Shown here in pieces: positions 1-38,590 of a DNA stretch of 38,590 nucleotides. Positions within the stretch are counted from its first letter, which is position 1. Each line of letters starts with the position of its first letter. Source of the stretch: Ignavibacteria bacterium (GTDB taxonomy: Bacteria > Bacteroidota > Ignavibacteria > Tepidaquicellales > Tepidaquicellaceae); the NCBI GenBank assembly GCA_019187405.1, contig JABAQZ010000035.1:1-38590 (forward strand), in the 5' to 3' direction. The notes below the pieces were generated by a model. It saw only the letters and a program-made list of their open reading frames with translations. It was not told where the DNA came from and ran no database searches. Made by a program: the position numbers and the translations under genes.

Positions 1-1945
1 AGAAGTTTGGTGATGCATACATCCATTTATAAGTTACTGCTTCGCCTGACTTTGTCCAGTTGAAATTGACCGGAGTTGTATTTGTCATGAGTGTCAGTAT
101 AGTTGTGTTACTCGGAGGCGAAGAGAGACTAAATGGGGTAAGAACAGGTCTTCCTCTTTTCAAAGTTATTGATCTTGGACCATTTGCTGCTTTTAGCGAG
201 TCAACAGGTGAAATCCTGAAAGCCCAAACATCCCATTGACCGACAAGAGAGTCTCCCTGCGCAACACCGATTGAGGCAAGCATATTGTCGAGCTGTCCCA
301 ATGTCATTGTAAGAGAATTTACATTTGCAGGAACGGTAAATTTTCTTGGCGTTGTAGTCGGACTTCCAAAAATCCATTTGTAGTTTGCACCGGTTGCAGA
401 TGTATCCCAGTTGAAAGTGATTTGTGTATTATTGTTTGGCCATGTTTCCACTCTCGATCCGGAAGATGGATTTTGAAGATTAAAAGTATTTAAAGGAAAA
501 ACTCCAAGCTGTAGAAATGCTGCATATACATCTATCAATCCTTTACCATAAGTATTGTCTTCGCCCGGCGTTCCGAGGTCAACACATGTAGAAAACAATA
601 TTGCTTTAATCTGTTTGCCTGTCATACCGGGAGCTACTTGCTTAAGCAAAGCGATTGCACCCGCAGCATGAGGAGAAGCCATTGATGTGCCGGAATTTGT
701 GCCGTATGTGTTATTCGGTAAAGTGGAACGGACGTTAGTTCCCGGAGCGCATACTTCAGGTTTTATCAAAAGTGTTCCTGTGCCGCCGCAAATTGATGGA
801 CCTCTGCTCGATGAATTTGAAATCAGATAAGGAGGCGGCGTATTTCCGTTAATGTTTCCTACGCTGAATACATTTACTGAATCAGTGTTTATATTTTTCG
901 GAGGAGTAATCGTTGAAACACCCGGTCCGGAATTACCGCATGAAAAAGTTACAGCAATACCGGCGGCTTCAACTGCGTTAAGAGTCGAAACATATATTGA
1001 TGTACATTGCTGCGCACCGCTTACATTCGGATCCTGCCATGAACAGCTGATTACATCCGGCATGTCCATAGTAGCTGAATTTGAATCGGGATCCATTGCC
1101 CACTGGTATGCTGCAATGTTCATTGACGGATATGATGCGCCGGGACAATCTGTAATACCTGCTGCCATCCACTTTGCATCTGGAGCAACTCCCACCGTAT
1201 CGCCGCTTGCAGTATTTCTTCCACACATGATTCCCATCGTATGAGTTCCGTGACTGCCGCAGTCAGTAGGCGAAGTAGTAAAAGGCGATACCGGATCATA
1301 CCATGCATGATACCAAGGTCTTCCGTTGTTTCCCCACCATCTTGGACCCAATGCAGGATGAAGACCGTCAACTCCGGTGTCGATATGCATGACCGTTCTA
1401 CCGACTCCGGTAATTCCCAAACGCCAAAGCTGATCTGCTCTGATAACTTTCAAACCCGCTTCGGCAGATTCTGTATTATTTTCTGCAGGAGTATATTCAT
1501 CATAAAGCGGTTTATCGTAAGTAATGAGTTCATCGAGGTCGAGCAATTCCACGTCGCCCCTTTTTGAAAGATTAAAAATTACTTCCGGAGTAACTTCAGC
1601 ATAAATAAGATTTGTAATCCAGAAATTCATCAGCTCTTTAACCTTCCCTGCATTTTTTTCATAATTGAGATACTGTAATATCGGTCCTTGTGTTGAAAGC
1701 GCTTTTTCTTTAAGTGTATTTATTACCGTTTGCGCCCTGTAATCGATAGGAGCATTTATTCGATACAAATATTTGTCAAGCGCTTCAATATCCGTTTTAT
1801 CGTTCATTAAAATAAGAACACGCGAATATTCAAGAGGATTTAATGAATTCATTCTATTCTGAAGTCTTTCGGAAATTTTTTCAAACTGACCAAAAGATAT
1901 TCCGGAAATAAATGAAAACAATAAAATGAAAATAATTTTTTTCAT
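1..1945 (-). CDS. Secreted subtilisin-like serine protease (S8), C-terminus beyond window
   Basis: The frame is open from the ATG at 1945 to the window edge (648 codons), so the C-terminus is missing. The N-terminus is a signal peptide (MKKIIFILLFSFISGISFGQ). The S8 catalytic triad is complete: Asp189 in HIDTGVDG, His232 in GSHGTHTMG and Ser421 in GTSMASPHAAG, with oxyanion Asn338 in CGNSGPG. Residues about 20-150 look like a propeptide. After about residue 450 come beta-rich Fn3-like segments with two similar NWD/NWT...YKW stretches, which suggests repeated accessory domains. The family hydrolyses proteins outside the cytoplasm. In this kind of host such proteins usually end in a T9SS sorting domain, which would lie off the window. 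It is transcribed away from the membrane-protein genes to its right and looks like a normal host gene. Confidence 0.93.
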   Translation of the reverse strand, partial: MKKIIFILLFSFISGISFGQFEKISERLQNRMNSLNPLEYSRVLILMNDKTDIEALDKYLYRINAPIDYRAQTVINTLKEKALSTQGPILQYLNYEKNAGKVKELMNFWITNLIYAEVTPEVIFNLSKRGDVELLDLDELITYDKPLYDEYTPAENNTESAEAGLKVIRADQLWRLGITGVGRTVMHIDTGVDGLHPALGPRWWGNNGRPWYHAWYDPVSPFTTSPTDCGSHGTHTMGIMCGRNTASGDTVGVAPDAKWMAAGITDCPGASYPSMNIAAYQWAMDPDSNSATMDMPDVISCSWQDPNVSGAQQCTSIYVSTLNAVEAAGIAVTFSCGNSGPGVSTITPPKNINTDSVNVFSVGNINGNTPPPYLISNSSSRGPSICGGTGTLLIKPEVCAPGTNVRSTLPNNTYGTNSGTSMASPHAAGAIALLKQVAPGMTGKQIKAILFSTCVDLGTPGEDNTYGKGLIDVYAAFLQLGVFPLNTFNLQNPSSGSRVETWPNNNTQITFNWDTSATGANYKWIFGSPTTTPRKFTVPANVNSLTMTLGQLDNMLASIGVAQGDSLVGQWDVWAFRISPVDSLKAANGPRSITLKRGRPVLTPFSLSSPPSNTTILTLMTNTTPVNFNWTKSGEAVTYKWMYASPNF

Positions 1946-2522
1946 GTGTGTGATTTTTAAAATTTATAAGATCTTATGGATTTTTTAGATGGTAAAAATT
2001 ATTTTATTTTACTCAGATATACAATTCATTTAGAATTTTTTTATAAAAAAATTTGCATAAATATTAAATTGTGAATTTTTCAACGCCTTATTTAAATTAA
2101 TTGTTTAATCATATTTAATTTAAATTGTATTTTCCCAAAGCGCCTGTTCACTGCAAGAAATTAAAGTATCTTTTAATTGTTCAATTTAAAATTGCAGCAT
2201 GGATTATGAACATTATTTTCACTTTGAATTATTGTAAATTGAACGGCAATAACTCTCGGATGAATTTTAATCGTGAATTTGAATTACGCTTTAATTCCAA
2301 GACAATTATTAAAAAGTCTTTTAAGAAATTGATAAGGATTTTTTATGTCAGTAAGATCTGAAATTTTTAAAACGGCATTCCGAAATTTTGGAGATTATAT
2401 ATCTATAAGGATCAAATCAGTTTTAAAATATATAATTAGAAATAATTGAAAGTGCTTTACGTAGAATTTCAGAAGGATGAATTAATTTACAATTTTTTAT
2501 ATCGGCTTATCTGAAAATATTA
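1946..2522. other. AT-rich intergenic region between divergent host genes
   Basis: This 577-bp stretch separates the leftward protease from the rightward membrane protein and must hold both promoters. It is very AT-rich. A 78-codon frame at 2125-2361 starts with TTG, has no recognisable motif and no ribosome binding site, so I do not call it. I see no RNA gene and no strong hairpin. Confidence 0.5.
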
Positions 2523-4100
2523 ATGAAACTTTTATTCTCAAAATATTCATACAAAGTTTCTTATGCGGCATTATTTTTATTTGGAGCATATATTTTGGTC
2601 AGTTCATTCAGGTTGCATGTTAAAACAATAAACTTTCCTTATCAGCTGGAATTCCGCGAAGGAGCAGTCCTTCCGACTACAAAACTTTATGTTGATAATG
2701 AAAATCCATACGAGATAAAATTTCATCCGCAGTACACTTACAATTACGGTTTTTTATATCCGCTTACAGTTTCTCTTCTTGCAAAATATTCCGGTGTTAC
2801 TTTAGCCGCTCACAGATGGGTTACATATTTTTTTATTATGCTTTCGGCGCTTATAGTCTTTGTAACATTACTAAAAATGAAAGTGAATATTTTGTTTTGT
2901 TTCACGGCAATTGTCATTCTTCATCAATCTTTTTTATATAATGGTCTTACATCGCTTGCAAGACCGGAAGGTTTGGGAGATTTTTTATATTTATCGGGAA
3001 TAATATTGCCATGGTGGTTTAAGTTTTCAAGATGGTCATGTTTGACAAGTATAATACTCGGAATAGCCGGATATTTTACCAAACCGTATTTTATCTTGGC
3101 GATTCCGATTGTATTAATTTACATGTTTATTTTTATTAGTAGAAAAAGAGCATTAATTTACTTGTTGATTTCAATTCTATTTACTTTGTTTGCGGCAATT
3201 TTCGTTAATTACATTTATCCCGTATTTTTTATAAACACACTCTTTACTCACACCAATGCTTCAGGTTACGATTTTAAACACATGATGAGACAGGTTTTAT
3301 TTTTCTTAAATGTTTATAAAATTTTGTTTTTAATAATACTTCTGACGATTATTGTCTTGGTATTTAATTTTAAAGAATCCGCCTTTTCTTTTAAACTTGT
3401 TTTTGAAAAAATCCGGAATAAATTATTTATAAAAAACAGGAAATTATCCGGATCAGAATCGGTATTTAAAATGAATCTCGATCCGTATTTTGCAATAGCT
3501 TTTGCATTTACCATAATTATTTTTGCGATGATTTTGGGAGGAAATCTGGGAAGCGAGAGAGGTGCATACCTTTTTCATCTTTCGGCTCCGTTTCTCATCA
3601 TATTTACTTTTCAGATCGTTAATTTAATGGACGGCATTTTTTATAAGTTCGTGATTTCAGCGATACTGATATTAATGCTGCAGATACAGTTCAAACCAAA
3701 AAATATAAACTACGATCAGTTGCTGTTAAAATATAATAAAACCGAAAATGCCATCAAAAGAAACGATAAGATATTAAATTCAGCCGAGACAGTATCGATA
3801 ATGCTGCAGTACGGCAAAGAAATTTACAATTCCGGACACACAGAATATTTTCCCGAAAAATTCGTTAAACAAAATAATTTTCTTGAAGCGATACCAGAAC
3901 TTCAAAAAAGGTTTGACGAATACAAGAAAAATATATATGACAATATCAGCCGCAAGGATTTTGAATTGATTTTGATTTCAAAGACCGTAACATCTTATGA
4001 TTTTTTGATAGATCGTGATAAATTAATTGCCAATTATAAACTTGCGGATACGCTTGACGGACCTTTATCTAAAATTGAAGCATGGATTCCAATTAAGTAA
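2523..4100 (+). CDS. Polytopic membrane protein, probable GT-C-type glycosyltransferase
   Basis: The product has 525 residues. There is an N-terminal transmembrane segment (about 13-30) and then an extracytoplasmic loop with acidic residues (LEFREGAV, about 41-48) and the YGFLYPLT stretch. About ten hydrophobic helices follow up to residue 400, and the C-terminal tail is soluble (about 400-525). One helix, an acidic first loop, many helices and a soluble tail is the layout of GT-C glycosyltransferases that use lipid-linked sugars (GT39, GT83 and GT87 relatives). I cannot assign a family or a substrate. It is followed 50 bp later by another large membrane protein in the same direction, so the two probably form an operon in cell-surface glycan assembly. 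That role is inference. Confidence 0.6.
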   Translation: MKLLFSKYSYKVSYAALFLFGAYILVSSFRLHVKTINFPYQLEFREGAVLPTTKLYVDNENPYEIKFHPQYTYNYGFLYPLTVSLLAKYSGVTLAAHRWVTYFFIMLSALIVFVTLLKMKVNILFCFTAIVILHQSFLYNGLTSLARPEGLGDFLYLSGIILPWWFKFSRWSCLTSIILGIAGYFTKPYFILAIPIVLIYMFIFISRKRALIYLLISILFTLFAAIFVNYIYPVFFINTLFTHTNASGYDFKHMMRQVLFFLNVYKILFLIILLTIIVLVFNFKESAFSFKLVFEKIRNKLFIKNRKLSGSESVFKMNLDPYFAIAFAFTIIIFAMILGGNLGSERGAYLFHLSAPFLIIFTFQIVNLMDGIFYKFVISAILILMLQIQFKPKNINYDQLLLKYNKTENAIKRNDKILNSAETVSIMLQYGKEIYNSGHTEYFPEKFVKQNNFLEAIPELQKRFDEYKKNIYDNISRKDFELILISKTVTSYDFLIDRDKLIANYKLADTLDGPLSKIEAWIPIK

Positions 4101-4150
4101 ACATTCGGAATTAAAGATTTTATTTCAGATACTATTAAGATTATAATTGA

Positions 4151-5572
4151 ATGAATAAAATCATGAATAAAAATTATGGCGACAGACTGTTAATTGGAGC
4201 GCTTATACTTTCTGCTGTTCCTTTTCTTTTGTTATGTTTGTTTGTAAATCCTTCCCCCGAAGATTTTTATTATGCAAACGCATCAAATCATAACAATCTT
4301 TGGAAGGATGTGAAAATCCAATATGAAAATGAATCCGGAAGATATTTTCAGTATGTATTGTTGTATTTTATTCCAATGTTTGATAATGATTTTATTGCAT
4401 ACAAGGCAGCTTGCTTTGTATTAATTCTGATTTTCTTTTACAGTCTTTATACGTCAATTAAATTAATTTTTCAAAACGAATTATCTTTGAAAGAAAATCT
4501 GATGATTTCCCTGAGCGTATATTTTTTGTACTTGTATGCAATGCCGATAGTATCTGCCGGATTTTACTGGTACGGAGGAATAACAGCATACCACATTCCT
4601 GTAATTTTAATCCCGTTGTTTTTTGCAATGTTTGTTCGCATAAACAGACAGAATAAAATTTCCTCGAAGGCAGTATTCTTTTTTTTGTCGTGTCTGATGA
4701 TTATCTGCATAGAAGGAAGCAATGAAATTCTAGCCGTGCTGTTTTTTCTATTCACGATCATCTTATCGATTTACAGCATCATTATAAAAAAGAAAATAAA
4801 CGGATTATACATTTTGTTTACTGCTATTGCCGGTGTTTGTCTTTTTATTCTGATAAAAGCACGCGGAAATACTATCAGGATCACACATTTCCCCAACAAC
4901 AAAGATTTTATTTTTTCTTTTACGCACACGATTACATATTTAGCAGATAACATATTGCATTGGATTTTTACGACACCTTTATTGGCATTAACACTTATCA
5001 TGCTGCCTTTATTCAGCGAAATCTTAAATAGAAACAAAAACCGTCCGGTATATTTCCCGGTTAATCCTTTGATGATTTTGACTTACTGGCTGGGAATTTT
5101 ATTTATAAGCACTTTTATGGTTTATTGGAGTACCGGAGTGGTGCTTGAGAGAACGTCCAATTTAATATATTTATTTTTTCTTACGGGGTGGTTTATTAGC
5201 GCTTTTGCCGTGTTTAGATATTTTCAAAAAAATCGCAAAGTAAATCTAAATTTCCGCTTAAAATATTTATACATTTTAACCTTTACGGTACTTTTGTTTT
5301 TTCTATTTAAACAAAATAACATTAAAACCGCTTACACAGATTTAATAGGAGGTTCAGCCTATAATTACAATCTGCAAATGAATGAAAGATTCAGACAAAT
5401 TCGAGAATGTAATTCTGACAATTGTCTGGTGGACAGCATAAAGAACATTCCAAAGACAATATTTTACAAAGACATTACAAGCGATACCAGTATGTTAAAC
5501 AGCGAGTGGTATGGGACTTACTTTAATAAAAAAATAATAGCACTTAAAAAATCTGATACAAAATTAAAGTGA
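4151..5572 (+). CDS. Polytopic membrane protein, DUF6056-like
   Basis: The product has 473 residues with about eleven hydrophobic helices. The first extracytoplasmic loop carries NPSPEDFYYA and then GRYFQYVLLY; later come a WYGGITAYH motif (about 140) and EGSNE (about 183). This pattern of acidic residues after helix 1, an aromatic GRYF and a conserved EGSNE resembles DUF6056 proteins, which are thought to be GT-C-fold enzymes of surface polysaccharide synthesis. The start at 4151 is used here; an in-frame Met four codons later (4163) is possible. It probably shares a transcript with the preceding membrane protein. It is the last host gene before the prophage, whose left end lies about 180 bp past the stop codon. 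Confidence 0.62.
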   Translation: MNKIMNKNYGDRLLIGALILSAVPFLLLCLFVNPSPEDFYYANASNHNNLWKDVKIQYENESGRYFQYVLLYFIPMFDNDFIAYKAACFVLILIFFYSLYTSIKLIFQNELSLKENLMISLSVYFLYLYAMPIVSAGFYWYGGITAYHIPVILIPLFFAMFVRINRQNKISSKAVFFFLSCLMIICIEGSNEILAVLFFLFTIILSIYSIIIKKKINGLYILFTAIAGVCLFILIKARGNTIRITHFPNNKDFIFSFTHTITYLADNILHWIFTTPLLALTLIMLPLFSEILNRNKNRPVYFPVNPLMILTYWLGILFISTFMVYWSTGVVLERTSNLIYLFFLTGWFISAFAVFRYFQKNRKVNLNFRLKYLYILTFTVLLFFLFKQNNIKTAYTDLIGGSAYNYNLQMNERFRQIRECNSDNCLVDSIKNIPKTIFYKDITSDTSMLNSEWYGTYFNKKIIALKKSDTKLK

Positions 5573-5751
5573 ATAAGTTTCTTATTATTCATAAAATATA
5601 AGAAAATCATTAGTTGTTGCAATAAACAATTGATTTTAAAAAGCAAAATCTTATAAGCCGATGCCGGCAATGAAATCCTTTAAATTCCAAATTCGGCAAT
5701 TAATATCAAAAGTATAATTGTTTATATCATTCATATTGTTTAATATATTAT
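5573..5751. other. Host intergenic DNA up to the prophage left end
   Basis: This 179-bp AT-rich spacer follows the DUF6056-like gene. I see no gene here. A 73-codon minus-strand frame (5651-5872) would cross the prophage end and overlap the transposase-site sequences, so I treat it as chance. Confidence 0.5.
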
Positions 5752-5796
5752 TGTAAGTCGCTATTTGAGAATAAATAACGGCGATAAATGAGAATA
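5752..5796 (+). repeat. Prophage left (R-type) end with two transposase-type sites
   Basis: The end starts with TG at 5752. Site 1 is TATTTGAGAATA at 5762-5773 and site 2 lies in AACGGCGATAAATGAGAATA at 5777-5796, with the cores 23 bp apart. Both occur inverted at the right end of the element. Near-adjacent sites match the R1-R2 arrangement of Mu. Binding by the transposase encoded at 30643 is inference. Confidence 0.78.
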
Positions 5797-5853
5797 TCAC
5801 CCCTCGAATATAGCCTTTAAACGCAACATAAGATACTAAACGTATACGCCAAG

Positions 5854-5884
5854 ATCGACACTCCTGGCGCATTTGAGTGCGAAT
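5854..5884 (+). repeat. Left-end copy of a 31-bp element also found at the genome centre
   Basis: This element matches 22114-22144 at 24 of 31 positions without gaps and in the same orientation. Shared cores are TCCTG, CGCATTT and GCGAAT. It lies 58 bp inside the second left-end transposase-type site. It contains ATTTGAG and could be a diverged third end site. Confidence 0.5.
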
Positions 5885-5898
5885 TAAAGCGGTTGAAA

Positions 5899-6711
5899 TT
5901 ATATGTTTTCTAAGCTATAGTTCCATGTCAGACACTCTAATTTTTTGCGTCTTTTTACGTTTTTAACCTTCTGCACAGATAACGTCTGTGAAATATCTAA
6001 GTGATTCCACCCAAATTTTTTCCTGTACTTTATGAGTTCGATTTCCGGATAACTGCTGAGCAGGAACTTGCCCTTAATTTTTGAAAGCACATCCAAAAGT
6101 GATTCAAAGTCTTTGTATGTGTACCCTGAATAGAAGCCTTGATCCGCAGAGACATAGGGTGGGTCACAATAAAAGAAAGTGTCATCGCCGTCCTTAAGTT
6201 TAATCAAATCAACGGCGTCCCTGCAAAATATTTCTGTTCGCTCAAGACGCTTTTCGAAACACCTTGTAAATTCCCTCTTTTTATTTGCTGTTGTGAAGGG
6301 AGATTTACCATTGTTTGTGAAGCTGAATCCTCCAAGCGGATTGCTTGAAAATGTTAGTCGTGTCTGACACCAGAAAGACCAAGCATGCTCAATTCTGTTT
6401 ATGCAGGTGACTGGACTTTTTAAGATATCACGTGTTCTTCTGAAATCGTATTCAGAATGCAGTGTCGATTGAATCAGTTTGTTAAGTTTTTTAAAGTCAT
6501 TTTTTATTACTCTGTAAAAATTTATTACTTCATTTTTTCTGTCATTTATAACTTCACCTCTCGACGGTTGCTTTGCAAAGTAAACAGCTCCGCCGCCAAA
6601 GAATGGCTCGACATACTGAATGTGGTCAGGAATGAGCGGAAGGATGTGTTTTAAAAGTCTTTGTTTGCCTCCGTAATAGGTCACTGGTGTTTTAAGTTTT
6701 TTTGCAGTCAT
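5899..6711 (-). CDS. DNA adenine N6-methyltransferase (Dam/D12 class)
   Basis: The product has 270 residues and transfers methyl from S-adenosylmethionine to adenine N6. Visible D12-class motifs are TYYGGKQRLL (about 11-20), the AdoMet motif EPFFGGGAV (35-43) and the catalytic DPPY (183-186), which is followed by FYSGYTYKDFE. The length fits the class. The recognition sequence cannot be read from the protein. It is the last gene of the leftward late module and sits just inside the prophage end. Mu carries its DNA-modification gene mom in the equivalent place, so protection of phage DNA against host restriction is the likely role. Two hairpins separate it from the gene upstream, so it may be expressed separately or at a reduced level. 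Confidence 0.93.
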   Translation of the reverse strand: MTAKKLKTPVTYYGGKQRLLKHILPLIPDHIQYVEPFFGGGAVYFAKQPSRGEVINDRKNEVINFYRVIKNDFKKLNKLIQSTLHSEYDFRRTRDILKSPVTCINRIEHAWSFWCQTRLTFSSNPLGGFSFTNNGKSPFTTANKKREFTRCFEKRLERTEIFCRDAVDLIKLKDGDDTFFYCDPPYVSADQGFYSGYTYKDFESLLDVLSKIKGKFLLSSYPEIELIKYRKKFGWNHLDISQTLSVQKVKNVKRRKKLECLTWNYSLENI

Positions 6712-6749
6712 TGTTGGTAGGTATTTAAGGTTAGTAAAATTTCGAAATG

Positions 6750-6780
6750 CTCTCCCTCCTGATGACTTCAGGAAGGAGAG
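6750..6780 (-). terminator. Strong hairpin upstream of the methyltransferase gene
   Basis: Arms at 6750-6762 and 6768-6780 pair over 13 bp with one wobble around a 5-nt loop. On the minus strand it follows the gene at 6850-8070 and precedes the methyltransferase. There is no long T run after the stem, so it could be an attenuator or an RNA-processing hairpin instead of a classic terminator. Confidence 0.5.
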
Positions 6781-6817
6781 GGTTGTGCAGAGGAAATTGC
6801 GGTTATTTTAAGTAGTT

Positions 6818-6839
6818 ACAGAGGTGCAGTAGCCTCTGT
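6818..6839 (-). terminator. Second hairpin between tail module and methyltransferase
   Basis: The 7-bp perfect arms ACAGAGG (6818-6824) and CCTCTGT (6833-6839) enclose an 8-nt loop. It begins 11 bp past the stop codon of the 406-residue gene. There is no strong T tract. Together with the hairpin at 6750 it probably limits read-through into the methyltransferase. Confidence 0.4.
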
Positions 6840-6849
6840 TGTAAGCTCT

Positions 6850-8070
6850 TTATCTTAACTTAATTTTTCTAAATTTGTAATAAGGTATTGAAACTTTTTT
6901 TGACTCAGGTGTTTCTTCGGAAAGTCTCAATGCTCTGTACCAGTAATCATGCCTTACACCTCGTTTATTCCGCTGCGTGTTAAACACAAGTGGTATTTGT
7001 GATGTTATGTATGATGTCGCTAATGATTGTGTAACTGTTTGCAGCAATACAGAGTTATCATAAAGCTCATAAAGTATTGCGCCCGGGACCGTATCAAATG
7101 CAATTGATACTTTATTATCCCTTCTTGTAGCCGTAAGGACTCCCACCTGACCGAGTTTAAAGGGATCTTCCGGTATTTCTCCCGAGAAGTTAATTGCCGC
7201 TGACAGATCAGGCTTACCGTAGCCGTCGAACTCGTTAAAATTTCCCTCGTGAGAGGCTGTTTGCCTCATTCTATATCGCGCTTCCCACCAGGAGCAATTA
7301 AGAGAGTCCTTTATTGCTGCCAATTTTCCCGCAATATATGCGTGCGAGTAACTTTGGTAATAAGCTCTTATGTAACCCCCACCGCTATAGGAGCCGGTAG
7401 AAAGCGAATGTCTTATCCTGAACTTATTATAAAATCCATCATTGTAAAACTTGTGATTAACAATAAGTCCTGATGGATTGTTAGCAAACCCATCCACAGA
7501 AAAAAACTCAATCTTTTGATACCCCGATACTGTAGAGTCATAAAGGAAAGTCGGAGTTGCTAACGTGATCTTTGCAAACCCGGATGAATCAGTAATAACC
7601 GATATATTAAATTGAGAATATGGGTGCTCGTCGTAGAATTCACATCTGTAGCCGGTAACATTTTCGGTACGTCCTGCGCCACAAATAATATAGGTGCTTA
7701 GCGGAGCTGATTGAGTGTTTGAACGATAGAGATTACTGCCTGCACAGACGACAAGCTGAATACCATTTGCATAAGAAGAGTCATAATTAAATTCTCCATC
7801 CTGAATTTTGCTATTTCTTAAAACTAACGTATATCCGGAGTCACGAGCAAGGTTCATTATGCCTTGATATAGCGGAATTCCGTTGCTTACGTGTTCAAAT
7901 ATTCTAATAGCTCCTGTCCAGTTGCGTCCTTCGGATTCATAGCCGGCAACAAAGCAATCGGCAAGATTTAACTCGTCCTGAATTGTAGTTGACAGCGCCA
8001 CAATGACTTTTGTCTCAGCCGTGATAATTTTGCTATATAAAAATAATATAGCGATTAAAAATAACTTCAT
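6850..8070 (-). CDS. Secreted protein with a subtilase-like core and an Fn3-like C-terminus
   Basis: The product has 406 residues and starts with a signal peptide (MKLFLIAILFLYSKIITAET). Several segments resemble an S8 subtilase: GIQLVVCAGSN (103-113, oxyanion Asn region), QSYSHAYIAG (239-248), which aligns with the catalytic-Ser block and keeps Ser240, and then WWEARYRMRQTA...DGYGKPDLSAAI (261-293), like the end of subtilase domains. I cannot find the DTG Asp block or the HGTH His block, so it is probably an inactive or strongly diverged relative. Residues about 305-405 look like an Fn3 domain. It ends the tail-fibre gene cluster, 24 bp downstream of another secreted protein. A surface-acting or receptor-modifying role is inference; the subtilase relation is tentative. 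Confidence 0.5.
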   Translation of the reverse strand: MKLFLIAILFLYSKIITAETKVIVALSTTIQDELNLADCFVAGYESEGRNWTGAIRIFEHVSNGIPLYQGIMNLARDSGYTLVLRNSKIQDGEFNYDSSYANGIQLVVCAGSNLYRSNTQSAPLSTYIICGAGRTENVTGYRCEFYDEHPYSQFNISVITDSSGFAKITLATPTFLYDSTVSGYQKIEFFSVDGFANNPSGLIVNHKFYNDGFYNKFRIRHSLSTGSYSGGGYIRAYYQSYSHAYIAGKLAAIKDSLNCSWWEARYRMRQTASHEGNFNEFDGYGKPDLSAAINFSGEIPEDPFKLGQVGVLTATRRDNKVSIAFDTVPGAILYELYDNSVLLQTVTQSLATSYITSQIPLVFNTQRNKRGVRHDYWYRALRLSEETPESKKVSIPYYKFRKIKLR

Positions 8071-8094
8071 ATAAAAAATTGTTTTAAGCGGTTT

Positions 8095-8652
8095 TTATGG
8101 AAAAACTGTTATTTCAAGTATCGCATCTTCGAGTATGTCGTCAGCCGGCGTTAAGGGATCAGATAATGGCGCAGAATAAAACACAAATCCCGTAGTCAAA
8201 AAACCAGTATAAGCTTCTGGGTAGATATAACCATTAAGGGCGTTAAAAAAAGTTGACGACACAATAAGATTGGTTTCAACCGTGGTTTTACCGAATGTAA
8301 GAACACCCGAAGAAAACGTAATAGAATACTCACCAGCTGATAGCCGCGTATAAGTCGCTGTAGCTCCCAGAGTATTTAATAATACATTATTTACTATAGG
8401 AGCGCCACTACCTACTTGAGAAATTTGTGCAATATACTTCAGCGGCTGAGACAGTGCGACTCCTGCATCTACACCTGTGAAATACTTCACGCCTGAAAGT
8501 GTATCAACTTTAATTAACTCTCCTACATTGAAGTCATCTGCGTTTAAATATGTTGTATCAGGATTTCTGCCGCGCCCAAATACATCCTGAGCGCGCAAGC
8601 TCGCAGCATCGAAAAAAAATAGTGCGGCAAGCATTAATATTATATTTTTCAT
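8095..8652 (-). CDS. Secreted hypothetical protein of the tail-fibre cluster
   Basis: The product has 185 residues with a clear signal peptide (MKNIILMLAALFFFDAASLRAQ). The mature part is rich in beta-forming, Thr, Gly and Leu residues and has no cysteines, as in phage fibre or adhesin domains. I recognise no family. Its start overlaps the end of the preceding gene by 4 bp, so the two are translationally coupled. A Sec signal on a protein encoded among tail-fibre genes is unusual, because virion proteins normally assemble in the cytoplasm. It may act at the cell surface during lysogeny or infection. Confidence 0.7.
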   Translation of the reverse strand: MKNIILMLAALFFFDAASLRAQDVFGRGRNPDTTYLNADDFNVGELIKVDTLSGVKYFTGVDAGVALSQPLKYIAQISQVGSGAPIVNNVLLNTLGATATYTRLSAGEYSITFSSGVLTFGKTTVETNLIVSSTFFNALNGYIYPEAYTGFLTTGFVFYSAPLSDPLTPADDILEDAILEITVFP

Positions 8653-9050
8653 TTTAAATTATTCCCCCTTCGCAAGGTTTGTATTGTTTTTGTCGGTGAA
8701 GCTTTTGCATACTCAATCTCAACGTCATATAGATTAGGATGCAGGATTAGAAATTCACGTCGTCCGGCAACGCCTGTAATCAAGTTTGATGACAGGTCGG
8801 AATAATCAGTTAAGTCCCTCAATGCGACCGGGAACTTCTTTCCTCTTTCATTCTTGTGCCACACTTTCACGGAGTCCGTACTTGCAAGCGAATCAAATGC
8901 TATAGTGTTATAGTTGTGCCGTGAGTTAACGCGAAACGTATTTGTCTTGCGAGAGCTCTTAAGCGAGTCCGAGACTGCAACTTTATCTGCCTGAGCTTCA
9001 CAAATTCCTGAACAGAGAATGAATAGGAGCAAAGCAATTATTGTTTTCAT
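8649..9050 (-). CDS. Small secreted hypothetical protein
   Basis: The product has 133 residues and a signal peptide (MKTIIALLLFILCSGICEAQ). A Ser/Lys-rich stretch follows (about 27-45) and the rest is mixed alpha/beta. The segment GRREFLILHPNLYDVEIEYA (about 96-115) resembles short structural modules in fibre-associated proteins, but I recognise no family. It overlaps the next secreted protein by 4 bp and starts 6 bp after the stop of the gene upstream, so it belongs to the late transcript. Confidence 0.68.
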   Translation of the reverse strand: MKTIIALLLFILCSGICEAQADKVAVSDSLKSSRKTNTFRVNSRHNYNTIAFDSLASTDSVKVWHKNERGKKFPVALRDLTDYSDLSSNLITGVAGRREFLILHPNLYDVEIEYAKASPTKTIQTLRRGNNLK

Positions 9051-9055
9051 TATTT

Positions 9056-9382
9056 TTAAATTTGATTTTGAAAAATTCCATTTACTATATATTCAACTGC
9101 ATTGTTTTTGTCGGCAGTGGCAATAAGCATTTCGTCCTGCATTAGATACATTTTCTCATTAATCTTCAATACTTGGCCTCCTGCTAAATTATAATTTTTT
9201 TGAATCAGCAAAATTTTTTCTTCATTAAATTGAATATGCAAATTCAGATTAACGATATCTTCAGTATTGTTAACGAACTGCATGTATTCGATTTCAGTGT
9301 CAGCTGAGGCTACGAATAATTTTTGTTCCACCAGCTGGTCAGCTGCATAAACGGTCTTTATTTTGCCGACTGCTAATTTCAT
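9056..9382 (-). CDS. Hypothetical late protein downstream of the tail fibre
   Basis: The product has 108 residues, with no signal peptide and no cysteines. Alternating hydrophobic residues suggest a beta-sandwich. The start lies 7 bp past the tail-fibre stop codon. The position directly after a fibre gene fits a fibre assembly or head-domain accessory protein, but no motif supports this. Confidence 0.62.
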   Translation of the reverse strand: MKLAVGKIKTVYAADQLVEQKLFVASADTEIEYMQFVNNTEDIVNLNLHIQFNEEKILLIQKNYNLAGGQVLKINEKMYLMQDEMLIATADKNNAVEYIVNGIFQNQI

Positions 9383-9388
9383 TTCTAT

Positions 9389-10933
9389 TTAAGGAGTTAG
9401 ATGTTTATCTAATTCAAGCCAGAATGACGATTCATGGTCAAGCATAAGTTCGACGTAATCTCCTGCATTAAACACATTATCCGCGCCATCTTTGAATATC
9501 ACCCCGACGTTCGCACCCGAAGCAGTTTCACCATTTGTAAAAGTAAGTCCGCCCACAAACTGCAGTATAATTCTTGAGCCGGGAGTCCAGTCGGTTGTGT
9601 TAATCCGCTTGATATTTGTTACTCCGGTAATTCTGAAGTAATTTCCATCGCCGAGAGTGATATCTGCTGCTGATGCAACAGTGCTTCCGTACCGTCCAAG
9701 AATCCTTCGCCCTCTTATATCCCCCTTTGAATTTGAAATCAAAAAATTATTTAAGCTCATCAAATCATAAGTGACATATTTCTTATTATTGTGTGTGCTT
9801 GTCAATTCGCCGATGCAATCTGTCAGCTCGACTGTGACACTCTCTCCGAAACTACATCCGCCAAGGAAAATGCAGTTTTCAAAAGTAAATGAACCAGCGC
9901 CAAACAGATTTTTGAACTCAACACCATAAAAGATTACATTCGAAAAATTTGTAACCGCAGCTTCATTTTCATTCTCGAGGATAACATTTGAAATAATATT
10001 TTCTCCGAGTGCTGTATAATTATAAATATCTTCTGCAACTCTTAATGTGATACCGGGACCTCCTCCGCAAATGTGAATATACGGATCATACCCGGTCAGG
10101 AGGAGATTGTGGTTTGGGAGTAAGCCATCGGCTCCGTTTCCTTCTATCACTACAATCATGTGGCGCGATGATGTTGCAAATAATGCAGCTGCTATTATAC
10201 CCTCCTCAAGCTTCCGATAAACTTTATTATCTTCCTGTACTCCCGAAAATATTACGCGGATAATATTGTTGCTCTGTTGATAAGCCGAAGGATTGTAACC
10301 CTGCAAGACACGCGTAACATACTCCTCTACAAATTTTCGGTTAACCAGCTGAAGCAGACCTGTCGGCTCTGTCAATCTTACAACGCTCGAGCGAAATACG
10401 ACAGCAGAATATACCTGTTGAGCCTCTGTAGCCGTTTGTCGCTTATCCAATCCATCCAGAACTCTTAATGGCTCTGTATTACCCGTGGGAGCTGGTAGAT
10501 TAGTGATTTTCTGTCCATTCATATCCAGCACGCCTGCCATTGCTCCGCCGGACTTCTGCAAATACCTTCCGTCGCCATAGCCCCTTTTCACCGGCTCACC
10601 GTCAGATGATGCATCAGGCAGATTAGTTATTCTCTGCCCGTTCATATCCAGCACGCCTGTCATTGCTCCGCCGGACTTCATTAGTATATCCTGCCCGCGG
10701 AAAATCTCGCGCCCATTATTTCCCCCAAAAGAATTATCAACGACCCCGTTGACGTAGAGCTTATAAGTGCCTGTGATAACATCATCGACTTTGTACGAAC
10801 CTGCTTTACCGGCAACGTCGGACAATGTATAATCGTCTGATCCGAAACCCGGTCCCATGCGAAGTTTAACAGTCTGATTTGGCAGTCCGGCACCGGTTGC
10901 CGGGTCTCGTAGAACTATAGTTATTGAAGCCAT
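9389..10933 (-). CDS. Tail fibre / receptor-binding protein
   Basis: The product has 514 residues. Residues 1-85 form a small beta domain (TIVLRDPATGAGLPNQTVKL) like Ig or carboxypeptidase-regulatory domains. Two copies of a fibre motif of the form KSGGAM.GVLDMNGQ.ITNLP follow at 86-106 and 127-147, a 41-residue period. This motif is typical of tail fibres of many phages, where it forms the trimeric shaft. Residues about 230-400 have a beta-helix-like pattern (IISNVILENEN, NVIFYGVEFKNL, SFTFENCIFLGGCSF), and a C-terminal domain follows. The role is host-surface recognition. It lies between the tail tip genes and the secreted proteins. Confidence 0.85.
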   Translation of the reverse strand: MASITIVLRDPATGAGLPNQTVKLRMGPGFGSDDYTLSDVAGKAGSYKVDDVITGTYKLYVNGVVDNSFGGNNGREIFRGQDILMKSGGAMTGVLDMNGQRITNLPDASSDGEPVKRGYGDGRYLQKSGGAMAGVLDMNGQKITNLPAPTGNTEPLRVLDGLDKRQTATEAQQVYSAVVFRSSVVRLTEPTGLLQLVNRKFVEEYVTRVLQGYNPSAYQQSNNIIRVIFSGVQEDNKVYRKLEEGIIAAALFATSSRHMIVVIEGNGADGLLPNHNLLLTGYDPYIHICGGGPGITLRVAEDIYNYTALGENIISNVILENENEAAVTNFSNVIFYGVEFKNLFGAGSFTFENCIFLGGCSFGESVTVELTDCIGELTSTHNNKKYVTYDLMSLNNFLISNSKGDIRGRRILGRYGSTVASAADITLGDGNYFRITGVTNIKRINTTDWTPGSRIILQFVGGLTFTNGETASGANVGVIFKDGADNVFNAGDYVELMLDHESSFWLELDKHLTP

Positions 10934-10957
10934 TTAGAAATATGTTTTTAAATTATG

Positions 10958-11470
10958 TTATGAAAATTCTTCCATCCCGATTGTCGATACTCCCTGCTGA
11001 AGTGACGGATCGACTATCTCCCAGCCGTAATGCGGATGTTTCGTTCTGTAATTTCGTACCACTCCCTTGTTGCCCGCTGAATTCCTGTGATTAATTATCT
11101 GCGAGAATTCCATTTTTTCTGTCAGTCCGTCATCATCTTTCAGTTGAACAACTTCGTACCGCAGAGAAGGGACATCTGTGTGCGGCTCTAATAACAATCT
11201 GTAACCGAGCCGCTCAGCGTTGATAACACTTGCAAGCTTGTCAGCATCTTCACCGGTTATTAGTTCAGCCCAGTCGATTTCGAAATAATGGTGAGCATAT
11301 AAAAATTTTTGTTTAATGCTGCCGTCAACTAACTGTGCAGAACAATACTTCTCATCCATGAAGTATCTCAACGACCGATGCTTGAAACTGAACTCTAAAA
11401 CCGTCTCAACATTATTGTTGTCGATAATGTGAAACCGAAACTGCTTTGAAATTCCGTTGCGGCTGTTCAA
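10958..11470 (-). CDS. Putative tail tip protein
   Basis: The product has 170 residues, is soluble and has no signal peptide. It overlaps the 434-residue gene upstream by 4 bp and precedes the tail fibre. The order tape measure, distal tail, this gene, fibre is that of siphovirus tail tips. I recognise no domain, so the role comes from position only. Confidence 0.62.
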   Translation of the reverse strand: MNSRNGISKQFRFHIIDNNNVETVLEFSFKHRSLRYFMDEKYCSAQLVDGSIKQKFLYAHHYFEIDWAELITGEDADKLASVINAERLGYRLLLEPHTDVPSLRYEVVQLKDDDGLTEKMEFSQIINHRNSAGNKGVVRNYRTKHPHYGWEIVDPSLQQGVSTIGMEEFS

Positions 11471-12771
11471 ATTATTGCTGCCTCCAGTGCCTGCATTTCT
11501 GTTTTTTGTCTTATTAAATCGATTGATATTTGAATAGGTCTTGTAATAACAGGAAGCTCGTCAGGCAATTCTAATTTATAGTATTCGTTCATCCGGTAAT
11601 TTATTCCGTTAAGCTCGATCTCGTACTTATCGCGTGGCTTTCTACGAGCTAAATAGTAATGCCTGGTTATGATTCTTTCGATTGGCATGTAAGCAAGCGG
11701 GACCAAGTCAGGGTCAATAATTCCGTTGAGCACAGTCTGCGTATAAGCACCTTGAGACACTCTGATATTAGGCGCTCCTTCATTGTTAAGTGCTTGCTGT
11801 CTTGTAAGTATAGTTTGCATATCAAGTATGTCATCTTTGTTAACAGGGTCGCCCTGGTTATTAAGAGTTGGATAAAGCCCTTCGACAACTATATTAGTTG
11901 GCGGCTCCGGGTTGTTTTTTGGTATATTTCTTACGCCAATAATGTTATTCAGCCAAACCTCGCGTCGATAAGATTTGACGTCTTGTAAAAGAACAACCGG
12001 AAAATTTGCAGAGTTAATAAAACGTTTTGTAACATAAAGTTTATTTATTCCTCCTGAACCAATGGACATCCCAAATTCCCTGGCATAATTTTTTATTACA
12101 TCGGAAAACACGTCTGAGTTTTCATAGATTTTTTCTCTGTATATATGCACATGCTTCCACCCCTCAGGGGCAGACCAGCTAACATCAAACTCGGGAACGC
12201 CAATGCTTCCGTTGCCTCTGAATTGCCAATTGTGCCGAAAGTATACTCCATTAAAAGTGTTTGACGTGTACTCAGATATATCCTGTGTTACATTTGTCCT
12301 GTCTAAATTCGGATATACCTGTTTGTAAATTTCTATTATGTCTGTTATGCCGCCTGCCCAGTCCTGAGGGCTTGTAGGCACGGGTTTTTGCCGGAGCAGC
12401 ACACTGTAGTCAACAAGCTCAAAGAAAATTCTTCTTGTGTTGTCATCATACGTTAAAGTTTTTTTGTCAATGTAACCTGAAAATACTAAGTTTTGATTAA
12501 AATAAATTTCTCCGGAATGATTATTTTCATAATTGTTTGAACCGGTGAGTCCAAAAGCATGCTTCAGTATTAAATAATTTTTCTTTTCGAAATCGTCGAA
12601 CTCAAGTGACATCGTATTCGGATAAAATGTCAGTTCATCTTCGTCCTCATATCCGAATTCCAGATTTCCAGACGAGATGACATCCATGTCAAGCACATCG
12701 TCAGCCTGGTAAAGCAATTTTACTCTGAGTGAATTATTTGCTCCAACGTTATATGTCTTATCGAATATCAT
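11467..12771 (-). CDS. Putative distal tail / tail hub protein
   Basis: The product has 434 residues. The N-terminal 130 residues are beta-rich with short strands and a YIDKKTLTYDDNTRRIFFEL segment, like Dit or hub proteins. The middle (about 130-260) carries an ITDIIEIYKQVYPNLD helix and FSDVIKNYAREFG, which resembles the hub domain of tail-associated proteins. It directly follows the tape measure gene, the usual place of Dit/Tal genes in long-tailed phages. It lacks any lysozyme or contractile-baseplate motif. The assignment rests on gene order and overall character. Confidence 0.6.
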   Translation of the reverse strand: MIFDKTYNVGANNSLRVKLLYQADDVLDMDVISSGNLEFGYEDEDELTFYPNTMSLEFDDFEKKNYLILKHAFGLTGSNNYENNHSGEIYFNQNLVFSGYIDKKTLTYDDNTRRIFFELVDYSVLLRQKPVPTSPQDWAGGITDIIEIYKQVYPNLDRTNVTQDISEYTSNTFNGVYFRHNWQFRGNGSIGVPEFDVSWSAPEGWKHVHIYREKIYENSDVFSDVIKNYAREFGMSIGSGGINKLYVTKRFINSANFPVVLLQDVKSYRREVWLNNIIGVRNIPKNNPEPPTNIVVEGLYPTLNNQGDPVNKDDILDMQTILTRQQALNNEGAPNIRVSQGAYTQTVLNGIIDPDLVPLAYMPIERIITRHYYLARRKPRDKYEIELNGINYRMNEYYKLELPDELPVITRPIQISIDLIRQKTEMQALEAAII

Positions 12772-12777
12772 TTTTTT

Positions 12778-15654
12778 TTATTTTTTTCTGTTGCCAATAA
12801 TTCTTTGAGTTCGCCTTAACGACACCTCAATATCATTTCCTTTCAGTTTATAATTTTGAACATACGGTATCTGGACTACCTGCGGCGCAGACAAGGTTTG
12901 GAATGCGGCTGAAAACCTCTCTACGAGTTTGTCAAGATTGCTCTGTCCGCCTATCGGCATCATTCTGCCAGGCGCAGCTCCTGAAGCGCCTCCACCACTG
13001 CTTCCGAAGCTAAATATTCCTCTCAATAAACCGAACAAGCCACCGCCGCCTCCACCACCCATGATCGCCGCCAATAATCCTGCGATACTGTTTACCAGGC
13101 TCACAGCATTCGATAATCCATTTATCAGTTTGCTTACAAATGTGTCAGCTCCAAGCCCGAGGATTTCTGCTATCCGCTGAGCCGAGACGAGTCCCTGGTT
13201 TAGTCGATCGTCAAAAGTGATTGCTTTCTCTTTTTTTTGTTTTTTCTTGTCAACTTTATTGATTTGAACATCCGGAGCTTCAACTTCACCAGGCTTAATT
13301 TTTATCCTTTTGTATTCGTTTAAAATATCAATGTATTTTTGAAGCTGTTCAAGCAAAAAATATCTTTCATCAAATCGTAAATCAGGACTTTGTAATTTCA
13401 GTTGAATGTCCGCGATAATATCTTCGGTCTCCTTAAGCTTTTTATTATACTCCTCAAGTAAATCAATTTTTTTCTTTTCCTCTTTTTCTGCTTCGTGCGA
13501 AGTTGATTTTTTTGTTTCACTTTTCGGAAGAGAGTTTATTATCGACTCCTGTTTTTTAAGCAATTCATCGTATTTGTTTATTATATCCTGTCCTTTTTTC
13601 ATTACTTCCGGAGCTCCGATTTGTTCTCCTACTTTAATTAGATTCTGCGCGAGCGTCAAAAGTTCAAATGCCTCGGATAATATGCTTGCCGAACTTGTCA
13701 ATGCTTTAAACCGGGTTAGAATATTAGACACCATGACAGAGACAGCATCATTTAGTGTATCAGCAGCTAACTTACTGTCTCCGAGATGCGCGCTCAAACC
13801 TTTGAACAGCTGATGTAAAGGAGCATTTTTAAAATTAGTTGAAAATAAATCGATAATTTTTTTCTGAGTGTCTTCGGCTGTTTTCGCTGTCTCCAGTAAT
13901 TCGGCTGATGCTGAGCTCAGATACCCTTCAAATGTTTCAAATGGATTTAGATTCCAGAAGAAGAACTCCTCTTTTAAAATTTTTGCTCCGTCCTTGAGCT
14001 TGTTATTTAACTCGTTAACCTCTTCTGACTGCTCGACATATTCTTCTGTTAAATTTGCTAACTCAGCAGCAATTGTCTCCGTTGCGGCATCTGTGTAAAT
14101 TTTAAGCTTTTCTTTCTCCTTCTCTATCAAGTCTGTTAAACCTTTTTCGTTTAAAGACTCAGCGCGAGTCTTACTGTCGATTCCGGAAACAACTTCCGGA
14201 TAAACCTGCTTTACCCGCTCAAGCGCAGCATTGTAATTTTCTTGCTCCTGCATTGTCAGCACCATACCGTTTTTGAGAGCTTCATTCACCGTCAACAACG
14301 ATTTAAGATTTTCTTCCTGCTCTTTGATCTTATCGTTTGACTCTTCCATAACAGAATTAATGTCACTTACGGTGGAGCTAACATCTGAGTAAGCTGAGGT
14401 GAAAGCAGCTGCGCCGGTTACAACAAGACCTATGAGCAATGGGAGTCCGCCGAGCGCTGTATTCATTACAACCAATTGTCCGTTTACGGCGATAATGCCG
14501 GCTGTTATCAGAGCCAAACCCCCGACAAGAATCTTAATAGGAGTAGGAAGTGCTATCATAAGTGCGTTGATAAGCAGAAATCCTTTTGTCGTAACGCTCA
14601 ATTGGCCGTTGAGTAGTGTGACAGCAGTAAGCACCGTCATAATTGCCAAAGCTGCAACTTTCATTTTAGGAGGTGCTTCTAACAAAAATTTATTAACCGG
14701 CATGAGGATAGTTACCGCTACAGAAGCCATTGTGGATACGATTCCACCAAATGCAATTTTGAGGTCATCAACAGCTTTGCTGAATCTAATTAAACCGCCC
14801 TGCGAGCTGTTCATTAGTTTATCTGCATTCCCCAGCTGTCCGTTTGTCTCCTGAATAATGCCGTTGAATATTGCCATTCTGATGCCCGCATCCTGCCCGG
14901 CTTTCATAAGGTCCTGCGCTTTGAACCCTGCCTCTTCAAGCATAATTGATAGGTTCTTTGTTACCCCGGCATTGTCAACGAGAATTGAATTCCCATTTTT
15001 TATGCCTTCGGTTGCTGACCTGACAGCGTCGCCAAAAGATAGCGACTCTTGTCTTCCGAATGCGGCACTCTCACCAAGCCGCCTAATGATTTCGGTCGAC
15101 TGTTCTAAAGTAAAATTTGCAGCTAATAAATTTTTAAATGCCGTCGATGCATCGGCAATAGAAAGCAGCCCGTTTTTTACAAGGTCAAGATTTTGCGCGA
15201 CGTCTTTGGCTTCATTTTTATCAAGTCCTTTAAAAACGGAAATTGATTCAAGACCCAGAAGCGCGCTTTGATATGAATTGAATTTCGTAAGATACTCGCT
15301 GAAAGTATTCTTCAGAATTTGAAGCACGGTTTGAATTCCCTGAAAGCGCAGGAACAAATTCTGCAGAGAGTCATTCAGTCTGAACGAGACTGTAGAAGAT
15401 TTCTGAAAGCTGTCGCCGAGCTTGTCGGTGGAAGTTGATGTTTGCTCTGCTTCGGAATTTAACTTAGATAAAGTCGTGTTAAGCTTATTTATCTCTGAAT
15501 CAATGTCTCCGGCTTTGAATGTCGGCGGCTGCAGCTTCATTAACTGCCCGGCGGATGTACTGAACATCCTGAGGAGATTCAGAGAGGTTTTGATCGACTC
15601 TCCTAATGGTTTGACGTCTAAAAAAAGCGATATTTTTAAATCTCCGATTGTCAT
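12778..15654 (-). CDS. Tail tape measure protein
   Basis: The product has 958 residues, the largest in the window. The N-terminal part has coiled coils (about 50-90) and a helical FRLNDSLQNLFLRFQGIQTV region. Long hydrophobic stretches follow at about 300-425 (ILVGGLALITAGIIAVNGQL), then charged coiled coils at about 430-780 and a Gly-rich hinge near 880 (MGGGGGGGLFG). This is the standard build of tape measure proteins, which set tail length and help DNA entry. At 1 residue per about 1.5 angstrom it predicts a tail near 140 nm, an estimate from the known length rule. It lies directly after the chaperone pair, as in lambda and many siphoviruses. Confidence 0.9.
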   Translation of the reverse strand: MTIGDLKISLFLDVKPLGESIKTSLNLLRMFSTSAGQLMKLQPPTFKAGDIDSEINKLNTTLSKLNSEAEQTSTSTDKLGDSFQKSSTVSFRLNDSLQNLFLRFQGIQTVLQILKNTFSEYLTKFNSYQSALLGLESISVFKGLDKNEAKDVAQNLDLVKNGLLSIADASTAFKNLLAANFTLEQSTEIIRRLGESAAFGRQESLSFGDAVRSATEGIKNGNSILVDNAGVTKNLSIMLEEAGFKAQDLMKAGQDAGIRMAIFNGIIQETNGQLGNADKLMNSSQGGLIRFSKAVDDLKIAFGGIVSTMASVAVTILMPVNKFLLEAPPKMKVAALAIMTVLTAVTLLNGQLSVTTKGFLLINALMIALPTPIKILVGGLALITAGIIAVNGQLVVMNTALGGLPLLIGLVVTGAAAFTSAYSDVSSTVSDINSVMEESNDKIKEQEENLKSLLTVNEALKNGMVLTMQEQENYNAALERVKQVYPEVVSGIDSKTRAESLNEKGLTDLIEKEKEKLKIYTDAATETIAAELANLTEEYVEQSEEVNELNNKLKDGAKILKEEFFFWNLNPFETFEGYLSSASAELLETAKTAEDTQKKIIDLFSTNFKNAPLHQLFKGLSAHLGDSKLAADTLNDAVSVMVSNILTRFKALTSSASILSEAFELLTLAQNLIKVGEQIGAPEVMKKGQDIINKYDELLKKQESIINSLPKSETKKSTSHEAEKEEKKKIDLLEEYNKKLKETEDIIADIQLKLQSPDLRFDERYFLLEQLQKYIDILNEYKRIKIKPGEVEAPDVQINKVDKKKQKKEKAITFDDRLNQGLVSAQRIAEILGLGADTFVSKLINGLSNAVSLVNSIAGLLAAIMGGGGGGGLFGLLRGIFSFGSSGGGASGAAPGRMMPIGGQSNLDKLVERFSAAFQTLSAPQVVQIPYVQNYKLKGNDIEVSLRRTQRIIGNRKK

Positions 15655-15743
15655 TTTACGTTGACTGTCAGTTGTTTATTTCTTAGTTTTAATAAAAACC
15701 ATACTATGTATTTTTTAGTATTTTTTATTATTTGCATTGCCAT
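15651..15743 (-). CDS. Possible 30-residue peptide coupled to the tape measure start
   Basis: This short frame encodes MAMQIIKNTKKYIVWFLLKL and ten more residues. Its TGA overlaps the tape measure ATG as ATGA, like other coupled pairs in this module. The opposite strand of the same region also holds a plausible 33-residue hydrophobic frame (15706-15807, ends WDQFKKDYYL). At most one is likely to be real and I cannot decide. Confidence 0.28.
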   Translation of the reverse strand: MAMQIIKNTKKYIVWFLLKLRNKQLTVNVK

Positions 15744-15797
15744 TTTCTGCGTTATTGAAATTGTTTCTTACGGCTGGGATCAATTCAAGAAGGACTA

Positions 15798-16417
15798 TTA
15801 CTTGTAAGCATCCTGAATCCACATGCCGAACTCTTCCTTTTCCTTGTGAATTAATATAATAGCAAATTTCGAGAGTTTCATTTGTTTTATTTTGGCTTCG
15901 TGCTCCGGCGTGTTGTTTCCGCCGCTCAATATAATTATTGCGTCTTCATAACATTGCTTTGGAAGCCCGCGTTGTTTATCCTCTGTTTTCTCTTTAAATT
16001 TTATGTAAAGAGGGTCTTCTGTTTTGAAATCGCTTCTCCTACGGTATTCTTCAATAATTTCATCGCCGTAGGATTTAAAGAAAAAAAATCTTTAAACACT
16101 ACCTCCAATTCTGAATTTTTCAGCAGATCGTAATTAACCTCAGAGCAATCGTTGCTTATCAGGATTATATTTAGAACTTTGTTTAAAATTTTCTCTTGCA
16201 TCAATAATCCAAGCAAAGATTTTATATCTGAATTTTCATTAAGGTATGCAATGTTAATGTTCAGCAATACTTTAGCAAGTTCTTCATCCTGTTGTAAATT
16301 TAACTCTTCCTGCCAGGCTATAAAGCCGCATTTGAACTTATAATGAATTTTTCCGTCGACTGGCACTTTCGAGGGTGCGGTTTTTTCTTTAAACATAGAA
16401 AATATTTTGTCGAGCAT
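15798..16417 (-). CDS. Frameshifted long tail chaperone (lambda gpGT-like)
   Basis: Reading starts at 16417, and 112 codons are read up to 16082. After slipping back one base at the T run, the -1 frame is open for 94 codons to the stop at 15798-15800, giving a 206-residue fusion. The extension starts FFKSYGDEIIEEYRRRSDFK and ends GMWIQDAYK. It has normal protein character and lacks its own plausible start codon near the junction, which is what a programmed frameshift predicts. It ends just before the tape measure gene. Established knowledge: such G/GT pairs are conserved in long-tailed phages, including Mu-like ones. The shift itself is inferred from sequence. Confidence 0.75.
16001..16417 (-). 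CDS. Tail assembly chaperone (lambda gpG-like, unshifted product)
   Basis: The product has 138 residues, is soluble and mostly helical. It lies between the probable tail tube gene and the tape measure, the place of tail assembly chaperones. No family is visible by eye, but the gene has the hallmark of such chaperones: near its end it carries an 8-T run where the ribosome can slip -1, and the -1 frame stays open for 94 more codons. Residues 113-138 belong only to the unshifted form. In lambda the short form coats the tape measure and the long form recruits tube subunits. Two hairpins upstream cut it off from the tube gene. Confidence 0.78.
   Translation of the reverse strand: MLDKIFSMFKEKTAPSKVPVDGKIHYKFKCGFIAWQEELNLQQDEELAKVLLNINIAYLNENSDIKSLLGLLMQEKILNKVLNIILISNDCSEVNYDLLKNSELEVVFKDFFSLNPTAMKLLKNTVGEAISKQKTLFT
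16082..16088 (-). promoter_or_regulatory. Slippery heptamer for -1 ribosomal frameshifting
   Basis: On the minus strand the heptamer T TTT TTT lies in frame (GAT TTT TTT TCT), within a run of eight T at 16081-16088. Both tRNAs can re-pair after a -1 slip. The shifted frame begins at the TTC codon 16082-16080. No obvious strong downstream stem was found by eye. Confidence 0.72.
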
Positions 16418-16451
16418 TTTTGGGACCTTTTAAAATTTAAGCTTTAAAAAT

Positions 16452-16484
16452 AAAAGTCCCGTAAAAAATTTAGACGAGACTTTT
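16452..16484 (-). terminator. Hairpin between tail tube and chaperone genes
   Basis: Arms at 16452-16462 and 16474-16484 pair over 11 bp with one wobble around an 11-nt loop. On the minus strand the stem ends in TTTT followed by ATTTTT. It looks like a rho-independent terminator. The near-symmetric A/T flanks would let it work on both strands. Confidence 0.58.
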
Positions 16485-16508
16485 TGTTTGTTCAATGTTA
16501 GAGAAAAT

Positions 16509-16533
16509 AAAAAAAAGCGGCAAAGCCGTTTTT
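16509..16533 (-). terminator. Rho-independent terminator at the end of the tail tube gene
   Basis: On the minus strand a CGGC-TTT-GCCG stem flanked by A5 on one side is followed by CTTTTTTTT. It overlaps the stop codon of the gene at 16532. It would keep tube transcripts high relative to the chaperones downstream. Confidence 0.68.
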
Positions 16534-17062
16534 AATCAGGTATCACTACGAAATAAGCAAAGAATTCGTTTTCGCTCTCGACTGCTGTCCCGCCATGGTT
16601 TGTGGCTGTCGGTAAATCGACATCCTGGACTTCAAAAACATCTGACTGCGGATTCACTTTCAGATTCAGCTGTATCTTGATATTGTCGCCTGCAGGTGTT
16701 TCAAGCTTCGTCGAACCGGTGACAATTAAGTCAGGAATGTAAACTTCGCAATATTCAGTTCCAATCTTGCCTGCATCACCCCAAAATTCTATACCGGTTT
16801 CTGAATTGCGCAACTGGTCAATTAGAGCCATTTCTTCCGGGTGAGATTGTGCAAGATCTATTTCAAGAGTCACCTTTCTGATGGACTGCATTGAGACAAC
16901 AGTCTCATCAGCCATAACAGCCTCTTTATCTCCGAGCTCATAAGTCAATGACCATCTGTTCGATTTTCCAATCTGTGACCAGGCCCCAGGGTTACCGTAC
17001 TTCAGATGTCCGTTATCTCCCATGTGGGAGCGGATGCGAGCATTATTTTTTCCAAGTGCCAT
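16532..17062 (-). CDS. Probable major tail tube protein
   Basis: The product has 176 residues, is beta-rich and has no signal peptide. It starts MALGKNNARIRSHMGDNGH and has segments such as VSMQSIRKVTLEIDLAQSH and DNIKIQLNLKVNPQSDVFEV that fit the beta-barrel of tube proteins. It is the gene just before the chaperone pair and tape measure, and it alone is followed by a strong terminator, as expected for an abundant structural protein. No sheath gene lies next to it. The call is by gene order and character, not by a recognised family. Confidence 0.6.
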   Translation of the reverse strand: MALGKNNARIRSHMGDNGHLKYGNPGAWSQIGKSNRWSLTYELGDKEAVMADETVVSMQSIRKVTLEIDLAQSHPEEMALIDQLRNSETGIEFWGDAGKIGTEYCEVYIPDLIVTGSTKLETPAGDNIKIQLNLKVNPQSDVFEVQDVDLPTATNHGGTAVESENEFFAYFVVIPD

Positions 17063-17075
17063 TTTGTTTTGTTAT

Positions 17076-17333
17076 TTAGTTTGAAAATTTCTTTTGCATA
17101 AGTTCTTCTTTTGTCAGCGCTATGTCTTTAGCACTAAGAGCTCTGTTCGGCGAGGCAAAAGTGCTGTATAATAGAGTTGTATTTACCTGCTCGAACTGCA
17201 GTCCAGCCGGGTCTCTTCTGATCTCAACAGATTCGCTGTATCTCACTGCTCGAATTTTTGTTGCAACAAAATTATTGTTTAACATTACTACAACTTCAGT
17301 GCCAGCCGGAAATTCGATTTCTATAGATTTCAT
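17076..17333 (-). CDS. Small hypothetical late protein
   Basis: The product has 85 residues, is soluble and is predicted beta-rich in its first half (IEIEFPAGTEVVVMLNNNFV). It ends with a helix (ALTKEELMQKKF). It starts from an ATG at 17333 and lies 13 bp upstream of the probable tail tube gene. I recognise no family. A head-tail connector or tube-associated role is possible by position only. Confidence 0.6.
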   Translation of the reverse strand: MKSIEIEFPAGTEVVVMLNNNFVATKIRAVRYSESVEIRRDPAGLQFEQVNTTLLYSTFASPNRALSAKDIALTKEELMQKKFSN

Positions 17334-17362
17334 GGGAATAATATTATTTAAGTTTTGAAAAA

Positions 17363-17626
17363 TTATTGATCCAAAGGGTGCCGAACCATCGGGTCCGGAT
17401 ATCCTTCATCCGGTTTCTTTGGCAGATCATTTCGTAAAGCATTCCTCTCGCTCGTTGACAGCACTGAATACCTTAACGCGCTTACACCGAGAAGAGTTAA
17501 TGCAAAATCAATTAAAGTCTTCAGAGTGCCGGAAAAATCATAGTCCGTAAAATACTGCAGTCCGAAGAGAAGCATAAACAAAACTATGCAGATAATTAGC
17601 TTGCGCCACTCTTGAAAGAAAGTCAT
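17363..17626 (-). CDS. Putative holin
   Basis: The product has 87 residues. It has two hydrophobic segments (about 8-26, LIICIVLFMLLFGLQYF, and about 36-53, TLIDFALTLLGVSALRYSV) and a charged, Pro-rich C-terminal tail. Size, two helices and a charged tail fit class II-type holins, which permeabilise the inner membrane at the end of the lytic cycle. It starts 3 bp past the stop of a membrane/coiled-coil protein, so the two may form the lysis cassette. I found no recognisable endolysin next to them. Confidence 0.6.
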   Translation of the reverse strand: MTFFQEWRKLIICIVLFMLLFGLQYFTDYDFSGTLKTLIDFALTLLGVSALRYSVLSTSERNALRNDLPKKPDEGYPDPMVRHPLDQ

Positions 17627-17629
17627 GAT

Positions 17630-17899
17630 TTATTTATTTATAGATTCGTTAATAAATATATTTCTAAGTTCTTTAATTTCTGTTTTGATTTCATTTAGCT
17701 TTGCACTCATGCTTACTTTGTCTTCGTCCAGCTGTTTCATCATCATTTCCTGCTTTTGGTCACTCATAATTTTATTATATTCAACACGTGATTCAAGCCT
17801 GATATATCCAACAATGCCGCAGATAAGCACAGTTGCATAATAGAGGCTGTCTTTAAATGACCAGTTATCCCAGAAGTATTTCTTTCGTTCAGTTGTCAT
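17630..17899 (-). CDS. Membrane-anchored coiled-coil protein, possible spanin
   Basis: The product has 89 residues: a short N-terminus (MTTERKKYFWDNWS), one transmembrane helix (about 19-36, SLYYATVLICGIVGYIRL) and then a long charged coiled coil (about 38-85). This is the topology of Rz-type inner-membrane spanins, which join the membranes during lysis. It lies upstream of the putative holin. I see no partner lipoprotein, so the spanin role is inference. XhlA-like proteins are similar but carry the helix at the other end. Confidence 0.52.
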   Translation of the reverse strand: MTTERKKYFWDNWSFKDSLYYATVLICGIVGYIRLESRVEYNKIMSDQKQEMMMKQLDEDKVSMSAKLNEIKTEIKELRNIFINESINK

Positions 17900-18013
17900 T
17901 CAGTGAAATTATTGTTTTAAAAGGTTGCCGATCTTTCCCCGGCTGTCAACTTCCTCATCCCCATTATGCAGAAGAATTTTATTGCACCTTCATGGTCTTA
18001 TCGGGTTATATTG

Positions 18014-18086
18014 TAGCGGGAGACGGACTCGAACCGTCGAGCTTCTGGTTATGAGCCAGACGAGATACCAGCTTCTCTACCCCGCG
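18014..18086 (-). tRNA. Initiator-type tRNA-Met (anticodon CAT) in the phage late operon
   Basis: A full 73-nt cloverleaf is visible. The acceptor arms CGCGGGG and TCCCGCT leave position 1-72 unpaired (C:U). The D stem is GAGA/TCTC, the anticodon stem TCTGG/CCAGA with loop CTCATAA (anticodon CAT), the variable loop AGCTC and the T arm GACGG-TTCGAGT-CCGTC, with discriminator A. Initiator features are the mismatched 1-72 pair, the A11:U24 pair and strong similarity to bacterial initiator tRNA in the acceptor and anticodon loop. One of the three conserved G:C pairs in the anticodon stem is replaced by U:A. CCA is not encoded. It lies 10 bp after the stop of the gene at 18097, on the same strand as the late genes. 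Confidence 0.92.
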
Positions 18087-18096
18087 GTAAATTGTT

Positions 18097-18483
18097 TTAT
18101 CGCCCGAGCAGACTTACATTGTCCCTGTTAATAAACTCACCGATCTTCATTTCCTTTAGTATCTCAAAGACATCGTGTTTGTTTGGTGCCGGCACTTCGA
18201 CTATTCTTGAGATAGTCAAAGCTACTCTAAAAATTGTATCCTCTCCACCACCTGAGTCTTTAGTATTTATTTTTCGAATTTTACCTTTTCCGATATCTTT
18301 CTTACCGGATTTATTATTCGTGTGTGGCTGCTTAGATTTTTTTTTACCGTCAGTCTTTGGACTGCTCTCCTGCGACGGATCCGGAATCTCAATTTCATCA
18401 CCGACATTAATACCTTGAGCGACAAGATCAGGATTTGTCTTCAGATCCTCTTCGGTTACAATGCGCTTTTTCGTTCCACTCAT
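18097..18483 (-). CDS. Hypothetical late protein with a Lys-rich linker
   Basis: The product has 128 residues. An N-terminal domain (about 1-35, TEEDLKTNPDLVAQGINVGDEIEIP) resembles short LysM-like or capsid-decoration N-termini. A Lys/Ser/Asn-rich linker (about 36-75) follows, and then a C-terminal domain (about 80-128, FRVALTISRIVEVPAPNKHDVFEI). I recognise no family. It lies between a secreted protein downstream of the capsid and the tRNA, so a structural accessory role is plausible. Confidence 0.6.
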   Translation of the reverse strand: MSGTKKRIVTEEDLKTNPDLVAQGINVGDEIEIPDPSQESSPKTDGKKKSKQPHTNNKSGKKDIGKGKIRKINTKDSGGGEDTIFRVALTISRIVEVPAPNKHDVFEILKEMKIGEFINRDNVSLLGR

Positions 18484-18513
18484 TGTTTTCTATAATATTG
18501 ATTTAGTAAAATA

Positions 18514-18547
18514 GGAGGGTTGAGACAAATCGAAAACACAACCCTCC
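18514..18547 (-). terminator. Hairpin between two late genes
   Basis: The 9-bp perfect arms GGAGGGTTG (18514-18522) and CAACCCTCC (18539-18547) enclose a 16-nt loop. It lies between the secreted 144-residue gene and the gene starting at 18483. On the minus strand the stem is followed by TATTTTAC, a weak T run, so termination may be partial. Confidence 0.5.
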
Positions 18548-18569
18548 GGAGTTAACGGAGAAATCTCTT

Positions 18570-19004
18570 TTAATTTTCGTGTCGCCATAGGCGATAATTA
18601 ATCAGCGTCCGGCGCGTCGCTACCATTGCCGGAATGCTTATTAATCTGAAGCCGACGATACACGGATTATTAATTTCGAAGTCTACAGGCCAGCTCGACG
18701 CAGTAAGCACAATGTTTGTGTCGCTTGCCAACGTTCGGAGATTTTTGACCGAAGTTGTGACCCACTCACTTGACGTACCATACCTCACCTGCGGCTTAAG
18801 CGTATCTCCGACAGCGGTCGAACGCAATGTAAACGCTCCCTTCTCGTACTGCCCGGCGGGGTTAATTGTCGAAATGGAGTCTAATGCCTTGATAGAATCC
18901 TTCTTCGTGAACAGAGCAGGCTGTGAAAAGGCAGTTTGAGTATAAAGCCCACCTGTAAACAGGAAGGCAAATAAAGTGACTATTAAAAATTTTGTTATCT
19001 TCAT
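18570..19004 (-). CDS. Secreted hypothetical protein downstream of the capsid gene
   Basis: The product has 144 residues with a signal peptide (about 1-28, MKITKFLIVTLFAFLFTGGL). The mature part is about 115 residues, beta-rich, with no cysteines except one near the end. I recognise no family. It sits between the major capsid and other late genes, where cytoplasmic virion proteins are expected, so its Sec signal is odd. It may be a lysogenic conversion or lysis-associated protein. Confidence 0.65.
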   Translation of the reverse strand: MKITKFLIVTLFAFLFTGGLYTQTAFSQPALFTKKDSIKALDSISTINPAGQYEKGAFTLRSTAVGDTLKPQVRYGTSSEWVTTSVKNLRTLASDTNIVLTASSWPVDFEINNPCIVGFRLISIPAMVATRRTLINYRLWRHEN

Positions 19005-19034
19005 AAGAAGTTGAAAGTTTAGTTTGTTTTTTTG

Positions 19035-19065
19035 AAAAATAAGTTCACTCTTAAAAGAGCTTATT
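19035..19065 (-). terminator. Terminator after the major capsid gene
   Basis: On the minus strand AATAAG, an inner CTCTT-TT-AAGAG stem and CTTATT form a nested hairpin followed by TTTC and a run of A. It lies 16-46 bp past the capsid stop codon. Terminators in this place keep capsid transcripts abundant. Confidence 0.6.
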
Positions 19066-19080
19066 GACCCTTAAAAGCTT

Positions 19081-19905
19081 TTACGGCTGAACGAGCCCGA
19101 TACTGAACTCTGTCTTTGTAAGCTTAGCTGCAACATAAGCCATGTAATCGATGTACTTCACCGTTGCCTCAGTGTTCCATGCTTCTTCGCGATCGAGATA
19201 TTTCTTGATCACGAATGCAAGTCCTTTTGAATATAGTCCGACAAGAGCAGGCTTGTCATCGACAAGATCAAGGTTCGCAGAAATCAGGTAAGTAACTTTG
19301 TCAATTACAGCAACACCCTTTTCAAGAAGGTCTTTGTTGAAAGCCATCGCGTTTTTTACAATGTCAATGTTCTTAAAGGACTCACCGGCAGACGCTGGAA
19401 CAATTACGATCTGATCTTCTTCCGGAATTTCCTTTCCTATGAAATACATTTTGATTCTGTCGAGATCTTTTTTCTGAAGCTCATCACCTGTCCATTCCTG
19501 AAGGTTCTCTCCGCCGGCGAGCACTGCCGATGCAAGCGCTTCATTCATACACAGCATATTAAAGTCTTTTTCAAAAGCTCTAACAACGTCAGAGACAAAT
19601 GCACTAAGAGCATCGCCGTTTGTCTCCGCCCTTGACTCATACTCTTCGGTGATATGGATCAGGCGGAGCTGGAACGGTGCATTAACAGTCGACATATCCG
19701 CCTTAGTTTTTTTCCTGTCTGCTGAACCTAAAGCAGCAGCTGTACCTCTAACCACAAGCTGCGGGTTTCTTGGGACATCAACGCTCTGTGCCCATTTGGA
19801 TGTCACAAGACCGTCAAGATCCCTTCTGCACCTGTTGAAAAGAGCATGCGACTCGTACAATCCCTTAATGACCATTGAGCTTGTAATTACCGGGTTTAAA
19901 GCCAT
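19081..19905 (-). CDS. Major capsid protein
   Basis: The product has 274 residues, is soluble and lacks cysteine clusters. It lies directly after the protease/scaffold gene and is followed by a terminator, as in Mu (I/Z then T). The segments DALSAFVSDVVRAFEKDFNMLCMNEALA (a long helix), QIVIVPASAGESFKNI and a C-terminal TEFSIGLVQP fit an HK97-fold coat with a spine helix and A-domain. Mu gpT is a little longer (about 305 residues). The family is not certain by eye; position, size and the neighbouring terminator support the call. Confidence 0.78.
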   Translation of the reverse strand: MALNPVITSSMVIKGLYESHALFNRCRRDLDGLVTSKWAQSVDVPRNPQLVVRGTAAALGSADRKKTKADMSTVNAPFQLRLIHITEEYESRAETNGDALSAFVSDVVRAFEKDFNMLCMNEALASAVLAGGENLQEWTGDELQKKDLDRIKMYFIGKEIPEEDQIVIVPASAGESFKNIDIVKNAMAFNKDLLEKGVAVIDKVTYLISANLDLVDDKPALVGLYSKGLAFVIKKYLDREEAWNTEATVKYIDYMAYVAAKLTKTEFSIGLVQP

Positions 19906-19980
19906 ATTAGTATAATTAAGATTTAAGAAAATTTTAAAGTCCGATTCTCCGTCAACTCTAAAATTTTTTAAAGTTTCTTG

Positions 19981-20490
19981 TTACTTGCTTTGGTAAAGTT
20001 TATCCGCGCCGGGGATCGAGAAGATTTCTTCATTTGTAAATTTCTTTGCGAATGAAGGATCCTTTTCAACCTTAGCGAGGAACTGATCATAATTCATTTT
20101 AGTACCGTCCTCATTTGAAAATTTGTCATCTCTGTTTCCAGATGGATCAACCACTTCTTTGTCCGCTGGGGAAACTTTATTTTTTTGATCGAATGCAGGA
20201 TTGACCGGCATTTTCTCAATAACTTTTTTTGTTGCTTCGAAACTTGAGTTAAGCAGAGTTTCATAAGTCTCTTTGTCTGCAGGTAAGATCCTTCCGGACT
20301 CCAGTCCGAAGTTTAACACAGATGTGACTCTCTCTGCCCTTAATGATTTTACTTCATCTTCGAGTACAGAATTTCTCGATGACAGCTTTGAAAACTTTTC
20401 AATAGCCTGCCGTGATATTGCTTCGTCCGTGGCATGAACATTCACGTCGATCTCAAATACGGTCGCAAGCTTTGTTAGAATAGGATCCAT
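19981..20490 (-). CDS. Possible nested scaffold protein (Mu gpZ-like internal start)
   Basis: An in-frame ATG at 20490 opens MDPILTKLATVFEIDV and covers the helical, charged 169-residue C-terminal part of the protease gene. In Mu and lambda the scaffold is made from an internal start in the protease gene. No Shine-Dalgarno sequence is visible, but this host group often lacks one. It is a prediction by analogy. Confidence 0.42.
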   Translation of the reverse strand: MDPILTKLATVFEIDVNVHATDEAISRQAIEKFSKLSSRNSVLEDEVKSLRAERVTSVLNFGLESGRILPADKETYETLLNSSFEATKKVIEKMPVNPAFDQKNKVSPADKEVVDPSGNRDDKFSNEDGTKMNYDQFLAKVEKDPSFAKKFTNEEIFSIPGADKLYQSK

Positions 20491-21036
20491 CGTTTTGGTA
20501 TTTTGATTTTGAAAAAAGAATTTTTTAGATGAGGCTGTAAAATCTTTCGCGATCTCGGCTGTGAATCTCTCATCGATCGGACAGAATACAGAATGCCCTT
20601 TTGCCATTGTAAAATTTTGACCTTCGAATTCAAGCGGTTTTTGTCCGGATACTTTCGGAAGATTTGTTGCTCCGAGTGCTACCTGGTAATCGTTATCGAT
20701 TCCCATTACCCTACCGAACTCACAGGATACATATAAATATTTTTTGTCCTGAACTGCTTTCACAAAATTCTCATCGATGTATTCGAATGAATTGAAAAGC
20801 ATCTTGCCCTCGAATTTTGATTTTGCAATCCAGCCTTCAGCAGGCGCGCCTGAATACCACGGGTGACCGATCCAAAGCGGAGCCTTGTGAACTTTTGCAT
20901 CGTAAGCGTCCGATACAGATTTAACCCAGTCTTTCTTTACTTCAAAAGTCGTCCACTCATTATGCTCCCAGTCATAAGTAGGAAAACTTCCGGCGGTAAA
21001 GACATGATAGAATTTATTCTTGTCGGCTTCAATCAT
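19981..21036 (-). CDS. Prohead protease / scaffold (Mu gpI-like)
   Basis: The product has 351 residues from the ATG at 21036. A TTG 18 codons upstream (21090) would add residues with no homolog-like character, so the ATG is chosen. The first 180 residues (HVFTAGSFPTYDW, PLWIGHPWYSGAPAEGWIA, CEFGRVMG, ALGATNLPKVSG) match the Mu-like protease type, where a GHP-type block and a C-terminal TNxP motif recur. The C-terminal half is charged and helical (SRNSVLEDEVKSLRAERV), typical of scaffolds. It matures the prohead and guides capsid assembly. It precedes the capsid gene by 75 bp and is the first gene of the leftward late module. Confidence 0.8.
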   Translation of the reverse strand: MIEADKNKFYHVFTAGSFPTYDWEHNEWTTFEVKKDWVKSVSDAYDAKVHKAPLWIGHPWYSGAPAEGWIAKSKFEGKMLFNSFEYIDENFVKAVQDKKYLYVSCEFGRVMGIDNDYQVALGATNLPKVSGQKPLEFEGQNFTMAKGHSVFCPIDERFTAEIAKDFTASSKKFFFQNQNTKTMDPILTKLATVFEIDVNVHATDEAISRQAIEKFSKLSSRNSVLEDEVKSLRAERVTSVLNFGLESGRILPADKETYETLLNSSFEATKKVIEKMPVNPAFDQKNKVSPADKEVVDPSGNRDDKFSNEDGTKMNYDQFLAKVEKDPSFAKKFTNEEIFSIPGADKLYQSK

Positions 21037-21207
21037 TTGAAAAATATATTTATGGTTTAGATATACTTTTGTGTATAACTGTGAGAGCAAAAATAATTTT
21101 ATATTCGCACTAATAAAATAGCCTAAGTTCTAATTGAAGCATTTAGGGTTTTTTGCATAATTACGCGTTTCGGAATTTTATATTTTTGTGTTACATAAAT
21201 ACAGGCA
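21037..21207. promoter_or_regulatory. Divergent promoter region of the two late modules
   Basis: This 171-bp region separates the leftward protease gene from the rightward gene at 21208. TATTTTTG, which fits the Bacteroidota -7 element TAnnTTTG, occurs on the plus strand at 21181-21188 and on the minus strand at 21095-21088. A clear -33 TTTG at normal spacing is not evident on either strand. No operator palindrome was seen. Confidence 0.38.
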
Positions 21208-21612
21208 ATGGTAAATCTAAATACAGTACTGGAAGATCTCATTGAATTCATAAAGGCTGCGCTTGCTTTTCGACACGTTCAGGAATATTCAAACGAGTAT
21301 GAAGGTGACACCGGTAACTGGACTGAAAAACATCCGAGCTGCTTTGTCGAGGTGAACGGATTTTTCCCGGTCTCAAAAGATTCCGAAAAAAATACTGCAG
21401 CATCGAGAATTGATTTTTTACTTTTGATAGCAAACAAAACTACAGCAGTTAAACATCCGCTTCAGCTTGTCTCTGAATTACTCTCGGCTCTTGAAGGTCA
21501 GGAATTTGTCTATCCGGATGCGATCTATTATGCCCGTTTGAAGTCAATTAATTTGTTTGCCCGTGACAGGGATCTAAAAGTTTATGCCCTGAGATGTGAA
21601 CTTACGCTATAA
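21208..21612 (+). CDS. Mu gp37-like (DUF1834-like) tail completion protein
   Basis: The product has 134 residues and is soluble. It starts MVNLNTVLEDLIEFIKAALAF, then PSCFVEVNGFFPVSKDSEKN, SRIDFLLLIANKT and a LYALRCELTL-type ending. An N-terminal helix followed by a beta sheet with a final strand resembles gp37/tail terminator proteins (DUF1834). Gene gp37 lies next to gp36 in Mu; here gp36 is 2.2 kb to the right, across the non-coding centre and the portal gene. It is the first rightward gene at the divergent promoter. The family assignment is tentative. Confidence 0.5.
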   Translation: MVNLNTVLEDLIEFIKAALAFRHVQEYSNEYEGDTGNWTEKHPSCFVEVNGFFPVSKDSEKNTAASRIDFLLLIANKTTAVKHPLQLVSELLSALEGQEFVYPDAIYYARLKSINLFARDRDLKVYALRCELTL

Positions 21613-21765
21613 CATGAGTTAACAATATAATTTTTCAGTGTTGGATTCCAGCTTGGAATTAAGGTTTTTTAGAGTTTTTTTCACAAAAGTGAAACGAAAT
21701 CAGGCAAAAAAATTAAAGAAATGCTAAAAACGACTCATAAACAAAGGTTCTTTTCAAAATAGGTA

Positions 21766-21804
21766 GTTAACAAAGCGTTAACAAGTGTTCCCTCAGTGTT
21801 AACA
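21766..21804 (+). repeat. Phased GTTRACA array 1
   Basis: GTTAACA starts at 21766, 21777 and 21798, and a degenerate GTTCCCT at 21787. The steps are 11, 10 and 11 bp, one helical turn, so all units face one side of the DNA. A lone GTTAACA lies at 21618. Confidence 0.7.
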
Positions 21805-21842
21805 CCATATCACGCAAGGGGAAAATTTCGGGACAGTTTTAA

Positions 21843-21858
21843 CGCTATTTGAGAATAA
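21843..21858 (+). repeat. Central copy of the prophage end site
   Basis: CGCTATTTGAGAATAA is identical over 16 bp to 5759-5774 at the left end and has the same orientation. It lacks the TG dinucleotide that stands 10 bp outside the site at true ends, so it should be bound but not cut. It may act as an internal enhancer for transposition. Confidence 0.68.
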
Positions 21859-22006
21859 CTAACATGAAAAAATGCATTTATGTAAAGAAATCAAACATTG
21901 AACTTTTTGTCAGTCGTTTTAGGTCGGAAACTAAAAAAAAAAAAAAATAACTATTGCGGAGTTTCAGCGATATTTTAAACTTTTTTGGAAACTGATTAGT
22001 AAAAGT

Positions 22007-22076
22007 GTTAACAAAGTGTTGACAATCAGTTGCGGAAGCGTTGACAAAAATCCCTTTTTTGTTAACATCGTTGACA
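22007..22076 (+). repeat. Phased GTTRACA array 2
   Basis: Units start at 22007 (GTTAACA), 22018 (GTTGACA), 22029 (GTTGCGG, degenerate), 22040 (GTTGACA), 22061 (GTTAACA) and 22070 (GTTGACA). The first four are exactly 11 bp apart; the fifth is 21 bp on and the sixth 9 bp. It looks like a cooperative protein-binding array. Confidence 0.72.
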
Positions 22077-22113
22077 AAGTACCGAGTGGTATAGTGTCTC
22101 GCCTCTGCCTTAA

Positions 22114-22144
22114 ATCGCCCGTCCTGACGCATTTATGAGCGAAT
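22114..22144 (+). repeat. Central copy of the 31-bp left-end element
   Basis: It matches 5854-5884 at 24 of 31 ungapped positions, with TCCTG, CGCATTT and GCGAAT conserved. With the site at 21843 it repeats the order and orientation of two left-end elements, but at wider spacing (271 bp instead of 95 bp). Confidence 0.5.
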
Positions 22145-22311
22145 CGGGTTTTCAAAAAAATCTTAGAAAAAGTTTAAATATGGCTTACAAATGCACGATT
22201 GTTTTTAAGATGTTCAAAAAATCAACTTTTTAATAAATTTCCACTGATCTTCCTATAATATGGTTTGATAAAAAGTTCACATGAAAAAAACACTATTAAA
22301 AACACCAAATT

Positions 22312-23772
22312 ATGTATAAACCAAGCGGAAACATTTTTAAAAATATTTTTTCAATAGTTAAGAATGAAATTTCCGGAAAGCTAAGGCCCAAAGAATTTTC
22401 AGCTTCAGGAATATCAACGCATGATCCAAACTACATGTATGATATCTACACACGCGAATTCTCCGGAATGAAATCACAAAATCTCTTGAACTACATCGAC
22501 TGGGCGCGGCGCGGTATCCCGTTTTATTTTTTTAAATACTTCGATACAATTTCCAAACGTGATACAAGGATACGCACAATGCAAAGAAAACTGAAAGCTG
22601 CAATACTCATGGAGCAATTTACAGTAACCGGTGAGTGGGCAGAAGGAGTTAAGTTTGCTGAGCTTCTGATCGAACATCTCGGAGTCGCACTGTCTAAATT
22701 TTTCACGAGTGCCATCGAAGCAAACGAAACAGGCATTAAGCGTTTTGAAATTAATTATGAATTGAAAAACGGTTACTGGCTGCCGTCAGAGATAAGAGCA
22801 ATTCCAAACTTCTTATATCTCTATGATGAGAACACGAGAAAATATTCTTTTCTCAATGTGGATCTATTTGACCAGGTTAAACTCAGATCTAACCTTACTG
22901 CCTTCCCTGACAGAATAGACATCTCAAAATTTCCACAGGTAGAAGTTCATCCTTTAAAAATACTTGACGTACATGCGATCGACGGAGATCATGACAACGC
23001 ATTCATGAACGGGATCGCCATAGCACTATCCTTTGCAAACTATTGCAAGAATTATAATGTAAAAGACATGAACATATTCTTAGAGCGATGGGCATCACCC
23101 ACAACTAAGATGAAATATGATCCTCTTAATGCTCAGTCAAAGGATGAGCTTGTCAAAGCGGCTGACGGCGCAAAGACACACGGCACTTATATCTATCCTG
23201 ATGGCACTGAAATTGATTTGTTAAACGATTCTCAAAAAGGACAGGCGGGAAATCTGTATCTGTCGGCAATAAGTTACTGGAATTCTGAAATAACAATTCT
23301 TTACTCGGGTGAAGAAGAAACAACGCAGATGGGAGAGAAGGGATCGCTTGCAGCATTGAAGGTAAAAGAAAAAATTTCAGAACTTATACTTCAGATGAAT
23401 CTTAAGACTTGCGAGAATGCATTCAGCAGCCTTCTTCATCGTTTAATTGTGATTAATTTTTCATCACCCGGCAAACTTCCGCATTTCAACTATATTAAAA
23501 TATCAACCCTTGAAGACAAAAAACTTCAGTCCGAAATAAATAAGAACTTAAAAGACATCGGTGTGCTTCCGACACACGAAGCTTTAGAGGAGCAGTTTGG
23601 GGTTGATCTCGAAGATGTCGAAACTCCAGAGCAACCCAACGAAGAAGATATTGATGACAACGATGAAGAAAAGATAGACGGCAACGAAGACGAAGAAGCA
23701 GAAGAAAATACTTACGAATCAAATTATCTTGAAAAAATATTTTTTGAAGCGGGGAAGGAGGCCGCTAAATAA
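22312..23772 (+). CDS. Portal protein (Mu gp29-like, DUF935)
   Basis: The product has 486 residues, near the 510 of Mu gp29. DUF935-like features are an N-terminal FSGMKSQNLLNYIDWARRG, then DTRIRTMQRKLKAAILMEQFTV (about 77-98), a central IEANETGIKRFEINYELKNGYWLP (about 136-159), HPLKILDVHAIDGDHDN and GSLAALKVKEKISELILQMN (about 344-363). The C-terminus is very acidic (DDNDEEKIDGNEDEEAEEN, about 450-470). Twelve copies form the channel at the capsid vertex. It opens the rightward head module after the non-coding centre and is followed by gp36 after 1 bp. Confidence 0.88.
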   Translation: MYKPSGNIFKNIFSIVKNEISGKLRPKEFSASGISTHDPNYMYDIYTREFSGMKSQNLLNYIDWARRGIPFYFFKYFDTISKRDTRIRTMQRKLKAAILMEQFTVTGEWAEGVKFAELLIEHLGVALSKFFTSAIEANETGIKRFEINYELKNGYWLPSEIRAIPNFLYLYDENTRKYSFLNVDLFDQVKLRSNLTAFPDRIDISKFPQVEVHPLKILDVHAIDGDHDNAFMNGIAIALSFANYCKNYNVKDMNIFLERWASPTTKMKYDPLNAQSKDELVKAADGAKTHGTYIYPDGTEIDLLNDSQKGQAGNLYLSAISYWNSEITILYSGEEETTQMGEKGSLAALKVKEKISELILQMNLKTCENAFSSLLHRLIVINFSSPGKLPHFNYIKISTLEDKKLQSEINKNLKDIGVLPTHEALEEQFGVDLEDVETPEQPNEEDIDDNDEEKIDGNEDEEAEENTYESNYLEKIFFEAGKEAAK

Positions 23773-23773
23773 A

Positions 23774-24181
23774 ATGGCACATCCATATATAGATAAAGAT
23801 TATATCCTTTCGATTATTACAGAAGCCGATTACACCGAGCTTACCGGAGGTGTTGATGCAAACCTTGATACTGCAGTTGCAGACGCCGGAGACGATATAG
23901 ATTTCTACTGCGCATCACGTGTGTCTGTTCCGCTGGAAGAAGTTCCAAAGATGATTAAAAGAATTTGCGCTGATCTGACAATTTATAATTTGCATTCGAG
24001 GACGCAGTCAAACAGAGTCCCGGACATGGCGAGAGAAAAGTATGAAGATGCAATTTTAAAACTGAAAGATATTTCTGCAGGCAAGGGTAAACTACCGTTT
24101 GCCGAAGATCCCAAGCCAACTCCTGAAAGCTCTGTAATAGTTTCAGGTTTTGATCCCGTAATGAGTCGTGACATGTTTTAA
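23774..24181 (+). CDS. Mu gp36-like head completion protein (DUF1320)
   Basis: The product has 135 residues from the ATG at 23774. A TTG at 23729 would overlap the portal gene by 44 bp with a basic non-homologous extension, so the ATG is chosen. The order YIDKDYILSIITEADYTELTGG, a long DDIDFYCASRV helix, PKMIKRICADLTIYNLHSR and REKYEDAILKLKDISAGK is the pattern of DUF1320. It is a head-tail connector or completion protein. It starts 1 bp after the portal stop codon. Confidence 0.85.
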   Translation: MAHPYIDKDYILSIITEADYTELTGGVDANLDTAVADAGDDIDFYCASRVSVPLEEVPKMIKRICADLTIYNLHSRTQSNRVPDMAREKYEDAILKLKDISAGKGKLPFAEDPKPTPESSVIVSGFDPVMSRDMF

Positions 24182-24195
24182 AATTAATTTTAAAA

Positions 24196-25269
24196 ATGGA
24201 TCTGAATAAATATTCTGACGTTGAACTGATTCTTAACACTGGAGAGTATCTCTTTAAAGGCGTTCTGTACGGCTTTGATAAAGGCAGATTGCTCAAGAGT
24301 CCCCCGTCAAAGTACGAATCGGATAAAAAATTTTTTAAAATAAAATACACCGGTACTGAGAAGAGTATTCTCCAAAACTTCATGACTGAATGCTTCACTG
24401 TTGCCGGTGTATTGAATTATGATCTTCAGGAAAAATTAAAGCTGCTTGCCCGTGAAACACTGAAGTCCGACAAAGAACAGGATCCTAAAAAAATATTTGT
24501 AGAGAAGGCAAAGGAGTTAATTTCGCAATACCAGTACGACGGCAAAACGCCTCCTGACGGACATTTAAAAACAAATTTCCGGACAGCTGTCAGCTCCGCC
24601 TATCACGGCTCGATGTGGAACAAGATCACGGGTGCAGGTATCTACGTCGCTGGTCATTACAAAACAAGGAAGGACAATAAAGTCCGGACGGAACACAGAT
24701 CACTCGACGATAAGATTTATTACCTCGATGACCCAATTTGGAAATTGATCTGGTGTCCTAACGGATTCGGATGTAGGTGTTATGTCAAGCCTCTAACTCA
24801 AAATGAGATAACCGGCAAAGAAGTTGAAAACCCGCTCCGCACTGATGAAGATGAAAAGAAGATCATTAAGGATGCAGGCATATCAAAGGACTTTGCACGT
24901 AACTCAGGGCTTACGCATTCGATCTGGAATAAGTGGCTTGACTCCGAGCTGAAGAACAAAGACATCGATACAGTTATTAACCGCATGAAAGAATATGCAA
25001 ACGGGAAAATGCCGGCTAAAGATTCGATCGTCGAGGAAAGTCTGAAACAGGATTCAAAATTATTTGCAGTGTCAAATGAAGTGTGGGGAATCGAATCTTA
25101 TGACTCTTCAAATAAAGTTTATGTCTCAACAATTTATTTTATAAAATTTCTACCTGACAGTATTCAGGTGATCACATCAAAAGGCGGAGCCTTAAGTGAA
25201 GTAAAAACTTACGGATATGAAAAGCTTGATGACCTGCGCAAAGGCGTCTTAATAAAAATAAACAAATGA
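24196..25269 (+). CDS. Minor head protein (Mu gpF / SPP1 gp7-like)
   Basis: The product has 357 residues. The SPP1 gp7-type block is visible: NKVRTEHRSLDDKIYYLDDPIW (about 161-182) and then WCPNGFGCRCYV (186-197) with the CRC motif. A Thr-Ser/Asp-Glu-Arg rich helical region precedes it. The protein helps start head assembly and DNA ejection. The last 80 residues (about 275-357, KDSIVEESLKQDSKLFAVSN to the end) are a separate beta-rich domain. In Mu-like gpF proteins this place often holds small toxin-like or RNase-like domains, but no catalytic residues can be named here. It overlaps gpG by 4 bp. Confidence 0.86.
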   Translation: MDLNKYSDVELILNTGEYLFKGVLYGFDKGRLLKSPPSKYESDKKFFKIKYTGTEKSILQNFMTECFTVAGVLNYDLQEKLKLLARETLKSDKEQDPKKIFVEKAKELISQYQYDGKTPPDGHLKTNFRTAVSSAYHGSMWNKITGAGIYVAGHYKTRKDNKVRTEHRSLDDKIYYLDDPIWKLIWCPNGFGCRCYVKPLTQNEITGKEVENPLRTDEDEKKIIKDAGISKDFARNSGLTHSIWNKWLDSELKNKDIDTVINRMKEYANGKMPAKDSIVEESLKQDSKLFAVSNEVWGIESYDSSNKVYVSTIYFIKFLPDSIQVITSKGGALSEVKTYGYEKLDDLRKGVLIKINK

Positions 25270-25793
25270 GCTTAGAGGAAATTGAAAATAATCTAAAGAA
25301 TCTAAAAGGGCTTGACCTGAAGCGAATCGCAAATGCACTTGAGACACAGGCGATTAGATCAGTAATGCAAAACTTCGAAGATGAAGGAAGACCGGTCAAG
25401 TGGATTCCATCGCAGAAAAAAAAGAAAGTATCAGGCTCTAAGACCTTGACTGATTCAGGTGACATGTCAAAAATACAAGCGCAAACAGAGTTTGGTCAAT
25501 CTGGAATAGAAGTTACGATCATGCCAGGTCCTCTTGCAGCTGCTTACTCAAGAATTCAGCATGAAGGCGGTGTGATCAATGTACCGTCAAGAACATTGCG
25601 ATTTAGACAAAGAAAAGAAGATGTCGCCTCTGGAAGCAGACGCAGAGTGTTTGCAGGCAGGAAGCATAAACGAGTTGTGGAGCAGACTTCGAAGGCTCAC
25701 ACAATTACAATTCAGGCAAGACCATATCTGGTCATTCCAGAGGAAGATTATCCTGATATTCTCAATGCGGTAATATCGGTAATCAATTTATAA
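25266..25793 (+). CDS. Virion morphogenesis protein (Mu gpG-like)
   Basis: The product has 175 residues. Family features are an N-terminal helix (IENNLKNLKGLDLKRIANAL), GRPVKWIPSQKKKK (about 42-55), LTDSGDM (about 61-67) and AAYSRIQHEGGVINVPSRTLRF (about 89-110), with a C-terminal ARPYLVIPEEDYPDIL (about 151-166). The LTDSG, YxxIHQxGG-like and RPYL elements are typical of pfam05069 proteins, which act in tail completion or head-tail joining. It overlaps gpF as ATGA, so translation is coupled. Confidence 0.87.
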   Translation: MSLEEIENNLKNLKGLDLKRIANALETQAIRSVMQNFEDEGRPVKWIPSQKKKKVSGSKTLTDSGDMSKIQAQTEFGQSGIEVTIMPGPLAAAYSRIQHEGGVINVPSRTLRFRQRKEDVASGSRRRVFAGRKHKRVVEQTSKAHTITIQARPYLVIPEEDYPDILNAVISVINL

Positions 25794-25837
25794 TTATATG
25801 CGTAACCAACCATTAATTAATTTAAAATATTACGTGC

Positions 25838-26284
25838 ATGAAAACTTTAATGTTAGTCATCTTTTTGTTTGTTTGTTCAATGTCGAAGTCGCAAACCTTC
25901 GAACTGCCCTTCGAGATCGGACAGGGGTTTAAGTTCAAGGATTATCACACTCCGCAGTTTTACCTGGTTAATACTACCGTTAAGCCCACAGTAAAGTTTG
26001 TCAGCGACAAGCTTATAACTTCTGCAATCGTTATGACTGCTTTCTCAGACGGCTATACTTATTTGTTTGCAGGTCCCGGGATCTCTTACATGTTACTTCA
26101 AAAGAACTCATTTAAGATTTATGCCGGTGTTACCACACTTGCCGGATCAGAAGCGCGAAGATTATACGGCGGAAATGTTACAGCTGAACTTGCGCCACAA
26201 TTTTATATTTCCCTTAATGCACGGCAGGAATATACTCAGAAAGAATTTTGGTTTGACGGATCCCTCGGATTCATATTTTTCTAA
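25838..26284 (+). CDS. Small secreted beta-rich protein inside the head module
   Basis: The product has 148 residues with a signal peptide (MKTLMLVIFLFVCSMSKSQ). The mature part alternates aromatic and polar residues (YTYLFAGPGISYML, FKIYAGVTTLAG, AELAPQFYISLNAR) and ends in FWFDGSLGFIFF. A terminal aromatic residue after alternating strands is typical of outer-membrane beta-barrels. It sits between gpG and the small terminase, where it has no Mu counterpart, so it is likely a moron. A surface-exclusion or lysogen-altering function is inference. Confidence 0.66.
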   Translation: MKTLMLVIFLFVCSMSKSQTFELPFEIGQGFKFKDYHTPQFYLVNTTVKPTVKFVSDKLITSAIVMTAFSDGYTYLFAGPGISYMLLQKNSFKIYAGVTTLAGSEARRLYGGNVTAELAPQFYISLNARQEYTQKEFWFDGSLGFIFF

Positions 26285-26296
26285 ATTCAATTTTTT

Positions 26297-27082
26297 ATGA
26301 AATATAATTTTAAGTTCGAACAGGACATTCAGAAAATCAAGAAGATCACTGACGCGGCAAAGAAGGTGTCTGCGATCACCCAGATTGCCAAAGCTTACAA
26401 GATCTCACGGGCGACAGTTTACCGTCATCTTAAAAAACCTGTACCGTCACTCAGGCAGGTCCGTAGTGATGCAGGCAAAGAAAAGAAACCTGTTGCGAAA
26501 AAGGATATCGCCGTAATGTCAGAGATCATTAAATCCGGAAAGACCAGGAAAGATGCAAAGAAATTTCTAAAAGGCGTTTCGTCTCACAAGCTTAGTAAGA
26601 TCTCAAAGAAAGTTAAGGATGCTGAAATTACAGAAGCCCCTAAGGTGATCACCAGAGGTTTAAAAGAATTTTTGGAAAAACATTTCAACCTTGAATATGT
26701 ATCTGACAGTTCAAACATCACATTAAAGATTGGCAAACTAAAAATCGAGATCACCAAAGAGGATGCTAATGACATTGTTATGATCCTGTGTAATGCCGGC
26801 AACAGGACTCAAGACGACAACAACAAACTTAAGCTTGACAGGATGCAATTCATGAGAAGCAAATTAATTCAGCTTCTCGAAGAGAAAATAAGAATTGCAA
26901 AGCAGTCTAATTCAACTGTGAAGGATCTTGAAGCAATTATGAGAATGCATACACGGCTTGAAAGAAAGATCGACGGACTAAATCCAAATTTCAAAGTCCT
27001 GGAAAAAATCTGCAAAGAACTTAAACCGGATATCTCGTTCGACGAAATATTTTCGTTGGTAGAAAAATATACTACAGAGTAA
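26297..27082 (+). CDS. Probable terminase small subunit
   Basis: The product has 261 residues. An N-terminal helix-turn-helix is visible (about 17-47, KKVSAITQIAKAYKISRATVYRHLKKP) and a second helical, basic region follows (about 60-110). The C-terminal half is a long charged helical domain (about 165-261) suited to oligomerisation. It ends 3 bp before the large terminase gene, as small subunits do. It would recognise phage DNA and load it on the motor. In Mu the equivalent part is played by gp27/gp28 partners; sequence family uncertain. Confidence 0.68.
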   Translation: MKYNFKFEQDIQKIKKITDAAKKVSAITQIAKAYKISRATVYRHLKKPVPSLRQVRSDAGKEKKPVAKKDIAVMSEIIKSGKTRKDAKKFLKGVSSHKLSKISKKVKDAEITEAPKVITRGLKEFLEKHFNLEYVSDSSNITLKIGKLKIEITKEDANDIVMILCNAGNRTQDDNNKLKLDRMQFMRSKLIQLLEEKIRIAKQSNSTVKDLEAIMRMHTRLERKIDGLNPNFKVLEKICKELKPDISFDEIFSLVEKYTTE

Positions 27083-27085
27083 GTT

Positions 27086-28576
27086 ATGAGCGCTATCACA
27101 CTTTTACAGCAGGCGAAGATCGAGAAGAAGCGGAGACAGTATAAAAATACTAATCTCGATCTTAAGACAATGAGCCGGTCGGAGATAATCCAAGTGCTCC
27201 TCCCGAATTATGTTATCCAGGACAAACCCCGTGCATTCCACGATTCCACAAAGCCGGATAAGTATGTCATTGGAGGATACGGATCAGGAAAGACATACAC
27301 TTTTTGCGCTGAGGGTATTTTCCTGAACTGGGCAAATATGGGATTAGAAGTACTGCTCGTCATCCAAACGCAGTCGAATTCTAATCTTACTACTACGCAA
27401 AGCCTTAAGCTCATTTGTAAAGACAATTCAATCGAATATGAGAGCCGTGAGATCAAGGGTGTAAATTATTTTGACATTGCATGGGGAAGCAAGGAGGAGG
27501 AGATAGGACACTTCTTAATTGCCTCCGGTTATGATCCTGACTCGCTTGCAGGTCCTACCGTCGCAGCTGCAGGCATTGATGAATGTTTTCTGCAGAAGAA
27601 AGAAACTTTTGAAGTTGTAATTGCAAGGGCAAGAGATCCCCGCGCTGTGATCAATGAAGTGTTTTTTGCTTCGACCATAAAACCGCTTGAGCAGAAGTGG
27701 GGGCACAATGTTTGTGAGAACGATTATTACGGCGATGACAAAACTTTTAAGGTCACAATTCCGACGACTGAAAATAAATTTGCCACAAAAGAGTTTATTG
27801 AGCGTCTTGAAAGAAACTATGACGAAGAAACTCAGAGAGTATTGATTAAAGGTGAAAATATTTCTGTCAAAGGAATTTCTGTATACCGGTATAAAGATAC
27901 TACAAAGAAAAAATCTGAAGACCTTTTAATGCCAAAGCCGGGCGGAAGCATAATTAAACTCCTGCTTGGATTTGATTTCAATGTCGGGATCATGTGCGCC
28001 GGTGAGCTGTGGCTCGACAAATTCATCCGAAGGCAAATTGATGAATATAAAATTCATGATTCAAATACTGATGAGCTCTGTCAGCTGATAATTAATAGAA
28101 TGCTTGATAAATATTCCGGCATAACTGATTCGAGAAAGCTTGACTACTCATTAAATATATTTATGGACGCGGCTGCTAAGCAACGGAAGAGCTCTGCAAA
28201 GATCGGAGTCACTGATGCACGGATTGTAAGAGACAGTTTTGTTAATGCCGGCTTTAACTGCCACATAACAATACCGAACGAAAACCCACCGGTGAGAGAC
28301 CGAGTTCAGAACACAAACAATCTTCTTGATAAAGAATCGTTTGTGATCTACGACAATTGTAAGCACTCAATCATGTGCCGGAAGTTCACTAAGTACAAAG
28401 AAGGAGCTGAAGGCTTTATTGTCGTGACAAATGGTTTATGGTCCCACATGTCGGCAGCAGTTGATTACGCATTGTGGCATTCGCAAAGAATGATACCGCA
28501 GGAGGTTACTGAAGGTGAAGAATACAGATCTGTTGCGCCCGGTATAATAGTAATGAATGAAAGAAAATTTAAATAA
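27086..28576 (+). CDS. Terminase large subunit
   Basis: The product has 496 residues. The ATPase motor has Walker A GGYGSGKT (63-70) and a Walker B-type AAGIDE (161-166) followed by a coupling region. The C-terminal half carries the nuclease, with acidic candidates in LLGFDFNVG (about 295-303) and IFMDAAAKQRKS. It cuts and drives phage DNA into the prohead. Length and domain order fit the family. In Mu-like phages it packages headful-wise from the host-flanking ends. It ends the rightward head module and faces the repressor gene across a 0.3-kb gap. Confidence 0.92.
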   Translation: MSAITLLQQAKIEKKRRQYKNTNLDLKTMSRSEIIQVLLPNYVIQDKPRAFHDSTKPDKYVIGGYGSGKTYTFCAEGIFLNWANMGLEVLLVIQTQSNSNLTTTQSLKLICKDNSIEYESREIKGVNYFDIAWGSKEEEIGHFLIASGYDPDSLAGPTVAAAGIDECFLQKKETFEVVIARARDPRAVINEVFFASTIKPLEQKWGHNVCENDYYGDDKTFKVTIPTTENKFATKEFIERLERNYDEETQRVLIKGENISVKGISVYRYKDTTKKKSEDLLMPKPGGSIIKLLLGFDFNVGIMCAGELWLDKFIRRQIDEYKIHDSNTDELCQLIINRMLDKYSGITDSRKLDYSLNIFMDAAAKQRKSSAKIGVTDARIVRDSFVNAGFNCHITIPNENPPVRDRVQNTNNLLDKESFVIYDNCKHSIMCRKFTKYKEGAEGFIVVTNGLWSHMSAAVDYALWHSQRMIPQEVTEGEEYRSVAPGIIVMNERKFK

Positions 28577-28624
28577 ACATCTTAACCAAAATTATGAGAA
28601 CTAAAATAAAAGGAAGCAGTCTTC

Positions 28625-28801
28625 TTATTTCTTTGAAGCGGTTATCCACCCCTTCTCAATCCATTCAGAAGCAGTCAAATCGATATGTGCTTTTAGGTCT
28701 TTGTCGAATTGTTCGTCAAGTTTATCTCCGTCTAAAGACTCTAATTTTTTAGTAAGTATTCTTGACTGGCTTATCTTAGAAATGCTATTGACTGAATACA
28801 T
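28625..28801 (-). CDS. Small hypothetical protein downstream of the repressor
   Basis: The product has 58 residues (MYSVNSISKISQSRILTKKL at the start, WIEKGWITASKK at the end) and is charged and mostly helical. Its composition is protein-like. It lies after the repressor on the same strand, about 92 bp on. No motif is recognised. It could be a small immunity or anti-repressor function, but nothing in the sequence shows this. Confidence 0.5.
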   Translation of the reverse strand: MYSVNSISKISQSRILTKKLESLDGDKLDEQFDKDLKAHIDLTASEWIEKGWITASKK

Positions 28802-28893
28802 GTTGCGTTTATAGTAGTTGTAACCTCATCAATTTCGGGATCAACAAAAGTTGTATCGGCAACATTTCTCCCGTGATTATGCCGTTCAGTTTT
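28802..28893 (-). other. Open frame continuing past the repressor stop
   Basis: After the repressor TAA the same frame stays open for about 40 codons (RHNHGRNVADTTFVDPEIDE and on), without a start codon, and then stops. The composition is protein-like, so this may be the remnant of a longer repressor or of a decayed small gene. A GGGAG-ATG pair in another frame encodes only 18 residues. Confidence 0.3.
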
Positions 28894-29259
28894 TTATTTC
28901 TTTACTTCTGAGGACCTGGGATTAACTTTGTTAAGTTTGCTTGCTATCGCTTCGTAAGTAGCCACTTTGTCCTTAAGCATACGCACTTCATCCTTCAATG
29001 CCCTGTTTTCAATTTGCAATTTTTCATTAATGTTATTAGTGTTGCCACTTATTAAGTAATCAAGTGAGACCTTAAAATAATCTGCTATCTTTTTTAAATG
29101 GCTTATTTTCCATGTGTCAGCTGTCTTTATACTTCTACTAAATGTTCCTTCAGGCACATTAGTTTCCTTACACAATTTGTATGCTTTAATTTCCCCATTA
29201 ACTTTCATTAGATAAGTGATTCTGCCACTAACGGTTTCTGGATCGATTGAGGGTTTCAT
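28894..29259 (-). CDS. Phage repressor (c-like, XRE family helix-turn-helix)
   Basis: The product has 121 residues. An XRE-type DNA-binding domain spans about 10-70 (SGRITYLMKVNG, AYKLCKETNVPEGTFSRSIKTADTW, ISHLKKIADYFKVSLDYLISG). A coiled coil for oligomerisation follows (about 78-110, EKLQIENRALKDEVRMLKDKV). It is transcribed divergently from the Ner-like gene, with palindromic operators in the 80 bp between them, the classic lysogeny switch. It lacks a protease or LexA-like domain, so induction by RecA cleavage is unlikely. Mu c repressor is larger and of another fold. Confidence 0.82.
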   Translation of the reverse strand: MKPSIDPETVSGRITYLMKVNGEIKAYKLCKETNVPEGTFSRSIKTADTWKISHLKKIADYFKVSLDYLISGNTNNINEKLQIENRALKDEVRMLKDKVATYEAIASKLNKVNPRSSEVKK

Positions 29260-29284
29260 TATGAGAGCATTTAGCTATTGACTT

Positions 29285-29301
29285 ACTTACAAATTGTAAG
29301 T
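29285..29301. promoter_or_regulatory. Operator palindrome of the repressor/Ner switch
   Basis: ACTTACAAATTGTAAGT is a perfect palindrome with 8-bp arms around one base. It lies between the divergent repressor and Ner-like starts, so it is the best candidate operator for one or both proteins. Confidence 0.68.
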
Positions 29302-29302
29302 A

Positions 29303-29330
29303 TTATTGTGAAGAATAATTCACACAATAA
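29303..29330. promoter_or_regulatory. Second inverted repeat in the switch region
   Basis: TTATTGTG at 29303-29310 and CACAATAA at 29323-29330 are inverted copies 12 bp apart; inside them TGTGAA and TTCACA also pair. It lies 10 bp upstream of the Ner-like ATG and probably overlaps that promoter. TTATTGTGAAGAATAA also resembles the end site CTATTTGAGAATAA, with two single-base insertions. Confidence 0.55.
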
Positions 29331-29339
29331 ATTAGTAAT

Positions 29340-29540
29340 ATGAAATATAATTATCAATCATTAAAAATGATTAAGAAAAGAATTAAGGATTCTGGGGTGA
29401 AACAAAAATGGATTGCAAGCCAACTTGGGATGCAGGAATCACAGTTGTCTGAAATTCTGAATGGATCAAGAAAGCAAAAAAATATCACCGAAATAGTAAA
29501 GAAAATTAATAGCGTAATAATTCCCTTTTCAAATAATTAA
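29340..29540 (+). CDS. Ner/Cro-like transcriptional regulator
   Basis: The product has 66 residues with a helix-turn-helix at about 17-50 (VKQKWIASQLGMQESQLSEILNGSRK) of XRE/Cro type. It is the first rightward gene next to the divergent repressor, the position of ner in Mu, where Ner shuts down the repressor and early promoters. The size and fold fit this role. It opens the early operon, followed by small genes with ATGA overlaps. Confidence 0.8.
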   Translation: MKYNYQSLKMIKKRIKDSGVKQKWIASQLGMQESQLSEILNGSRKQKNITEIVKKINSVIIPFSNN

Positions 29541-29562
29541 TAAATTATCGAAAGTTTATAAA

Positions 29563-29796
29563 ATGAGCAGAATAAACGTTTGTCAAGCTTGCGATAATAT
29601 CAAGTACGGTCTTAACACACGGATCTACATTCCCCATACATGCGGCAAGAGCCTTAATGACATTTATATGTACATTGAGAAGTGCAATGATGAGCTTCGT
29701 GAAAGAATGAAACGAGTGAATTCCCCTCAGGAGATACAAAAGGAATTTGATCGTCTGAATATGCAGCAATCAGAGGAGGAACAAAAGAATGGATAG
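29563..29796 (+). CDS. Small early protein with a Cys/His cluster
   Basis: The product has 77 residues. Cys7, Cys10, His25 and Cys27 (CQAC...PHTC) could bind a metal ion. A charged helical C-terminus follows (about 30-77, KCNDELRERMKRVNSPQEIQ). It overlaps the next gene by 8 bp. No family is recognised. Such small early genes often modify host functions. Confidence 0.62.
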   Translation: MSRINVCQACDNIKYGLNTRIYIPHTCGKSLNDIYMYIEKCNDELRERMKRVNSPQEIQKEFDRLNMQQSEEEQKNG

Positions 29797-30085
29797 AATC
29801 GAGATATCAAAATACCCGGTTTTTGATTATCATGTCTACGATGTCCGCGACGCAAAGGATGTTTCACTTAGTTCAATTGTCTTCCGTTTAGGCGATGTGG
29901 TTGTGTTCAGTGATCATGAAGCATATAAAGTCGTGAAGGGATCTGTGAATGACGGATGCCACGGAGCAGTGATGCAGCATTTAACGCCGGATGAAACTGA
30001 CAAGCTAAAAGCAGAAATAGACCTGGTATTAATGTTTGCAATGTACAACATCTCTTACGGCAGCACAAAGGAGGAAACAAAATGA
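29789..30085 (+). CDS. Small early hypothetical protein
   Basis: The product has 98 residues and is soluble, beta-rich at the start (SSIVFRLGDVVVFSDHEAYKVV) and helical at the end (TPDETDKLKAEIDLVLMFAM). It overlaps the next gene by 4 bp. I recognise no domain. Confidence 0.62.
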   Translation: MDRIEISKYPVFDYHVYDVRDAKDVSLSSIVFRLGDVVVFSDHEAYKVVKGSVNDGCHGAVMQHLTPDETDKLKAEIDLVLMFAMYNISYGSTKEETK

Positions 30086-30315
30086 ACGATGGTCAAATCA
30101 CAGAGCTGTCCTTTGAACTCCACAATAAAATATTCAGAAAGTACTACAGCATCTCAAAAAGCAAATATCAATATAAGAGCTATGACATCTTAAGCGGACT
30201 GCTTTGCAATCCGTGTGTAATTTCAAGAACAAATTTTTTCAATGCGTATATGACAGCAAAATTGCTTGATATTAAAATCACAACTAATTTCATAACCTTA
30301 AAAAAAGCACAATGA
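30082..30315 (+). CDS. Small early hypothetical protein
   Basis: The product has 77 residues and is basic and Tyr/Lys-rich (YYSISKSKYQYKSYDILSGL). It overlaps both neighbours by 4 bp as ATGA, so it is translated as part of the early operon. No motif is recognised. Confidence 0.6.
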   Translation: MNDGQITELSFELHNKIFRKYYSISKSKYQYKSYDILSGLLCNPCVISRTNFFNAYMTAKLLDIKITTNFITLKKAQ

Positions 30316-30506
30316 AACAGACAATTCAAGAGTACCTGACGGCGAGTTGTGGAATAGGCAAGTACTACAGCTCATCTGTAACGCTACTAAAGAAGCTCAG
30401 GAAAACAAAAAGTAAAAGATGGGGCAGCTTTGAAGTACCGGAGTTAATAAAAGAAATTACAGAGAATCTAAAATTACAAGGCATTAGTACGGAGGAGATC
30501 GCATGA
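30312..30506 (+). CDS. Small early hypothetical protein
   Basis: The product has 64 residues and is basic in the middle (TLLKKLRKTKSKRWGSFE) and helical at the end. It overlaps the previous gene and the small membrane protein after it by 4 bp. No motif is recognised. Confidence 0.6.
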   Translation: MKQTIQEYLTASCGIGKYYSSSVTLLKKLRKTKSKRWGSFEVPELIKEITENLKLQGISTEEIA

Positions 30507-30640
30507 AGAAAAAATTACAATTGTATAACCACCTACAACAGGGAAACGACAAGGTTGACAGGTCCGCATTTTGGATCTGCTTCGCGCTTTTCGTCGGATT
30601 CGGTGCTGGGGTAATTATCTCTAAATTTAATTTATTCTAA
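30503..30640 (+). CDS. Short single-pass membrane protein before the transposase
   Basis: This 45-residue gene starts with an ATG that overlaps the previous stop codon (ATGA) and has GGAGGAG 8 bp upstream. A charged N-terminus (MKKKLQLYNHLQQGNDKVDR) is followed by one transmembrane helix (about 22-41, FWICFALFVGFGAGVIIS). It ends 2 bp before the transposase ATG. The function is unknown. Confidence 0.62.
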   Translation: MKKKLQLYNHLQQGNDKVDRSAFWICFALFVGFGAGVIISKFNLF

Positions 30641-30642
30641 AT

Positions 30643-32586
30643 ATGATTGAACTAAGTGAGTATCTTGAACTAAAGGAGATTGGCAGGAGAGCGTTTTACT
30701 ACCAATTAGAGCAGAAAAAAATCTTTAAGAAGGAAATTGGCGGAGTTACGTTTGTAATAGATCCGGAGTTAGAGCTCTCGGATGATACGAAACTCGCTCT
30801 TAAAGAACAGGTAAACCGTGAGCTGGGGCTGCTCGCTATTAAAGCTCATGCATACCGTCCTAAAGATCTTGAGGAAGGCAAGCGATTCCGGTGTAAGGAG
30901 ATCAATAAGATAGTCGCTCAAATGGTCGAAACTGTTAATGCCTGGAAGAAGCGCGGTGTGAAACTGCGCGGATGGTCAAAAGCAGCATGCTACAGAAAGA
31001 TCGAAGACACGTCCAACCTTAAGAGGCAGAGAAGAAGTGACATTTTCGCAAATAAAAATCCTCAATTAGCTAATCCTGCCGTTTATGAAAAATTTAAATC
31101 TCTTTACTATCTGCAATATGATAATAATAAAGCCGAACGTCCATCGCTTAGGACGATCTGCGAGAGAATGATAATGTATGCACAAAAGAGGGAAGAATTC
31201 TATGAAATAGCTTCTATACCGTTTTCGACAGTTTACGATAATGTCCGAAAACTAAATGACAGATTTGCTCATTCCTTAGTGCATCAGGCAAAAAACAATC
31301 TCAGCCACTTGATGAAAAACCGTGTTTATGTCGAGGGGGCATTCACAGCCGACATGGGATTTATGGAATGGTATGCAATGGATGATCACGTGATGGAAGT
31401 AGACGGCGCACTTGTTTATAATAAAGTCAAAGATGAATGGGAAAAGAGAAAGGTTTACTTATGGACAGTTATAGAGTGCAAAACGTTTTATCCAATCGCT
31501 TATCACATCCAGACGGACAATTTCAATTCTGACGACATCAAACTACTAATGCTAAAAGCATTGATGAACACCGGCAGACCGGTCAAAGGCATACTGATGG
31601 ACAACGGTTTAGCCTCTTCGAAAAAATGTCAGGAGTTTCTTAACCGGCTTGGGATCGTCCACGACTCAGGCAAAGCTTATGACTGGATGCACAAAGCAGT
31701 ACAGGAAAGAATATTCGGATTTGTGAAAAATGAGTTCTGCACAGAGTGGAATAATTACATCGGCGGAGGAAGATCTGAAGTCCGCCACACCGGAGAGAAG
31801 ATGTCACCTGAGCTCTGTGACTATACAATTGATGAGTTCATTTCAAAATTCGACGATTACATGGAGGGCTTTTATCAGAGAAAACCAAGAAGCAGAACGG
31901 ACAATTACGAAAAGATTGAAATTTCAATTCGTGAAGATTTTGAAAATAGATATTTATATTACGAACCGCAATACTTAGACCCTGTAAAGCTAAGATCCGC
32001 ATTCATGGTAAGTAAGGTGGCATATATGTCATTACAGCATTTGTCACTCGGCAACTTCGGTGTCTATACTGTCGATTTGGATAACCTGCTTGATCCTGTC
32101 CTTCAGGAAAGAAATTACCTCTGTACTTACATTCCACTCGATCTGTCCGAGATCGATATCTACGCAATGGAAGACATATTAATCCAAAAGACAGGCGAGA
32201 TGATCTTAAAAGGCGAGCGGGTCGCTACGCTGTATAGAATGCGCGAGAAAATGCCTGAGGCAAAACGCAAAGACGTTGCAATCTTGAATAACAAAAATCT
32301 TAAGCTTATCCGAGCCTATGCAGAGAATACTGTCAACATTGCAATTGCCGAAAACTTCAGCTCATTTTCACCAGAGTTAAATGAGAAAGGGCAGTTGACA
32401 GATACAAGGAAACTGCTGACGGAAAAAACAATCTCGATCATGAAGGATGCTGAATTCAAAGCTAAGGAAGTTATTATCCCTGAGCAAAAGAAACGAGGGC
32501 GTAAAGCTTCAGAGGAGATCGCAGAATTGAGCCATGAAGAGATCGAAAATATAGACGCAATATTAAAGTCAGGAGATTATGAGTGA
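30643..32586 (+). CDS. Transposase (MuA-like, DDE family)
   Basis: The product has 647 residues, close to the 663 of MuA. A small DNA-binding region lies at the start (about 12-40) and helical site-binding domains at about 85-220. The RNase H-like catalytic core follows: Asp247 or Asp248 in YAMDDHVMEV, Asp320 in GILMDNG and Glu355 in VQERIFGF. Asp320 and Glu355 are 35 apart, tighter than the MuA spacing (336 and 392). A Mu-type C-terminal beta-barrel and tail (about 440-647) follow. It cuts at the TG/CA ends and joins them to target DNA for integration and replication. It overlaps the next gene by 8 bp. Confidence 0.93.
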   Translation: MIELSEYLELKEIGRRAFYYQLEQKKIFKKEIGGVTFVIDPELELSDDTKLALKEQVNRELGLLAIKAHAYRPKDLEEGKRFRCKEINKIVAQMVETVNAWKKRGVKLRGWSKAACYRKIEDTSNLKRQRRSDIFANKNPQLANPAVYEKFKSLYYLQYDNNKAERPSLRTICERMIMYAQKREEFYEIASIPFSTVYDNVRKLNDRFAHSLVHQAKNNLSHLMKNRVYVEGAFTADMGFMEWYAMDDHVMEVDGALVYNKVKDEWEKRKVYLWTVIECKTFYPIAYHIQTDNFNSDDIKLLMLKALMNTGRPVKGILMDNGLASSKKCQEFLNRLGIVHDSGKAYDWMHKAVQERIFGFVKNEFCTEWNNYIGGGRSEVRHTGEKMSPELCDYTIDEFISKFDDYMEGFYQRKPRSRTDNYEKIEISIREDFENRYLYYEPQYLDPVKLRSAFMVSKVAYMSLQHLSLGNFGVYTVDLDNLLDPVLQERNYLCTYIPLDLSEIDIYAMEDILIQKTGEMILKGERVATLYRMREKMPEAKRKDVAILNNKNLKLIRAYAENTVNIAIAENFSSFSPELNEKGQLTDTRKLLTEKTISIMKDAEFKAKEVIIPEQKKRGRKASEEIAELSHEEIENIDAILKSGDYE

Positions 32587-32842
32587 TAGTGTATTAATAA
32601 AGTCACGAACAAAAGGATGGGATCAGATCAAGCTTTTTAATACAATTCAGGATCTTAGCGGTTCATACTTTGCCAGGATATATTCCAACAGCGACACAAT
32701 TTCAATTTCATTTTACAGCCGACCAAACCTTGAATTTGTATGTAAATGGAAATTTCAAAAACACTTTTATAACACTGAATTAAAAAATTTATTCAACAAA
32801 CATAACTCCGTCAATTTGACGGGAAAGGAGATTGCAACATGA
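32579..32842 (+). CDS. Small early protein in the place of MuB
   Basis: The product has 87 residues, basic and beta-rich (SYFARIYSNSDTISISFYSR, LEFVCKWKFQKHFYN). It overlaps the transposase by 8 bp and the next gene by 4 bp. In Mu this position holds the MuB ATPase, but this protein has no Walker motif and is far too small. Its function is unknown. Confidence 0.62.
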   Translation: MSDSVLIKSRTKGWDQIKLFNTIQDLSGSYFARIYSNSDTISISFYSRPNLEFVCKWKFQKHFYNTELKNLFNKHNSVNLTGKEIAT

Positions 32843-33207
32843 ATACCGGAATAGCTAAAGTCGCTTTAAATGGCGGAACACTTGTCAAAGTTCAGCAAGG
32901 AGAAAATGGCAAGCTTGTTCCAAAGAAAAAACTTATACAGAAGTACATTGAACTCCAGTCGAGGATACTGGATGCGCATGACGAGATCAAAGCCAGCAAA
33001 GCTAAAGCAAAGGCGTTAAGAAAGGCATTATCTCTAACAGAAACAGGTAAGAAGCTCATTGACTTAGGTCAGAAGAAAACCTCTGCAATAAAAACCATGC
33101 TACAATATGAGACACGGATGCAGCAGCTGCTTGAAGATGCTGAAGACATGGGAGTCGATATTAAAAGTGATCTTAAAAAAATAAAAGCAGTAGAAATCGG
33201 AGACTAA
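32839..33207 (+). CDS. Coiled-coil early protein
   Basis: The product has 122 residues, very Lys-rich and helical (about 28-110, with SKAKAKALRKALSL and MLQYETRMQQLLEDAEDMG). It is probably an oligomeric DNA- or protein-binding helper. No family is recognised. It overlaps the preceding gene by 4 bp. Confidence 0.62.
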   Translation: MNTGIAKVALNGGTLVKVQQGENGKLVPKKKLIQKYIELQSRILDAHDEIKASKAKAKALRKALSLTETGKKLIDLGQKKTSAIKTMLQYETRMQQLLEDAEDMGVDIKSDLKKIKAVEIGD

Positions 33208-33212
33208 ACATT

Positions 33213-33407
33213 ATGGGTGAGAATTATAAGGCGATCGCATTTGCCTACAGAGATTACAAGCGGAGGAGAAAGCTTAATTACCGGAGAAAGCATGGTTTTA
33301 GAAGATTTCTTAAACTTGTCGGACTGATATTATTCATCGCAATAATAATATGGCTCATTCACGACACAATTATATATATATTAGAGAGTTTAGAGAGAAA
33401 TGTTTAA
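33213..33407 (+). CDS. Small basic single-pass membrane protein
   Basis: The product has 64 residues. A basic N-terminus (about 10-33, YRDYKRRRKLNYRRKHGFRR) is followed by one transmembrane helix (about 35-57, LVGLILFIAIIIWLIHDTII). The positive-inside rule puts the N-terminus in the cytoplasm. It overlaps the next gene by 8 bp. Function unknown; early membrane proteins of phages often act in exclusion. Confidence 0.6.
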   Translation: MGENYKAIAFAYRDYKRRRKLNYRRKHGFRRFLKLVGLILFIAIIIWLIHDTIIYILESLERNV

Positions 33408-33933
33408 AGGATATAAATCAGAGCGTGCTTATTACAATGCTAAGATACACGGCATGGCTTGTATAATTTATTCTGAGGGTGCGGACGACTTTCTGAGGGA
33501 AAGCATCACACAAATTATAAATCGCCGGCCGGCATCACTGCTATTTGAGAATAAGAATAGTGATGGGGGTGTTTCAAGCTTGACGGATCAGGAGGCTAAA
33601 AGCTTCTTCAATGAATTACTGGCTGTCACGAAAAGAGTGAAGGCAAACATGGAAACAACCGGTGCGCTGCTTGGAGTCAAAACTAATCAAATGACAGATG
33701 TTCAGCGCAAGAAAATAATAAAGCTTACCCGCTATATATTTAAATGGTCAATCGATGTAAGCTTTTCTAAGATCACCGAATATTGTCCAGATCTTCTCAA
33801 ACGTCTCACAACCTGGCAAATAAAGAATACAAAGATTCAACCTCTATTCAATTTAATCAGCCGCACTCAGGCGGATCATATAATCAAAATTCTCGAACAG
33901 ATCGAGAAAAGGAATAAGAATGAAAAAAATTAA
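33400..33933 (+). CDS. GemA-like early protein, first paralogue
   Basis: The product has 177 residues. The C-terminal part (about 98-175) starts MTDVQRKKIIKLTRYIFKW, then YCPDLLKRLTTWQI and HIIKILEQIEKRN. It is clearly related to the product of 36028-36432, which has MTDAQHKKIIALFTNELGW, TCPDIINRL and KIINVL in the same order. The pattern resembles Mu GemA (gp16-like), which modulates host gene expression and DNA gyrase-linked functions. The first 95 residues are unique to this copy. The coding sequence contains an exact 15-bp copy of the prophage end site at 33540-33554. Confidence 0.58.
   Translation: MFKGYKSERAYYNAKIHGMACIIYSEGADDFLRESITQIINRRPASLLFENKNSDGGVSSLTDQEAKSFFNELLAVTKRVKANMETTGALLGVKTNQMTDVQRKKIIKLTRYIFKWSIDVSFSKITEYCPDLLKRLTTWQIKNTKIQPLFNLISRTQADHIIKILEQIEKRNKNEKN
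33540..33554 (+). repeat. End-type site GCTATTTGAGAATAA inside a coding sequence
   Basis: It is identical over 15 bp to 5760-5774 and 21844-21858 and has the same orientation. It encodes LLFENK in frame here, so chance is possible, but a 15-bp match is not expected at random in 38 kb. Confidence 0.45.
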
Positions 33934-33972
33934 CACAGCTTTATTAAGAATCCGAATTCGAGGAGAGCAGAA

Positions 33973-34162
33973 ATGAGAAAGCGTAAAGAGAGGTTAAGTG
34001 AAACAATCATGCGACTCGCTTCAATAACTGACGGGTTAATTAAAGGAAACCTCAAAACTAAGGAAAGAGGATGCTGCAATAGTCCTTGATAACCTGATTC
34101 ATAATTTAGAAGCTTTAAGATTCCCAAGAAACAATTATCATAACACAATTCAAAAACCTTAA
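33973..34162 (+). pseudogene. Small early gene split by a +1 frameshift
   Basis: An ATG at 33973 with AGGAG 8 bp upstream opens MRKRKERLSETIMRLASITD but stops after 38 codons. The +1 frame then continues with protein-like sequence (LRKEDAAIVLDNLIHNLEAL ...) to TAA at 34162, right before Gam. Removing one A from the AAAA run at 34054-34057 joins both parts to a 62-residue helical protein. It is either a recent frameshift mutation, a sequencing error or a programmed shift. No family is recognised. Confidence 0.55.
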
Positions 34163-34172
34163 ATCAAATAAA

Positions 34173-34742
34173 ATGGAAAAAACTAAATTAAAGATCACAC
34201 CATCGTCAGTAGCAGAAATAATTATGAAACCAATTCAACAAAAGTATGGTGTAAGAATAGAAAGCTGGGCTGATGTTAATTCGGAATTACCGGGATTACG
34301 GAAACGTGATCTGCAAAGACTTGAACTTCAAAGAAAATACGATGACGGTGTTTTAACGCTTCAAAAAAAATACATAGATCCTCAACAGAATGTAGTAGAT
34401 GAGATAGATTATGTGAAATTGAAGATCCGTGAGTTCTGTGACAAGAACCGTCACGAAATGGATAACAGGATGAAGAAGGTACTTAAGAATGGTGAAGTGT
34501 ATTATCGTGTCAAGCCAAAGAGCCTTGTGATCTTGAAGGATCTGAATCCTGCTGTGATCATTGCCAAGATCAAGGCGCTCGGCAAGAAGTATGCTGACAA
34601 ATACATCCGCACTAAAAGCGAGATAGATAAAGACGGCATTAAGAAAGACCTGAACGAGATGAAGATTGATGAAAAGTTTATCAACAAGTTAGGTTTAGAA
34701 ACAAAGCAGGAAGAAGGTTTTTACGTTCAACCGAATCCTTAA
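34173..34742 (+). CDS. gam: Gam-like host-nuclease inhibitor
   Basis: The product has 189 residues (Mu Gam has 174). It is helical with KYDDGVLTLQKKYIDPQQNV (about 58-77), LKIREFCDKNRHEM (about 86-99), GEVYYRVKPKSLVI (about 109-122) and KALGKKYADKYIRTKSEIDKDGIK, ending in LGLETKQEEGFYVQPN. The coiled coil followed by a G-x-v-x-W/Y-R-x-x-P beta hairpin and the final I-K-x-x-E-x-F-x-I/V-x-P pattern are those of the Mu Gam family. It binds ends of linear DNA as a Ku-like dimer and blocks RecBCD-type exonucleases. It is separated from the transposase by six early genes. Confidence 0.88.
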   Translation: MEKTKLKITPSSVAEIIMKPIQQKYGVRIESWADVNSELPGLRKRDLQRLELQRKYDDGVLTLQKKYIDPQQNVVDEIDYVKLKIREFCDKNRHEMDNRMKKVLKNGEVYYRVKPKSLVILKDLNPAVIIAKIKALGKKYADKYIRTKSEIDKDGIKKDLNEMKIDEKFINKLGLETKQEEGFYVQPNP

Positions 34743-34754
34743 ACGGTTTAATTG

Positions 34755-35117
34755 ATGGAGCTGCTCAAGCGACAAGTCCTTAAGTGCGTCAAATCTCATA
34801 ATGATGTACTTCCCATTAAGTCTGAAGAACTTGAGCAGCTGTTTGGCGTTAAGGGACCGTCGATTAGAAATATTATAAGACAACTTAGAAGAACCGGACA
34901 CCCGATCGCTGAGAGTAATAAAGGTTATTATTATGCTGACAGCTTCGAAATGATCCGTGACACAGTCGAAGATCTTGAAGGGAGAGCAAAAAGCCTGCTT
35001 AAGACTGCAGGCTGTCTAAGGAGGAGATTTGCTAAACAATCCAGCGGCAAAAGTCTGAAGAGAACGGCAACAAACAACTTAATACGAAAAACTGAACAGC
35101 AAAGACTATTTGAATGA
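34755..35117 (+). CDS. Winged-helix DNA-binding protein
   Basis: The product has 120 residues from the ATG at 34755 (a TTG lies one codon before). A winged-helix fold is visible at about 5-55 (RQVLKCVKSHNDVLPIKSEE, FGVKGPSIRNIIRQLRRTG, PIAESNKGYYYAD). A basic helical tail follows (about 75-115). It is probably a regulator of phage genes. It overlaps the next gene by 4 bp. Confidence 0.66.
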   Translation: MELLKRQVLKCVKSHNDVLPIKSEELEQLFGVKGPSIRNIIRQLRRTGHPIAESNKGYYYADSFEMIRDTVEDLEGRAKSLLKTAGCLRRRFAKQSSGKSLKRTATNNLIRKTEQQRLFE

Positions 35118-35623
35118 ATCGTACTCAGATTTGTGAGATACTTAATATAAGTAAAGCAACTATCAGCTATGTATTGAGTGGACGCAGAAACTCTCCACTC
35201 GCTCCAAAAATAAAATATTTGCTGCAATTTGAAGACAACTTTGAGGATATTGTTAGAGATCCTGCATTCGGAGAGCTGTGTGAATTTGTTATTAAGCGAG
35301 CTGCGACACGCAAGGAGCATAAAGAGGTTGATCTTGCAATTAACGGGAGGAATCTGAGAAAGTTTTTGATGAATGATTTCGATCAAAACGATTTACAGCA
35401 TTCAGTACTTGTGATGTTTGATAAGACATCATACATTGATCGAAAGATGAAGGAATTCATAAACAGTAAACAACTTGAAACCATGTGCGACATTGGAATG
35501 CGTTCAACAAAGAAAGCTTCGGTTCGCGCCATGGCTAACACTCTTAAAATAATTCACCAGGAATTCTGGAAACCTAAAATCAACCCTAAAGATGAAGTGT
35601 CCGAAGTGCGGAGCGGAGGATAA
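35114..35623 (+). CDS. Helix-turn-helix early protein
   Basis: The product has 169 residues. The N-terminus is a LacI/XRE-type helix-turn-helix (about 1-30, MNRTQICEILNISKATISYV, then LSGRRNSP). The remainder is helical with no recognised domain (about 40-160). It could be the late-gene activator, the role of Mor or C in Mu, but its helix-turn-helix lies at the other end, so this is only a suggestion. Its 3' end overlaps the zinc-ribbon gene by 32 bp. Confidence 0.62.
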   Translation: MNRTQICEILNISKATISYVLSGRRNSPLAPKIKYLLQFEDNFEDIVRDPAFGELCEFVIKRAATRKEHKEVDLAINGRNLRKFLMNDFDQNDLQHSVLVMFDKTSYIDRKMKEFINSKQLETMCDIGMRSTKKASVRAMANTLKIIHQEFWKPKINPKDEVSEVRSGG

Positions 35624-35810
35624 TACAGTAATCGATACAAGGAAGTATAATACTGTTATTAGTCGTGTACGACTTTGCGAGAAGTGTCAGCATATATTCT
35701 CTACTAAAGAAAACATCGACTCTGATTTCAGTCATTCGGGATATAATAAACGGTCGAATAATCAGCCTGACGATCAGTGCGAGTTGTTTGATCCTATGGA
35801 GGAAAATTAA
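35592..35810 (+). CDS. NrdR-like zinc-ribbon protein
   Basis: The product has 72 residues. Cys3, Cys6, Cys29 and Cys32 form a zinc ribbon of NrdR type (MKCPKCGAEDNTVIDTRKYN, then RVRLCEKCQHIFSTKE). NrdR is a repressor of ribonucleotide reductase genes, but the ATP-cone domain is absent here, so this is only the DNA-binding half. A short tail follows with an acidic end. It may regulate phage or host genes. It overlaps the gene before it by 32 bp in another frame and the gene after it by 1 bp. Confidence 0.76.
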   Translation: MKCPKCGAEDNTVIDTRKYNTVISRVRLCEKCQHIFSTKENIDSDFSHSGYNKRSNNQPDDQCELFDPMEEN

Positions 35811-36046
35811 TGGCAATTGAATTTACAGGATCGTCGGGCAATTGGCAATTGCAACCAGGCGACATACTTGTTTTTAAATTTTCAGAGAAAACTATTCTGA
35901 AAGGATTAGTGAAAAAAGTTTTTAATAGTAAAGCCCTCGTTCAAATCGGTGAGGGTGAGGGAAGTTTTTTAATGAAAGTTAAAAAGTGTTCTATGATTTC
36001 AGCAGAGCAGGCGAAAGAGAATAATCAGTGGCTAAGGATGACATAA
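35810..36046 (+). CDS. Small early hypothetical protein
   Basis: The product has 78 residues and is beta-rich (GDILVFKFSEKTILKGLVKK, ALVQIGEGEGSFLMKVKK), like a small SH3-type barrel. It overlaps the next gene by 19 bp. No family is recognised. Confidence 0.6.
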   Translation: MAIEFTGSSGNWQLQPGDILVFKFSEKTILKGLVKKVFNSKALVQIGEGEGSFLMKVKKCSMISAEQAKENNQWLRMT

Positions 36047-36432
36047 AGCAACAGGATTGGTTTGAGTTTGACAAGCTGATGGAAGAATTCGGACGCTCTT
36101 TAATAACAAATCCTTCGCATAATTTAGACATAGAGATCAAGCGTCACATATACGGTCCCGACAGTATGACAGATGCACAGCACAAAAAAATAATTGCATT
36201 ATTTACAAACGAACTCGGCTGGGGATCATATCATGCATTCAAATTCATGCTGAGGACATGTCCGGATATAATAAATAGACTTAGGCAACAGGCATTAACC
36301 GAAACAGACCTGAGAGAACTCTATAAGGTCATTAAAAAGAAAGAGGCGAGTAAAATCATAAATGTCTTGAGTGCTATTAGTAAAAGGCGAAAATTAAAAA
36401 ATCGGATGATGGAATTCATTAAATTCAGTTGA
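36028..36432 (+). CDS. GemA-like early protein, second paralogue
   Basis: The product has 134 residues from a GTG start that overlaps the gene before by 19 bp. The core (about 49-125) has MTDAQHKKIIALFTNELGW, TCPDIINRLRQQAL and ASKIINVLSAISKRR. This matches the C-terminal half of the protein at 33400-33933 and the general pattern of Mu GemA-type proteins. It is the last gene before the right end. Why two copies exist is unclear; a duplication with divergence is likely. Confidence 0.6.
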   Translation: MAKDDIKQQDWFEFDKLMEEFGRSLITNPSHNLDIEIKRHIYGPDSMTDAQHKKIIALFTNELGWGSYHAFKFMLRTCPDIINRLRQQALTETDLRELYKVIKKKEASKIINVLSAISKRRKLKNRMMEFIKFS

Positions 36433-36692
36433 TTAGTATTGCACTTTTGCACTGAACAGCAAAAACTAACTGCACTGCACTAACCCCAGCTTTAAAAATA
36501 AATCAAAATTAAATTATTTGCGAATCGATTAGTTGAGTTTGATAGGTTATTCTCATTTATCGTCGTTAAGTGGGTTGAATTTCTTTTTATTTTTGCGGAT
36601 TTTCGCCAAATATATTCTCAAATACCGTTGTTCAATAGTATATTTAAAAACAAATTTTATATTATTTCAAAAAATTTATTACGGAGGAAAAC
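36433..36692. other. Right prophage end and junction with host DNA
   Basis: This 260-bp gap holds the right end of the element up to 36634 and then 58 bp of host DNA before the next start codon. Repeats of TGCAC occur at 36441-36480. I see no gene in it. Confidence 0.6.
36548..36634 (-). repeat. Prophage right (L-type) end with two transposase-type sites
   Basis: Read inwards on the minus strand the end starts with TG (36634-36633). Site 1 is TATTTGAGAATA at 36624-36613 and site 2 is AACGACGATAAATGAGAATA at 36567-36548. Site cores are 65 bp apart, compared with 23 bp at the left end, like the spaced L sites of Mu. The 8 nt between TG and site 1 are AACAACGG. Confidence 0.78.
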
Positions 36693-38375
36693 ATGCTGAA
36701 ATATGTAATATTTCTATTTTTAATTTCTTCAACATCATTTTCACAAGACTATTTCATCGGAAAGCATGAAACGTCGGTTTTAGAAAACGGTATTCTGAAA
36801 AAGAAAACAATTCTCAACCCTCAGCCTAATCCTGAATTTAAAAACATTCATAAAAATACCGGCGATGTAACAAGTAATCAGCAGCAGAATGCTCCTGCCG
36901 CATCAACTATCAGGTGGAATTTCAATGACCCTGCTGCTATTGGCGATTTTTCACTTGTGAGCGGCAATGGAAAGTACTGTGTTACAAGCTGGAATCTAAA
37001 CAGTAAGAGAATTTCTTTTTATAACAGTCAGAGCGGAAATCTGTTGTGGGAATATACTACCGATCCGCTTGGTTATCTGAATTTCATCAGCATTTCAGAT
37101 ACCGGCGGCGTAATTGCTCTCGGCTCTTATCATAATGTTATGCTTTTTAATAATTCAAGCAACACTCCTTTTTTTAATTTCGATCTTACTCAACTTGCTG
37201 ATACTGGTATTGCAACTTTTGTTGATATTTCAAAGAACGGACAGTTTCTTGTTTGCTGCGCATCAAGAAATGACTCAAGTACGATTTTCGGATTTAATTC
37301 ATCTTCGACGGTTCCGCTGTGGAAAACCAGACTTCATCCGACCGTAACTACGGGAGGAGGATCTATTCAGGGAATAAAAATGTCGGGTAATGATTCGCTG
37401 CTGATTGTAAATACCTATGCCGAATTTTATGTGATGAATGCATTTACGGGACAGATAATATACAACGGGCTGATAAATCCTTCCACGCCAAGCAACGGAA
37501 CACAGGCGATTCAGGGAATCAGCGGAGACGGAAGCATTATCGCAACTATAAATTACACCGGTAATCTCAGAGTGTATCAGAGAAGCGGGTCAACTTATAC
37601 TTTTCTCTGGCAAAATACCGAGCCGCCCGGAACTTATTACAACTGGTACACATGCGTCGATATTACTTATGACGGAAGTTATATTTCAGCAGGCACATTG
37701 AATTTTATTACCTCGAGTTCTTATGACGGAAAAGTAAAAGTATTTAAGAGAACCGGTTCCGGGGTTCCGGAATGGACTTACACGGGATGCGGCGATGAAG
37801 TAACGGGACTATCATTTTCAAAAAGCGGAAATATACTGGCGGCATCTTCATGGGGAGATTTTAATGGAATGACTGATGACCTTTATATTTTCAAGACCTT
37901 TCTCGGAGGTGTACCGATATATAAGCTGAGCACAAGCGGCTCGCTGTTTTACTGCAATACATCAAACGACGGAAGGACTGTGATTTCCAGCGGCAAGGCA
38001 GTTCATGCAAGACAATTTGGCAGCGGGGGATTGGTTTACAACATTGATGTTGACACAAGCGAAGTTCCCACATCAATAAGCGGAAACACCGGGATAATAT
38101 CTGATTATGTATTGAATCAAAATTACCCGAATCCTTTCAATCCTTCTACAAAGATAAGCTACGCAATTCCGAAGGAAGGATTTGTAACGCTGAAGATATA
38201 TGACGTACTCGGTAAGGAAGTAATGACGCTTGTGAATGAAACAAAGCAGGCGGGATATTACGAAGTTGAATTCAGTTCGGAATCCGCCGCAGGCAGGCTT
38301 GCAAGCGGAATTTATTTTTACAAACTTGAAACGGGTAGCTTCAAAGAGACAAAGCTGATGATAATGATAAAATAA
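36693..38375 (+). CDS. Secreted beta-propeller-like protein with a T9SS sorting domain
   Basis: The product has 560 residues. A signal peptide spans 1-18 (MLKYVIFLFLISSTSFSQ). Residues about 70-440 contain repeats of the type F.SISDTGGVIALGSY, GNGKYCVTSWNLNSKR and ISGDGSIIATINYTGNLRVY, which resemble WD40/PQQ-type propeller blades. Residues 477-560 are a T9SS type A C-terminal domain (NYPNPFNPSTKISYA, IYDVLGKEVMTLVNET, LASGIYFYKLETG), which directs export through the outer membrane and is then removed. The ribosome binding site is good (GGAGG 8 bp before the ATG). It is a host gene. The prophage ends 58 bp upstream of it, so its promoter may be displaced. Confidence 0.9.
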   Translation: MLKYVIFLFLISSTSFSQDYFIGKHETSVLENGILKKKTILNPQPNPEFKNIHKNTGDVTSNQQQNAPAASTIRWNFNDPAAIGDFSLVSGNGKYCVTSWNLNSKRISFYNSQSGNLLWEYTTDPLGYLNFISISDTGGVIALGSYHNVMLFNNSSNTPFFNFDLTQLADTGIATFVDISKNGQFLVCCASRNDSSTIFGFNSSSTVPLWKTRLHPTVTTGGGSIQGIKMSGNDSLLIVNTYAEFYVMNAFTGQIIYNGLINPSTPSNGTQAIQGISGDGSIIATINYTGNLRVYQRSGSTYTFLWQNTEPPGTYYNWYTCVDITYDGSYISAGTLNFITSSSYDGKVKVFKRTGSGVPEWTYTGCGDEVTGLSFSKSGNILAASSWGDFNGMTDDLYIFKTFLGGVPIYKLSTSGSLFYCNTSNDGRTVISSGKAVHARQFGSGGLVYNIDVDTSEVPTSISGNTGIISDYVLNQNYPNPFNPSTKISYAIPKEGFVTLKIYDVLGKEVMTLVNETKQAGYYEVEFSSESAAGRLASGIYFYKLETGSFKETKLMIMIK

Positions 38376-38425
38376 TGATCAATGATCAATGTTCAATTGT
38401 ATTATTAAGTTTGCTAATGTTTAGA
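38376..38425. other. Short spacer after the T9SS gene with AATGATC repeats
   Basis: AATGATC occurs twice, followed by AATGTTC and AATTGTA, directly after the stop codon. It looks like a diverged start of the tandem repeat that follows. No terminator hairpin was seen. Confidence 0.4.
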
Positions 38426-38590
38426 ATTGCACATTGTAAATTGTAAATTGCACATTGCACATTGCACATTGTAAATTGCACATTGTAAATTGCACATTGT
38501 AAATTGCACATTGTAAATTGCACATTGTAAATTGCACATTGTAAATTGCACATTGTAAATTGCACATTGTAAATTGCACATTGTAAATTG
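38426..38590 (+). repeat. 7-bp tandem repeat (ATTGCAC / ATTGTAA), continues beyond window
   Basis: There are 23 full 7-bp units and 4 further bases to the window edge, with no interruption. Two unit types, A = ATTGCAC and B = ATTGTAA, are arranged A B B A A A B and then strictly alternate as a 14-bp period. The total length cannot be seen. Confidence 0.95.

Follow-up and report, generated by a model that had tools for sequence, protein, structure and literature searches.

Among prophages of 30–40 kb, Mu is the only one in which the mechanism of end pairing is established, and it requires a central gyrase site. The transposition enhancer of Mu (IAS) contains phased short repeats and overlaps the operators, some 1 kb in from the early end; it bears no resemblance to the end sites. 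The central Mu site promotes synapsis of the ends and is needed for their timely pairing, and its location at the centre is important (PMC10052514); the existence of such central sites in other transposable phages has been stated to be unclear (PMC8705779). The Leptospira transposable prophages share with the prophage described here a MuA-type transposase and, in some of them, TG–CA ends; their transposase was reported to be without an enhancer-binding domain, and central sites were not studied there (PMC8705779).

We examined a window of 38,590 nucleotides (the whole stretch of DNA that was analysed), which includes a Mu-like transposable prophage, W, of 30.9 kb at 5752–36634, as judged from its genes, ends and homologues, within an Ignavibacteria-type host (Table 1). 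A leftward operon opens with a Mu I-like protease and closes, at the left end, with a DNA methyltransferase, and a rightward operon runs from the portal to the large terminase, followed by the repressor and the early genes, with the transposase, up to the right end. Head genes of Mu type (portal, F, protease) and Gam are present. The transposase model matched the MuA transpososome (4fcy) and TnsB with E values of 1e-10 to 1e-11, and PF02914 was found in relatives; a gene for an ATPase of MuB size was absent directly after the transposase, where the open reading frames up to 33400 have 122 aa or fewer. Homologues were obtained from the related genomes G003, G017, G022, G034, G035 and G014 (four of these six are Ignavibacteria or Bacteroidetes MAGs in public records), from G498, and from six IMG/VR contigs: V591 (3300050581_000215), V592 (3300050334_000022), V593 (3300035661_000306), V594 (3300050581_000112), V595 (3300048576_000580) and V596 (3300016722_000145). 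The transposases of W and its distant relatives are about 30% identical. A search with the transposase among named phages gave no match, and therefore no cultured relative is known; a search of the available literature returned no papers on Mu-like prophages of Ignavibacteria. The open reading frame 33400–33933, which we take from its position and homology to be GemA/DUF1018-like, is related to that at 36028–36432, which also matches the G003 homologue of the first; the two are possibly GemA-like paralogues.

Table 1. Coordinates of features of prophage W within the window (bp; strand where assigned).
Feature	Position	Strand	Remarks
Left (tail-side) end	5752–5797	+	TG at 5752–5753
Left end sites L1 and L2	L1 5759–5774; L2 5782–5797		L1 CGCTATTTGAGAATAA; L2 CGATAAATGAGAATA; 23 bp apart
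Mu I-like head maturation protease	19981–21090	-	leftward operon
134-aa gene, gp37-like by position	21208–21612	+	homologues in relatives
Central non-coding locus	21613–22311		between gp37-like gene and portal gene; place conserved in relatives
GTTRACA iterons, first cluster	21766–21805		three copies, spacing 11 and 21
End-type (transposase-type) site at centre	21843–21858	+	identical to L1
GTTRACA iterons, second cluster	22005–22080		five copies, spacing 11, 22, 21, 9
Block downstream of array	22101–22146		includes 31-bp element
Mu-type portal protein	22312–23772	+	PF06074, 7e-41
DDE transposase, MuA/TnsB type	30643–32586	+	model matches and homology
Third internal copy of L1 (15/16)	33539–33554	+	inside ORF 33400–33933
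Right (early-side) end	36547–36634	-	terminal CA 36633–36634
Right end sites R1 and R2	R1 36612–36627; R2 36547–36562		65 bp apart

Each end of W was found to have two sites, and L1 has 12 bp in common with the right-end site 36612(-). The several transposase sites per end and their asymmetric spacing are like those of the Mu ends (L1–L3, R1–R3), from which the W ends differ in the number of sites found, in the distances between them (23 bp on the tail side, 64–65 bp on the early side) and in sequence. Sites 23 bp apart are again seen at the tail-side ends of G035, V591, V593 and V595, and sites 64–65 bp apart are present at the early-side ends of G035, V592, G498 and G003, in each case with different spellings; the ends of the metagenomic contigs were inferred from this layout. 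Further contigs with the two-site pattern ended before any centre, and no transposase gene was present in the stretches of them that were examined. The 5 bp flanking W outside TG 5752 and CA 36633 (ATTAT vs ATAGT) are not identical, and the target duplication is not clean.

Every relative with a transposase module and a readable centre has a non-coding locus of 358–699 bp just upstream of the head operon; the capsid relatives G006 and G018, which gave no transposase match, have only 18–26 bp at the corresponding spot. Where both ends are known, the iteron array within the locus lies at 51.9–52.9% of the element in W (30.9 kb), 49.6–50.1% in G035 (30.8 kb) and 50.5–51.4% in V593 (25.5 kb), and the arms of V591 and the near-identical V592 measure 13.7–13.8 and 13.5–13.6 kb; the phages compared are few, partly related and in several cases incomplete, and syntenic genomes do not give independent positions. 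Elements of 25.5, 27.3 and 30.9 kb all keep the locus central. It is also central in V593 despite different neighbour genes, and in V595/V596 and G498, where the early module (repressor, transposase, Gam) flanks the head block on the opposite side; in V595, 13.8 kb separate the locus from the tail-side end and 12.8 kb or more from the other end, the left end being just outside the contig.

The locus resembles the strong gyrase site of Mu (SGS, NC_000929, ~17879; gyrase cut site at 48.7% of Mu) in being central, in occupying a short non-coding gap near the head and protease genes, and, for the lineage taken together, in its phased DNA; it differs from the SGS in having exact phage-specific iterons and, in several phages, an added transposase end-type site. 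A consensus search found no end-type site at the Mu SGS, where the best candidate has 8 mismatches in 21. The initial annotation of the window had proposed an internal enhancer comparable to the IAS. An internal, central site is supported; its position is unlike that of the IAS, since the array is only central and away from the repressor region, and closer to that of the SGS, which had not been considered. We favour, with a probability of about 0.55, the reading that this cis-acting locus at the physical centre is a central synapsis locus, combining an SGS-like position, phased DNA and a putative transposase-binding site. It comprises short helically phased non-coding DNA, usually with phage-specific iterons, to which several phages add a copy of their own end site; it would most likely function at the apex of a prophage loop, either ahead of transposition or in its course, and would promote pairing of both ends as the SGS does.

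The phased iteron locus, absent from the initial annotation, is a more general feature than the end-type site. The iteron word is specific to each phage: GTTRACA in W, GTTGAAT in V591, TGGACA in V593, TATAACTAA in V594, AAGTTTTGTAA in G034, TTTTCGGAA in G014, AAGTTTCCT in G498, AAGTGACAAA in G035, and two unrelated 15–16-mers in two G003 prophages; both orientations occur in V594 and G003. G017, whose central contig is missing, contributes none. Repeat density exceeded that of composition-matched shuffles (p=0.024 for G035, p=0.002 for the others), and by the same measure V595 and V596 have no significant array. Adjacent iterons are spaced by multiples of 10.5 bp (39 spacings from ten different iteron sequences, R=0.87, mean angle -0.03); the Rayleigh p of ~2e-13 is overstated, as spacings within an array are not independent and the words were picked by eye. 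The iterons were not found in any number elsewhere in the same phage, including the repressor/ner region and other promoters, and a role as repressor operators was rejected on this ground. The two similar G003 prophages (L041 380–909, L042 380–923) have nearly the same central flanks, yet their iterons differ completely, which looks like an exchange of the array.

Phasing was also assessed from AA/TT steps at 10.5 bp, normalised for composition, with the maximum ranked over the sequence examined for each phage. The peak fell at the locus in 7 of 11 cases (V591, V593, V594, V595, G034, G003a, G014), and the locus ranked second in W, G035 and V596; the value was not significant for W alone (p=0.24), whose iterons are nevertheless spaced in phase, nor for G498. 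The Mu gyrase site scored at the 99.7th percentile on this test, and the matching gaps of D108, D3112 and B3 at 97.6–99.7. Together with the central position and the 10.5-bp spacing, this would fit a gyrase site like the SGS, in which the phased DNA wraps on gyrase, the sequence of the iterons is of secondary importance and W carries its end-type site only incidentally; AA/TT phasing at or near the maximum in V595/V596, which have no significant array, points the same way. We hold this alternative to be possible and give it a rather low probability, because the exact repeats of 7–16-bp words, which in V594 and G003 run in both orientations, point to a sequence-specific protein, and because the end-type sites of W, V595/V596 and G035 are left unexplained by it.

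The locus could instead be a control region of the late operon, with iterons that bind a late activator or repressor and a centrality that follows from equal arm lengths. It does always lie upstream of the head gene operon (rightward in W), and phased arrays are common in promoters. We nevertheless consider this doubtful, since the centre is kept over the range of element lengths given above and whichever side carries the early module, the divergent start of W is at a distance of 650 bp, the iterons are not at other promoters of the same phage, and the end-type sites again find no explanation.

The end-type site had been reported in the initial annotation as 16 bp of the left end that recur in the centre in left-end orientation. 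The copy of CGCTATTTGAGAATAA is indeed exact and on the same strand, the match extends to 20/21 with the next five bases, and the terminal TG is missing beside it as had been stated, with TTTTAACGCTATTTG there instead. Among 400 order-2 Markov versions of the interior, 0.5% shared a 16-mer with either end and 2.8% a 15-mer, which confirms the copy as real and beyond chance. An end-site profile run over the whole window picked out only L1, L2, R1, R2, the central site (22.2 bits) and a copy at 33539 (18.9 bits), the next score being 13.0; the copy at 33539, which the initial annotation did not list, sits in a stretch that is not conserved in homologues.

The centres of W and its relatives were tested with profiles made from each phage's own ends, shuffles matched to the composition of each centre serving as the control. 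The top-scoring site there gave p<0.0005 in W, V595, V596 and G035, p=0.006 in V594, p=0.046 in G003a and p=0.07 in V593; it was not significant in G014, G498, V591 and G003b, and V592 had none. As W prompted the test, independent support comes from V595/V596 (one lineage) and G035. The V595 and V596 centres contain CACGCTATTTGAGAAAAG, and the same 21 bp, TTTTCACGCTATTTGAGAAAA, are present at V595's own tail-side end; the block around the site is conserved between the two. The G035 centre has a 17/19 match to its own, differently spelled end site. Relative to the portal and tail-side end, the site has the same orientation in W and V595/V596; that of G035 overlaps the presumed portal start and is opposite. 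In agreement, sliding windows over each genome found that the rest of W, V595 and V596 has no site as good, and that G035 has one. The proposal of an internal transposase-type site at the centre, for which alignment of related centres had been suggested as a check and end-less centres named as the adverse outcome, is thereby borne out in V595/V596 and G035 and not in V591/V592, G498 and G014, which keep the locus without such a site. In V593, an end-type site (CGGTATTTGAGAAAAT) is found at the start of the terminase gene (contig position 14254(-)), ~1.1 kb from the central array.

An end copy that arose by chance or is neutral, with no role, would agree with the 15-bp copy at 33540 inside a gene and with the several relatives that have no central site; it is unlikely in view of the 0.5% frequency in shuffles and the recurrence in V595/V596, within a conserved block, and in G035. 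A fossil end left by the fusion of two elements, put forward initially also to explain the inverted modules, is very improbable: the divergent modules do meet near the centre, but the same divergent order holds across the lineage, there is no TG end and no second transposase, only one of the two tail-end sites is present, and elements of different length all keep the locus at their physical centre.

Within the reading as a central synapsis locus, the end-type site would be a third contact, bound by transposase at the apex, a feature not seen in Mu. A fuller version, in which a phased iteron code is read by an N-terminal winged helix of the transposase, the end-site copy is bound as well, and a left–centre–right complex pairs the ends, is offered tentatively. 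The iterons might also be bound by another phage protein or by gyrase. Residues 1–70 of the W transposase form a winged helix-turn-helix in the predicted model; Foldseek gave no significant structural match for this domain, MuA domain I-alpha included, and its identification with I-alpha was rejected. The domain is a candidate reader of the iterons because it is an extra N-terminal domain compared with the Leptospira enzymes, which are reported to be without an enhancer-binding domain (PMC8705779), and because it is the most diverged part of the transposase between V595 and V596 (46% vs 72–87%). Phased short repeats, an internal site for a proposed transposase contact, and a transposase with a predicted extra N-terminal winged helix would be points of likeness to the Mu IAS system. 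A change of iteron between V595 and V596 was discarded as proof of co-variation, as the AACTTA count in V595 was not above shuffles; therefore only the N-terminal divergence stands. Phages with weaker arrays tend to have stronger end-type sites, and those with stronger arrays weaker ones (Spearman 0.71, p=0.03 for nine phages; 0.76 for eleven), a pattern that fits two ways to recruit the same protein and is suggestive only. By keeping a recognisable central locus, whether or not a copy of the phage's own end site is part of it, a lineage such as this one provides a sequence-level test of end pairing and points to a possible role of the transposase itself at the centre.

A second supposed copy from the left end, the 31-bp element at 22114–22144, does match the region inside that end at 24/31 ungapped; with p=0.04 for the 253 x 699 bp comparison, and nothing comparable in four relatives, it was not accepted as a left-end copy. 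The block that includes it has a small inverted repeat (CGCATTTATGAGCG) and resembles, as judged by eye, blocks (GGCTTAAAACGGCTC..GAGCGAAAAT) in relatives; in several of these a similar block, ending in GCGAAAAT, follows the array. Outside the prophage, the host DNA to the right of W carries tandem repeats of ~17 bp (ATTGTAAATTGCACATT) at 38410–38590, and the V591 element appears to interrupt another phage's amidase-like gene (~6171 of the reversed contig, L073).
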